In this document: positions 1 through 44,442 of the stretch, one piece after another | Numbering within the stretch: the stretch's first letter is position 1 | Layout: every line of letters starts with the position of its first letter | NCBI GenBank assembly: GCA_004195325.1 | Contig: SDWO01000073.1 | Coordinates: 1-44,442, forward strand | DNA length: 44,442 nt | Source of the DNA: Candidatus Izemoplasma acidinucleici | GTDB taxonomy: Bacteria; Bacillota_I; Bacilli_A; Izemoplasmatales; Izemoplasmataceae | Reading direction: 5' to 3' | Translations under genes and position numbers: made by a program | The notes under the pieces: generated by a model | What the model saw: the letters and a program-made list of their open reading frames with translations, nothing else | Told to the model about the DNA's origin: nothing | Databases searched by the model: none

Positions 1-477
1 ATAATTGATAAACGTGATTATATCGAAACATTAGTAAAAGAATACTTAACAAAACGTAACTGTTTCTATATAGGTAGAGGAATTGATTATTACGCATGTT
101 TAGAATCAAGTTTAAAACTGAAAGAAATTAGTTATATTCAAACAGAAGGATTCGCAGCTGGAGAATTAAAGCATGGAACAATCGCTTTGATTGAAGAAGG
201 AACACCAGTTATCGCAATCATTTCACAAAAAAGTATTAACAAAAATACAAGAAGCAACCTGAATGAAGTAATAAGTAGAGGTGCTAAAGCTCTAGTTATT
301 AGCACGAAGCGTGTTGCTGAAGCGACAGATCAAATCGTTGTTGATGACGTATATGAACTATTTAGTCCGTTGTTAACAATTATACCTTCACAGTTTATAG
401 CGTTCTACGCAGCGCTTCATAGAGGGTATGACATTGATAAACCAAGAAACTTAGCTAAGAGTGTTACTGTAGAGTAA
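1..477 (+). CDS. glmS: Glucosamine-6-phosphate synthase, C-terminal fragment
   Basis: The open frame runs in from the left edge, so only the last 158 residues are present. They cover the second SIS (isomerase) half, including the stretch GRGIDYYACLESSLKLKEIS and the TEGFAAGELKHG motif that marks the fructose-6-phosphate site of GlmS. The enzyme makes glucosamine-6-phosphate from fructose-6-phosphate and glutamine, the first step to UDP-GlcNAc. glmM and glmU follow on the same strand, so the whole short pathway is clustered. The glutaminase domain lies outside the window. An ATG at 187 is internal and not the real start. Confidence 0.95.
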   Translation: MIDKRDYIETLVKEYLTKRNCFYIGRGIDYYACLESSLKLKEISYIQTEGFAAGELKHGTIALIEEGTPVIAIISQKSINKNTRSNLNEVISRGAKALVISTKRVAEATDQIVVDDVYELFSPLLTIIPSQFIAFYAALHRGYDIDKPRNLAKSVTVE

Positions 478-552
478 CTCTCCTTTCAAATGATATTCAT
501 AACTTTTCAAAAAAATCATCTATAATAGGTGTGTTACTTAAGGAGGATTACT

Positions 553-1863
553 ATGGGCAAATATTTCGGAACCGATGGTATTAGAGGTCGTTTTGGTATT
601 GAATTAACACCAAACTTGGCACTACGCATTGGACAAAGCATCAAAGAAATTTTAAAAGAAGATAAAGTTGTAATCGGTATAGATACAAGAGAAAGTGGAC
701 ATGAACTTATGTATGGCTGTGCAAGTGGTGCACAAAGCTTAGGGGTTGATGTAATGCTTGCTGGTGTTGTTTCAACACCACTGATTGCTCACTATAGCAA
801 AACAAAACAAATCGTTGGAGTTATGATTACAGCGAGTCATAATCCGTATTATGATAATGGGATTAAAGTCTTTTATAAAGGCGATAAACTAACATTAAAA
901 CAAGAAGCAGAGATTGAAGCATTCTTAGATGCACCAAGAGATTTCAAAGTTACTACACTAGGAAAAATGTTTGGTGGAGAAGAAGTGTTTGATACCTATC
1001 TTGACTTGATTGATTCAATGGAATTTGAACCAGTAGATTTAAAGGTCGGATACGACAGCGCAAATGGAGCGAACTATTTAATTAGTAAAGCGATATTTGA
1101 TCGTCTAATAAATGAAAGTTATCAAATCGGGAATACTCCTGATGGTAAAAACATAAATAAGGATTGTGGATCTACACATTTAGAAGCAATTAAGAATCTA
1201 GTGTTAGAAAAGAAACTAGATATTGGATTAAGCTATGATGGTGACGGAGACAGAATCTTAGTAGTTGATGAAGAAGGAGATGAAATAGATGGTGATTTAC
1301 TAATCTATATCATCGCATCATATCTTAAAGACAAAAATGAATTAAATAAAAACACTGTTGTATTAACTAAGATGTCTAACTTAGGAATTATTAAAGCATT
1401 TGAAGAACGTGGTATCAAAGTGGTTTTGACTGACGTTGGAGATAAAAATGTTCTTGATGCTATGAATCAAAATGATTATTCAATAGGTGGAGAAAATAGT
1501 GGACATATTATACTAAGAGACTATATTAGTACAGGTGATGGATTACTTGTATCAATGTTTCTATTAAAGATCCTACAGGAAACAAAAAAATCATTGAAAG
1601 AACTAACAAGTTCTATTAAAATGTGGCCACAAGTGCTACATAACATAAGAACGTTTAATAAAGAAATCTTAGAGGATCAACGTGTCGTTGATGCTGTAAA
1701 TATAGTAAAAGAAGAACTAAAAGATAATGGTAAAGTACTAGTAAGAGCAAGTGGGACAGAGCCTTTAGTAAGAGTTACATTAAGCTGTGAAACACAAGTT
1801 CAATTAGATGAATATATGGAACAAATAGTATCAGTAATCAATCTTGTTAAGGAGGAAGTATAA
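553..1863 (+). CDS. glmM: Phosphoglucosamine mutase
   Basis: A 436-residue protein of usual GlmM length that converts glucosamine-6-phosphate to glucosamine-1-phosphate. It begins with the family hallmark MGKYFGTDGIRG. The phosphoserine loop is MITASHNPYYD with the active serine near residue 95. The metal-binding loop is SYDGDGDR and the substrate loop is GGENSGH. The C-terminal phosphate-binding loop is RASGTEPLVRV. The ATG at 553 is chosen over an in-frame ATG at 529 because AAGGAGG lies 6 bases upstream of it and the family start motif begins there. A TATAAT lies at 521-526. The stop overlaps the glmU start by one base. Confidence 0.97.
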   Translation: MGKYFGTDGIRGRFGIELTPNLALRIGQSIKEILKEDKVVIGIDTRESGHELMYGCASGAQSLGVDVMLAGVVSTPLIAHYSKTKQIVGVMITASHNPYYDNGIKVFYKGDKLTLKQEAEIEAFLDAPRDFKVTTLGKMFGGEEVFDTYLDLIDSMEFEPVDLKVGYDSANGANYLISKAIFDRLINESYQIGNTPDGKNINKDCGSTHLEAIKNLVLEKKLDIGLSYDGDGDRILVVDEEGDEIDGDLLIYIIASYLKDKNELNKNTVVLTKMSNLGIIKAFEERGIKVVLTDVGDKNVLDAMNQNDYSIGGENSGHIILRDYISTGDGLLVSMFLLKILQETKKSLKELTSSIKMWPQVLHNIRTFNKEILEDQRVVDAVNIVKEELKDNGKVLVRASGTEPLVRVTLSCETQVQLDEYMEQIVSVINLVKEEV

Positions 1864-3242
1864 TGAAAAATTATGCGATTATTCTAGCCGCTGGGAAGGG
1901 TACTAGAATGAAAACAGAATTACCAAAATGTGCATTTCCAATTTTAAAGAAACCAATGATTGAATATATTTTGGATAATGTAGAACAATCAGCAATTGAT
2001 GAGGCAACTTTGGTAGTTGGACATAAGAAAGAAATCTTTGAAGAAATGCTAAAAGATCGAGTAAATTATGCTGTTCAAAAACAACAAAAAGGTACTGGAC
2101 ATGCTGTAAAAGTATGTGAAGATATCCTTGGAGATAAAGAAGGACAAACGATTATTATGCTTGGAGATATGCCTTTAGTAGACTATAAAGTCATTAACAA
2201 GGCAATATCTTATCATCAGGATAGAGGAAATGATTTAACAATCGTAACCACTAAATACGAACATCCCAAAGGGTATGGTCGTATCATTAGAAATGAGTAT
2301 GGAAATATTGAGGCAATTGTTGAACATCGCGATTGTTCAACAGAACAAAAGAGAATCAAAGAAGTGAACACAGGGATTTATGTTGTAAATAACAAGAAAT
2401 TATTTAGTGCTGTAAAAAAAATAAAAGTAAATAAACGTAAAGGCGAGTTCTATCTAACGGATATTGTTCAAATTATGAAAGATGAAGATTTAATCGTTGG
2501 TACGATTGAATTATGGGATAGCGAAAAAGTAATGGGTATTAATGATTTGTACACAGTAAGTATCGCGGAAAGGTATTTGCGTGATAAAATCAATAAAGAC
2601 CTTATGGAAAAAGGCGTTTATATGATAAGTCCAAATACAATCACGATTGGACATGACGTTACAATAGAACAAGGAGTAACGATTTACCCAAATACATATA
2701 TTACTGGTGCTAGTGTAATCAAAAGTGGTGCTAAAATTGGACCAAACACAGAAATACACACATCAATTATCCATCAAAATGTAAAAATCAAACATAGTTT
2801 AGTCTATGATAGTGAAATAGGTAAAAACACTGTAGTAGGACCGTTTGCTCATTTAAGAAACGGAGCTTCTATTGGAGAAAACAACCGTGTTGGGAACTTT
2901 GTAGAAGTTAAAAACTCATCAACAGGTGACGGAACAAAGGCAGCTCATCTTGCATACATTGGAGATAGCCAGACTGGTAAAAACGTTAACTTTGGTTGTG
3001 GAAGTATCACTGTCAACTATGATGGTATTAAGAAACATAGAACAATCATCGGTGATGATGTATTCATCGGATGTAATACTAACTTAGTTGCACCATTAGA
3101 AATTGGTGATAATGTCTTTATAGCTGCTGGTAGTACAGTGACTAGAAATGTACCAAAAGGTGCGCTGGCAATCGCTAGAAACAGACAAATAAACAAAAGA
3201 GACTACGCTAAGAACCTAATTAAACCAAAAGACGATAATTAA
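1863..3242 (+). CDS. glmU: Bifunctional UDP-GlcNAc pyrophosphorylase / glucosamine-1-phosphate acetyltransferase
   Basis: A 459-residue two-domain enzyme that acetylates glucosamine-1-phosphate and couples it to UTP, giving UDP-GlcNAc. The N-terminal uridylyltransferase half starts with LAAGKGTRM and carries GTGHAV and LGDMPL. The C-terminal half, from about residue 250, is a left-handed beta-helix acetyltransferase with hexapeptide periodicity. It includes the VEVKNSSTGDGTKAAHLAYIGDS segment region and a GSTVTRNVPKGA end. Length is typical. It is translationally coupled to glmM (1-base overlap, ribosome site GGAGG at the end of glmM). No convincing terminator follows; the next promoter starts 4 bases after the stop. 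Confidence 0.97.
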   Translation: MKNYAIILAAGKGTRMKTELPKCAFPILKKPMIEYILDNVEQSAIDEATLVVGHKKEIFEEMLKDRVNYAVQKQQKGTGHAVKVCEDILGDKEGQTIIMLGDMPLVDYKVINKAISYHQDRGNDLTIVTTKYEHPKGYGRIIRNEYGNIEAIVEHRDCSTEQKRIKEVNTGIYVVNNKKLFSAVKKIKVNKRKGEFYLTDIVQIMKDEDLIVGTIELWDSEKVMGINDLYTVSIAERYLRDKINKDLMEKGVYMISPNTITIGHDVTIEQGVTIYPNTYITGASVIKSGAKIGPNTEIHTSIIHQNVKIKHSLVYDSEIGKNTVVGPFAHLRNGASIGENNRVGNFVEVKNSSTGDGTKAAHLAYIGDSQTGKNVNFGCGSITVNYDGIKKHRTIIGDDVFIGCNTNLVAPLEIGDNVFIAAGSTVTRNVPKGALAIARNRQINKRDYAKNLIKPKDDN

Positions 3243-3245
3243 TAG

Positions 3246-3273
3246 TTGACAAACAACTATATTATGATATTAT
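3246..3273 (+). promoter_or_regulatory. Promoter of the infC-rpmI-rplT operon
   Basis: An exact -35 TTGACA at 3246-3251 is followed after 16 bases by TATTAT at 3268-3273. It begins within a few bases of the glmU stop and drives the long attenuated leader of the translation-factor operon. Confidence 0.75.
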
Positions 3274-3279
3274 ATACAT

Positions 3280-3447
3280 GCAACAAAAAATGAATTCCGT
3301 GGAAAGAAGAGTACCCACTCTCACCTGATTACTTAAGTAATAGGTTAAAGCTACTAAAATTGAAAAATTTTATAGTGTGGGTACGTAATGTACTCACACT
3401 TTTTATATACTTTCCGTACGGTTAAAATCTATTAGGAGGTGTAACCT
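3280..3447 (+). promoter_or_regulatory. L20-type leader with attenuator (infC leader)
   Basis: This leader holds two mutually exclusive structures. GTACCCAC at 3311-3318 is the exact reverse complement of GTGGGTAC at 3377-3384 and can form an antiterminator. The same 3' arm also forms a 10-bp terminator, AGTGTGGGTA (3374-3383) with TACTCACACT (3391-3400), followed by a U run. In Bacillus, the L20 leader (Rfam RF00558) lets free ribosomal protein L20 promote termination upstream of infC-rpmI-rplT. The identical gene order here supports the same L20 feedback. The assignment rests on context and the two visible pairings, not on a covariance search. Confidence 0.85.
3374..3406 (+). terminator. 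Attenuator terminator in the infC leader
   Basis: A 10-bp stem with a 7-base loop (CGTAATG) and one G-U pair, followed by TTTTT. Its 5' arm is shared with the upstream antiterminator at 3311-3318. Confidence 0.85.
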
Positions 3448-3999
3448 ATAAATAAACATAGTCGAGAATTACCAAAGAAGAACAAAGATGCAAATTTACT
3501 AAACGAAGGAATTAGACATCGCGAAGTAATGGTCATTGATGGTGAATCAAAAACAGTAATGAATACAAGAGCCGCAGTAAGCATGGCTTATGATCGTGGA
3601 TTAGATCTAGTATTAGTTGCTCCAAATGCTAAACCACCAGTTGCGAAATTCATGGATTACAACAAGTTTAAATACGATCAACAAAGAAAACAACGTGAAG
3701 CTCGTAAAAACCAAAAAGTAGTATCTTTAAAAGAAATAAGACTTTCACCGAAGATTGATATTGGAGATTACAATACAAAATTAAATCACGGTAGAAAATT
3801 CTTAACACAAGGACACAAATTAAAAATCTCTATTAGATTTAGAGGTAGAGAAATGGCTTATACGAATAAAGGACGCGAAGTTATCTTACGATTTGCAACA
3901 GATTGTGCAGATATCGCAACTATCGAAGCTAGACCAAAACTTGAAGGACGTAACATGCATGCAGCATTAACGCCTATCAAAGAGAAAAAACCACAATAA
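3448..3999 (+). CDS. infC: Translation initiation factor IF-3, AUA start
   Basis: IF-3 binds the 30S subunit and checks start-codon/initiator-tRNA pairing. The C-terminal domain motifs EIRLSPKIDIGDY and RFRGREMAYTNKG are clear. The first in-frame ATG (3529) would remove the conserved N-terminal segment NEGIRHREVMVIDGES. The frame is open back to a TAA at 3442-3444. The only sensible initiator between is ATA at 3448, 6 bases after a strong AGGAGGTG (3434-3441), giving 183 residues, a normal IF-3 length. A rare non-AUG start is a known way IF-3 represses its own mRNA (AUU in E. coli). I infer the same autoregulation here. Confidence 0.93.
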   Translation: MNKHSRELPKKNKDANLLNEGIRHREVMVIDGESKTVMNTRAAVSMAYDRGLDLVLVAPNAKPPVAKFMDYNKFKYDQQRKQREARKNQKVVSLKEIRLSPKIDIGDYNTKLNHGRKFLTQGHKLKISIRFRGREMAYTNKGREVILRFATDCADIATIEARPKLEGRNMHAALTPIKEKKPQ

Positions 4000-4012
4000 G
4001 GAGTGAATTACA

Positions 4013-4213
4013 ATGCCAAAAATGAAATCTCATTCAGGTACTGCAAAAAGAGTTAAAAGAACAGGATCTGGAAAATTAAGAGCATCTTCAGCTATGAGTA
4101 ACCATTTACTTAGTAACAAATCAAAAGCATCAAAAAGACGTCATAAGAGCGCGAACTTCGTTTCTGCAAGTGACTACAAAAGAATCAAACAACAAGTTGC
4201 TAACATTAAGTAA
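4013..4213 (+). CDS. rpmI: Ribosomal protein L35
   Basis: A 66-residue basic protein, [20 protein letters not shown] at the N-terminus, which is diagnostic of bL35 in the large ribosomal subunit. It lies between infC and rplT, 13 bases after infC, with ribosome site AAGGAG. Expression should follow the shared leader attenuator. Confidence 0.97.
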
Positions 4214-4237
4214 CGAAATCAATTAGGAGGAATTACA

Positions 4238-4843
4238 ATGCCAAGAGTTAAAGGTGGAAACGTCGCTAGAAAAAGACGTAAAAAAGTATTAAAATTAGCC
4301 AAAGGATATTTTGGATCAAAACACATATTATATAGAACAGCACATGAGCAGGTAATGAAATCATTAGCTTATGCTTATAGAGATAGAAAACAAAGAAAAA
4401 GAAACTTTAGAAAATTATGGATCACAAGAATCAATGCAGCTGCAAGATTACATGATTTATCATATTCTAAATTAATTAACGGATTAAACTTAGCTTCAGT
4501 TGAAGTTAACCGTAAAATGTTAGCTGAATTAGCAGTTAACAATCCTGCAGATTTCGCTGCAATAGTGGAACTTGCAAAAAAAGGATTAGCTGGAGAAACA
4601 GTTAAACCTGCTGCAGCACCAAAAGCTGCAAAAAAACCTGCTCCAAAAAAAGTTGAAGTAGTGGAAGAAACTCCTGTAGTAGAAGCTCCTGTAGTAGAAG
4701 CTCCAGTTGTTGAAGAAGCGAAAGTAGAATCAGTAGATCTTTCTAAATTAACTGTTGCTGCATTAAAAGCATTAGCTAAAGAAAAAGGATTATCTGGATT
4801 CAGCGCACTTAAAAAAGCAGAATTAATTGAGTTATTAAAATAA
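4238..4843 (+). CDS. rplT: Ribosomal protein L20 with C-terminal SAP-like extension
   Basis: Residues 1 to about 117 are a complete bL20 ([20 protein letters not shown], then [18 protein letters not shown]). L20 assembles the 50S subunit and represses this operon in Bacillus. The protein is 201 residues long; bL20 normally ends near 118-120. The extra about 80 residues are an Ala/Pro/Lys/Glu/Val-rich linker with two identical VVEAP repeats, then about 36 residues reading [19 protein letters not shown] and an ELIELLK end. That end resembles a SAP or Rho-N-like helix-extended-helix nucleic-acid binding motif. The tail uses the same codon style as the core and no stop interrupts it, so it is part of the gene. 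A strong terminator follows directly. Confidence 0.95.
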
Positions 4844-4866
4844 GCAGTTTTCACTGCTTTTTTTAT
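4842..4866 (+). terminator. Terminator of the infC-rpmI-rplT operon
   Basis: The stem AAGCAGT / ACTGCTT with a TTTC loop overlaps the rplT stop and is followed by a run of seven T. Confidence 0.9.
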
Positions 4867-4902
4867 TGGCCAAATTATGATAAAATATACAAAGGTGATT
4901 AT

Positions 4903-6192
4903 ATGAAAGAATTTATACTAAAAAACAAATATGACATATACTTAATTGGACTTTCCTTACTTACATATTTAAGTTATATCGGTCTTATAGAACAGTTTCT
5001 AATGCCTTTATTCATTTTAATAGCACTAGGTGCCGTTTTACTTAAATTAGATATCTTTTATCTAATACCACTTGGGGTCTTCATGCAAATGGGTTCTGGT
5101 GGGTTAAGAGACGATATAAGAACTACAACTGTTTATATAATCATATTTACAGTACTCTTAGTTTTTGATGTACTTTACAATCGTAAAATCAATAAACTAG
5201 GAAAACTATTCTATCCTTTATTAGGATTAGTAGTAGTAAGTATCATAACCGGATTAAACGCACCATCACTATTCATTTGGTTTGCTGGATTCATCCAGTT
5301 ATTCGCTGTCTTGGTAATTTATGTATACTTTGTCAACACAACACAAGAACCAAAAGAAGATTTAATGTTAAAAGCATCTAAGCTGTTTCTATATGCTTCA
5401 GTAATTATTACATTAGAGATGCTATTTGTAATATCACAACATTCTCTAGCACCACTTGAAGTAATTAGTCGTCGTAAAATTAATCTTGGATGGGAAAATA
5501 TTAATGTTGTAATATTCACAAACATAATCGCAATACCACTAATCACAAACATAATATTAAAATCAAAATATAAAGCATATTACATGGTTTTAGCAATTGT
5601 AGCGGCACTTGGAATATTCTTAACACTTTCAAGGTCATCAGTGCTCACTCTAATCGTCTTTTTAGCATTCATGGTGCCTTACATGTTTTATAAGTCTAAA
5701 AAAAGGGTCAATCTATTATTACAAGGATTGATTGCATTAGGATTACTTGCTATCGCAGTAATAATCTTAGAACAAAACGGGACTATATCCGGATACTTTG
5801 ATGCATTATTTGGTAGAGAACTACTGGCTTATGATGATCGATTCGAATTGATTGTTATTGCTTGGGATACCTTTAAGAGTCACTGGCTAATTGGTAGTGG
5901 TGGTATCTACGCTTCTAGACACTATCTTATTGAACATGGAGCTAAGAACTATCATAATGTAATCGCTCAAGTAAGCACTTTAGGGATTATGGGGTTAGGC
6001 GTATTTGTATGGTTATTTGTTGAAAAAGTTAAGTTAATATTATCTAAAAAAAACACTTGGAAACGCGTTGTTTTATTATTGGTTTTTGTTACCGCATTCG
6101 TTAATGGATGGGTTCAACCAATGTATTTCTATATTACTTATACAATATATCTAGTAATGATTTTAGCAATCTACGAAAATAGCACAAGTTAA
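4903..6192 (+). CDS. O-antigen ligase/polymerase-like membrane protein
   Basis: A 429-residue polytopic protein with about 11-12 predicted membrane spans. The pattern LTLSRSSVLTLIVF in the middle and, near residue 300-350, DDRFELIVIAWDTFKSHWLIGSG followed by a loop with YHNVIAQVSTLGIMG fits the Wzy_C/O-antigen ligase superfamily. That superfamily joins or extends lipid-linked glycans on the outer side of the membrane. Its substrate cannot be read from sequence; a wall or surface polysaccharide is plausible. Start ATG has AAAGGTG upstream. It stands alone, between a terminator and the RNA gene at 6287. Confidence 0.75.
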   Translation: MKEFILKNKYDIYLIGLSLLTYLSYIGLIEQFLMPLFILIALGAVLLKLDIFYLIPLGVFMQMGSGGLRDDIRTTTVYIIIFTVLLVFDVLYNRKINKLGKLFYPLLGLVVVSIITGLNAPSLFIWFAGFIQLFAVLVIYVYFVNTTQEPKEDLMLKASKLFLYASVIITLEMLFVISQHSLAPLEVISRRKINLGWENINVVIFTNIIAIPLITNIILKSKYKAYYMVLAIVAALGIFLTLSRSSVLTLIVFLAFMVPYMFYKSKKRVNLLLQGLIALGLLAIAVIILEQNGTISGYFDALFGRELLAYDDRFELIVIAWDTFKSHWLIGSGGIYASRHYLIEHGAKNYHNVIAQVSTLGIMGLGVFVWLFVEKVKLILSKKNTWKRVVLLLVFVTAFVNGWVQPMYFYITYTIYLVMILAIYENSTS

Positions 6193-6251
6193 TAACAAAA
6201 AAAGACAAGGTTATTTATAAGAATATGGACCTTATTTGTAATGTGGTCCAT

Positions 6252-6280
6252 TTGACAAACGATACCAATAGTACTATAAT
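6252..6280 (+). promoter_or_regulatory. Perfect-consensus promoter of a structured RNA
   Basis: TTGACA at 6252-6257, exactly 17 bases, TATAAT at 6275-6280. No coding start with a ribosome site follows for about 230 bases, so the direct product should be the RNA at about 6287-6465. A 7-bp hairpin (ATGGACC/GGTCCAT, 6225-6251) sits just upstream of the -35 and may end the previous transcript. Confidence 0.9.
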
Positions 6281-6286
6281 TAAAGT

Positions 6287-6465
6287 GTAATCCTAGTTAA
6301 TTGGAAATCACTCACACGCGACCCCAACTTAATTTATATGGGGCTGAGATGATACCTGTGCTGGATACCTTTGATTTCAGAGGAACCCTAACGGTATTAT
6401 AAGAGGCTACCACACTGCTAGAACAGAGGTTCTGCATTGGGTGATTTCCAATATTCTAGGATTTT
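6287..6465 (+). ncRNA. Structured RNA of about 175 nt with paired ends (6S-like architecture, family unknown)
   Basis: A predicted transcript from a perfect promoter. The 5' segment ATCCTAGTTAATTGGAAATC (from 6290) and a 3' segment ending at ATTCTAGGAT (6462) are almost exact reverse complements. Together they form a closing stem of more than 20 bp, including TTGGAAATCAC/GTGATTTCCAA. Inside are ACCCC/GGGGC (about 6321-6343) and AGAAC/GTTCT (about 6420-6432) hairpins and a large unpaired centre. Long end-to-end pairing, size and a strong housekeeping promoter fit 6S RNA (RNA-polymerase regulator), but I cannot match a family by eye. A leader for the next gene at 6512 is the alternative. CTGAGATGATACC recalls TPP riboswitches but the 3' half does not. 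Confidence 0.6.
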
Positions 6466-6511
6466 CATTTATTCAATTACATAGTATAAAGTCTACTAAG
6501 GGGGCCAAAAC

Positions 6512-7255
6512 ATGGCGGGATTTTTTGACTATAGAAGTCACTATAGAACAGGTATTTTTCACGATATGACTATTTTTGAGAGAATTATTCCACTGATTAT
6601 CATTGGAATTGTAATCTATATACTATTTAAGAAAAAAGATGTTATTAAACAGAATCCAGTGCTAGAAAAAAGAATCAGATATGGTATGGCTATAGCACTA
6701 GCTGTTCTTTATATAAGTCATTACGCGTTACGAATCAACTTGTATGGATGGCAAGATACAATAGTATTGCCATTTCATCTATGCAGTATTGCAATGTTTC
6801 TATGTGTAATCATGCTATTTACAATGAATAGAGCACTACATTCATTCGTACTACTTGCTGGTACAATGGGAGTAGTAATATCACTAAGTAGTCCAGTAAT
6901 TGGATACAACTTTGAATACTATAGATATTACCAATTCTTCTTCGCACACGGAATATTACTAATCGGTCCATTATATGTATCTTTTATGCATAATTACTTA
7001 CCAAGTAAAAAAGAAGTGATTATTGGATTCCTGATTTTACAAAGTTTAGCAATATTTATGGGGTTCTTTAACTACTATGTTGGAACAGATTTCTTCTTTA
7101 TGTTCGTTGATCCAATCAAATTAGAGAAGTTTTCTATGATTAAATACATAGGTGGAATTCCATTCTATTTGATATTTGTAGAGCTGTTCGCACTGGCATA
7201 TTTCTATGGTGCATATCGCTTATTTGAACGTATCAGAAACAAGCAAAAAGTGTAA
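6512..7255 (+). CDS. YwaF/TP0381-like seven-span membrane protein (TIGR02206-like)
   Basis: A 247-residue protein with about seven membrane spans. Spaced motifs such as LPFHLCSIAMFL, a FFFAHG stretch after the YYRYYQF segment, and GIPFYLIFVELFALAYF near the end resemble the small YwaF/TP0381 integral membrane family, whose function is not established. Ribosome site AAGGGGG lies 8 bases before ATG. It follows the structured RNA at 6287-6465 by about 50 bases; a TATAAA at 6485-6490 could give it a promoter of its own. A terminator follows at 7261. Confidence 0.75.
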   Translation: MAGFFDYRSHYRTGIFHDMTIFERIIPLIIIGIVIYILFKKKDVIKQNPVLEKRIRYGMAIALAVLYISHYALRINLYGWQDTIVLPFHLCSIAMFLCVIMLFTMNRALHSFVLLAGTMGVVISLSSPVIGYNFEYYRYYQFFFAHGILLIGPLYVSFMHNYLPSKKEVIIGFLILQSLAIFMGFFNYYVGTDFFFMFVDPIKLEKFSMIKYIGGIPFYLIFVELFALAYFYGAYRLFERIRNKQKV

Positions 7256-7260
7256 ACAAA

Positions 7261-7287
7261 AAGGGCTTATTTTAAGTCCTTTTTTTA
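7261..7287 (+). terminator. Terminator after the YwaF-like gene
   Basis: AAGGGCTTA / TAAGTCCTT stem (two G-U pairs) with TTT loop and a run of seven T. It separates the convergent rhodanese gene. Confidence 0.85.
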
Positions 7288-7342
7288 ATGTTTTGAGGGC
7301 TCTAAGAACCAACGTATTACACTGACTAATAAATCAACAATA

Positions 7343-7666
7343 CTAATATGGAATATTATATTTTTCGTTGTCAGATATCCCACCCATAATATTAAAGACG
7401 TTATACCCTTTCTTCGTTAAATAGTCTGTAATGTAGTAACTACGTTGACCAGTGTGACATATAATATAATAGGTCTCTTCCTTGTTTAATACGGTAGAAT
7501 AGTCTATTAAAACCTTGTTGATTGGAATCAAAATCGAACCTGGGATATGACATATATTATACTCGTATAATTCTCTTACATCGAGGATGTTTATTTTTAC
7601 TTTGCTCATTAAACCAAGAAGTTCTTGATTGGTTATATGTTTGTTCTCATCAAAATCTGTGAACAT
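7343..7666 (-). CDS. Single-domain rhodanese-like sulfurtransferase
   Basis: A 107-residue single rhodanese domain. The active-site loop CHTGQRS (Cys70) matches CxxGxRS, and the upstream ILDVRELYEYNICHIPGS block is the usual DxR...H-I-P-G pattern. Such proteins pass a persulfide sulfur between partners; the acceptor is unknown. Ribosome site GGAAGG precedes ATG. It is divergent from the MarR gene at 7777 with 110 bases between, so the MarR protein may regulate both. That is inference from position only. Confidence 0.88.
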   Translation of the reverse strand: MFTDFDENKHITNQELLGLMSKVKINILDVRELYEYNICHIPGSILIPINKVLIDYSTVLNKEETYYIICHTGQRSYYITDYLTKKGYNVFNIMGGISDNEKYNIPY

Positions 7667-7713
7667 CGTATCACTTCCTTCCTAATTATTATAATGGATA
7701 AACGAGTATTGCT

Positions 7714-7753
7714 TTGACAATTTGCTCTTTTTATGTATAATTATTTTGTATAC
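7714..7753 (+). promoter_or_regulatory. MarR-gene promoter with overlapping inverted repeat
   Basis: TTGACA 7714-7719, 16 bases, TATAAT 7736-7741. The inverted repeat GTATA (7735-7739) N9 TATAC (7749-7753) covers the -10 and the start of transcription. MarR-family proteins bind short palindromes at such positions, so autorepression is likely. Confidence 0.65.
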
Positions 7754-7776
7754 GTATTATCAAGGGAGGTATCACA

Positions 7777-8211
7777 ATGGTAAAAGAGATGTGTTACAAG
7801 CTAAATAAAAGCAGTATGCTTTATAAACGCTTAATGAGTAAACATTTAGAACGTTTAAATATTACATATTCTCAGTTAATGGTTTTACGAGTTATTAACC
7901 GTGAACCAGGTATTACAGCTAAAGAAATCCTAATGCAGATGGATACAGATAAAGCAACTCTTTCAGGAGTCTTATCAAGATTAGAAAGAGACAATTATAT
8001 TTACAGAACGAAAAACGATAACGATAAACGCGTTCAAAACATTTATATTTCTGAAGGTAGTGAACGTTTATGCGAAGAAGTAAGTATTATTGAAGATGCA
8101 TGTATCTCAGATTTAGTAAAAGGTATTAGTGATGAAGATTCTGAAAAGTTCTTATTTATTTTGGATCGCTTCATCGAAAATCAAATTAACAAAATCGAAG
8201 AAAAATATTAA
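7777..8211 (+). CDS. MarR-family transcriptional regulator
   Basis: A 144-residue winged-helix protein. Residues about 30-95 hold SQLMVLRVINREPGITAKEI, then MDKATLSGVLSRLERDNYIYR with the wing KNDNDKRVQNIYISEGS. This is the standard MarR recognition helix and DxR wing pattern. The flanking helices should form the dimer. Ligand is unknown. Strong GGGAGG ribosome site. The divergent rhodanese neighbour hints at sulfur or oxidant sensing, but no conserved sensing cysteine can be singled out. Confidence 0.92.
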   Translation: MVKEMCYKLNKSSMLYKRLMSKHLERLNITYSQLMVLRVINREPGITAKEILMQMDTDKATLSGVLSRLERDNYIYRTKNDNDKRVQNIYISEGSERLCEEVSIIEDACISDLVKGISDEDSEKFLFILDRFIENQINKIEEKY

Positions 8212-8217
8212 AAAACA

Positions 8218-8240
8218 GGGTTAATTATAACCCTTTTTTT
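8218..8240 (+). terminator. Terminator after the MarR gene
   Basis: GGGTTA / TAACCC stem with ATTA loop and a run of seven T. Confidence 0.9.
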
Positions 8241-8354
8241 ATATGACAATATTTTCAAAAATGATGTAAATAACTGAATAGAATAAATCGCTTTGTTATA
8301 TACCTAGTTATGGTATAATCAAAGTAGAAAATTAATGTAGGAGAGTATAAAAAT

Positions 8355-9410
8355 ATGGGAAATTTATTAAAAGATTTATCAATGCTTAATGCTATCCCCG
8401 GAAACGAACGTCAAGTACGCGAGTACATGGCTAAGAAGATGGAACCTCATGCTGAAGTATCGTATGATAACCTAGGTAGTGTTATTGCTACAAAAGTAGG
8501 AAACCCAGACGGACCAAAAATAATGGTTGCTGGACATATGGATGAAGTTGGATTCATGGTTACAACTATTACAGAAGAAGGATACGTAAAATTCACTCCA
8601 GCTGGTGGTTGGTGGAGCCAAGTAATGCTTGCTCAACAAATGACTATTACAAACAGTGATGGAAAAGAAATCATTGGTGTAATCGGAGCGAAAGCACCTC
8701 ATATCCTAACAGTTGAAGAACGTAAAAAACCTGTTGATATGAAAGAAATGTATTTAGATTTAGGTGTTGAAGATAAAAAAGCCGCAGAAAAACTTAATAT
8801 CAAACCTGGTGATATGATCACACCATTCATCAAATATAAAGAATTAGCTGATAAAAACTTCTTATTAGGAAAGGCATGGGACAACAGAGTTGGTTGTGCT
8901 GCAGCTATGGAAGTATTAGAACAAGTAGAAAAACATGACAATATCTACTACGCAGTAGGAACAGTTATGGAAGAAGTTGGACTACGTGGAGCTAGAACAG
9001 CAGCGCATCGTATTCAACCAGATATAGGAATTGCTTTAGATACAACGATTGCTTATGATTTCCCTGGTGGAGACAAATCAACAAAATTAGGTAACGGTGT
9101 AGGAATTATGTTTAAAGATGGTAGTATGATTGGACACAAAGGATTAAGAGACTTCGTTATCAAAACGTGTGAAGACTTAAAAATCCCTTACCAGTTAACA
9201 TATTTAGAACGTGGTGGAACTGATGGTGGAGCAATCCACATGAATGGTTCAGGTGCACCTACAGTTGCTTTATGCTTACCTGTACGTTATTTACACTCAC
9301 ATACTTCAATCGTTCATAAGAAAGATTATAAAGCTATGGTACAACTTACAAAGGCATTAGTTGAAAGACTAGATAAAGAAACAGTACACAATATTACATA
9401 CAATTACTAA
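8355..9410 (+). CDS. M42-family glutamyl/leucyl aminopeptidase
   Basis: A 351-residue dinuclear-metal aminopeptidase of the M42 (PepA/FrvX/YsdC) family that trims N-terminal residues from peptides in the cytoplasm as a large tetrahedral complex. Metal and catalytic motifs are visible: AGHMDEVGFMV (His-x-Asp), WDNRVGCAA (bridging Asp), VMEEVGLRGA (Glu-Glu), ALDTT and YLHSHTSIVHKKD (final His). The GGTDGGAIHMNGSG segment is also typical. Length is usual. Start has GGAG 12 bases upstream; a TATAAT at 8314-8319 with a weak -35 (TTGTTA) fits as promoter. Confidence 0.95.
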   Translation: MGNLLKDLSMLNAIPGNERQVREYMAKKMEPHAEVSYDNLGSVIATKVGNPDGPKIMVAGHMDEVGFMVTTITEEGYVKFTPAGGWWSQVMLAQQMTITNSDGKEIIGVIGAKAPHILTVEERKKPVDMKEMYLDLGVEDKKAAEKLNIKPGDMITPFIKYKELADKNFLLGKAWDNRVGCAAAMEVLEQVEKHDNIYYAVGTVMEEVGLRGARTAAHRIQPDIGIALDTTIAYDFPGGDKSTKLGNGVGIMFKDGSMIGHKGLRDFVIKTCEDLKIPYQLTYLERGGTDGGAIHMNGSGAPTVALCLPVRYLHSHTSIVHKKDYKAMVQLTKALVERLDKETVHNITYNY

Positions 9411-9433
9411 AAAGGCCAATGGCCTTTTTTTTA
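9411..9433 (+). terminator. Terminator after the aminopeptidase gene
   Basis: AAAGGCC / GGCCTTT stem with AAT loop and an eight-T run. Confidence 0.92.
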
Positions 9434-9520
9434 TTTGTAATAAACTAGTGAAATTTATAACAAATCACTTGCTAATTATAAGAATTACATATATTATATT
9501 TACGAAATAAGGTGGTATAT

Positions 9521-10063
9521 ATGAGAGTAATCGGTGGAACACATAGATCTCGTATTTTAGAGGAAGTAGAAGGTTCACAAACAAGAGAAACAAAAGACAG
9601 AGTAAAAGAGAGTATCTTCAACAGCATATCATCTTATATATATGATAGTGTTGTCCTTGATTTATTCAGTGGGAGTGGTTCTTTAGGTATAGAAGCACTT
9701 AGTAGAGGAGCCAAACACGCTGTGTTTAATGATTCATATAAAAAAGCATTTAATGTCCTACAAAATAACATTAGCACATTAAACCTTAATGATCAGACAA
9801 CAGTGTATCGGAATGACTATATAGACTGTATAGAGAAACAAACAACTCCGTTTGACGTTATTCTACTAGATCCTCCTTATGAATTAAGTGTATTAAACAA
9901 GATTATTACACTTATAGATGAAAATAAGTTACTAACACCAAGTGGAATTATCGTAATTCTTTCTAAAAAAGGAAGAGTTATTACAGATACAGAACAATTA
10001 GTAATAACAAAAACAAAAAACATGGGTATAACGAAAGTTACCTATATGAAATGGAGAGGGTAG
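9521..10063 (+). CDS. rsmD: 16S rRNA (guanine966-N2)-methyltransferase
   Basis: A 180-residue SAM-dependent methyltransferase that modifies G966 of 16S rRNA. Family marks are RVIGGTHRSR at the N-terminus, ETKDRVKESIFN, the SAM-binding loop VLDLFSGSGSLGIEALSRGA and the catalytic DPPYEL. ATG at 9521 is preferred to a GTG at 9512 because the ribosome site AAGGTGG overlaps that GTG. coaD begins 2 bases after the stop, and rsmD-coaD pairing is common in Bacillota. Confidence 0.95.
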   Translation: MRVIGGTHRSRILEEVEGSQTRETKDRVKESIFNSISSYIYDSVVLDLFSGSGSLGIEALSRGAKHAVFNDSYKKAFNVLQNNISTLNLNDQTTVYRNDYIDCIEKQTTPFDVILLDPPYELSVLNKIITLIDENKLLTPSGIIVILSKKGRVITDTEQLVITKTKNMGITKVTYMKWRG

Positions 10064-10065
10064 TA

Positions 10066-10554
10066 ATGAAAAAAGCAGTGTACCCTGGTAGTTTTGATCC
10101 AGTAACATACGGACATATGGATATCGCAAAAAGAGCGTTAAAAGTATTTGATAAACTAGTTATCTTAGTTAGTGATAATCCCAATAAAGCTGGATTGTTT
10201 ACCGCAATCGAGAAAAAAGACTTAATCGAAAAAGTACTAGATGAATACAGTGATTCTATCGAAGTAATTATTTCACACGACTTAACTGTTAATGAAACCA
10301 AACGTTTAGGAGCAACACATATCGTAAGGGGATTAAGAGCAGTAACCGATTTTGAGTATGAATTTCAATTAACACATGCCAATCGTGTCCTTGATAAAAC
10401 AATTGATAGTGTCTTCTTTATGACCGCACATAAGTACTCATACTTAAGTAGCACAACAGTCAAAGAAATTGCCCAGTTCAAGGGAGAACTATCTCACTTT
10501 GTACCGGAATTAGTAAAAGATGCAATAATCAAAAAAATGAAAGAGAACCAATAA
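10066..10554 (+). CDS. coaD: Phosphopantetheine adenylyltransferase
   Basis: A 162-residue nucleotidyltransferase for the fourth step of coenzyme A synthesis. It has the start AVYPGSFDPVTYGHMDIAKR with the (T/H)xGH nucleotide-binding motif, IVRGLRAVTDFEYEFQ in the middle, and YSYLSSTTVKEIA, the ISSTxxR-like loop, near the end. The ATG at 10066 is chosen over one at 10051. GGAGAGG (10053-10059), which lies in the rsmD end, precedes it by 6 bases, and the family motif starts two residues later. Confidence 0.97.
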   Translation: MKKAVYPGSFDPVTYGHMDIAKRALKVFDKLVILVSDNPNKAGLFTAIEKKDLIEKVLDEYSDSIEVIISHDLTVNETKRLGATHIVRGLRAVTDFEYEFQLTHANRVLDKTIDSVFFMTAHKYSYLSSTTVKEIAQFKGELSHFVPELVKDAIIKKMKENQ

Positions 10555-10586
10555 CAACATTCAATATTGTGTATATTAGTTTACAT

Positions 10587-10601
10587 TCTATTTATAAAAA
10601 T
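10587..10601 (+). promoter_or_regulatory. Candidate Fur box upstream of fur
   Basis: The 15-mer TCTATTTATAAAAAT occurs here and again at 11160-11174 before feoA. The two genes are fur-like and iron-transport genes, which makes a shared iron box likely. The sequence is AT-rich, so chance sharing is not excluded. Confidence 0.5.
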
Positions 10602-10626
10602 GTTAATATAGGAGCAGGTGATAACA

Positions 10627-11115
10627 ATGGATGAAAGAGAAAAATTATTTCAGGAATTGCGTAAGCAAAATATAAGAATTACAAAGCAAAGAAGAGCGAT
10701 TATAGATGTCCTGGAAGGTAAACATCTTACAATTCAAGAAATCTATAACGATTTAAGAAAAAATGGATACAATAACTTAGGAACAGTGTATAACAACATT
10801 GATTTTCTTTTAGAGCACAAAATTGTGACTCAAATATTTATCAATGGAAAAAAACACTACGATTTAACAATAGACGAATCATCTCACAGCGCAGACTCAC
10901 ACATCCACGTTACTTGTAAAGTTAACAATAACATCATAGAGATTAATGATTCAGATTTGTTTGATCAAATCAAAGGAAACCCAATCTTCAAAGATTTCAC
11001 AGTAAACAAACTTCAACTCGTTGTTGAAGGAACATGTTCTCACTATGAAAAAGAGTCATGTAAAAAAGATGGAGCTTGCTTCATAAAACGTTTAAATAAT
11101 AATAGAGCCGTTTAG
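10627..11115 (+). CDS. Fur-family metalloregulator
   Basis: A 162-residue Fur/PerR-type repressor. Its N-terminal winged helix has RITKQRRAIIDVLEGKHLTIQEIYNDLRKNGYNNLG, with TVYNNIDFL as recognition helix. The metal core keeps HSADSHIHVTC, but the usual CxxC zinc pair is changed: only one Cys follows HIHV. The C-terminus is cysteine-rich (CSHYEKESC, then GACF). The feoAB iron transport genes follow, so an iron-responsive role is favoured. A zinc or peroxide sensor is the alternative. ATG at 10627 uses AGGTG 7 bases upstream; a GTG at 10618 is part of that site. Confidence 0.88.
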   Translation: MDEREKLFQELRKQNIRITKQRRAIIDVLEGKHLTIQEIYNDLRKNGYNNLGTVYNNIDFLLEHKIVTQIFINGKKHYDLTIDESSHSADSHIHVTCKVNNNIIEINDSDLFDQIKGNPIFKDFTVNKLQLVVEGTCSHYEKESCKKDGACFIKRLNNNRAV

Positions 11116-11126
11116 GCTCTTTTTTA
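11104..11126 (+). terminator. Terminator overlapping the fur end
   Basis: AGAGCC / GGCTCT stem beginning inside the last codons and followed by TTTTT. Confidence 0.85.
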
Positions 11127-11174
11127 TTTGTAATCTTATTTGTAAGTTTTATTTATAAGTCTATTTATAAAAAT
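11124..11174 (+). repeat. Four tandem TTATTTRTAA units before feoA (candidate iron boxes)
   Basis: TTATTTGTAA at 11124 and 11136, TTATTTATAA at 11149 and CTATTTATAA at 11161 repeat with a 12-13 base period, close to one helical turn plus. The last unit is inside the 15-mer shared with the fur upstream region. The feoA promoter TTGATT (11186-11191) N17 TATAAT (11209-11214) follows at once. Such phased copies suggest cooperative binding by the Fur-family protein. Single copies also occur at 6211, 6232 and 9432, so specificity needs testing. Confidence 0.55.
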
Positions 11175-11185
11175 TACATTATAAA

Positions 11186-11214
11186 TTGATTAACACTATA
11201 TATTTCTATATAAT
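11186..11214 (+). promoter_or_regulatory. feoAB promoter
   Basis: TTGATT 11186-11191, 17 bases, TATAAT 11209-11214. It lies immediately downstream of the four AT-rich boxes. Confidence 0.7.
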
Positions 11215-11235
11215 CGAAAACATAGGAGTGATGAT

Positions 11236-11460
11236 ATGAACATTACGAAGATGATAAAATTACAAAAAGGCATTATTGAATCTTTAAGTAGAATTGAAAA
11301 AGAATTTAGAAAAAGATTAATGGACTTAGGGGTTTACGAGGGTGCTGATGTTATATTGTTAAATGTATTATCTGGAGGTAACTTATACTTAATCGAAGTT
11401 GATGATATTGAGATTTGTTTACGTAAAGAAGATGCATCCTTAATTGAGGTGACTATATGA
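11236..11460 (+). CDS. feoA: Ferrous iron transport protein A
   Basis: A 74-residue SH3-like FeoA: KEFRKRLMDLGVYEGADVILLN followed by GGNLYLIEVDDIEICLRKEDA is the characteristic small beta-barrel. It assists FeoB at the inner face of the membrane. The stop overlaps the feoB start by 4 bases (ATGA), so the two are translationally coupled. Confidence 0.93.
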   Translation: MNITKMIKLQKGIIESLSRIEKEFRKRLMDLGVYEGADVILLNVLSGGNLYLIEVDDIEICLRKEDASLIEVTI

Positions 11461-13457
11461 TATATTTACTAGCGGGTAACCCGAATGTAGGTAAGAGTAC
11501 CTTCTTTAACGGAATGACGCAGTCACACGTTCATGTTGGGAACTATAGCGGGGTAACCGTAGAGAAACGGGTACACCATATTAAAAACTATCCTGGGGCA
11601 AATTTGGTTGATTTACCAGGAACGTATAATGTATCACCTAATAGTCAAGACGAAGGTGTTGTGACATACTCATTACTAAATGAAAGCTATAAAGGTTTAA
11701 TTAATATAATAGATAGTACACATTTAAAAAGAAATCTTCATTTAAGTATTCAATTACTAGAACTAGGTACACCAACCCTAATGGTATTTAATTTAAAGGA
11801 TGCGCTTATTAACAATGGTTACATCATTGATACTAAGAAAGTAGAACAATTCTTAAATGTAAATGCAATTAGTGTTAGTGCACGTGAACGCAACAAAGAC
11901 GATCAGGATTTAGTTGTTGAACGCTTGAAAGAATTAACACCACATAAAGCACTAAAGTTGGATTATCCAGCTGCCGTGGAAAAGGGAATTAGAGATATTC
12001 ATGATTTATTACGTCATGATATCTTCCAAGTAAAGAAAAAATGGATTGCCTTACAATTACTGGAAGGTAATGAAGGAATCTATCAGTATCTTGATCTACA
12101 CAAAGAAGAAGATATTCGACGTATTGTTGAAAATGTAGAAAAAGAAGTGTTAAAAGAAAACATCGCTTTAAGTCTTAAAGGAGCGATATTTAATACAAGA
12201 AGAGCATTCATCGAGGAAATTATTGAAGAATGTTTAATTCAAGTAGAAGAAAAAGAACATTCTAAATACTTTAACCAGAAAGTAGATCGTTTTATTACTC
12301 ATCCAGTATATGGAATACCACTATTTATGGCAATTATGTTTTCCATCTATCAAATTAGTTTTGGGAGATTCTTAGGATTAGGAAACGCACTAACAGGTTA
12401 TTTCGAATTATTCTGGGATAACATATTAGTGAACTATACTGCACAACTCTTTGAAGCAATTGGACTCAGTGGGTTCATGTACGGACTCGTAATAAACGGG
12501 ATCCTCGCCGGAATTGGTGGAGTATTAGTATTTTTACCTCAGATTGTCGTGTTATTTACCTTAATCGCAATCTTAGAAGGAACAGGTTATATGGCACGTG
12601 TTGCGATAATGATGGACCGTTTCTTAAGTAAATTTGGCTTTAATGGGAAGAGTATTGTCCCTATTATTACAGGATTTGGATGTACAGTGCCTGCGATTAT
12701 GGCAACACGTACTATCGCTGATAAAAGAGAACGTATCTTAACGATACTTACGATTCCTTTTATATCGTGTAGTGCACGATTACCGATTTACGGATTAATT
12801 GTTAGTAAGATATTTGATTCATATCAAGGATTAATTATCTTTGGAATCTATTTACTAGGGATCTTCGTAACGCTATTTAGCGCTAAATTATTAAACTTAA
12901 CATACTTTAAAGGTGAAGGAAGTAAATTCTTACTGGAAGTTCCACCTTATCGTATGCCACAAATTAGAACTGTGTTATATCAATCACTTGAAAAAGCAAA
13001 ACGTTTTGTTAAAAAAGCAGGAACATTTATCCTGATTGGATCAATGATTCTTTGGATATTAGCCAATAATGGATTTGATGGGTTCAATGTGAACCCTGAT
13101 GAATCGTTCTTAGCGTTAATCGCGGGAGGTATTAAGTTTATCTTCGCACCACTTGGCTTTGGAACATGGGAAGCTACAAGTAGTTTAATCAGTGGATTCT
13201 TAGCCAAAGAAGTAGTGGCTTCATCACTTGAAATACTATTTGCCGGAGATATCGCAGGCGCATTCACGATATCAAGTGGATTAGCGTACGTTGTATTCGC
13301 ATCATTATATATTCCTTGTATTAGTACTGTCGCAACAATCAAGGCAGAAACACAAAGTACAAAATGGACATTATTCAGTGTTATTTATCCATTCTTTGTA
13401 GCTTACATCTTGGCCGGGACTGTATATTTAATTTTACATGTAGGATTTGGATTATAA
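11457..13457 (+). CDS. feoB: Ferrous iron transporter FeoB
   Basis: A 666-residue G-protein-coupled iron permease, on the short side for FeoB (about 660-770). The N-terminal GTPase has G1 GNPNVGKST, the switch GNYSGVTVEKR, G3 DLPGTYNVSP and a diverged G4 FNLKDA. From about residue 280 the transmembrane part contains the two Gate motifs, with FLPQIVVLFTLIAILEGTGYMARV, ITGFGCTVPAIMATRTI and PFISCSARLPIYG. The Cys in GFGCTVP and in SCSARLP are the conserved ones. The bulky zinc-ribbon or C-terminal domain of some FeoBs is missing. Confidence 0.97.
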   Translation: MIYLLAGNPNVGKSTFFNGMTQSHVHVGNYSGVTVEKRVHHIKNYPGANLVDLPGTYNVSPNSQDEGVVTYSLLNESYKGLINIIDSTHLKRNLHLSIQLLELGTPTLMVFNLKDALINNGYIIDTKKVEQFLNVNAISVSARERNKDDQDLVVERLKELTPHKALKLDYPAAVEKGIRDIHDLLRHDIFQVKKKWIALQLLEGNEGIYQYLDLHKEEDIRRIVENVEKEVLKENIALSLKGAIFNTRRAFIEEIIEECLIQVEEKEHSKYFNQKVDRFITHPVYGIPLFMAIMFSIYQISFGRFLGLGNALTGYFELFWDNILVNYTAQLFEAIGLSGFMYGLVINGILAGIGGVLVFLPQIVVLFTLIAILEGTGYMARVAIMMDRFLSKFGFNGKSIVPIITGFGCTVPAIMATRTIADKRERILTILTIPFISCSARLPIYGLIVSKIFDSYQGLIIFGIYLLGIFVTLFSAKLLNLTYFKGEGSKFLLEVPPYRMPQIRTVLYQSLEKAKRFVKKAGTFILIGSMILWILANNGFDGFNVNPDESFLALIAGGIKFIFAPLGFGTWEATSSLISGFLAKEVVASSLEILFAGDIAGAFTISSGLAYVVFASLYIPCISTVATIKAETQSTKWTLFSVIYPFFVAYILAGTVYLILHVGFGL

Positions 13458-13460
13458 ATA

Positions 13461-13485
13461 AAAGACATCTCAGGATGTCTTTTTA
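13461..13485 (+). terminator. Terminator after feoB
   Basis: AAGACATC / GATGTCTT stem with TCAG loop, followed by TTT. Confidence 0.85.
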
Positions 13486-13526
13486 TATTGTTTACTTAGT
13501 GGGAACTAAAACTTCTTATAATTAGT

Positions 13527-13569
13527 AATGCAAACAAAACATAACTTAATGTAAAGTTTTGTTTGCATT
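13527..13569 (+). promoter_or_regulatory. 14-bp perfect inverted repeat upstream of a membrane protein/XRE pair
   Basis: AATGCAAACAAAAC (13527-13540) and GTTTTGTTTGCATT (13556-13569) are exact reverse complements around a 15-base spacer. A TATAAT at 13517-13522 lies just before it, so it is in the first transcribed bases or at the promoter exit. It could be an operator for the XRE regulator encoded 360 bases downstream or an RNA hairpin. No T run follows, which argues against a terminator. Confidence 0.6.
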
Positions 13570-13611
13570 TCTTGTTTTGTTGATGTACCCTGTTTATAAG
13601 AGGTGATAGAT

Positions 13612-13938
13612 ATGAATAAAGAGAAATTAATCAATGCTATTGAAATGGATAAAAGTGATCGTGATGAAAGAGAGGAGTTAATTAAAGCTTCGTCTTATAC
13701 TTGGGCCTATTCAGGAGGGTATTCAGTTTTGCTATTACTTATGCTTATCAGATTTATTAGTGGAGAACCATTTGTATATGATTTAATGATGATCCTTATG
13801 GGACAAATGAGTTTTATGACTATCTACTTGTATAGTAATAACAAAGAGAAGAAATCCAATTTGTACCTTTCTATTCTTACAATACTGTTGTTCCTTGGGT
13901 TCATTTACCAAACGGTGGTGTATTATGGAATCATTTAA
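13612..13938 (+). CDS. Small three-span membrane protein, partner of an XRE regulator
   Basis: A 108-residue protein: an acidic/basic N-terminal helix with DKSDRDEREELI, then about three hydrophobic segments (YSVLLLLMLIRFI, LMMILMGQMSFMTIYLY, LYLSILTILLFLGFIYQTVVYYG). The DERE-type start plus short membrane domain resembles the DUF2178/DUF6442-like small proteins that Bacillota pair with tiny XRE regulators. ATG at 13612 has AGAGGTG 6 bases before it; an upstream GTG at 13603 lies in that site. It overlaps the next gene by 14 bases. Confidence 0.75.
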   Translation: MNKEKLINAIEMDKSDRDEREELIKASSYTWAYSGGYSVLLLLMLIRFISGEPFVYDLMMILMGQMSFMTIYLYSNNKEKKSNLYLSILTILLFLGFIYQTVVYYGII

Positions 13939-14152
13939 TAATAAAAATTCTTTAGATCTTAAAAACAAAATCAAACTAGCACGTGTTGAGAATAACTTAA
14001 CACAAGACGAACTTGCGAAATTAACTGGAGTTACAAGACAAACCATTGGAGCAATAGAAAGTGGTAAGTTTAATCCTACAGCGAAACTAGCATTAGTATT
14101 TTGCATTATCCTTGAAAAAAAGTTTGAAGAGTTATTCTATTTTGACATTTAA
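13925..14152 (+). CDS. Small XRE-family regulator
   Basis: A 75-residue helix-turn-helix protein with almost nothing outside the DNA-binding domain: IKLARVENNLTQDELAKLTG then VTRQTIGAIESGKFNPTAKLAL. YozG-like members of this size usually regulate the membrane protein gene they are coupled to. Here the two genes overlap by 14 bases and share one message. The inverted repeat at 13527-13569 is the obvious candidate operator. Confidence 0.9.
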   Translation: MESFNNKNSLDLKNKIKLARVENNLTQDELAKLTGVTRQTIGAIESGKFNPTAKLALVFCIILEKKFEELFYFDI

Positions 14153-14180
14153 AAGGTATATAGATATCTATATCAAAAGA

Positions 14181-14207
14181 AAAAAGCGAGTGTTGAACTC
14201 GCTTTTT
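14181..14207. terminator. Bidirectional terminator
   Basis: AAAAAGCGAGT ... ACTCGCTTTTT works on both strands, between the convergent XRE and dsbA-like genes. Confidence 0.9.
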
Positions 14208-14218
14208 ATGTTGTCATT

Positions 14219-14917
14219 CTATATTGTGCAACTTTCATCAGTACAAGTTGCTCCTTCAGCTTCACCAAGTGATTCTAAGGGTTGTGATTCTTTCCATAAA
14301 GTGTTTAATGTATCAAGGAAATACTCTTCTTGTTGTGCACCTGAGATTCCGTATTTTCTGTTTAATACAAAGAACGGAACTCCTCTAACACCGACGCTGC
14401 GACCTTCTTCAATTTCAGCACGAACTTCAGATTCATACTTGCTTGATTCTAATACTGTTTTTGCCTCGTCTTTATCTAAATCAAGTTCAGATACTAACTC
14501 TAATAGTGTATCATGATCCGCTAAACTAAGACCATCTGTGAAATAGGCTTTCATGAAACGTGCGGTTACGATTTCTTTTTTATTATACTGCTGTGCCCAT
14601 TTGGCGATTCTATGAGCGTCCAGGGTATTCGTCATTTGGATGATGTCATAGTTATAATCTAATCCAACTGTTTTTGCGTTATCGACAAACATTTTGAACT
14701 TCGCTTTTGCTTGTTCAACAGTTACTCGGTGTCCTTTGGCGAATGCCTCTATAGCTGAGCCTTCCATTACTTTCGGGGCAGCTGGATTTAGTAAATACGC
14801 TTTATATATTACTTCAACTTGGTCTTTGTGTTCGAATTTGCTTAATGCATTGTCAAATTTTGTTTTTCCAATGTAACAAAAGGGACATGCAAAGTCACTC
14901 CATACTTCAATTTTCAT
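14219..14917 (-). CDS. FrnE-like DsbA-family thiol oxidoreductase
   Basis: A 232-residue cytoplasmic thioredoxin-fold protein with the redox motif CPFC (Cys11, Cys14) in WSDFACPFCYIGK. A helical insert follows, and GVRGVPFFVLNRKYGISGAQ supplies the cis-Pro loop (GVPFF). This matches FrnE/2-hydroxychromene-2-carboxylate isomerase-like DsbA proteins. There is no signal peptide, so it acts inside the cell, probably against disulfide stress. A C-terminal CTDESC pair adds possible redox cysteines. ATG at 14917 has AAGGAG 8 bases upstream; a GTG at 14926 is less suited. Confidence 0.92.
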   Translation of the reverse strand: MKIEVWSDFACPFCYIGKTKFDNALSKFEHKDQVEVIYKAYLLNPAAPKVMEGSAIEAFAKGHRVTVEQAKAKFKMFVDNAKTVGLDYNYDIIQMTNTLDAHRIAKWAQQYNKKEIVTARFMKAYFTDGLSLADHDTLLELVSELDLDKDEAKTVLESSKYESEVRAEIEEGRSVGVRGVPFFVLNRKYGISGAQQEEYFLDTLNTLWKESQPLESLGEAEGATCTDESCTI

Positions 14918-14940
14918 ATGTATCACTCCTTATCATGTAT

Positions 14941-14989
14941 ATTATCGTATATTATGAGTGATTTGTCTAATAGTTTGCACACAAACTAT
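14941..14989 (-). promoter_or_regulatory. Promoter of the dsbA-like gene with upstream palindrome
   Basis: On the minus strand, TAGACA (14969-14964), 17 bases, GATAAT (14946-14941). Just upstream is an inverted repeat, ATAGTTTG / CAAACTAT around CACA (14970-14989), a possible regulator site. Confidence 0.5.
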
Positions 14990-15003
14990 ATATAATTAAT
15001 CCA

Positions 15004-15032
15004 AATAAAAAAGAAGGAGTGAGGCTCCTTCT
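15004..15032 (-). terminator. Terminator of the 15077-16210 operon
   Basis: AGAAGGAG / CTCCTTCT stem followed on the minus strand by a T run (15011-15005). Confidence 0.85.
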
Positions 15033-15076
15033 ATATTATAATACTTGTTTCTAAGAGATCTATGAGTAATTCTTTT

Positions 15077-15508
15077 CTAGTCTTCGTCTGTTTCGAAGTC
15101 TTCTTCATCAATTTCAACTTCAACTTCAACCTCAACTTCATCGTCATCATCATTGTTTTTAGCTTTTTCTTTTGCTTCTTTGATGATTACTTTGATCATT
15201 GCTTTGATTTTTGATTTACCAAGGAATGGTAAGAACATCATTTCGTTACAATCCTCTAGTTCACCGCTTTTACATAGATCATAAAGTTCGTTTACTTTGT
15301 CTCTACTAATGAACGGTAGTGCTGTCATTAGTTGTTTTACTTGTTTCTTCTCAATTAATATATCGACAACTTCATCAAGACCTTCGCTTGATAAGAATGG
15401 GAATAATACTACTAGTTTTACCCCTGTAACTTCGCCTGATAATATTTGTAATGCTAGTTCTTTGATTTCTTCATTTTCCATAAATGGTAATAATGAGATT
15501 AATTTCAT
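15077..15508 (-). CDS. Helical-repeat protein with acidic tail, unknown function
   Basis: A 143-residue soluble protein that I do not recognise. It contains four approximately 27-residue helical repeats, each marked by a PF dipeptide: LLPFMENEEIKELALQILSG, LFPFLSSEGLDEVVDILIE, ALPFISRDKVNELYDLCKSG and FLPFLGKSKIKAMIKVI. They suggest a small alpha-solenoid. It ends in a strongly acidic tail (NNDDDDEVEVEVEVEIDEED). It is the last gene of an operon with an XRE regulator and a 40-residue protein whose stop is 2 bases from this start. A protein-protein interaction role is a guess from form only. Confidence 0.8.
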   Translation of the reverse strand: MKLISLLPFMENEEIKELALQILSGEVTGVKLVVLFPFLSSEGLDEVVDILIEKKQVKQLMTALPFISRDKVNELYDLCKSGELEDCNEMMFLPFLGKSKIKAMIKVIIKEAKEKAKNNDDDDEVEVEVEVEIDEEDFETDED

Positions 15509-15510
15509 CT

Positions 15511-15633
15511 CTATCCTCTCCTTATTTTCTGTTTTTTTGATAAGTACGCATATTCGATCCCCGTTAAAGTCTTAGACATAAAGTAGTCTGGTATAAATGG
15601 GTATCTCATTGTTTGTTCTTTACGTTGTTTCAC
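15511..15633 (-). CDS. 40-residue basic small protein (GTG start)
   Basis: A short open frame fills the gap between the XRE gene and the repeat-protein gene. GTG at 15633 has AAGGAG 7 bases upstream, and the stop TAG (15511-15513) is 2 bases from the next ATG. The product begins MKQRKEQTMRYPFIPDYFMS and ends LSKKQKIRRG, without a membrane span. The ribosome site of the next gene (AAGGAGAGG) lies inside its last codons. The perfect spacing and coupling are the evidence; no family is recognised. Its PF-I sequence recalls the PF marks in its neighbour. Confidence 0.7.
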   Translation of the reverse strand: MKQRKEQTMRYPFIPDYFMSKTLTGIEYAYLSKKQKIRRG

Positions 15634-15637
15634 TGTA

Positions 15638-16210
15638 TCACTCCTTATATTTATTCTTTAAGTAGTATTGATACGGTCCATTCAATGTTTGGTTCTTGAT
15701 TATTGCATGTTCTGATACGCTTAATTGAGTTTTAATTCTGTTTAGATCATAGTCAAATTTATTTGACGTGATAACACCGATTAAGTAGAAGCGTTCCTTT
15801 TTGCTTAATAAGTGCCATATTCTTTCGACAGTGACAGCTAAGGTTCCACTAATGATTGTATCGATTAGGACCCTTCGTTCTGTATTATCTAAAAGGTAAA
15901 AGATTTCTTCTATATCAGAGTTTGGATCTTCACTTTGTAAGAATGCTTGCATCACTTTTTCACGACTTGTTTGTTTTAACAAGGTTTCGTAGTCTGTGAC
16001 TTCAACATTTTTTAGTAAGTAATCGATTGAAACATCTAATACTTGAGTTAAATCATATAATAGCTCAATAGATGGTATACTCTTACCATTTTCCCATTTA
16101 GAGACTGCTTGATGTGTTACGTATAACATATCTGCGAGCCCTGATTGAGTTATTTTTAATTCTTTTCTGCGGTTGGATATTTTGTGTCCGATTTTTTCTA
16201 AGTTGAGCAT
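15638..16210 (-). CDS. XRE regulator with helical C-terminal domain
   Basis: A 190-residue protein: residues 1-70 are a SinR/Xre-type helix-turn-helix (IGHKISNRRKELKITQSGLA, VTHQAVSKWENGKSIPSIELL). The remaining 120 residues are helical and hold LLDNTERRVLIDTIISG and LLSKKERFYLIGVITSN, two similar blocks of about 17 residues each. They look like further helix pairs. It heads the three-gene leftward operon. Its minus-strand promoter reads TTGTTC N17 TAGAAT. GCAAC CTGTA GTTGC (16262-16276) lies just upstream of it and is a likely operator. The gene ends in TGA, showing that UGA is not read as Trp. Confidence 0.88.
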   Translation of the reverse strand: MLNLEKIGHKISNRRKELKITQSGLADMLYVTHQAVSKWENGKSIPSIELLYDLTQVLDVSIDYLLKNVEVTDYETLLKQTSREKVMQAFLQSEDPNSDIEEIFYLLDNTERRVLIDTIISGTLAVTVERIWHLLSKKERFYLIGVITSNKFDYDLNRIKTQLSVSEHAIIKNQTLNGPYQYYLKNKYKE

Positions 16211-16261
16211 CTTTTACCTCCTTTACAACTTCATTCTATCTCAGCGTACTTATTAGAACAA

Positions 16262-16276
16262 GCAACCTGTAGTTGC
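16262..16276. promoter_or_regulatory. Inverted repeat between divergent XRE and LtaS-like genes
   Basis: GCAAC (16262-16266) CTGTA GTTGC (16272-16276), a 15-base dyad placed at the promoter of the leftward operon. It is a candidate binding site for the XRE protein encoded there. Confidence 0.5.
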
Positions 16277-16351
16277 ATAATATTTTCTTTATATTAAAAT
16301 TATGATTTTCTTTCTTATATGTTATAATAATAGGGATTTGGAGTGAACAAT

Positions 16352-18223
16352 ATGATAAAAAACTACAAGAGTTATTTATTCGTAATCTTATATTTAGTAT
16401 TATTACGAATTATATTAAACATTACAATTGGATTAAGTGTATTTAACTTCGGTATCATTTTTGATATCGTTTTAATGATGTTTTGGGTTGGTATTATCGC
16501 CTTCTTCTTTAAGAAAGCATTGTACCAACAAATCTATTATATCCTAGTTATGTTGATTTCAACATTATTTACTATTATGGATAGTGTTTACTATGGTTAT
16601 TTTAGCATTATAACCTCAAAAACTAGCCTTGCAGGACTTAAGTTCCTACAATCCGGACAAACACTAGAATATGATATCAAAATCCCTCTAGTCGCATATT
16701 TGGTTGCGCCGTTGTTTATTGGGTTTGTTTATTTAATTATATCAAATAAAGAACGAGATGTCTTTAGGATGAAAGACTTTAAGTATTTAAGTGTTGTCTT
16801 TGTGATTCAAACAGCGTTGTTCTTATTCTGGGGTAGTCATGAGTTTGATACACAACTTGAGTATTATAGAAGTGATGCCTATTTGTTTGAAACAATGCAT
16901 GATCGAACGTTATTTAGTGAACGTTATGGATATTATAACTATCACTTGTTAGATCTTGTTCGTTTTAGAGTCAAAACCGATACGGATGAACTGGTTGAAG
17001 AAGTAACCAGTTACTTTGATAAGTTAGAAACACATACATCCAATGATATGTCTGATATATACAATGGATACAATGTGATTACTATAACCGCAGAAACACT
17101 TGATGTTAGGTTCGTTGATGAAGTATTAACACCTAATTTATATATGATGATGAATAATGGGTATACCTTTGATAATTACTTTACACCTGTCTTCCAACAA
17201 GGAGCGACGTGTAATAGTGAATATATGGGGTTATCAGGATTAAATGCTATATCGAGTAATGATTGGTCTAATAATATATGTGATTCCTATAGTGGGAATA
17301 GCTTCCCATATAGTTTACCTAGCCAGTTACAAGAGATTGGATATGACACTTATTATTTCCATAGTGGGTATGAGTGGTTCTATAATAGAGAAAACATGGT
17401 TCCACAGTATGGATTTGAAACTGTGAAGTTCCAGGAAGATATGTATGATTCAGGAAAATATATTAAAACAGAAGAAGAACGAATAAATCAAGCTCAAATC
17501 ATATTTGAAGAGAAGTTCGATTCAAATATGTTGTATTTCTTTGATGAATATGTCGATTATTCTAATCCATTCCACGTTAATCTATTAACGTATTCTATGC
17601 ATGGAGCGTATAATCAATCTGATTTCTACCCCCATGAAAATCAAGTCGAAGCAGCTTATCCTAATAACGAGTTTGATGAAGAGATTATAAGTTATATGGA
17701 GAAGTTAGTAGAATTTGATGATATGCTTGGCGATCTTCTAGATAAACTAGAAGCAGAGAATGTATTAGATAATACGTTAATTGCGATTTATCCAGATCAT
17801 CACATCTATATGATGAAGTATAAAACATATACAGAGTATTTAGGAATAGACTTAGAAGAACATTCATATGAACTTCATCGACAAAATCTTGTCCTGTATG
17901 CGACGAATATGGAGCAAACATCATTCCCAATCGCTAGTAGTACAATCGATATTACGCCAACATTGTTGAATATGTTAGATAGTAATAGTGATTTTAGATA
18001 TTTTATGGGTACTGATTTATTCAGTACCGATGTTAATTTTGTTATTTTCAGTGATTTAACAATCACTGATGGGAATTCATTCTTAACAATAAGAGAAAAA
18101 GAGTATGGAGACCCAATAAACAAGGAATTATTTGAAGATGCACTAAGTAATGAAATTGAGGCTTTAGATATTCAAAAAATGCTTTTAAACAGTGATTATT
18201 TCATTCATTTGGAAGAAGACTAG
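16352..18223 (+). CDS. LtaS-like phosphoglycerol transferase/sulfatase-fold membrane enzyme
   Basis: A 623-residue protein: about five N-terminal membrane spans (to about residue 160), then an extracellular alkaline-phosphatase-fold domain. TITAETLDVRFV is the first metal motif, QQGATCNSEYMGLSGL carries the nucleophile threonine (near residue 284) and DTYYFHSGYEWFYNR matches the WFYNR substrate region of LtaS. The C-terminal GDH motif is PDHH instead. LtaS builds polyglycerolphosphate from phosphatidylglycerol. Its presence implies an anionic glycerophosphate polymer or related envelope lipid modification. ATG at 16352 is preferred to a GTG at 16343 that lies in the ribosome site. Confidence 0.87.
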   Translation: MIKNYKSYLFVILYLVLLRIILNITIGLSVFNFGIIFDIVLMMFWVGIIAFFFKKALYQQIYYILVMLISTLFTIMDSVYYGYFSIITSKTSLAGLKFLQSGQTLEYDIKIPLVAYLVAPLFIGFVYLIISNKERDVFRMKDFKYLSVVFVIQTALFLFWGSHEFDTQLEYYRSDAYLFETMHDRTLFSERYGYYNYHLLDLVRFRVKTDTDELVEEVTSYFDKLETHTSNDMSDIYNGYNVITITAETLDVRFVDEVLTPNLYMMMNNGYTFDNYFTPVFQQGATCNSEYMGLSGLNAISSNDWSNNICDSYSGNSFPYSLPSQLQEIGYDTYYFHSGYEWFYNRENMVPQYGFETVKFQEDMYDSGKYIKTEEERINQAQIIFEEKFDSNMLYFFDEYVDYSNPFHVNLLTYSMHGAYNQSDFYPHENQVEAAYPNNEFDEEIISYMEKLVEFDDMLGDLLDKLEAENVLDNTLIAIYPDHHIYMMKYKTYTEYLGIDLEEHSYELHRQNLVLYATNMEQTSFPIASSTIDITPTLLNMLDSNSDFRYFMGTDLFSTDVNFVIFSDLTITDGNSFLTIREKEYGDPINKELFEDALSNEIEALDIQKMLLNSDYFIHLEED

Positions 18224-18252
18224 AAAAAAAGTGAAATAAAGCCCCAAACCCC

Positions 18253-18281
18253 TTTACAATTCCGAAGCGTTGTATTATAAT
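18253..18281 (+). promoter_or_regulatory. tRNA-Arg promoter
   Basis: TTTACA 18253-18258, 17 bases, TATAAT 18276-18281, 18 bases before the tRNA. Confidence 0.8.
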
Positions 18282-18298
18282 AAAACACGCTTCAAGAT

Positions 18299-18375
18299 GT
18301 TTCGGTAGCTCAGTAGGATAGAGCAATGGCCTTCTAAGCCATCGGTCGGGGGTTCGAATCCCTCCCGGAATGCCA
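18299..18375 (+). tRNA. tRNA-Arg (UCU)
   Basis: A complete cloverleaf: acceptor GTTTCGG/CCGGAAT, D arm GCTC...GAGC with AGGA loop, anticodon arm ATGGC-CTTCTAA-GCCAT with anticodon TCT (Arg, AGA codons), T loop TTCGAAT, discriminator G and encoded CCA (18373-18375). AGA is the main Arg codon of this AT-rich genome. The tyrosine integrase gene lies 75 bases downstream, so the 3' end of this gene is the likely integration site of the element to its right. Confidence 0.96.
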
Positions 18376-18388
18376 ATAAATAAGTAGC

Positions 18389-18410
18389 TAAGCCCATTAG
18401 GGCTTTTTTA
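18389..18410 (+). terminator. tRNA-Arg terminator
   Basis: TAAGCCC ATTA GGGCTT followed by TTTTTA. Confidence 0.85.
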
Positions 18411-18430
18411 TTATATATAAATATCCGTGT

Positions 18431-18458
18431 AGGCCGTAGGTCGGCCAACCTACGGCCT
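18431..18458. repeat. Strong hairpin overlapping the integrase stop
   Basis: AGGCCGTAGGT (18431-18441) and ACCTACGGCCT (18448-18458) form a perfect 11-bp GC-rich stem with a 6-base loop. The integrase stop codon (18450-18452) lies in its arm. It is not followed by a T run on either strand. It could shield the integrase message or be part of the recombination site near the tRNA end. Confidence 0.7.
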
Positions 18459-19301
18459 CTTGATTACTCTGTTATATTCTTTTCTAAGTGTCTCAGAACC
18501 AACGTGTAAATACCTCTGAGTTGTCTTTAGATTTGAATGTCCTAACAACATTCTGAGAACTTCGATATTTCCATTACGTTCTGCAAACCTAGTTGCGAAT
18601 GTATGTCTCCATTTATGAGGAGTGATCGATTGTTTAATTTTTAAAGTTTTAGCCAGTCTCTGACAAAGTTTTTGAACGTTGTCAACAGAGAGTGGTTTTT
18701 TTGATTGCAATTTTATAAAGATAGTTGTTTTGATCTGATATTTTAATATGAATTTACTAAGGAGTGATTGTGATCTATCGGTATAAAAAACGTACCGATG
18801 TACTTTGGTTTTAGTTTTGGTTACATGAACTGTTTGTGTATCGAAATCAATATTGCTTACTTTCAATGAAAGCAACTCACTAATTCTTAAACCAGTATCC
18901 AATAGTAAACTAAACATCAATAAGTTTCTTTCACTTTCAGGGTGGTTATCCATTGTCAGGTATCTGAATATTTTTTTGATTGTAGATCCTGGAACAACTG
19001 TTACCAGTTTTGATTCTTCAGGTAGCTTGTCAAATTTGATTTCTTTTTCGATTGCATGATTTACTATTCTCTTCAGTACTTTAATATACTTATTTACTGT
19101 TGTATTCTCTATTAGAGGGTTTTTGTTTCTCAAATAGATAATTAGTTCAAGTATCTTTGTTTGGTCTATCTCAGAGCAGTTTATCTTCTTGAAGAATGTA
19201 ACCATGACACTAGTTTTTGATTTATTGAATCGATATGTCCCATTTGATTTAGTCACTTCATAATATCTCAGGTACTTCTCTGAAGCTTCACTAAACTTCA
19301 T
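18450..19301 (-). CDS. Tyrosine recombinase/phage integrase
   Basis: A 283-residue XerC/D-like integrase with a SAM-like N-terminal core-binding domain and a full catalytic set: Arg139 in DTGLRISELLSL, Lys in the TKTKTKVHRY hairpin, H229-x-x-R232 (HKWRHTFATRF), His255 (LLGHSNLKTT) and the nucleophile Tyr264 (TQRYLHV). It cuts and joins attachment sites for integration and excision. It is the last gene of the leftward phage block and ends 75 bases from tRNA-Arg, the classical place for an integrase. Its start overlaps the preceding gene by 11 bases. Confidence 0.93.
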   Translation of the reverse strand: MKFSEASEKYLRYYEVTKSNGTYRFNKSKTSVMVTFFKKINCSEIDQTKILELIIYLRNKNPLIENTTVNKYIKVLKRIVNHAIEKEIKFDKLPEESKLVTVVPGSTIKKIFRYLTMDNHPESERNLLMFSLLLDTGLRISELLSLKVSNIDFDTQTVHVTKTKTKVHRYVFYTDRSQSLLSKFILKYQIKTTIFIKLQSKKPLSVDNVQKLCQRLAKTLKIKQSITPHKWRHTFATRFAERNGNIEVLRMLLGHSNLKTTQRYLHVGSETLRKEYNRVIKRP

Positions 19302-19719
19302 GAATAAGATTTCCTAATCTATGAGGTCCCATCCTGGTACTAGTTCCTTTGTATGAATCTCCTATTGTTTTTGAATACACTTCCTGCTCACATCTATGAC
19401 AATGTGGAAGTAGTGAGTATATTGGATTGTGATTACAATCAATATAATATTCTGATTCTCTAGCTATGTAAATTGGAGTTGTATAACCTAAACATCGATA
19501 ACAATATAGATCCTTTTCATTATGTTTCTTAAATAGATCCACAAGTAATTTATCCTCATGAGGAATCAAGTTAGCTTGATCCTCGAATAGTGCTTTGTTA
19601 TTCTTATCAATTAAAACTGCGAAATCATCTTTATCTGAAATGTTTTGTTGAAATGCGATCAACATGAACAGCTCTTTTCTATGACTCCTGGTACTTACAA
19701 TATCAAATAGCTTATTCAT
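19291..19719 (-). CDS. Cysteine-rich (zinc-ribbon-like) phage-region protein
   Basis: A 142-residue unrecognised protein. The N-terminal 70 residues are helical. The C-terminal half has paired cysteines: YCYRC, a single C before NHNP, and HCHRCEQ. These could bind one or two zinc ions. The end, THRMGPHR-like (STRMGPHRLGNLIHEV), is basic. It overlaps the upstream gene by 8 bases (ATGAATAA) and the integrase by 11, so the three genes form one translational unit. A replication or recombination helper is possible but not shown. Confidence 0.75.
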   Translation of the reverse strand: MNKLFDIVSTRSHRKELFMLIAFQQNISDKDDFAVLIDKNNKALFEDQANLIPHEDKLLVDLFKKHNEKDLYCYRCLGYTTPIYIARESEYYIDCNHNPIYSLLPHCHRCEQEVYSKTIGDSYKGTSTRMGPHRLGNLIHEV

Positions 19720-20173
19720 GATGTTGATCCACTAGTTCACGAACCAACTCATCATCATCAAACTCCTCATTTTCAGTTATGTAATAGATCATAATTGATT
19801 CTTGTACTTGATTCATTCTTCTAATTTGCTCTAAAGCTAGTTCCATTGTTGCAAAAGTTCCAACAAATCTATCGAAATCATTATCATTAGTGGTGCATAA
19901 ATCATATGCTTTTTCTATTGTAGAATTTTCTTGTGGAGTTGCCAAGGATTCGATAAGTCCAACAAATAGCACAAATGCTTTTGCAAGTAGGTAACCCCAA
20001 ATTACAACTAGAATGCAAAGTAATGCACTTACAACTAACTCAATAATTTCATTATTAGGCCATATCATATACTCTGACTCCACAAACAAACTTACTAGGT
20101 AAAACGATAATGTACAAAATATAACTATATAAAGTATTTCTAAAGCGATTCTTAATTTACTTCTCTTTTCCAT
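19712..20173 (-). CDS. Two-span membrane protein of the phage region
   Basis: A 153-residue protein with two hydrophobic segments (IALEILYIVIFCTLSFYLVSLF at about 10-31 and VVSALLCILVVIWGYLLAKAFVLFVGLI at about 46-74) and a soluble acidic C-terminal domain ending EFDDDELVRELVDQHHE. The ATG at 20173 has GGGGG 7 bases upstream. An upstream ATG at 20275 would need translation through the tRNA-like gene and is rejected. Function is unknown; small inner-membrane proteins of this kind are normal in filamentous phage genomes. Confidence 0.75.
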   Translation of the reverse strand: MEKRSKLRIALEILYIVIFCTLSFYLVSLFVESEYMIWPNNEIIELVVSALLCILVVIWGYLLAKAFVLFVGLIESLATPQENSTIEKAYDLCTTNDNDFDRFVGTFATMELALEQIRRMNQVQESIMIYYITENEEFDDDELVRELVDQHHE

Positions 20174-20195
20174 ATTTTTCCCCCTGGATTTTATT

Positions 20196-20273
20196 TGGCG
20201 ATCGGACCCGAGACTTGAACTCGAGAAATTCATGTTCTTACACATGAATGTTTTACCAGTTAAACTATCGACC
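20196..20273 (-). tRNA. Irregular tRNA-like gene with 8-nt anticodon loop
   Basis: On the minus strand: a D arm GTTT...AAAC with loop AACTGGTA, an anticodon stem TTCATG/CATGAA of 6 bp closing an 8-base loop TGTAAGAA, a T arm TCGAG-TTCAAGT-CTCGG and a terminal GCCA. The acceptor pairs only partly (GGTCG with CGATC, then mismatches or a bulge). If the first U of the loop is U33, the anticodon is GUA (Tyr) with an extra base; counting from the 3' side gives AAG. Eight-base loops are known in +1 frameshift-suppressor tRNAs. It may equally be a decayed phage tRNA. It lies between two phage genes and should be co-transcribed. Confidence 0.6.
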
Positions 20274-20277
20274 ATCT

Positions 20278-20300
20278 AAAGCGATCAGCTGATCGCTTTT
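20278..20300. terminator. Perfect 22-bp palindrome, possible terminator
   Basis: AAAGCGATCAG (20278-20288) directly followed by its complement CTGATCGCTTT (20289-20299). It lies between the 421-residue gene and the tRNA-like gene. T runs on both sides are short, so it may be a weak terminator or a processing/binding site. Confidence 0.55.
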
Positions 20301-20307
20301 ATTGTGC

Positions 20308-21573
20308 TTAAATAATGAATATTAGTGCAAAGATACCAATGACAATTACATAGAATACTAGAGTAAGGGGTCCGAATACTTCTTCGAGTCCCTTGTTTAT
20401 GCTCTTGATTGAATACGATATTCCTTTTCCAGTATTTTTCAGAACAGAGTCTCCTGTATTTTTGGCTGTTTTAAAGAATCCAGTTGTTACTTTTACAGAG
20501 CCTTTGGTAAGAAATTCAATTAACTTTTTCGCTACCATGTATCCAACCACCACAGCTGAGAACGCTCCTATAACTGCAAGACCTACAGCTTTTACAACTG
20601 CCCAAAGCCAATCACCGAATCCGTCAAATGTTGGCCACTCCCAAACATCATCCAACCCAGCCAATAATGAATCTTGATATTCTGCACTACCATCGACTTC
20701 ATGCGATGAATCTTCAGCAATGATAATACAACTCTCATCGCCTACTGGACATATTTCCGCAAAATACATTCCAAAGTTTAATTCAGGAATTGCCTCGTAC
20801 TCGTTTTTTAACTCTTCTAGTTCTAAGGCTTTCCTGGTTGTATTAAACTCATTGTTAATTGATATCTGATGTGCTTCATATTCAAATTGTGACTGTATGT
20901 CTAATCCTAGTTGAACCATTTCAGCATCTGTTAATACAAAACCGATTTCAATAATAACGATAACGTCTATTGGTCTTGTTTCCCATAAAGGAATTTTCCA
21001 AGCATAGTCTGAGTTATATACAGCCTCATTCGGTGCGATATAACCTGCGATATCTTCGTTTCCTAAATCTTGCTCTACAAATATTTCATAAACTTCTGTT
21101 GAAACAAGCTCTCCGATATCCAAACCATTTGAGCAGGAATCCGCCCAAAATACTAAATAGTCTCCAAAATTTTTATTACATACAGCTTCTGTTGTATAAA
21201 TGAAACTTAAATACTCGAGTCTCTCTAAGTCTCTTGAGAAATTCACATAAATTGTATTATATTTATATCCGCCAATTTCGTAATATTCAGATCTTTTATC
21301 TGTGATTTCTACAACACCGTACCATTTTTCAGTTACAGAATCATAACTTATACGTTTATAAGTTCCCTCGTCTGTGACGTATTCTCCATCATATACTTCT
21401 TCTCGACATTGCCAAATTAAACCTGTGCAGGTTTCCTCAATGATTTCTTCAGGAGTTGGTTCAGTGATTTCTTCAGGAGTTTCTTCTACAATAGGATCTT
21501 CAGCTTGAACATGTTGATTCCCAACACCTACGAATACAAACATCATGAGTATCAGAATTAATATCTTTTTCAT
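20308..21573 (-). CDS. Secreted, membrane-anchored phage-region protein (minor coat candidate)
   Basis: A 421-residue protein with a signal peptide (MKKILILILMMFVFVGVGNQ, cleavage near AEDP), a Pro/Glu repeat (VEETPEEITEPTPEEIIEE), a large exposed region with six or more cysteines, and two C-terminal membrane spans (about 325-350, and 400-421: VFYVIVIGIFALIFII). The build (signal, exposed domain, C-terminal hydrophobic anchors) resembles filamentous-phage minor coat proteins such as pIII/pVI and their gene position. No family match is claimed. It follows the DUF5011-like gene by 4 bases in the same operon. Confidence 0.75.
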   Translation of the reverse strand: MKKILILILMMFVFVGVGNQHVQAEDPIVEETPEEITEPTPEEIIEETCTGLIWQCREEVYDGEYVTDEGTYKRISYDSVTEKWYGVVEITDKRSEYYEIGGYKYNTIYVNFSRDLERLEYLSFIYTTEAVCNKNFGDYLVFWADSCSNGLDIGELVSTEVYEIFVEQDLGNEDIAGYIAPNEAVYNSDYAWKIPLWETRPIDVIVIIEIGFVLTDAEMVQLGLDIQSQFEYEAHQISINNEFNTTRKALELEELKNEYEAIPELNFGMYFAEICPVGDESCIIIAEDSSHEVDGSAEYQDSLLAGLDDVWEWPTFDGFGDWLWAVVKAVGLAVIGAFSAVVVGYMVAKKLIEFLTKGSVKVTTGFFKTAKNTGDSVLKNTGKGISYSIKSINKGLEEVFGPLTLVFYVIVIGIFALIFII

Positions 21574-21577
21574 ATAA

Positions 21578-22828
21578 TCAACCTTTCTTCATGCCCTTGT
21601 ATGCTCCATATGATGCAGTTCCTAGAATAATCACAAATATTGATACGCCTATAATTATCTTCCAAGGAATCTCAACACCTGGAGTGATAACTTCAGGTAG
21701 TATATTCATTTCAGCTTCTACAACTTGAATGATAAGATCACGCTCATATTCATTCCCTGCTGAAGATGTCAAACTGAATGATTTTTGAAAGACACCTAGA
21801 CTCTCATTTTGAGAACTATAATTGTCATATACTGCTGTAAATACATATGTAAAGTTCGGTAAATCCCCAATGTTTTTTAGGACATCCACGAAACCTGAAT
21901 CTTGAATATCATCTGTGTTATCTATAACCCAGTAATAATTATCTACAATTAACCTCGGAACCATAGAGCTAACCACTTTAATAGTGAAAGTGTGGTAAGC
22001 ATAGTTCCCTTGAATATCTGTTGCTTTGATTCTTACTTCATAAGTACCTGGTGTGTTTGCATGTCCTATGTACTCATTGTCTACAATCTCAATTCGATTA
22101 GAAACAATTCCATCGATGTTGTCACTAGCTGTGATGTATTCAAGGAAGAAGTCTGACTCAAGGATTACGTCAGCTCTTTTGATGATTTCATCTACTCCAT
22201 TGATTATGGGTGCTTCAGCATCTACAACGTTCACAATGAACGTTTCTACTGTTTGATTACCCGAAGTATCACTTACTGAATAAATCAGCGTGTAGGTACC
22301 TAGAACGGCTGTATCAATTAATTCAAGTCCATTGATTGAGATACCAGGAGTTAGATCTCCCTCATATGAATCACTGGCTGAAATGTTTGGTAAGTTAGCT
22401 GACAGAATTGAGTTCTGTGGGATGTTAAGTGTAGACTCAACTTCAACCGTGAAAGTAGGGTTTGTAATATCAACGTTCTTGACTGTAATTGCGAATGATG
22501 TCTCGTTACCTCCTGAGTCTGTGACTCCAAATATAACAAGATGATCTCCTAGAACATCGATGTTTTCTGTATAATAATCTAACAATATGTAAATCTCTCC
22601 GCTTATGTCTCCGTCATGATCATCACTAACACTAATCAATACCATTAAATCCTCAACTGAAACTGGGGAATCTACATCATTGATATAAGTATCAGGATCC
22701 TCAACTGAGAATCCTACTTCTGATTGTTCATGAACTGTGACATTATAACTTGCTTGAAGTCCTTGAGGGATGAGAATCAAGGACATGCAAGTTAATATAA
22801 AGGAGAAAGATAAGAAAAGTTTTTTCAT
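21578..22828 (-). CDS. Membrane-anchored protein with tandem DUF5011-like Ig domains (adsorption candidate)
   Basis: A 416-residue type I membrane protein: a signal peptide (MKKLFLSFSFILTCMSLILI, cleavage near LQA), at least three Ig-like/HYR-like repeats, then a C-terminal span (WKIIIGVSIFVIILGTASYG) with a short basic tail (AYKGMKKG). Repeat marks are VSDDHDGDISGEI, ASDSYEGDLTPGI and ASDNIDGIVSNRI, each followed by a GxY/H...V.D..GN strand pattern. DUF5011 domains occur on surface proteins. The architecture (exposed repeats, single C-terminal anchor) is that of a pIII-type receptor-binding coat protein, which is my inference from the Zot-like neighbour. Confidence 0.85.
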   Translation of the reverse strand: MKKLFLSFSFILTCMSLILIPQGLQASYNVTVHEQSEVGFSVEDPDTYINDVDSPVSVEDLMVLISVSDDHDGDISGEIYILLDYYTENIDVLGDHLVIFGVTDSGGNETSFAITVKNVDITNPTFTVEVESTLNIPQNSILSANLPNISASDSYEGDLTPGISINGLELIDTAVLGTYTLIYSVSDTSGNQTVETFIVNVVDAEAPIINGVDEIIKRADVILESDFFLEYITASDNIDGIVSNRIEIVDNEYIGHANTPGTYEVRIKATDIQGNYAYHTFTIKVVSSMVPRLIVDNYYWVIDNTDDIQDSGFVDVLKNIGDLPNFTYVFTAVYDNYSSQNESLGVFQKSFSLTSSAGNEYERDLIIQVVEAEMNILPEVITPGVEIPWKIIIGVSIFVIILGTASYGAYKGMKKG

Positions 22829-22855
22829 TTTAACAACTCATTTCGTTTTTTACTT

Positions 22856-24415
22856 TTAAGGTGTAAGATTAGCAAAGTAATCTTTTAACCCTTGAAGATC
22901 AAGAGAGTCTGCGTACTCTTTAGTTACGAATCTTCCTGAAGTACTGAAGACTGGTTTTTCATCATCTACTATATCAATAGTGAATGAATGTGTAGCTGTA
23001 TTTCCTGATGAATCAGTAACAGTGAATGTTACATTGTAAATGCCTAACGTTGCTTCATTTCCAGTGTACTCATCTAAAGTGATCACAAAGTTTTCACTCA
23101 TGACTCCCTCATAGATGTCACTAGCTGTCATATCTTTCATGACATAATCTAAACTCGGTTGCTGATTGGTTGTGAATTGAAATGAAGAAACAGCAGTGAT
23201 AATTGGAGCAGTTGTATCTCTTACCACAATAGATCTAACAATAGTATCTGCAACATTTCCGTTTGCATCTGTAACATCATAATAAAGTTCATAAGTTCCA
23301 AGTATTGATATGTTGTAACTACCAGTAATTACTACTGGAAGAACTCCATTATAGTTATCCAATGATGTAGCTCCTAGCTCTGTGTAATTTCCACCGAACT
23401 CGACATAAGTCGTTAAGGATCCATTTACTGTCATGACTGGTGCGGTTGTATCTTGAACAGTTACATTCCAGGTAATCATTTGTGATATATTCCCTGATGA
23501 ATCGGTAGCTTGACAACCCATAATATAGGTATCAAGTTGCGTTTCATCAAAGTCGCCTGTTCCATAAGCAGGAGCGATCACTCCATCATAGTTATCAGTA
23601 GCTGTACAAGTTTGTGGAATATAAGTGTCTCCATACTCTAGGTAAACTTCTGCAACTCCTATTAGATTTACAATAGGATCAACAATATCAACAACTCGAA
23701 TAGTAGATGTAACTGTCGTACTATTTCCTGTTGAATCTGTGGATCTAAATACAATGTCATATTCTCCTAGGATACTTTCATTCCCAGTATAGGCATTTGA
23801 AACTGTTTCAATACCTGCTGTGATATCTCCATCAGTATTATCTGTTGCTGTTAATAGTGCTTTGATTGATTCGTAACTATCAGGGGTATCAACGTTTGAT
23901 AACCACATAGCGACTACTCCATCAATAAACGGTGGAATTGTATCAACTACTGGAGCGATGTATTCCTCGTATGCTGTTACTGATTGTCCCTCTTCAAGTT
24001 GGAAAAAATCAAAGCCATATTGTGTCATATATAGGCTTATGTATTGATCATAAATAGTGATTGATATTGCTGTTTCATCTATTTCTGTTAAGAAACTAAA
24101 TTCGTATCCATCTTCTCCATCAACATAATCTGCTGAATTTCCATAGATAACTATCGAAGGATTTTCAAGTAACTCTGGAACAGTTATTGTGTACCAGGTA
24201 CTAGGTTTAACTTTGATATCATCATCACTACTAAGTGTAGTAGTATTGTATGAGAAGTTCTCTTCCTCAAGATAGTTTTTACCAGCTGGTAAATAGCTTG
24301 CATTTGGACTCGCATATACTTCAGCTGTATTAAGTCCAACAAGTAATACAGATAAGATCATTAATAGTGTTGTTAGTAATGCTCTTTTGCTAATTAAATA
24401 ACGTTTTGATTTCAT
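22856..24415 (-). CDS. Secreted protein with tandem DUF5011-like Ig domains
   Basis: A 519-residue protein with a signal peptide (residues 1-36, ending EVYA). The first domain is about 110 residues, then about four DUF5011-like repeats with conserved TDNTDGDITAGI, TDNYDGVIAP, SLDNYNGVLPVVI and ASDIYEGVMSENF cores separated by about 85 residues. Each ends in V.D..GN. There is no C-terminal membrane span or LPxTG motif, so it must be held by partners. It begins inside the 52-residue gene (26-base overlap) with GGAGG upstream. With 21578 it probably forms the surface or tip structure of the element. Confidence 0.88.
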   Translation of the reverse strand: MKSKRYLISKRALLTTLLMILSVLLVGLNTAEVYASPNASYLPAGKNYLEEENFSYNTTTLSSDDDIKVKPSTWYTITVPELLENPSIVIYGNSADYVDGEDGYEFSFLTEIDETAISITIYDQYISLYMTQYGFDFFQLEEGQSVTAYEEYIAPVVDTIPPFIDGVVAMWLSNVDTPDSYESIKALLTATDNTDGDITAGIETVSNAYTGNESILGEYDIVFRSTDSTGNSTTVTSTIRVVDIVDPIVNLIGVAEVYLEYGDTYIPQTCTATDNYDGVIAPAYGTGDFDETQLDTYIMGCQATDSSGNISQMITWNVTVQDTTAPVMTVNGSLTTYVEFGGNYTELGATSLDNYNGVLPVVITGSYNISILGTYELYYDVTDANGNVADTIVRSIVVRDTTAPIITAVSSFQFTTNQQPSLDYVMKDMTASDIYEGVMSENFVITLDEYTGNEATLGIYNVTFTVTDSSGNTATHSFTIDIVDDEKPVFSTSGRFVTKEYADSLDLQGLKDYFANLTP

Positions 24416-24548
24416 TGAATATTTCCTCCGATTTATTTATAAAGTTTGTGAAGTCTTGATTCTGAATTATGTCGAATTGTGTATCTAAGTATGCAACACC
24501 TAAGACAAGTATTGCTAAAATGATTAGGATAATAAGTATTTTGATCAT
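24390..24548 (-). CDS. 52-residue single-span protein (major coat or assembly peptide candidate)
   Basis: A small gene in the gap between the ATPase and the secreted protein. It has ATG at 24548 with AAAGGA upstream, starting 1 base after the ATPase stop, and TAG at 24390-24392. Its N-terminus MIKILIILIILAILVLGVAY is one membrane helix. The remaining 32 residues are amphipathic and acidic (QNQDFTNFINKSEEIFNEIK). Single-span proteins of 30-60 residues are the main structural parts of filamentous phages. It overlaps the next gene by 26 bases. Major coat, tip protein or simple membrane anchor cannot be told apart by eye. Confidence 0.72.
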   Translation of the reverse strand: MIKILIILIILAILVLGVAYLDTQFDIIQNQDFTNFINKSEEIFNEIKTLFN

Positions 24549-24549
24549 G

Positions 24550-26622
24550 TTATATTCCTTTCTTTGAATCAGGATTCTCGAAATCTAAGTACACTTGATT
24601 CAGGGTTTTAATTACTTTGTCTCTATTGAATCTTTTATCATCTTTCCTAGACTGATTAACTTGTTCTTCAGTAATCAATCCTAGATCAACTGACACGTTC
24701 TCAAGTTCAGTATTTGATAGATTATATATCCAATGATTTGGTATATATTTAGTGTTTTTAAGAAGATTGATTCTTGCATGATATAACCTTTTGGTTTTAT
24801 CTTCAGGTTTCTCATATTTGTTCAAATTGTTATATTCGATTGTAATGAACTTCACTAAATCGTCTTTTGATAATTCTAGATATTCATGTCCAAAATAGAT
24901 TAAATCATCATTTGTAAGTACTCCCATATCTACAGCTGATAAGTAAAGCTCTATTTCTTCTAAGTGGTCTAGGTTTGGAGCTTCTACCTTTTTCCATCTT
25001 TTCTTACTATCTCTACGATTAGCTTCTTGCTCAAGTTTTTTGCTATTGATTCTCAAGCGTGATGATTTCATTAGTTCTTCAAACGTTGAGTAGTTGGTAC
25101 TTGACATTGATTCATAATCAGGTGTCTGTGTCTTCCAGTTCTCAACATCATCAAAGCTCATAGAATGAATAATCTGTTTGGCTTCTCTCACTGTTCCCAT
25201 GAAGTGTGTATTGTATAGTCCGAAACAATCTTTAATTCTATTAGTCTGTTTGAATCCGAACATATGATAGTCACTACCTGAAGTATCTTTTGTAACTCCA
25301 AATAAAGGCCATTTAACCTTTTTGCTAACATCATCTTCATTTAGATAAATACCTTTGAAGAATATAATATAACCCTTAGCCCAACGTTTAAGATTCTTCT
25401 GTTCTAAGCATGATATTTTCTTTTTGTTTTTAATGATCCATTTATTGTATAACTTCGTTTGCCATTTGAATTTAGGGAACAACAATCTAACTCGATAGAA
25501 GAAGATTCTTACTTTTTTTCTGAAGATTTTAAATGAGCGAACCGCTCTTGTGAACTCTCCAGTTGCTTTGAATTTCAACTTGAATACATGTATATAACCC
25601 TCAAACAATTCTCTAAGAGTTTTGATTGGTCTTTTGTGATCCTGTGTAATTGATCTATACCAAAGCATTTCCCTGAATAAATGTCCAAATACTGTGTGGA
25701 ACTCTTTTATTCCTGAGATTTTGTTAATATCTTCAGCAACTGCTGTATCGTTATTAACATAATAGATACCTGTTTCAGTTTCAATTACCATTCCTCTAGT
25801 TGGTAAAGGCATTGGGTGGTCTTCTTTGATTCTAATATAGTTCTGTGAGAATTTTTTTGAAAACAACTTATTGATTCTCCCAGTTTTTTTATTGATTGAG
25901 TAATCTTCTATGGTTGGTTGATTTGTCATTAAGAAGTTTTGAACGTAGTTGTATTGAATATATATCATGACAAACTCGAACAATAGATCTAAATAACTTT
26001 TACCTCCAGGTACTATTCCATCTTCAAATGGAATGTCAGGAACATACTTTCCTGATTTGTGTTTCCAACTGAAGTAATGTTCTTTTGGATCTATTTTGTT
26101 TTTATACTGTTCATTGATGAACATATCCTCATTCAATAATGCGCTTTTGAATACTTCCTTAATTCTAAAGTCTGAAGATACAAAGAAATCTCTGTAGTGT
26201 TGATCAAAATAGTTTGTTACTCTCTTCATGTCATACATGTATAAAATATAAGATAACTGTTTCAGCCTTTTCTTTTCAGCTCTTAGTAATCGTTCTTTTA
26301 ATAACCTAGCTTCTCCAATAGTTCCTGAGTCTTTACCTGATCGCTTTTTACCTGATACTTGACTATTGGGTGGAACAACTTCCTGAATCACTTTACCTGA
26401 AGCTATTCTATATAACTCATGAGTTAATCTTTCAAAGAACAGTTTATACAGTATGAACAATCCTAGTAATGAAATGGATCCAATTATACTAAATCTGATC
26501 ATAACATCGATTACTTTATCAAAACTCCAGTGATCGAATGTAAACATGTATACCACAAATGCGATGAACAGTAATGTTGCAATACTGAGTATCTTAATGA
26601 ATGGTCTTATAAATGTACTCAT
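24550..26622 (-). CDS. Zot-like membrane ATPase (inovirus morphogenesis protein candidate)
   Basis: A 690-residue protein with two N-terminal spans (about 10-28 and 43-61), then a P-loop GKKRSGKDS (91-99, GxxxxGK pattern with Asp after Lys) and a beta-strand block GMVIETETGIYYVNND (about 278-292). HLFREMLWYRSITQDHKR followed by TLRELFEGYIHVF comes at about 314-347. That last block matches the Zot/pI pattern (HRH...ITQ...R.LR.LV..HIHV). Zot-type ATPases assemble and extrude filamentous phage through the membrane. The about 340-residue C-terminal part is helical, basic and unrecognised. The gene is bigger than usual (350-450). It is coupled by a 1-base overlap to the gene before. Confidence 0.75.
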   Translation of the reverse strand: MSTFIRPFIKILSIATLLFIAFVVYMFTFDHWSFDKVIDVMIRFSIIGSISLLGLFILYKLFFERLTHELYRIASGKVIQEVVPPNSQVSGKKRSGKDSGTIGEARLLKERLLRAEKKRLKQLSYILYMYDMKRVTNYFDQHYRDFFVSSDFRIKEVFKSALLNEDMFINEQYKNKIDPKEHYFSWKHKSGKYVPDIPFEDGIVPGGKSYLDLLFEFVMIYIQYNYVQNFLMTNQPTIEDYSINKKTGRINKLFSKKFSQNYIRIKEDHPMPLPTRGMVIETETGIYYVNNDTAVAEDINKISGIKEFHTVFGHLFREMLWYRSITQDHKRPIKTLRELFEGYIHVFKLKFKATGEFTRAVRSFKIFRKKVRIFFYRVRLLFPKFKWQTKLYNKWIIKNKKKISCLEQKNLKRWAKGYIIFFKGIYLNEDDVSKKVKWPLFGVTKDTSGSDYHMFGFKQTNRIKDCFGLYNTHFMGTVREAKQIIHSMSFDDVENWKTQTPDYESMSSTNYSTFEELMKSSRLRINSKKLEQEANRRDSKKRWKKVEAPNLDHLEEIELYLSAVDMGVLTNDDLIYFGHEYLELSKDDLVKFITIEYNNLNKYEKPEDKTKRLYHARINLLKNTKYIPNHWIYNLSNTELENVSVDLGLITEEQVNQSRKDDKRFNRDKVIKTLNQVYLDFENPDSKKGI

Positions 26623-26996
26623 TAACTATAATAGCCTGGTCTGAAATTTACAGTTGTATCATGAGTACCATACTGTTTTGATTTTTGAATTAATTCCTCT
26701 GTCTTGTTTGTCTTGTAATACATATTTATTTCAATATATGGTTTTAGAGGATTGTCGTTATTCCACAAAGGCTTTACCCTGATATATTTGTGATCCTTAG
26801 ATAACGATTGAACATATCGTCTAATAGTTCTATCTGAAACTCCATGGAGTACAGCTAGTTTTTTTGATGTACTTGTAATTGGATCTGATATATCAAAGTT
26901 TTCTAACATACTTAAGAAGAACTCTATTGTAGATTTCTTAATTCCTTTTGCTATTAAATGATTTGATATGAATTGTTGCTCTTGAGTTTTTACCAT
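26622..26996 (-). CDS. Winged-helix DNA-binding protein of the phage region
   Basis: A 124-residue protein. SMLENFDISDPITSTSKKLA and VLHGVSDRTIRRYVQSLSKD make a helix-turn-helix of the kind that starts plasmid/phage replication or early regulation proteins, and HKYIRVKPLWNNDNPLKPYI could be the wing. Ribosome site GAGGTG is 9 bases upstream. The promoter region before it (27000-27097) carries an inverted pair of the 12-mer CCAGGTACTAAG. A replication-control or transcription role is likely; the exact one is unknown. Confidence 0.7.
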   Translation of the reverse strand: MVKTQEQQFISNHLIAKGIKKSTIEFFLSMLENFDISDPITSTSKKLAVLHGVSDRTIRRYVQSLSKDHKYIRVKPLWNNDNPLKPYIEINMYYKTNKTEELIQKSKQYGTHDTTVNFRPGYYS

Positions 26997-27027
26997 GAAG
27001 TAAACACCTCACTTTATATTAAGGATT

Positions 27028-27094
27028 CTTAGTACCTGGATGTATGATTGAGAGAAAGGGTGTAAAGCTAAAAAGGAGTTTACCAGGTACTAAG
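27028..27094. repeat. Inverted pair of the CCAGGTACTAAG motif
   Basis: CTTAGTACCTGG (27028-27039) and CCAGGTACTAAG (27083-27094) are exact inverted copies, 43 bases apart, in the gap before the 26996 gene. A third copy, as part of the 15-mer TTACCAGGTACTAAG, is at 28143-28157. They lie near promoter-like sequences (TAATAT 6 bases after the minus-strand copy). They may be operators of a phage regulator or part of a replication origin. Confidence 0.6.
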
Positions 27095-27097
27095 GAT

Positions 27098-27307
27098 TTA
27101 AGGGTTCTTGTTAAATACTTGTTTTACATAATCTTGAAGCATGGAGATTGTAAATAGATCCATGAAGATATTTGTTATTACAATTACGATCAACGATGGA
27201 GTATCTATGTTGTGATCGTTTATTACCATGTACAGTGACATGATTAATAGAAGTACTGTAGCTAGGGTTATAAATATTACTGAATATAGATCAAGTTTGC
27301 TGTTCAT
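27098..27307 (-). CDS. 69-residue two-span membrane protein
   Basis: Two hydrophobic segments (VIFITLATVLLLIMSLYMVI and SLIVIVITNIFMDLFTISML) joined by a short loop with NDHNIDTP, and a short C-terminal tail. The start overlaps the preceding gene by 17 bases, so translation is coupled. It has the size and shape of small phage membrane or coat proteins, without a recognised family. Confidence 0.65.
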   Translation of the reverse strand: MNSKLDLYSVIFITLATVLLLIMSLYMVINDHNIDTPSLIVIVITNIFMDLFTISMLQDYVKQVFNKNP

Positions 27308-27476
27308 TGTTTTGTCTCAAACTAATCACTTTATTCAGATCAACCATTTCCAACTCATCATTTGGATAAATTAAAAGAAGATCATCATTGTCAAAACTAC
27401 AACCCTCATGATTGAGGTTATTGTCGTTTTGATAGATAGAATCTTCATTTGCTTTTATTCCCTTTGATTTATTCAT
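27291..27476 (-). CDS. 61-residue acidic protein, first gene of the leftward phage operon
   Basis: A soluble acidic protein (MNKSKGIKANEDSIYQNDNN at the start, NDELEMVDLNKVISLRQNN near the end) that I do not recognise. ATG at 27476 has GGGAGG 8 bases upstream. It is the first gene after the consensus promoter at 27581-27609, the position of phage early regulators. Confidence 0.65.
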   Translation of the reverse strand: MNKSKGIKANEDSIYQNDNNLNHEGCSFDNDDLLLIYPNDELEMVDLNKVISLRQNNEQQT

Positions 27477-27554
27477 ATAGTTGGCCTCCCATTTATTAAT
27501 TCAAGGATAACTTCCAATAGAGGCCCCCATTGAAAGTCATCTTGAATCCATAAC

Positions 27555-27653
27555 GCTCCATAAAGGAACATTACAGATACATTATAGTGTTTATGCTCCG
27601 TTATGTCAACTAATAATCTCCGTATAGGAGCATTGCTTGTCAAATACGCTCCG
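27555..27653. promoter_or_regulatory. Four CTCC operator elements in the divergent switch region
   Basis: GCTCC-ATAAA-GGAAC (27555-27569), GCTCCG (27595-27600), CTCC-GTATA-GGAG (27618-27630) and GCTCCG (27648-27653). Two are 5-base-spaced dyads and two look like half or degenerate sites. One lies within the spacer of each divergent promoter. This is the arrangement of a phage repressor controlling the early promoter and its own gene. Confidence 0.7.
27581..27609 (-). promoter_or_regulatory. Consensus early promoter of the leftward phage operon
   Basis: On the minus strand, TTGACA (27609-27604), exactly 17 bases, TATAAT (27586-27581). A CTCC element lies inside the spacer, so bound repressor would block it. 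Confidence 0.88.
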
Positions 27654-27666
27654 CAAGTAGTACAAT
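27637..27666 (+). promoter_or_regulatory. Repressor promoter
   Basis: TTGTCA 27637-27642, 18 bases, TACAAT 27661-27666, with a CTCC element in the spacer. The XRE repressor gene starts 18 bases after. Confidence 0.7.
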
Positions 27667-27683
27667 AGATATTAGGTGATTAG

Positions 27684-28031
27684 ATGGAAAATTTACAAAA
27701 AATTAGAAAAGAAAAAGGTATTAAACAAACAGAAGTAGCAAAATATCTGAATATCTCAAGAGGTAGCTACTCAAGGTATGAAACAGGAATTAGGAAAGTT
27801 GATCCAGACACATTACTCAAATTATCTGAATTCTTTGATGTTTCAACAGACTACTTACTGGGAAATACAAATATAGCCATGACATTATCTGAAATTAGAT
27901 TTGATAAAGAAGTTGATAATATGTCAGATGAGGAATTACTTAAGAGATATGATTTCAATTACGAGGGATTAAATATAACTGAAGAAGAGGCAAAAAAAAT
28001 GCTCGAATTAATTCGAACATTAAAAAAATGA
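27684..28031 (+). CDS. XRE-family (CI/SinR-like) phage repressor
   Basis: A 115-residue repressor. MENLQKIRKEKGIKQTEVAK, then LNISRGSYSRYETGIRKVDP and FFDVSTDYLLGNT, are a complete Xre helix-turn-helix. The C-terminal 45 residues (SDEELLKRYDFNYEGLNITE...) should be for dimerisation. It is the only rightward gene of the block and faces the leftward early operon across a 200-base operator region, the usual lysogeny switch. No LexA-like peptidase domain is present, so induction would need an antirepressor. Confidence 0.92.
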   Translation: MENLQKIRKEKGIKQTEVAKYLNISRGSYSRYETGIRKVDPDTLLKLSEFFDVSTDYLLGNTNIAMTLSEIRFDKEVDNMSDEELLKRYDFNYEGLNITEEEAKKMLELIRTLKK

Positions 28032-28142
28032 TTATAGCTTCTTTTTTTTAGATAGGATCACGACAATGTATTTATGTAGATCCAGTTTCAACTTATCTCC
28101 CATAGATGTAATACCTCCAAGTAATTTGGGCCTCTTGGTACA

Positions 28143-28157
28143 TTACCAGGTACTAAG
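28143..28157 (+). promoter_or_regulatory. Third copy of the TTACCAGGTACTAAG motif before the HEPN-like/TIR pair
   Basis: Identical over 15 bases to 27080-27094. It lies 12 bases before a TATAAT (28170-28175), covering the -35 region of the likely promoter of the gene at 28225. The copy links regulation of that module to the neighbouring prophage. Confidence 0.6.
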
Positions 28158-28224
28158 TATTATACATTATATAATGGGAACATAAAAAAAATATGATGAT
28201 TGTTAATGAAAGGGTTGAAGTATT

Positions 28225-29106
28225 ATGAATAGTTTAATAAGAGAGGTTATGAAAGTACCAATTTATCAGGATTATAAATTTGAATTAAAAGAAGGATTTA
28301 TCACTACGAATATTGAATTGTTTTTGACAATATTTAATATTTCTTCACAAAAAGATAGAATTCACTGTCCGTATTGTGATCATATTGAGACTTTTATGTA
28401 TTATAGTAGTATGAGATCGGAGAATGTCAGTTACGGTCATGGTAAGGTTTATCGAATTAACAGTAACGACTATTTTGAATATGATGACACAAAAATCCAT
28501 GTTAATAGGATTAGTAAGGGTAATCCACGAGTTGTTAATGTTCAAGGTTATTACTGCAGTATGGATATATCTCATAAAATTGATATGTATTTCGCACTTT
28601 CGAAATCAGATAAGGAAATAGTGATACGAAAAATAGGCCAAACTCCATCACCCTATGAATTAGGATTAAATACCACTTTAGAATATAAAAGAATTCTTGA
28701 TAAGTTTGAGTCGTTTGGTGACTATCAGAAGTCATTCATACATAATGTTTACGGTGATAGAATTGCGGAACTATTATATCTAAGAAGAGTTTTTGAGAAA
28801 ATAATTAATAAATTAATTGATGATAAAGATATTGTAAAAGAGTTGACAATTAAAAAGATAAAATATTTACGTGAAAATTCTAAACTTGATCCAGAGACTG
28901 AAGAATTATCTGGTATAGTTCATGGATTATTGTCTAAAGGCATACACGAATTAGATGATAGCCAATGTGGAGAGTTGTCAGCATCGCTCAGATATTTTAT
29001 TGAACTACAATTAATCCACTTGCAACAGCAAGATGAGAAGAGTGCAAAACTGAAAAAACTTAAATCAACATTAAACAGCCTTCATGAGGATCATAATAAA
29101 AAATAG
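28225..29106 (+). CDS. Zinc-finger plus HEPN/DUF4145-like protein
   Basis: A 293-residue protein. Its N-terminal part has HCPYCDHIETFMYY (Cys48, Cys51) and a later YYCSMDISHKID, a treble-clef-like zinc site. From about residue 180, LLYLRRVFEKIINKLIDDKD followed by LSGIVHGLLSKGIHELDDSQC is the pattern of DUF4145/HEPN-like helical domains in defence and stress genes. HEPN proteins are often RNases or RNA-binding; the RxxxxH motif is not clearly present. It sits 53 bases before a TIR gene and the two look like one operon. Confidence 0.65.
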   Translation: MNSLIREVMKVPIYQDYKFELKEGFITTNIELFLTIFNISSQKDRIHCPYCDHIETFMYYSSMRSENVSYGHGKVYRINSNDYFEYDDTKIHVNRISKGNPRVVNVQGYYCSMDISHKIDMYFALSKSDKEIVIRKIGQTPSPYELGLNTTLEYKRILDKFESFGDYQKSFIHNVYGDRIAELLYLRRVFEKIINKLIDDKDIVKELTIKKIKYLRENSKLDPETEELSGIVHGLLSKGIHELDDSQCGELSASLRYFIELQLIHLQQQDEKSAKLKKLKSTLNSLHEDHNKK

Positions 29107-29159
29107 AAATTAAATCAATAACCATATGAATAATACAAATAAGGGAAGAAGGATTAAAT

Positions 29160-30083
29160 ATGAAGGATAATAAAATACAAATATTTTTATCATGGTCTAT
29201 GGAATTAAGCAAAGATGTAGCAGAGTTATTTGCCGATTGGATACCGAATGTCATTCAAGTTGTAGATCCATACTATTCACCAGTAGATAATGATAAGGGA
29301 AAAAGATGGAATGATGAGATTGCTGCAAAATTAGAAAGTTCATTAATGGGTATTATTTTTGTGACTCAGGAGAACTACAACTCTATGTGGATGAATTTTG
29401 AAGCTGGAGCACTATCAAATACATTTGAAAATGCTAGTGTGTGTCCAGTTTTAATAGATAGTACTTATACGAAATCCAATTTAGTAAAATATAGTTCTCC
29501 ATTAACAACTTTTATGTGTACCGAATTTAATAAGAAAGATATGGAGAAACTAGTAAAATCTATTTTCAATGTTATACCTGAACAAACCAGACCTAAATGG
29601 GATGTAGTAAGCAAAGCTTTTGAAACGTATTATGATGAACTTGAATCTGAAGTGCATCGTCTTATTGATGCTAATAAAAAAAGAAACAAGAAGCAAATTG
29701 TAGATAAAGAAATCAGTAATGAGGATATATTTTCAACTGTTAAGGATCTAGTTGTCCATGTAATGAATAATGGTAAGAATATTGACAATACAGAAAGTAA
29801 AATTTATGAGTTATCTGAGAAGTTTGACACAAAATATAGTCATGATTACGCATTAAATAGGCTTGGTCGAAATGATAATCTATCTAAATTTAGTCGAAAT
29901 GCAAATTCTGATTTGAAAATTCCGTTGTCGGGTTATAAATTAATACAAGCTAATTCTATAAAATCCATACCTGGATTTCCTCTAACTACATATAGATGTA
30001 ATATTTGTGGTGTAGTATTTAATTATCCTGTATCTGGTCTGTGTCCAACCTGTGGGGCATCTAGTTACGAGTCCACCAATTAG
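29160..30083 (+). CDS. TIR-domain protein with C-terminal zinc ribbon (defence effector candidate)
   Basis: Residues 1-130 are a TIR domain: IQIFLSWSMELSKDVAELFADW, WNDEIAAKLESSLMGIIFVT, then SMWMNFEAGALSNTFE with Glu81 in the position of the catalytic glutamate of NAD-cleaving TIRs. A helical linker is followed by a rubredoxin-type zinc ribbon, CNIC (280/283) and CPTC (295/298). Bacterial TIR proteins degrade NAD+ in several anti-phage systems. The zinc ribbon could sense or bind a partner. The paired zinc/HEPN-like protein is the probable sensor or regulator. Ribosome site AAGGGAAGAAGG. Confidence 0.85.
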   Translation: MKDNKIQIFLSWSMELSKDVAELFADWIPNVIQVVDPYYSPVDNDKGKRWNDEIAAKLESSLMGIIFVTQENYNSMWMNFEAGALSNTFENASVCPVLIDSTYTKSNLVKYSSPLTTFMCTEFNKKDMEKLVKSIFNVIPEQTRPKWDVVSKAFETYYDELESEVHRLIDANKKRNKKQIVDKEISNEDIFSTVKDLVVHVMNNGKNIDNTESKIYELSEKFDTKYSHDYALNRLGRNDNLSKFSRNANSDLKIPLSGYKLIQANSIKSIPGFPLTTYRCNICGVVFNYPVSGLCPTCGASSYESTN

Positions 30084-30127
30084 TGAGTTGAAGATTCTTG
30101 AGAGGACTTGGAAATATATGAATTTTT

Positions 30128-30156
30128 AAGAAGCTCATTTGCAGCTTCTTTTTTTT
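30128..30156 (+). terminator. Terminator after the TIR gene
   Basis: AAGAAGCT / AGCTTCTT around CATTTGC, then a T run. The same hairpin arms recur at 41067-41089 and in part at 40201-40220. Confidence 0.9.
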
Positions 30157-30375
30157 GCAATCCGCCGCCAACTATTAAAAATTCATTACATCATTTGATG
30201 TTTTATCCTTTCCCAAGCGATTTGTTGCTAGCAAAGAACTAGAGAGTTTCACGTCCTATGACAGTCTGACCGTTCCCACCCAGTTTTATAAATCCCTGAA
30301 ACATCAGTCATGTAATGAACACTCGCAGAGTGTGGATGAACATAAACACAAAAGAAAGAAAAGAGCAACAGCTCG
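30157..30375 (+). repeat. Module-boundary repeat, copy A
   Basis: A copy of the dispersed repeat: it begins CAATCCGCCG, then a CATTTGATGTTTTATCCTTT block, the GTTTCA(30247)/TGAAAC arms, ACCGTTCCCACCCAGTTTTA, and AATGAACACTCG with a small ACTC/GAGT hairpin. Shared with copy B as far as AAAAGAGC-ACAGCTCG. The rest of the 30084-30620 gap holds a terminator-like AAAAGAGC/GCTCTTTT (30359-30389) and no convincing gene. Confidence 0.85.
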
Positions 30376-30620
30376 TCTGTGGCTCTTTTGTTTGTCCAAG
30401 GCTGAGGAATGATATCTCAAGCTTCTTCTCAAACAACAATACAGGATCATTATCAAGATATAAAACTATGTAACTGTAAGTTATATATAAAAAGACGATG
30501 ATTAATCGCCTTTATTCTCAAGTTTCTTAACATGTGATAATACCACTATGTCAAATGATGCAATTTAAATTAATTTAAATACATTTGAAGTTTCCCAAGA
30601 AACATTATCTTTTGAAGAAC

Positions 30621-30875
30621 TCACCAGTAATTTATACTAATATTCATGTTTTTAGCAAGAACACTAACAGCTGATAATGCAATGGATATAATAATTAATA
30701 TATCTATTAATGTCTTGTTATCTGAAATGTATTTTTTTATACGGTTAACAAGCTTGTTAACCCCTTTTGCCCATTTAAATTTCATTGTAAACAAATCAAC
30801 GATAATCAAGATGATTGACAAGAAGAAAAGTATAAGTAATAACACATTTGCAGTGATTTCAATAAACTTATTCAT
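30621..30875 (-). CDS. 84-residue two-span membrane protein
   Basis: Two hydrophobic helices (VLLLILFFLSIILIIVDLF and LIDILIIISIALSAVSVLA) around a basic loop (KFKWAKGVNKLVNRIKKYI). ATG at 30875 overlaps the end of the lipoprotein gene by 8 bases (ATGAATAA). No family is recognised. A membrane partner, for instance an immunity-like protein, for the lipoprotein is possible. Confidence 0.65.
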   Translation of the reverse strand: MNKFIEITANVLLLILFFLSIILIIVDLFTMKFKWAKGVNKLVNRIKKYISDNKTLIDILIIISIALSAVSVLAKNMNISINYW

Positions 30876-31434
30876 TATAGTCATTCCAGTCTCTTCCGAT
30901 ACCCATACCATTAACATCAATAGTAGACCTTATTGTATTAATAAGACTACCTTGATATTCCACTTCAACAACATATAAAAAATCATTTACATCTGTATCA
31001 AACATTTCATCCAACTTAAATTCTGCAAAAGCAATACCGTTTAAAATTGTCTCATACACTAAGTAATTATTATTATTTAATATAGCGTATATTTTCAATG
31101 TAATAACAGTATCATCACTCGTGAAATGCTCAACTGAGTCAACTGATATATTAAAACCAGTTAGAGTATACTCAAAACACTCATTAATTTCAAAATCATC
31201 ATTCACGTCATTAATGTTAGATTTATAATCCTCAGGTACTGAATCAATAGTGTATTGCATTTCCATTACTTTACCATCAAATATTATATCTGAATCTTCT
31301 AAATTTGTAAAATTATCCTCTATATTCAAGTCACCTTTAGTATTATAGGTCGAATTCGAGTCACTTGAGCTATAATCACACCCACTCATAAGAGCAGATA
31401 CTACTAATAACAATGTAAATATTATCCCTTTCAT
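30868..31434 (-). CDS. Lipoprotein, unknown function
   Basis: A 188-residue protein with a lipoprotein signal: MKGIIFTLLLVVSALMSGCD, lipobox LMSGC. A low-complexity Ser/Asn/Thr spacer (YSSSDSNSTYN) comes next, then a globular acidic domain. ATG at 31434 is 8 bases after AAGGAG, better than an ATG at 31440. It is anchored on the outer face of the membrane. Coupled to the two-span gene. Confidence 0.78.
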   Translation of the reverse strand: MKGIIFTLLLVVSALMSGCDYSSSDSNSTYNTKGDLNIEDNFTNLEDSDIIFDGKVMEMQYTIDSVPEDYKSNINDVNDDFEINECFEYTLTGFNISVDSVEHFTSDDTVITLKIYAILNNNNYLVYETILNGIAFAEFKLDEMFDTDVNDFLYVVEVEYQGSLINTIRSTIDVNGMGIGRDWNDYNE

Positions 31435-31530
31435 ACACATCTCTCCTTTTTGGTTATATCACTTTTTGGAATTATTTCACTACATACATATTCCATCCAA
31501 AGGCATTAGCATACCAATTAGACATTCACA

Positions 31531-31794
31531 TTACTTATATTCTGTATTATAATTATGAAATAAATCTGATTGATGTTGTTGCTCTTTGTTATATTGTTGC
31601 ATATCATTATTCAATTTTGATGCAAAATACTGCGCATCTTCAGTACTTTCTGTCTCATATTTCTCAGTCGAATCATCTTTATATGTCACCTCAACAATGT
31701 CATCTTCAACAGTAACATTCCTGATATTCTTAAAATCCTTTTCCGCAATCACGTATCCACAACCATCTTTACCTGGATAGTTAAATTCACACAT
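31531..31794 (-). CDS. 87-residue acidic hypothetical protein
   Basis: A soluble protein beginning MCEFNYPGKDGCGYVIAEKD with two early cysteines and a C-terminal Gln/Asn-rich part. It is not recognised. GGAGGTG lies 6 bases before the ATG at 31794. It is in the same leftward direction as the lipoprotein gene, 97 bases upstream of it, and bounded on its other side by repeat copy B. Confidence 0.65.
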   Translation of the reverse strand: MCEFNYPGKDGCGYVIAEKDFKNIRNVTVEDDIVEVTYKDDSTEKYETESTEDAQYFASKLNNDMQQYNKEQQHQSDLFHNYNTEYK

Positions 31795-31827
31795 TTTATC
31801 ACCTCCCAAATTATATTATATCATATA

Positions 31828-32019
31828 TCATTCCATCATTTGATGTTTTATCCTTTCCCCAGGGATAAGTAAGTAGCAAAGAACAAGAGAGTTTCATGTC
31901 CTATGACAAGATGACCGTTCCCACCCAGTTTTATAAATCCCTGAAACAACAGTCATGTAATGAACACTCGAAGAGTGGGATGAACAAAACACAAAAGAAA
32001 GAAAAGAGCCACAGCTCGT
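31828..32019 (+). repeat. Module-boundary repeat, copy B
   Basis: Very similar to copies A and C from ATTCCATCATTTGATGTTTT through GACAAGATGACCGTTCCCAC to AATGAACACTCGAAGAGTG. It then shares with copy A the AAACACAAAAGAAAGAAAAG tail. GTTTCA (31891) and TGAAAC (31941) can pair. The remaining 32020-32180 sequence shows no gene. Confidence 0.88.
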
Positions 32020-32181
32020 TGAATTGGTATGATGTTAGTAAAGATAGCTTCTTTAGATTCTGTATTTTAAGATGATAAACACAAGCAACAAATTACTGTA
32101 AAGTTTCTAGTAGATAGTTATACGTTTTTGTTCAATTAAATTTCTTTTATTTACACTTATATCTCTGTATTCATTTGGTAT

Positions 32182-32228
32182 ATATATAAAAAACACGTGC
32201 TTAGAGACCGCAGGTGTTTTTTATATAT
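32182..32228. terminator. Bidirectional terminator after the immunity gene
   Basis: ATATATAAAAAACAC (32182-32196) is the exact reverse complement of GTGTTTTTTATATAT (32214-32228), with a GTGC/GCAG-containing loop. It ends the leftward toxin-immunity transcript. Confidence 0.88.
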
Positions 32229-32253
32229 GTAATTTTGTCTTATTCTGAACCTA

Positions 32254-32613
32254 CTATCGATATTGTATTTCTAAAAAAGCAGTATAAGATATAAAGATGA
32301 AAATTATTGGAAATGTAAATAAAAGATTCAGGAAAAACCTCCCACTTACCCTAGGTGTTATATACCTAAAAAGCACAAATGTATAAAATATATGGAACAT
32401 CATAGTTACTAGCAAAAATAATTCCATGGTAATAAACAGACTTATAATTTGAATAGTAAGAGACACAGACCAAAAATAGTAAAGCAAATCTACTCTTGCC
32501 TTTAGATTTTCAGACTGAGCTTCACCTATAATTATTTTTTTAACTCTTGGATAAAACATTGCGAAATTTGAACTTATAATTAAAATTAAAACTATTACTT
32601 GTATTAAATTCAT
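32254..32613 (-). CDS. Small membrane protein, immunity candidate for the RHS toxin
   Basis: A 119-residue protein with about four membrane spans (LIQVIVLILIISSNFAMF, YYFWSVSLTIQIISLFI, LFLLVTMMFHIFYTFVLF, FFLNLLFTFPIIFIFISY). It starts 12 bases after the stop of the giant YD-repeat gene with AAGGAGG, the standard toxin-immunity order. Membrane immunity proteins usually counter toxins acting at the membrane. The family is not recognised. Confidence 0.75.
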   Translation of the reverse strand: MNLIQVIVLILIISSNFAMFYPRVKKIIIGEAQSENLKARVDLLYYFWSVSLTIQIISLFITMELFLLVTMMFHIFYTFVLFRYITPRVSGRFFLNLLFTFPIIFIFISYTAFLEIQYR

Positions 32614-32625
32614 TACTCTTCCTCC

Positions 32626-35600
32626 TTACTCTATTGTAATTTTAAAACCTACACCTATTGTTAAACCAAACTGAAATTTTCCATCTTCAAATTTTAGAGT
32701 AGCTCCAAGGCCAACATTTACCTCACCTACAAAGGTCTTATCAATACCAATGAAGTCTAAACTAGTTTCTCGTGTAGAACTCCACACAATCACACCAGCT
32801 TCTGCCCCGAAATAATTGCTTGTAAAGGCTGCTTTTCCTGTAAATTCGCCCATGTTTACTATGTATTCTGATCCATCAATAGTATGATGCTCCTCCGATA
32901 CCAACCACCATATATCAAAAAGCTGAAAACCATCGTCAATAGCAGACGGTCCGTGTATTCTAAATTGATTATAAATAGCATATGTTGTCCCATTTTTGGA
33001 ATGTTTAATACTACCATGACTAACAATAGGTTCAAATAAATATGGAGACTCTTCAGTTTGTGCGTTTTTCACGGAGGTATCTAAACGAGGGTTTATAATT
33101 AAATTATAACCTAAATCGTCTACATATATGATAGGGTTATTATTAACGTATGTATACATATTATGGCCTAATGTAGTATTGCTTGACTGTAACATACCAT
33201 CTGCATTAATAAATCTACCAGTTTCAGGATTATAATATCTAGACTGAAGATAATAATATCCAGTTTCATTATCGTAACGATAGCTTCTGTATCGATATGG
33301 GTTTGCAAGTCCAACACCTGATAATGTAATAGAATCATCTAAATTACCATATGCATCGTATCTATATTCTACAACAATATTTCCAGTAGAATCAAGTAGA
33401 TGAGTAACATCTCCAAGAATGTTAAGCACGTAATAATACTCTGTTCCATTGTAGTCCATACTTAGTAAAGTTCCATCTACATCGTATGTATAATAAATTT
33501 CATTTGTTCCATCTGTTTCAAATAGAACTTTCGTACCATCTAAATAGTAATTTGTAGTTACACCATTCACTGTTTTTGAATCTCTAATATCATTTTGATT
33601 ATATGTGTAACTTGCTGAAGTATAGTAATAAGAGTAGGTGAGTAAACTTCTGCCTTCCCACGTAAATCTTTCATTGTAGTATGATGATCTAGAATCTGTA
33701 GTTAAAGTAATGTTTCCTGCACCATCATATGAATAATCAACTGTATAGTTTGCGGAAGAATTTGTAGGGTAGCTGATTCCAGATTGTGATACTTGATCTT
33801 TCCAAGTATTACTATAAGTATACCATTCAACTTTATTAGGTATGCTTAAGCTTCCAAAACTAAATCCATAGAAATATTGCGAAGTAATGTTTCCGTAATT
33901 ATCGTAATTATAGATGTATGTATAACTATCAATTTGATTGTTTTCTCTTATCAATTGGCCTTTGTTATCATAGTAATATTGAATAACTTGTCCTGATTGA
34001 TTTGTGATTTTAGTAATATAACCCTGATCATCATAGTCGAGTGTCTCTGAGTGAGTAACTCCATCAAACACTTGTGTAACATCTAGTATTCTGGTTGAGG
34101 AACTACCATGTGTTATATTTTCATATCCGTCTATGTATGAATATGTAATTGTGTTTAAAGTAGTTGTTGTATCTAAAGTGATAACAACACTAGATAATCT
34201 TCTTAAGTTATCCGATTCAAATACATAATCTTTAGTATATCCACCAACAGTGGTTTTATCATATTCACTATTTATTAAATCATGAACATAAGATATATCC
34301 CTTGAATACCCTTGAATATCATATGTGTAAACTTTAAGATTACCTGCAGTATCATACTCATAACTAACAACATCTCCATCCTGAGATGTAACTTTTTCGA
34401 TACGGCCAACTAAATCATAATCATAATAAAACTCTTCACTGTCACGTAAGTCTTTTATTACTACTATATCACCAACTTGGTTGTACTCATATTTATACCT
34501 TCGCACATAAGAACAAGTTTCACAAGTTTTAAACCACACTCCCGTTACTTGATTCTCATCATTGTATGTAAATTTGATTCCATCGTAATTACCAAAAATT
34601 TCTTCGCTAATATGATTTGTATTGAAACTTGTATCTGTGATGTCATCACCATTGGTATCTACTGCGACTGTATCGTAAACATAGTCCCTAAGTAGGCTGC
34701 CTGAGAATCCAGCTCCGGAACCTGTTCCTACATCAACCTTTGTTAATCTATCAAGGGAATCGTAGAATAATCTGTATGTGAATCCATTCACTTGAATTTC
34801 CTCTAATAAATCATCAACATATACATAGTAATTATTTGATGAATCTTTAGAAACTTGAATCACTCTACCTTTATTATCATATTCATAAGTTGTTGTGATG
34901 CTCACCTCATTTTCAAATGATTCTAATAAGCCGTTTAAGAGGTTGGTCTCATAATCGATAGTTGCTCCAAACTCATTTTCTGTTTGGCTAATATATTGCA
35001 TATCTGCAGTATAAGAAATGAAATTCATGTAATAGGAATCCTGATATACGTTTCCTACTTCACCATCATCGTTACCATCCTCCCCTATAGAAACTGATGT
35101 AACTTGGTTATTGTCATTTCTATCTACATCTACAGTCACATTATTGACTTTGACATTGCCAAATTGTGAATCATTATCAAAATCATAATCAATAACATTT
35201 CCATATGGATCAGTAATTGTATCTGGGATGTATAGCGTTCCTAATTGATAATCATAGGTTATTTCACCTTTGGAACCTGGAGTTACAACCTTTTTAATAT
35301 TCCCTACATTATCATACTCGTATGTTGTTCCAAGTGATTGCTGATATAGTTGGAATCCATCCAAATAAACAGAACCTTCACCTTTAAAGACTGCACGCAA
35401 TTTAATTGATGCCACACTAACGTCAACGTAAAACTCGTTTACTACGTATTGCCATTCCTCTACATATGAGTTAAATGGGAAATAACCACCACCAACCACG
35501 ACTTGACCTAGTGAATCGTATAGTATTACTTCTAGTCCATAAGCTCTATCATTATAGTTTACTCCATTATATTTACTTGGAGTAACATCACCTTTCACCC

Positions 35601-38600
35601 ATAAACCAACAATATAATTTGAATCAACCGTAATATCGCTGCTTGTGATTGTCTCTTCAATATACTTTATAGTAGTTGGATCACCGGAGATATAGATTTT
35701 TGAATCACCTAAAATATCATCCAGAGTTCCATCAAAGTCTGGTATTTCCCATATGGAAGAGGAAGCGCCTGATAATGTCCAACCCACTGTACCAAATTCA
35801 AAAGATTGATTATATAATAAATTCTCTCTTGAATCTCTAAATCCATCAAGGATCTGAATATTATCAAACCATGCATCTCCACCATCTTCACTGTACAAGT
35901 TAATTAGTACTGATGAATTATCACTTAAAACCTCAAAATTAATTTCAACATATGTCCAATCTGTTGATGAGGTGTTGGTTGAGTTTTTACTATTTCCGGT
36001 TATATTACCGGATACGTTTAGATGTGCAGACCCTAACGCATCTGTTTTAATGTATCCAGAAACTGTATAAAATCCGGCATCCAATTCAACAGTTTGATAA
36101 TAATGAGCTTTCTGATCTGCATTTAGAAATATAAACGCAGACTCATCTCCAAAAATACTTTGTGATGATGTGAATCCAGAAGCCTGTATATTGGTTGCAC
36201 CTGCGTATGCATCAACGGTTACATACCATCTATCAGTATTTAATTCAAAACTATGGTTTTGAATTGGATTAATTTGTGTTTTTTGTGGTTGTGAGGATTT
36301 CACCAATCTATGATTTAATGAGTAATTTGGAGAAGCTATTGAAACTGAAAAAGGATTTAGGTATTCATAGAATGTTGCATTTCCTTTGTCATCTAGAATA
36401 TTAACCGTATGTCCATATCCATCAAAAGTATATTTCACTTGATTTCCCAAATGATCTTCAAATTGTGTATAGTTTTTTTGGTATGTCGGATCAATAAATC
36501 CTAAGAGAGTATCGTCTTTGTAGAAGAAATACTTCTCGACTTTATCGTTGTAAGTACCATGGAGAAAAGTTACTTTTCCTCCAGCTGATGATTCAGCATA
36601 GTGTAGTCTACCTCCACTGAAATAATCATAATAAGCAACATCTGGACTACCTGGTTGAAATACATCGTCGTCACCCTTATAATCTTTAAAATAAGCAACA
36701 CTATACAATGTATATCCACCAGCAGTTGAATCGAAAATTACTGCATAGTCAATTTTTTCAACTTGATTATAACTTGTACAAATATCATTTATATCCCATG
36801 TTTGACATAGGTATGAATTTACATAATCTAGGTATGTTCCTGAGTATTCGAAATCTAGTTTATTTCCATAATGATCTACTACGGAAGTAATTTGGGAACC
36901 TGAATAAATAATATCTACATAGTAATCAGTCTTTAAATCTGTGATTTCTTCTAATTTTCCATTTGAGAATTGATATGTATACATAATTTGATCAGGAGTA
37001 TAAACAATAATGTATGGATCTTGTTCGTGATATTGCATTACCCTATTTGATCCATCATCAGCTAAATAACAACCTGTTTGAATTTGAAGGTCATCTACAT
37101 CTGATACATCTGAACACACTGTAGGATAAAAATCAATCTCAGCTCCTGATGGTTCTATGATATACTTTCTGTTACTATCATAATGAGCTGTGCTATCAAA
37201 ATTGGTTCTCCATCCCATTCCATAGTAAGTATTGACATTCTTTAAGTTTTCCGAGTAAAACATAGACAAGTTCAAGTTCATACCAGAATGACGTCCCATG
37301 TAATCATTTCTGACAAAATTCAATTCACCTGTATAGTCATTTATGAAAGCCGTTCCTGCATCTCCAACAGGTGCATCGTGATAGGTCCAATAATTATAAA
37401 GACCTGTAGTAGATTGATAACCAATTGTTATTTTTGGTCCAACAGTACCTTGAAGTTCAGAGCTAAACCAAATATAATCAGTTGGGATATTATTATCGTT
37501 ACTAATTTCCAATATACCTAAATTGACATCATTTTCGTACCAGTCTTTAGCAACTTTTGTAAAGTCCCAATAGTAATAATCTAGACTGTACACAAATCCT
37601 ACTTCACCTGTATTGTAGACAATCTCATAATCAATAATACTCGATGATACATCATCAAATTCATTATTTTCAATGTCGTCCCAAGTAATTGATGGATTAA
37701 CCGAACGTAAATTGACTTGGCAATCGTTATCATCACAGTAATTCATTATATTAGATCCAGACACTGTAGTCCTTAATCTAAGTTGTGCATAATTGACAAT
37801 TACATTATCTGGGATGTTTACAGTCGGTATTTCTATATAGCTCTTATAAATATGAGTACCATTGTTACCGGTTTTAAGGTCGCTGTCATCAGCATATCCA
37901 TTTGTATATACATATTTATCTCTTATACCATTAGTTGCCCATGAATAATCAAGTATAATACTTGGATCAACAATGACTGGATATTCGGCTTCTTGTAACC
38001 ATTCATCATTAGGAGTCATGGTAATTATGTATGTCTTATTCCCGGTGGATACAACATCAAAATCGATGTCTTCACTGTAATTCATTTCATCATCTAGCAT
38101 ATATAAATCCTGGAAAGTAAATACTACTTCATCAAGTTCATTAACAAAGAATACATTACCTTCAAGATCTTGAATTATTTCCAGGTCTTTTAGTTTATAC
38201 TCGAAACTTAACGAGAAGTCTTGAGTATAATCATTTAGGATAATATTTTCTTTAACTCCACTTCCAGTAAGGATATATTCAAGGTCTACATTATTTTGTA
38301 TGTTTGAATATAATAATGCCTGATTAATGTTTGGTAATTCTTTTATATTGTTTGGAGTAATACTTGAATCTTCGTAGAATACATTTGATTCATCAATATT
38401 AAGTACTCTCCAATCAATATTATAACCATACATTGATAATTTGATTTGCTTGTTGTCATCTAGTTTCTTAGGGAATTTTACTTTAAACTTATTTTCCTTG
38501 TTTGTTAGTTCATTTCCTAAATCTAATAGACTATTATCTATTTGTGTATATTCGCCATCTTCTAGATAATGAATAAAATCGTCGTACATAGCTACTTCAT

Positions 38601-38922
38601 ATGTACCATCTATCTTTCTAAATGTTTTTGTTGTTTCGGTACGTTCACTGATGACTTCACTATTAAAAGCTACATTACTTGGATCAAAATCAGGATCCGT
38701 TGTTGTAGGATAATCAGTAAGACTGTTTGTAGTCTCTGGTATAACGTACGTATAATCACTCTCATCCTCGTTCACATGAGCTTCTATTAGGTTCCATGGC
38801 ACAAAACTCCATAGCATCCCTAAAATCCCTAGTACTGTAAAAAACACTCTGAACTTGCTAAATGCATTTATTAATGCTTTTGTTTCCTTTGTAGATAAAT
38901 TTTTAGTTAAAAACCGTTTCAT
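32626..38922 (-). CDS. Giant YD-repeat/RHS (WapA-like) polymorphic toxin
   Basis: A 2,098-residue surface protein. An N-terminal hydrophobic segment (about 29-48) exports or anchors it. A DNRLRE-like beta domain around 340-440 (SYIEIPTVNIPDNVIVNYAQ, LRLRTTVSGSN) comes next. Two carbohydrate-binding-like beta-sandwich modules lie around 880-1180. Dozens of YD repeats (YDxxGN...) then make the cocoon shell. The RHS core ends with YRYDAYGNL, YRYRSYRYDNETGYYYLQSR and GRFINADG. After DDLGYN about 160 residues form a unique tip (LFDIWWLVSEEHHTIDG ... GLTIGVGFKITIE), the likely toxin, of unknown type. It probably kills competitor cells on contact. Confidence 0.92.
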   Translation of the reverse strand: MKRFLTKNLSTKETKALINAFSKFRVFFTVLGILGMLWSFVPWNLIEAHVNEDESDYTYVIPETTNSLTDYPTTTDPDFDPSNVAFNSEVISERTETTKTFRKIDGTYEVAMYDDFIHYLEDGEYTQIDNSLLDLGNELTNKENKFKVKFPKKLDDNKQIKLSMYGYNIDWRVLNIDESNVFYEDSSITPNNIKELPNINQALLYSNIQNNVDLEYILTGSGVKENIILNDYTQDFSLSFEYKLKDLEIIQDLEGNVFFVNELDEVVFTFQDLYMLDDEMNYSEDIDFDVVSTGNKTYIITMTPNDEWLQEAEYPVIVDPSIILDYSWATNGIRDKYVYTNGYADDSDLKTGNNGTHIYKSYIEIPTVNIPDNVIVNYAQLRLRTTVSGSNIMNYCDDNDCQVNLRSVNPSITWDDIENNEFDDVSSSIIDYEIVYNTGEVGFVYSLDYYYWDFTKVAKDWYENDVNLGILEISNDNNIPTDYIWFSSELQGTVGPKITIGYQSTTGLYNYWTYHDAPVGDAGTAFINDYTGELNFVRNDYMGRHSGMNLNLSMFYSENLKNVNTYYGMGWRTNFDSTAHYDSNRKYIIEPSGAEIDFYPTVCSDVSDVDDLQIQTGCYLADDGSNRVMQYHEQDPYIIVYTPDQIMYTYQFSNGKLEEITDLKTDYYVDIIYSGSQITSVVDHYGNKLDFEYSGTYLDYVNSYLCQTWDINDICTSYNQVEKIDYAVIFDSTAGGYTLYSVAYFKDYKGDDDVFQPGSPDVAYYDYFSGGRLHYAESSAGGKVTFLHGTYNDKVEKYFFYKDDTLLGFIDPTYQKNYTQFEDHLGNQVKYTFDGYGHTVNILDDKGNATFYEYLNPFSVSIASPNYSLNHRLVKSSQPQKTQINPIQNHSFELNTDRWYVTVDAYAGATNIQASGFTSSQSIFGDESAFIFLNADQKAHYYQTVELDAGFYTVSGYIKTDALGSAHLNVSGNITGNSKNSTNTSSTDWTYVEINFEVLSDNSSVLINLYSEDGGDAWFDNIQILDGFRDSRENLLYNQSFEFGTVGWTLSGASSSIWEIPDFDGTLDDILGDSKIYISGDPTTIKYIEETITSSDITVDSNYIVGLWVKGDVTPSKYNGVNYNDRAYGLEVILYDSLGQVVVGGGYFPFNSYVEEWQYVVNEFYVDVSVASIKLRAVFKGEGSVYLDGFQLYQQSLGTTYEYDNVGNIKKVVTPGSKGEITYDYQLGTLYIPDTITDPYGNVIDYDFDNDSQFGNVKVNNVTVDVDRNDNNQVTSVSIGEDGNDDGEVGNVYQDSYYMNFISYTADMQYISQTENEFGATIDYETNLLNGLLESFENEVSITTTYEYDNKGRVIQVSKDSSNNYYVYVDDLLEEIQVNGFTYRLFYDSLDRLTKVDVGTGSGAGFSGSLLRDYVYDTVAVDTNGDDITDTSFNTNHISEEIFGNYDGIKFTYNDENQVTGVWFKTCETCSYVRRYKYEYNQVGDIVVIKDLRDSEEFYYDYDLVGRIEKVTSQDGDVVSYEYDTAGNLKVYTYDIQGYSRDISYVHDLINSEYDKTTVGGYTKDYVFESDNLRRLSSVVITLDTTTTLNTITYSYIDGYENITHGSSSTRILDVTQVFDGVTHSETLDYDDQGYITKITNQSGQVIQYYYDNKGQLIRENNQIDSYTYIYNYDNYGNITSQYFYGFSFGSLSIPNKVEWYTYSNTWKDQVSQSGISYPTNSSANYTVDYSYDGAGNITLTTDSRSSYYNERFTWEGRSLLTYSYYYTSASYTYNQNDIRDSKTVNGVTTNYYLDGTKVLFETDGTNEIYYTYDVDGTLLSMDYNGTEYYYVLNILGDVTHLLDSTGNIVVEYRYDAYGNLDDSITLSGVGLANPYRYRSYRYDNETGYYYLQSRYYNPETGRFINADGMLQSSNTTLGHNMYTYVNNNPIIYVDDLGYNLIINPRLDTSVKNAQTEESPYLFEPIVSHGSIKHSKNGTTYAIYNQFRIHGPSAIDDGFQLFDIWWLVSEEHHTIDGSEYIVNMGEFTGKAAFTSNYFGAEAGVIVWSSTRETSLDFIGIDKTFVGEVNVGLGATLKFEDGKFQFGLTIGVGFKITIE

Positions 38923-38953
38923 AAAAATTACACCCTCTCTTTTTTTGCATAGA

Positions 38954-38969
38954 AAAAGACATGTCTTTT
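38954..38969. promoter_or_regulatory. 16-bp palindrome upstream of the RHS gene
   Basis: AAAAGACATGTCTTTT, a perfect dyad 32 bases upstream of the RHS start codon, in its leader or promoter. A regulator site or RNA hairpin. No known motif is recognised. Confidence 0.5.
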
Positions 38970-39013
38970 CTGCAACTTACTGTTCCTCTATTAAACTATA
39001 ACATTCTGAATTG

Positions 39014-39043
39014 AAAAAAAAAAGGACAAATCCGTCTCTTTTT
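39014..39043. terminator. Terminator-like hairpin before repeat copy C
   Basis: AAAAAGGAC / GTCTCTTTTT with one bulge and flanking A/T runs. Confidence 0.55.
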
Positions 39044-39069
39044 GCATTTATTTACTTTCTTTTACGCTG

Positions 39070-39248
39070 CGCCGATCTATTCAAAACTCATTCCATCATT
39101 TGATGTTTTATCCTTTCCCCAGTGATTAGTTGGTAGTGAAGAACAAGAGAGTTTTATGTCCTATGACAAGATGACCGTTCCCACCCAGTTTTATAAATCC
39201 CTGAAACATCAGTCATGTAATGAACACTCGTAGAGTGTGGATGAACTT
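39070..39248 (+). repeat. Module-boundary repeat, copy C
   Basis: Begins GCCGATCTATTCAAAACTCA and continues through CATTTGATGTTTTATCC, CCCCAGTGATTAGTTGGTAG, GACAAGATGACCGTTCCCAC and AATGAACACTCGTAGAGTGT. The 5' pairing arm is GTTTTA here against GTTTCA in A and B, while TGAAAC is kept. G-U replaces G-C, so the pairing survives. Together with 38923-39070 it fills the gap between the RHS gene and the next module. Confidence 0.88.
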
Positions 39249-39322
39249 AGCTAGTTGAATTGAAGATTGATACATCATTGAGAATTTGCATATGGTATAA
39301 TGACAATAGGAGGGGGGAAAAA

Positions 39323-39802
39323 ATGACAACTATCAATTGGTTACAAGCATTTACAAATATAGTTTTTCTATTAATAGGATCAGGAATATCAATCTTGGGA
39401 TCATACTTAATATTAAGTAAAAAGATACTTCATGAGAATGAGCAAAGCTTCAGGAACGAATTAATAAACTTGTACAAAGATTTGTCAGCATCAGAAAAAG
39501 AGTATATCTTCTTCCAAATAGCGGACGAGGAAGTTGTTTTTATTGATAACAAAGATAGACTTTTTGAAGGCTCACTGAAAGTATATGAGTTAATTTCTGT
39601 ATATTCTATTTATTTTGAGGACTACTTAGGAGTTGAAATGATTATCGATGAGGCAAAGAAAAATCATTATGACACTATGTTTAATCGTGATCATGAAAAA
39701 ACATTTAAGTATTTAACTGAGAACCACCTAAGCGAATTTGCATTTCAGTTATCTGATGCTATTAAACATATGCAAGACAAAATAAGAAAAAAGCTTAATT
39801 AG
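39323..39802 (+). CDS. N-terminally anchored cytoplasmic protein, unknown
   Basis: A 159-residue protein: one membrane span (LQAFTNIVFLLIGSGISILG, then SYLIL) and a helical cytoplasmic domain with LYKDLSASEKEYIFFQIADE. ATG at 39323 has GGAGGGGGG 6-7 bases before it, better than an in-frame ATG at 39260 that lies in the boundary region. The family is not recognised. The shape (short anchor plus soluble domain) is the same as for 40412 in the next module. Confidence 0.7.
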   Translation: MTTINWLQAFTNIVFLLIGSGISILGSYLILSKKILHENEQSFRNELINLYKDLSASEKEYIFFQIADEEVVFIDNKDRLFEGSLKVYELISVYSIYFEDYLGVEMIIDEAKKNHYDTMFNRDHEKTFKYLTENHLSEFAFQLSDAIKHMQDKIRKKLN

Positions 39803-39864
39803 GCAGTAATCATCTCTATCAATTTTAATTAATTAGCTATGAATTCTTTATAAGGGGGAGTTTT

Positions 39865-40143
39865 ATGAAAAGAGAAGTATATGATGGTTATACAGAATAT
39901 TACTGGGCTGGTAACGAAGTTAAGGAATACTTTAAGAAAGCATATGGATGCTTTGGTAGACATCACGGACAAATCTCAAGTACTAGAATGAAGTTTGACA
40001 AATACTATAGTAGAATTAAAGAGGACAAGACATACAGAATCTTTTTAAGCGATATATTTTGCCTTGTTTTAAACTCAGAAACGGATTCAAAATTATATTT
40101 CTTCGGGTATACTTTTGAAAAGCCTGATTGGGCCGTTGAGTAA
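39865..40143 (+). CDS. 92-residue hypothetical protein
   Basis: A soluble protein rich in aromatic residues (MKREVYDGYTEYYWAGNEVK, YTFEKPDWAVE at the end) with a basic middle (CFGRHHGQISSTRMKFDKYY). AAGGGGGAG is 5 bases before ATG. It follows the anchored protein by 62 bases on the same strand. Not recognised. Confidence 0.7.
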   Translation: MKREVYDGYTEYYWAGNEVKEYFKKAYGCFGRHHGQISSTRMKFDKYYSRIKEDKTYRIFLSDIFCLVLNSETDSKLYFFGYTFEKPDWAVE

Positions 40144-40200
40144 TTTTTTGATTATATACTATATTTTAGGAATTAAAGGATACCAAAAAACATATATGAA

Positions 40201-40224
40201 AGAAGCTAGAAGTAGTTTCTTTTT
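40201..40224 (+). terminator. Terminator before repeat copy C'
   Basis: AGAAGCT / AGTTTCT with one G-U pair around AGAAGT, then TTTTTG. It is a diverged form of the hairpins at 30128 and 41067. Confidence 0.75.
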
Positions 40225-40235
40225 GTGTGTACTGT

Positions 40236-40288
40236 TCCGATTTATCAAAACTAATTACAGCTCCTGGTGTTTTATCTTTCTCTCAGTG
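40236..40288 (+). repeat. Module-boundary repeat, degenerate 5' part (copy C')
   Basis: TCCGATTTATCAAAACTAAT ... TGGTGTTTTATCTTTCTCTC AGTG aligns with the first about 55 bases of copy C (CCGATCTATTCAAAACTCAT ... GATGTTTTATCCTTTCCCCAGTG). The 3' two-thirds is absent. It separates the 39323-40143 genes from the 40412 gene. Confidence 0.65.
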
Positions 40289-40411
40289 TCATGTTTGCAA
40301 TCACTCACGTCAAACTGTATTTTCAATATTTAGTGCATTTAGAATCATTAGAAGTAACTTATTTACTGGATTCATTTTATATGATAAAATATTGAAAAGG
40401 AGATGATGTTA

Positions 40412-41017
40412 ATGAGTGAGCAGATTAGGGAATACCTAAATAATCCTCTAAATACTTTGGTAATAGGATTATTTTTAGCGTTAATCTTGACTGCAGCATT
40501 TGAAATGTTGAAAAATTGGTTATATTATAGACAGTGTTTGAGGATAGAAAAAAGAGAGAATGAAATTAAATTGATTGGTGATATATCTGATGCAGTTAGA
40601 GGTTATAACGTGAAGTATAGATATTTCACTCAAGATCAATTGGAGGATCAATTTGAAAAATTATCCCAGTTCATATCTGAATCTCGAACAATTTATCATC
40701 GATACTATATTTATTTTTCGTTCAATCAAAAATACTATAATTACAACGTTGTAATACGGATATTAAACTCGAGAATCAGAGAGAATCTATTAAAAAAAGA
40801 CTCGAAACTCTATAAAAGGATCAATGATGATATAGAACATTGTAGTTTCATTGTTGAAAATTTTTTATTGTTAAATATACAAGCAGATCTAATAAAGAAT
40901 GTAAACAGTAAAAACAAAAGGATATTTGATAGTAGACTAGATGAGTTTGCAAAGTTTGAGAGTTCGGTAATGATTCAAGGTATTTGCGATGAGTTGCTAA
41001 TTAAAGATAATGATTAA
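40412..41017 (+). CDS. N-terminally anchored cytoplasmic protein, unknown
   Basis: A 201-residue protein with one membrane span (LNTLVIGLFLALILTAAFEM) and a long basic helical domain (NWLYYRQCLRIEKRENEIKL, then many Tyr/Arg). AAAGGAG is 9 bases before ATG 40412; two nearer upstream ATGs are too close to it. No family is recognised. Alone between two boundary repeats, like a single-gene cassette. Confidence 0.72.
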   Translation: MSEQIREYLNNPLNTLVIGLFLALILTAAFEMLKNWLYYRQCLRIEKRENEIKLIGDISDAVRGYNVKYRYFTQDQLEDQFEKLSQFISESRTIYHRYYIYFSFNQKYYNYNVVIRILNSRIRENLLKKDSKLYKRINDDIEHCSFIVENFLLLNIQADLIKNVNSKNKRIFDSRLDEFAKFESSVMIQGICDELLIKDND

Positions 41018-41066
41018 TTGGATTTTTGGTCTCCAACATCTTTACTCAGCATAAAAATACATTAGT

Positions 41067-41096
41067 AAGAAGCTAAAAAGCAGCTTCTTTTTTTTT
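41067..41096 (+). terminator. Terminator before repeat copy D
   Basis: AAGAAGCT / AGCTTCTT stem (loop AAAAAGC) plus a long T run; same arms as 30128-30150. Confidence 0.92.
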
Positions 41097-41290
41097 ACAA
41101 TCCACCGTCGACTATCCCCTCCAGTTACATTTGGATGTAAATACACTTATGATGTAAGTATATCTTCTCCCCAGTGATAAGTTGGTAGTAATAAACAAGA
41201 GAGTTATATTTCCTATGACAAGATGACCGTTTCCACGCAGTTTTTAAATCCCTGAAACTACAGTAAAGTAATGAACACTCAAAGACGGCG
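41097..41290 (+). repeat. Module-boundary repeat, copy D (diverged)
   Basis: Begins ACAATCCACCGTCGACTAT like copy A. A variable stretch follows, then CCCCAGTGATAAGTTGGTAG, CCTATGACAAGATGACCGTT, AAATCCCTGAAAC and AATGAACACTC. It is the most diverged long copy (about 75-80% to C by eye in the alignable part). Confidence 0.8.
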
Positions 41291-41389
41291 ATAACATCTT
41301 TGCTGAGATACGATTGATGCAATTGAATGATAGATATAAAAGTGGAGAGATTATATGAAATGCATCCTTGTTTTATGATATAATGTGAT

Positions 41390-41656
41390 TGGTAAGCAGG
41401 TTTCTTCCAGGGCTAGGGACCCGAGTGTTTCTACGAAATGCATCGAGGAGATTGCGGGTGAAAACTTCCATGAGAAGCATACTGAGAAAAATAATGTTAA
41501 CGGTATTGCACATCAGACCTGAATGGTATCAACTGATAATTGAAGTAATAGGAATTATCATATAACCATACTTACCTCACACAAATACTAGTTAGATACA
41601 TTGACGAGTGTATCATGTGTGATTGATTAAGACCTTCTAGAAAAGGGTCTTTTTCT
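41390..41656 (+). ncRNA. Gene-free structured transcript between repeats D and E
   Basis: A TATAAT at 41379-41384 (weak -35) opens a stretch with no convincing reading frame that ends at a terminator. Visible stems: ACCCG/CGGGT (41419/41455), an exact TGATAATT/AATTATCA (41534-41541/41553-41560), and a nested TCACAC...GATACA/TGTATC...GTGTGA (41595-41614 core). The GC-richer 5' part (CAGGGCTAGGGACCCGAGTG) looks conserved-RNA-like. It is a complete module on its own between two boundary repeats, so it may be an RNA-only cassette. The family is not recognised. Confidence 0.5.
41629..41656 (+). terminator. Terminator of the RNA-only module
   Basis: AAGACC / GGTCTT stem, then TTTCTTTTCC running straight into repeat copy E. 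Confidence 0.85.
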
Positions 41657-41696
41657 TTTCCCCAGTGATTAGTTGGTAGTAATATGCAAGAGAGGT
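41655..41696 (+). repeat. Module-boundary repeat, partial copy E
   Basis: CTTTTCCCCAGTGATTAGTT GGTAGTAATATGCAAGAGAG matches the middle of copies C and D, then similarity stops. From 41697 to 41905 I see no gene. A short TCAAAACTCATTGAG near 41761 resembles the repeat start. Confidence 0.75.
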
Positions 41697-41905
41697 AATA
41701 GACTAGGTCATGATGTTCTTCCAACCTATCTAACTTATCTTTAGAGTAGCAAACGTGAAATCAAAACTCATTGAGTAAACAGGACCATTTTGGTCCTATT
41801 TGTTTCTTTGATTTGTGATACTATTGACATTTAACATAAGTCTAGGATTTTAGAAATATTTGATAGATGACTTCAAGCTTAATAAAGGAAGGAAATGAAA
41901 GAAAG

Positions 41906-43186
41906 ATGAGAATAAAAAGATTTATTGGCAAAAAGATTTATGGATTTTTAGATTTAGATGTATCATTTAATGATGATTTATCATTTCTTCATGGGAAGAA
42001 TGGTACTGGGAAGACAACAGTATTAAAACTCATATATTACTTAACAAACCCTTCATTATTGGATTTATACATTATACGTTTTTTAGAGGTGAAATTAATA
42101 TTAGAGATTGAGGATAGGCTATATGAAATTGCTGCAAAAAAAATTGAGGAATATAAAATGGTCCTTCAAGTTGTTGAAATAACTCATGGGAGAGTTAATA
42201 GAAGAGAGCTAATAATTGACCCTCCATCTTATAAATCTAATCGTGCAATTTATAGAGATACTGAGGAAATGGAAGAGTATATAAACTCTGTAATGAACAG
42301 AGAGGAGAGAAATGATACACTATTGTTCTTAAACAATATTCAAAGCATTCTATTTTTAGGTTTAGATAGGATGCAAAAACTTTCAAAATCAGTTAATAGA
42401 AGAAGAAGATTGAAAAACTCATTAATTGATACTGATGAGTCCATGAGAGAGTCTCTAGAAAATATTTATATGCAATATAAAACTTCAAAGAAGGAAGAGG
42501 AGAAAATTCTCGAGGAGTTTAGAAAAGAAATTATTTTCCATTCATTTGAAACTTTAACTGATAGTACTAGTGAAGTTGAAGTCTCACTTGATCAGTTGAA
42601 AGAAGCTCTTAAGGACAGGGATAACATTCGTGACACATTTGGTATGCTTAGTGATCCTAGACTCACAGAATCACTAGATCACTTTTTTGATGCTGTTCAA
42701 AGTTATGTTGATATATCCATCAATAGCGAGGATGATCTAAATTTTTATAGAGTAATTTATTTTACTGAAATGAACAAATTAGTTGATCTGCACAGGATTG
42801 TTACAAGTTATCAAAAGGATATAGAGCAACCACTTAGAAAATTCTCTCATTTTGAAATGTTGATGAATCAGTTCTTTGCGGATTCAGGTAAAGAATTAAA
42901 AATAGACTTTGGTGAAGTTAGGCTCTTTAATAACGGTTCCGTCTCATCTTCTACCAAATCATTATCATCTGGAGAGAGACAGCTGTTCTTGATTTTTTCA
43001 AAGGTGTTCTTTGCAAGCAGCTCAGAAGTATTGATTATTGATGAGCCGGAGTTATCCCTTCATCCTACTTGGCAAAAAATGTTTGTAAAGAAACTGAGAA
43101 ACACTTGCAATAATATGCAGTTAATTATGGCGACACATTCACCCGAGATTGTTGCACGTAATATTGAAAAAATTATAGGTATTTAG
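41906..43186 (+). CDS. AAA/ABC-type ATPase of an OLD/PARIS-like defence pair
   Basis: A 426-residue SMC/RecF-like ATPase: Walker A GKNGTGKTT (30-38), a coiled-coil middle (YKTSKKEEEKILEEFRKEI), ABC signature LSSGERQLFLIFSK, Walker B VLIIDEPELSLHP and switch His in MATHSPEIV. The C-terminus lacks a nuclease domain; the next gene, 1 base after the stop, would supply it. That order matches AriA-AriB (PARIS) and other AAA_15 plus DUF4435/TOPRIM pairs. I choose ATG 41906 (MRIKRFIGKK, the family-like start) over 41867, which has no ribosome site. The upstream purine-rich GGAAGG is 14 bases away, so the start is not certain. Confidence 0.85.
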   Translation: MRIKRFIGKKIYGFLDLDVSFNDDLSFLHGKNGTGKTTVLKLIYYLTNPSLLDLYIIRFLEVKLILEIEDRLYEIAAKKIEEYKMVLQVVEITHGRVNRRELIIDPPSYKSNRAIYRDTEEMEEYINSVMNREERNDTLLFLNNIQSILFLGLDRMQKLSKSVNRRRRLKNSLIDTDESMRESLENIYMQYKTSKKEEEKILEEFRKEIIFHSFETLTDSTSEVEVSLDQLKEALKDRDNIRDTFGMLSDPRLTESLDHFFDAVQSYVDISINSEDDLNFYRVIYFTEMNKLVDLHRIVTSYQKDIEQPLRKFSHFEMLMNQFFADSGKELKIDFGEVRLFNNGSVSSSTKSLSSGERQLFLIFSKVFFASSSEVLIIDEPELSLHPTWQKMFVKKLRNTCNNMQLIMATHSPEIVARNIEKIIGI

Positions 43187-43187
43187 G

Positions 43188-44114
43188 ATGTTAGTGCGAA
43201 AAGCTCCAGAAGATATTATAGCATCCGGATTCTATCATTTTGGGTGTGGTAGAATTATTTTTATGCAAGATACAGGTCAGGAGTTGGAGGATATTCATTC
43301 TAGAATAATAAAAAGAATTGGCAATGTTAATCTTTCAATAGTATACCATGCTGGCAGGTCGAAAATATTAGAAATCGCCGAGTATTACAATAGTAATAAA
43401 AACAAGTACGAGAACGAGTTGAAAATTAAATGCTACTTCATTGTCGGAGCCTCAACTCAGAGAAATGAGTTTATACCTCAAAATGATAACTTGTTTATCC
43501 TAGGTAAAGTTCAATTAGATAATTACTTATATGATGAGAAGTTATTTTACACTTTTGTTCAAAAAGAAAAACCAAAAAGTTTCCCCTCATTACCTCAATT
43601 CAAAAGCGATTTTGAAATTTTGAAGTCTGGGAATACAGATAAATTATTAAAGTTACTTATAACACTATCATTGTGTGATTTAAAAGAAGTATTAGTGGAT
43701 AAGGAAAAATTTGATTGTAGTAGAATAATCTCTTCAAATTCAACTCGAGTCAGTAAAGTTAAAATTAATGATATAACACAATTTGTTCATAGGAAGATTA
43801 GATTAGAAAAAGGTATTAAGATAAAAGAGTTAATATCAAAGATAGCTGACGATCATGGTATTGTTATCCTTGAAATGGAAGCAGATCAAGATCACATACA
43901 TATGTTAATAGACTGTAAACCTCAACATTATCTTCCAAGTATCATAAAAGCATTTAAAGGTACGAGTGCTAGATTTTTATTTCTACAGTACCCAGAACTT
44001 CGAAATGAGCTATGGGGAGGTCACCTTTGGAATCCGACCTATTTTGTATCAACAGTAAGTGAACATACAGAAAGTCAAATAAAAGCATATATAAAAAATC
44101 AGAAGATCAAATAA
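43188..44114 (+). CDS. DUF4435/TOPRIM-like protein joined in frame to an IS200 transposase C-terminus
   Basis: A 308-residue hybrid. Residues 1 to about 195 look like a DUF4435 (AriB-like) partner of the ATPase: a GRIIFMQDTGQELEDIHSRI start, KCYFIVGASTQRNEF and NLFILGKVQLDNYLYD (compare D-x-D and ENYL motifs of TOPRIM/DUF4435). The usual acidic residues after FIV are missing. From about 205 it is the Y1 transposase TnpA: KELISKIADDHGIVILEMEA, HUH motif DHIHML, GGHLWNPTYFVSTVSEHTES and a KAYIKNQ tyrosine helix. The TnpA lacks its first 30-45 residues. The defence partner is therefore truncated, or this is a fused remnant. Activity of either half is doubtful. Confidence 0.72.
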   Translation: MLVRKAPEDIIASGFYHFGCGRIIFMQDTGQELEDIHSRIIKRIGNVNLSIVYHAGRSKILEIAEYYNSNKNKYENELKIKCYFIVGASTQRNEFIPQNDNLFILGKVQLDNYLYDEKLFYTFVQKEKPKSFPSLPQFKSDFEILKSGNTDKLLKLLITLSLCDLKEVLVDKEKFDCSRIISSNSTRVSKVKINDITQFVHRKIRLEKGIKIKELISKIADDHGIVILEMEADQDHIHMLIDCKPQHYLPSIIKAFKGTSARFLFLQYPELRNELWGGHLWNPTYFVSTVSEHTESQIKAYIKNQKIK

Positions 44115-44316
44115 GGGGTTTTATGAGAGGTTATAGATATAGGATTTATCCAAAGCGAAATCAAATGGAAGTACTTGAGATTATGTTTTCTGCAAAGCGA
44201 TTTGTTTGGAATTACTTCTTGTCATTGAACATGAAACGATTTGAAGCTAAAGAAGGTATTCTCAGTTATAATGAGATGTCACGCTTGTTAACAGAATTAA
44301 AACAAAAATATAATTT
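43795..44316 (+). mobile_element. IS200/IS605-family remnant (5'-truncated tnpA plus start of tnpB)
   Basis: The tnpA C-terminal part (to 44114) is followed after 8 bases by tnpB on the same strand, the normal IS605 order. The left end and the start of tnpA are missing; the right end is beyond the contig. It interrupts the DUF4435-like gene. Confidence 0.82.
44123..44316 (+). pseudogene. tnpB: TnpB (RNA-guided nuclease family), N-terminal fragment
   Basis: The start MRGYRYRIYPKRNQMEVLEI, then KRFVWNYFLSLNMKRF and LSYNEMSRLLTELKQKYN, is the standard N-terminal helix-turn-helix of IS605 TnpB, the ancestor family of Cas12. AAGGGG precedes the ATG. The real sequence stops near 44310-44320, where the contig switches to unrelated DNA, so the nuclease part is not seen. 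Real gene, truncated by the assembly rather than by nature as far as can be told. Confidence 0.85.
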
Positions 44317-44442
44317 GGCAGATGAAGAAATTGCCTATATTGGCGATGATATGCCGGACTACGAATGTATCAACTATGTTGGCTTAGGCATTGCCGTTAA
44401 AGATGCTCATCCTAGTATTTTATCTGTCTCTTATACACATCT
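44317..44442 (+). other. Chimeric contig end: foreign HAD/KdsC-like fragment plus Nextera adapter
   Basis: After the TnpB start the frame reads ADEEIAYIGDDMPDYECINY then VGLGIAVKDAHPSIL, which is a KdsC-type HAD phosphatase motif and not TnpB. The final 19 bases (44424-44442), CTGTCTCTTATACACATCT, are the Tn5 mosaic-end adapter of Nextera libraries. This is a library artefact: a foreign read with untrimmed adapter was joined to the contig. It must not be annotated as a gene fusion. Confidence 0.95.

What the first reader, a model, noticed from the sequence alone, without database searches (positions are those of the whole stretch)
20196..20273. Phage-borne tRNA-like gene with an 8-base anticodon loop
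D arm, T arm (TTCAAGT) and CCA end are tRNA-like, yet the anticodon stem (TTCATG/CATGAA) closes an 8-base loop TGTAAGAA and the acceptor has mismatches. Eight-base loops belong to +1 frameshift suppressors. A phage-carried suppressor, a decoy for tRNA-cutting defence (PARIS AriB cuts a tRNA, and an AriB-like gene is in this window), or a decayed tRNA are all possible.
Basis: partly seen in the sequence, partly recalled or inferred. Interest (0 to 1): 0.62.

Follow-up and report, generated by a model that had tools for sequence, protein, structure and literature searches.

The report
Conserved anticodon-less tRNA-like element in operon
Between two genes of a virus-like element integrated in a bacterial chromosome lies an RNA that keeps the shape of a tRNA's corner and end but not a working anticodon; three related elements keep it in the same place, so it is probably an RNA-processing or RNA-binding signal rather than a tRNA that helps make protein.

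Summary
The tRNA-like sequence is real. It lies on the minus strand (20273 to 20196), folds as a cloverleaf, and scores 24.1 bits against Rfam tRNA (cut-off 29; ARAGORN misses it). It is not a frameshift-suppressor tRNA. Two related integrated elements in another genus (L044, L045; neighbouring ATPase about 40% identical) carry a homologous tRNA-like structure (TLS) at the same place: after the last gene of a secreted/Ig-protein operon, directly 3' of a conserved hairpin. The TLS is an island of conservation (z 10.5 against shuffles; flanks 0.9-1.6), with five pairs changed on both sides. D arm, T loop and 5' acceptor strand are kept; the anticodon hairpin is not (loops of 6, 4 and 5 nt), and the '8-base loop' closes one further U-A pair. 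Fresh decay of a host tRNA, translation and a PARIS decoy are unlikely; PARIS genes were seen in only one of the three, where the AriB-position gene is interrupted by an IS200 fragment. Best reading: a conserved anticodon-less TLS, most likely an RNase P-type processing ('punctuation') signal that ends the structural mRNA at its hairpin and separates it from the integrase-side genes. No expression data; only three elements known.

The parts
20196..20273 (-). tRNA-like structure (TLS), 78 nt: 5' G1 at 20273, CCA at 20198-20196
   Evidence: Rfam tRNA 24.1 bits; MFE cloverleaf; homologues at same site in L044 and L045
20250..20265 (-). D arm GTTT-AACTGGTA-AAAC (identical in L044/L045 apart from loop length)
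20207..20225 (-). T arm, 6-bp stem CTCGAG/CTCGGG, loop TTCAAGT; two pairs changed on both sides between relatives
20269..20273 (-). acceptor 5' strand GGTCG, pairs with CGATC at 20200-20204
20278..20299 (-). conserved hairpin directly 5' of the TLS, AAAGCGATCAGCTGATCGCTTT; no T-run on the operon strand, T-run only on the opposite strand
20308..21573 (-). upstream gene: 421-aa secreted/membrane protein, last gene of the structural-type operon
   Evidence: homologues in L044/L045/L261
19712..20173 (-). downstream gene: about 153-aa membrane protein, AGGGGG ribosome site about 10 nt after the TLS; absent from L044/L045, where the zinc-ribbon gene comes next
19291..19719 (-). zinc-ribbon-like protein (CxxC pairs), next conserved gene
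18450..19301 (-). tyrosine integrase (PF00589, E 2e-35)
18299..18375 (+). tRNA-Arg(TCT), integration site (its 3' part recurs next to the integrase in L045)
24550..26622 (-). 690-aa membrane P-loop protein, weakly Zot/HerA-like by fold; marker of the element family

Best explanation
A conserved tRNA-like structure that keeps the tRNA elbow (D/T loops) and acceptor end but has no functional anticodon arm, carried as an intercistronic RNA element by a small clade of virus-like integrated elements. Most likely mechanism (inferred): it is transcribed within the operon mRNA and recognised by host tRNA-processing enzymes, first of all RNase P, which cuts at its 5' end. The upstream structural mRNA is then left with a 3' hairpin (20278-20299) that protects it, and the downstream zinc-ribbon/integrase part is separated and decays or is expressed on its own. 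Shown here: position, fold, conservation, loss of anticodon constraint. Inferred: transcription, cleavage, effect on mRNA.
For: Same place and order (421-aa gene, hairpin, TLS, zinc-ribbon gene) in three elements. TLS far more conserved than flanks: z 10.5 and 8.7 versus 0.4-1.6; L044 vs L045 downstream z = 0 while TLS z = 19; still z 5.8 and 4.2 without the D arm. Consensus fold predicted unaided is a hairpin plus cloverleaf with 5 pairs changed on both sides; in the named acceptor/D/T structure 97.8% of cells pair, 3 pairs change on both sides, and sliding destroys it. What is kept (GG in D loop, TTCAA in T loop, T stem plus acceptor, U at -1, purine-CCA in two of three) is what RNase P reads; what varies (anticodon arm) is what it ignores (own knowledge). 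The hairpin 3-4 nt upstream is conserved with a C-G to T-A change but lacks a U-run on the operon strand, so a processed 3' end fits better than plain termination. In window and L045 a ribosome site follows the TLS within about 10-15 nt. Precedent: RNase P cuts bacterial polycistronic mRNAs and phage RNAs (review PMC11143913).
Against: No transcript or cleavage data. Only three elements (two of one genus). Acceptor is imperfect (L044 two mismatches; window one bulge, or an alternative register that hides the CCA) and L045 ends in CTA, so RNase P use is not assured. The short leader between hairpin and TLS (3-4 nt) may hinder RNase P. More distant elements with related ATPases lack it. With three sequences the covariation alone does not clear the shuffles (30/500 reach it).
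Confidence: 0.45

Rival explanations
1. Decaying phage-type tRNA gene with no present function: an ancestral element acquired a tRNA (D arm of the kind common in phage tRNAs) and the anticodon arm has since drifted.
For: D arm ATAGTTTA..GGTAAAAC is common in phage tRNAs, and other phage contigs carry isolated anticodon-defective tRNA-like genes, one of them not conserved in relatives. The window TLS resembles a phage tRNA-Thr(TGT) as much as it does L044's TLS (biased, since those tRNAs were fetched by the D-arm pattern). CM scores are below cut-off.
Against: Elbow and acceptor kept while flanks are saturated; pairs kept by changes on both sides.
Confidence: 0.2
2. tRNA decoy or sponge: a stable tRNA-like RNA that titrates a tRNA-targeting defence nuclease, a toxin or a tRNA-modifying/degrading factor, with the anticodon altered so that it cannot be cut or cannot be used.
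For: Phage tRNAs with altered anticodon loops are proposed to resist anticodon nucleases (PMC10264068). The window carries an AriA-like gene.
Against: The anticodon loop, target of anticodon nucleases, differs in every element; ten neighbouring proteins of L044/L045 match no PARIS model; the AriB-position ORF in the window is interrupted by IS200 transposase. No own promoter clearly above background.
Confidence: 0.15
3. Nucleic-acid signal of the element itself (ssDNA packaging or replication hairpin after the morphogenesis genes, as the packaging signal of filamentous phages).
For: Lies just after the structural-type operon; the ATPase fold is weakly Zot/HerA-like; hairpin plus cloverleaf fold strongly (z -3.2 to -4.7).
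Against: Conservation follows tRNA elbow letters (GG, TTCAA), which matter in RNA; assignment to filamentous viruses is weak (best PDB E 0.05).
Confidence: 0.1
4. Translating tRNA, including a +1 frameshift suppressor with an 8-base loop.
Against: Loops 6/4/5 nt with different letters in relatives, 7-8 bp anticodon stem, no U33, irregular acceptor; neither ARAGORN nor the Rfam cut-off is met in any of the three.
Confidence: 0.03

Closest known systems
RNase P substrates in bacterial polycistronic mRNAs and phage RNAs (his and other operons, phage M3 RNA, C4 antisense RNA; reviewed in PMC11143913)
   Same: Structured RNA between co-directional genes, expected to be cut by RNase P
   Different: Those are mostly transient or partial tRNA mimics; here a nearly complete cloverleaf with T loop, D loop and CCA is kept in a mobile element. 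Cleavage not shown.
tRNA punctuation in mitochondrial polycistronic transcripts (e.g. PMC8601606)
   Same: A tRNA-shaped unit between coding genes that could mark mRNA ends
   Different: Here the unit is not a working tRNA and occurs once in a bacterial virus-like element
Viral tRNA-like structures of RNA viruses (PMC5723415)
   Same: tRNA mimic without a normal tRNA function, encoded by a virus-like element
   Different: Internal in an operon of an integrated DNA element, not at the 3' end of an RNA genome; close to a classical cloverleaf, no pseudoknot seen
Phage-encoded tRNAs that resist anticodon nucleases (PMC10264068)
   Same: Phage-type D arm, altered anticodon loop
   Different: Those stay decodable tRNAs (own knowledge); here the anticodon arm is not conserved at all

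Membership tests
Rfam RF00005 tRNA | score at or above 29 bits | tested here: not met
   24.1, 28.3 and 27.9 bits in window, L044, L045
functional elongator tRNA | 5-bp anticodon stem with 7-nt loop and U33 | tested here: not met
   7-8 bp stems with 6/4/5-nt loops
functional elongator tRNA | 7-bp acceptor stem and NCCA | tested here: not met
   4-6 pairs; CCA in window and L044, CTA in L045
functional elongator tRNA | D loop GG and T loop TTCRA | tested here: met
   invariant in all three
+1 frameshift suppressor tRNA | 8-nt anticodon loop kept in relatives | tested here: not met
RNase P-processed intercistronic element | lies between co-directional genes, in sense orientation | tested here: met
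   window, L044, L045
RNase P-processed intercistronic element | T-stem/acceptor stack of about 12 bp with free RCCA | tested here: inconclusive
   6-bp T stem plus 4-6 bp acceptor; free-end register favoured in two of three, near tie in window; L045 lacks CCA
RNase P-processed intercistronic element | cleavage at G1 | not testable with these tools
   needs RNA experiments
decoy for PARIS AriB | co-occurs with an intact PARIS | tested here: not met
   window has AriA-like ATPase only, the next ORF matches IS200 transposase and no AriB model; no PARIS model among ten neighbouring proteins of L044/L045
Inoviridae (carrier element) | Zot/pI-like ATPase | tested here: inconclusive
   no Pfam or convincing PHROG hit; AlphaFold model nearest to Zot domain 2r2a, E 0.05, prob 0.90-0.96, and Inoviridae Zot E 0.009

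The most novel reading that the evidence does not exclude
A new class of intercistronic RNA element: an anticodon-less tRNA mimic that a family of virus-like integrated elements keeps behind its structural operon so that host RNase P makes the 3' end of the mRNA ('punctuation' by a false tRNA in a bacterial virus).
Probability: 0.35. Interest if true: 0.65.

Novelty: new variant of a known kind. Interest (0 to 1): 0.45.

Why it matters
It would show a DNA virus-like element using a false tRNA as an mRNA end-former or factor-binding site, and it gives a simple marker (tRNA score just below cut-off, anticodon arm drifting, elbow kept, fixed place in an operon) with which the many 'odd tRNAs' of phage genomes can be sorted into decaying genes and kept tRNA mimics.

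Tried and rejected
Direct DNA homologues in phage and plasmid records: none meaningful. ATPase and Ig-protein relatives in IMG/VR, phages, plasmids: none. Covariance model R1 over 90 genomes of the order: only the three TLS at 79-98 bits; all other hits at most 38.7 bits, and those looked at are ordinary tRNAs, so no further copies. Origin as a copy of a host tRNA: nearest is tRNA-Asp, 54 of 82 columns, not close. Link to the att site rejected: L044's element has a different integrase next to tRNA-Cys yet keeps the TLS. An independent look-alike in a siphophage (L055, TLS after the major tail protein gene, 5-nt loop) first looked like support for a general rule, but relatives with 65-73% identical tail proteins lack it, so it counts only as a sporadic case. 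The first structure prediction, with seven sequences, was poor. A further structured RNA after L044's TLS was suspected; fold z = -0.1, rejected. Rfam scans of the gaps give only tRNA, or nothing.

Full report
What is there. On the minus strand, 20273 to 20196, the sequence GGTCGATAGTTTAACTGGTAAAACATTCATGTGTAAGAACATGAATTTCTCGAGTTCAAGTCTCGGGTCCGATCGCCA reads like a tRNA with a strange middle. ARAGORN finds only tRNA-Arg(TCT) at 18299-18375 in the window. Rfam's tRNA model matches positions 20267-20208 at 24.1 bits against a cut-off of 29. In the whole 1.9-Mb genome 27 matches pass the cut-off; below it are this one, a damaged-looking tRNA-Gln at 22.9 bits inside a tRNA array, and one at 18.1 bits. 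So it is more than chance, but not a standard tRNA.

The anticodon arm. The acceptor has two possible registers in the window, one with free GCCA (GGUCG/CGAUC, -20.4 kcal/mol) and one in which UGG pairs with CCA (-20.7); in the relatives the free-end register wins by 1.7-2.0 kcal/mol.

Context. The TLS lies in an integrated element: a tyrosine integrase (18450-19301) next to tRNA-Arg(TCT), whose 3' part also recurs beside the integrase of a relative (L045). Going upstream on the minus strand come a zinc-ribbon-like gene, a small membrane protein, the TLS, a hairpin, a 421-aa secreted/membrane protein, two Ig-like secreted proteins, a 690-aa membrane P-loop protein and a small HTH protein. The P-loop protein has no Pfam match and no convincing PHROG match; its AlphaFold model (mean pLDDT 74) is nearest, among solved structures, to the N-terminal domain of Zot, the extrusion ATPase of filamentous phages (PDB 2r2a, E 0.05, probability 0.90-0.96), followed by HerA; among viral models the top hit (E 4e-5) has no name and the next three are Inoviridae Zot proteins (E 0.009 to 0.025). 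'Virus-like element' is thus a fair but unproven description. The far end of the element is not in this contig: no second copy of the att sequence was found in the window.

Relatives. The P-loop protein has relatives at about 40% identity in the same bacterial family. Two of them, L044 and L045, are long enough and carry, at the same place, a hairpin and a tRNA-like structure: GGTTGATAGTTTAAGGTAAAACACCAGGAGTAATAACTCCATGGAGAACATGAGTTCAATTCTCATGAAGACCACCA and GGTTGATAGTTTATGGTAAAACACCAGGAGTAATTCTCCATGGAGAACATGAGTTCAACTCTCATGACAATCACTA. Rfam gives them 28.3 and 27.9 bits, again below the cut-off. A third relative (L034/L046) ends before the site. L044's element uses another integrase next to tRNA-Cys, so the TLS belongs to the structural module, not to the att site. 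More distant relatives (L047-L049, L139-L147, L261) lack it; in L261 the ATPase gene follows the 421-aa homologue with little gap, so the site itself is absent.

Selection. Window and L044 TLS align with 56 identities, z = 10.5 against shuffles, window and L045 z = 8.7; the 67 nt at the end of the upstream gene and the 76 nt after the TLS give z between 0.4 and 1.6. Between L044 and L045 the TLS gives z = 19 and the next 76 nt z = 0. Leaving out the D arm, the comparison still stands at z = 5.8 and 4.2. RNAalifold on the three sequences predicts hairpin and cloverleaf unaided, with five pairs changed on both sides. For the named acceptor, D and T stems 97.8% of cells pair, three pairs change on both sides and sliding the partners destroys the pairing; the shuffle control is not decisive with three sequences (30 of 500 reach it). 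The anticodon arm, in contrast, is unrelated in sequence between window and the other two, with loops of 6, 4 and 5 nt. A model built from the three finds no other copy in 90 genomes of the order: the three score 79-98 bits, everything else 38.7 or less.

What it most likely does. The elbow (D-loop GG with T-loop TTCAA), the T stem and the acceptor end are what tRNA-processing enzymes such as RNase P, RNase Z and CCA-adding enzyme recognise; they do not need the anticodon arm (established knowledge). Loss of constraint on just that arm, a place inside an operon, a conserved hairpin 3-4 nt upstream that lacks a U-run on the operon strand, and ribosome sites close behind the TLS in window and L045 fit an RNase P-type processing point: the structural mRNA would end in the hairpin, and the zinc-ribbon/integrase part would be released. 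RNase P is known to act on bacterial polycistronic mRNAs and phage RNAs (PMC11143913), and tRNAs mark mRNA ends in mitochondria (PMC8601606). All steps from transcription on are inferred. Promoter-like matches before the hairpin exist in all three but are within what shuffles give, so a separate short leader RNA cannot be excluded.

Rivals. Decay of an acquired phage-type tRNA is the serious rival: the D arm is of the phage kind, other phage contigs hold anticodon-defective tRNA-like genes, and one such case in a siphophage is not conserved in its relatives. Against it stands the conservation above. A decoy role is possible in principle, but the idea tied to PARIS is weak: the AriA-like ATPase is followed by an ORF whose C-terminal third is IS200 transposase and which matches no AriB model, and ten neighbouring proteins of L044 and L045 match no PARIS model (not an exhaustive scan of those elements). 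A +1 suppressor is not supported.

Limits. Its family includes a genome whose 4709-bp contig (G005:C88) appears to be the one titled Bacillales bacterium UBA3566.

Noticed in passing
window 41867-44114 (+): AriA-like PARIS ATPase followed by an ORF whose C-terminal third is IS200-type transposase: the AriB-position gene seems interrupted.
   Followed up: partly
L029 (G000:C65:2275-2346, minus): A tRNA-Gln(TTG)-like gene inside the host's tRNA array scores only 22.9 bits and lacks a proper acceptor stem; real damage, assembly error or a second copy elsewhere not checked.
   Followed up: no
L055, L086, L058, L064, L077, L103, L111 (IMG/VR contigs): Phage tRNA-like genes with intact D arm but 4-5-nt anticodon loops; L055's lies between the major tail protein gene and the next gene, behind a terminator hairpin.
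   Followed up: partly
window 24550-26622 and relatives in L044, L045, L139, L047-L049, L140-L147: Unnamed family of membrane P-loop proteins (GxxRSGKDS, NQP, ETE motifs), often with Ig-like secreted neighbours, in many genomes of the class; looks like an undescribed Zot/HerA-like virus or mobile-element family without Pfam or PHROG models.
   Followed up: partly
L111 20-90 and 977-1050: Two near-identical phage tRNA-like genes called tRNA-Stop(TTA) by ARAGORN flank the same two genes.
   Followed up: no
window 29160-30083 (+): TIR-domain protein matching the PADLOC TIR-TM model (E 6e-52), with a C-terminal zinc-ribbon-like end, in the same contig.
   Followed up: no
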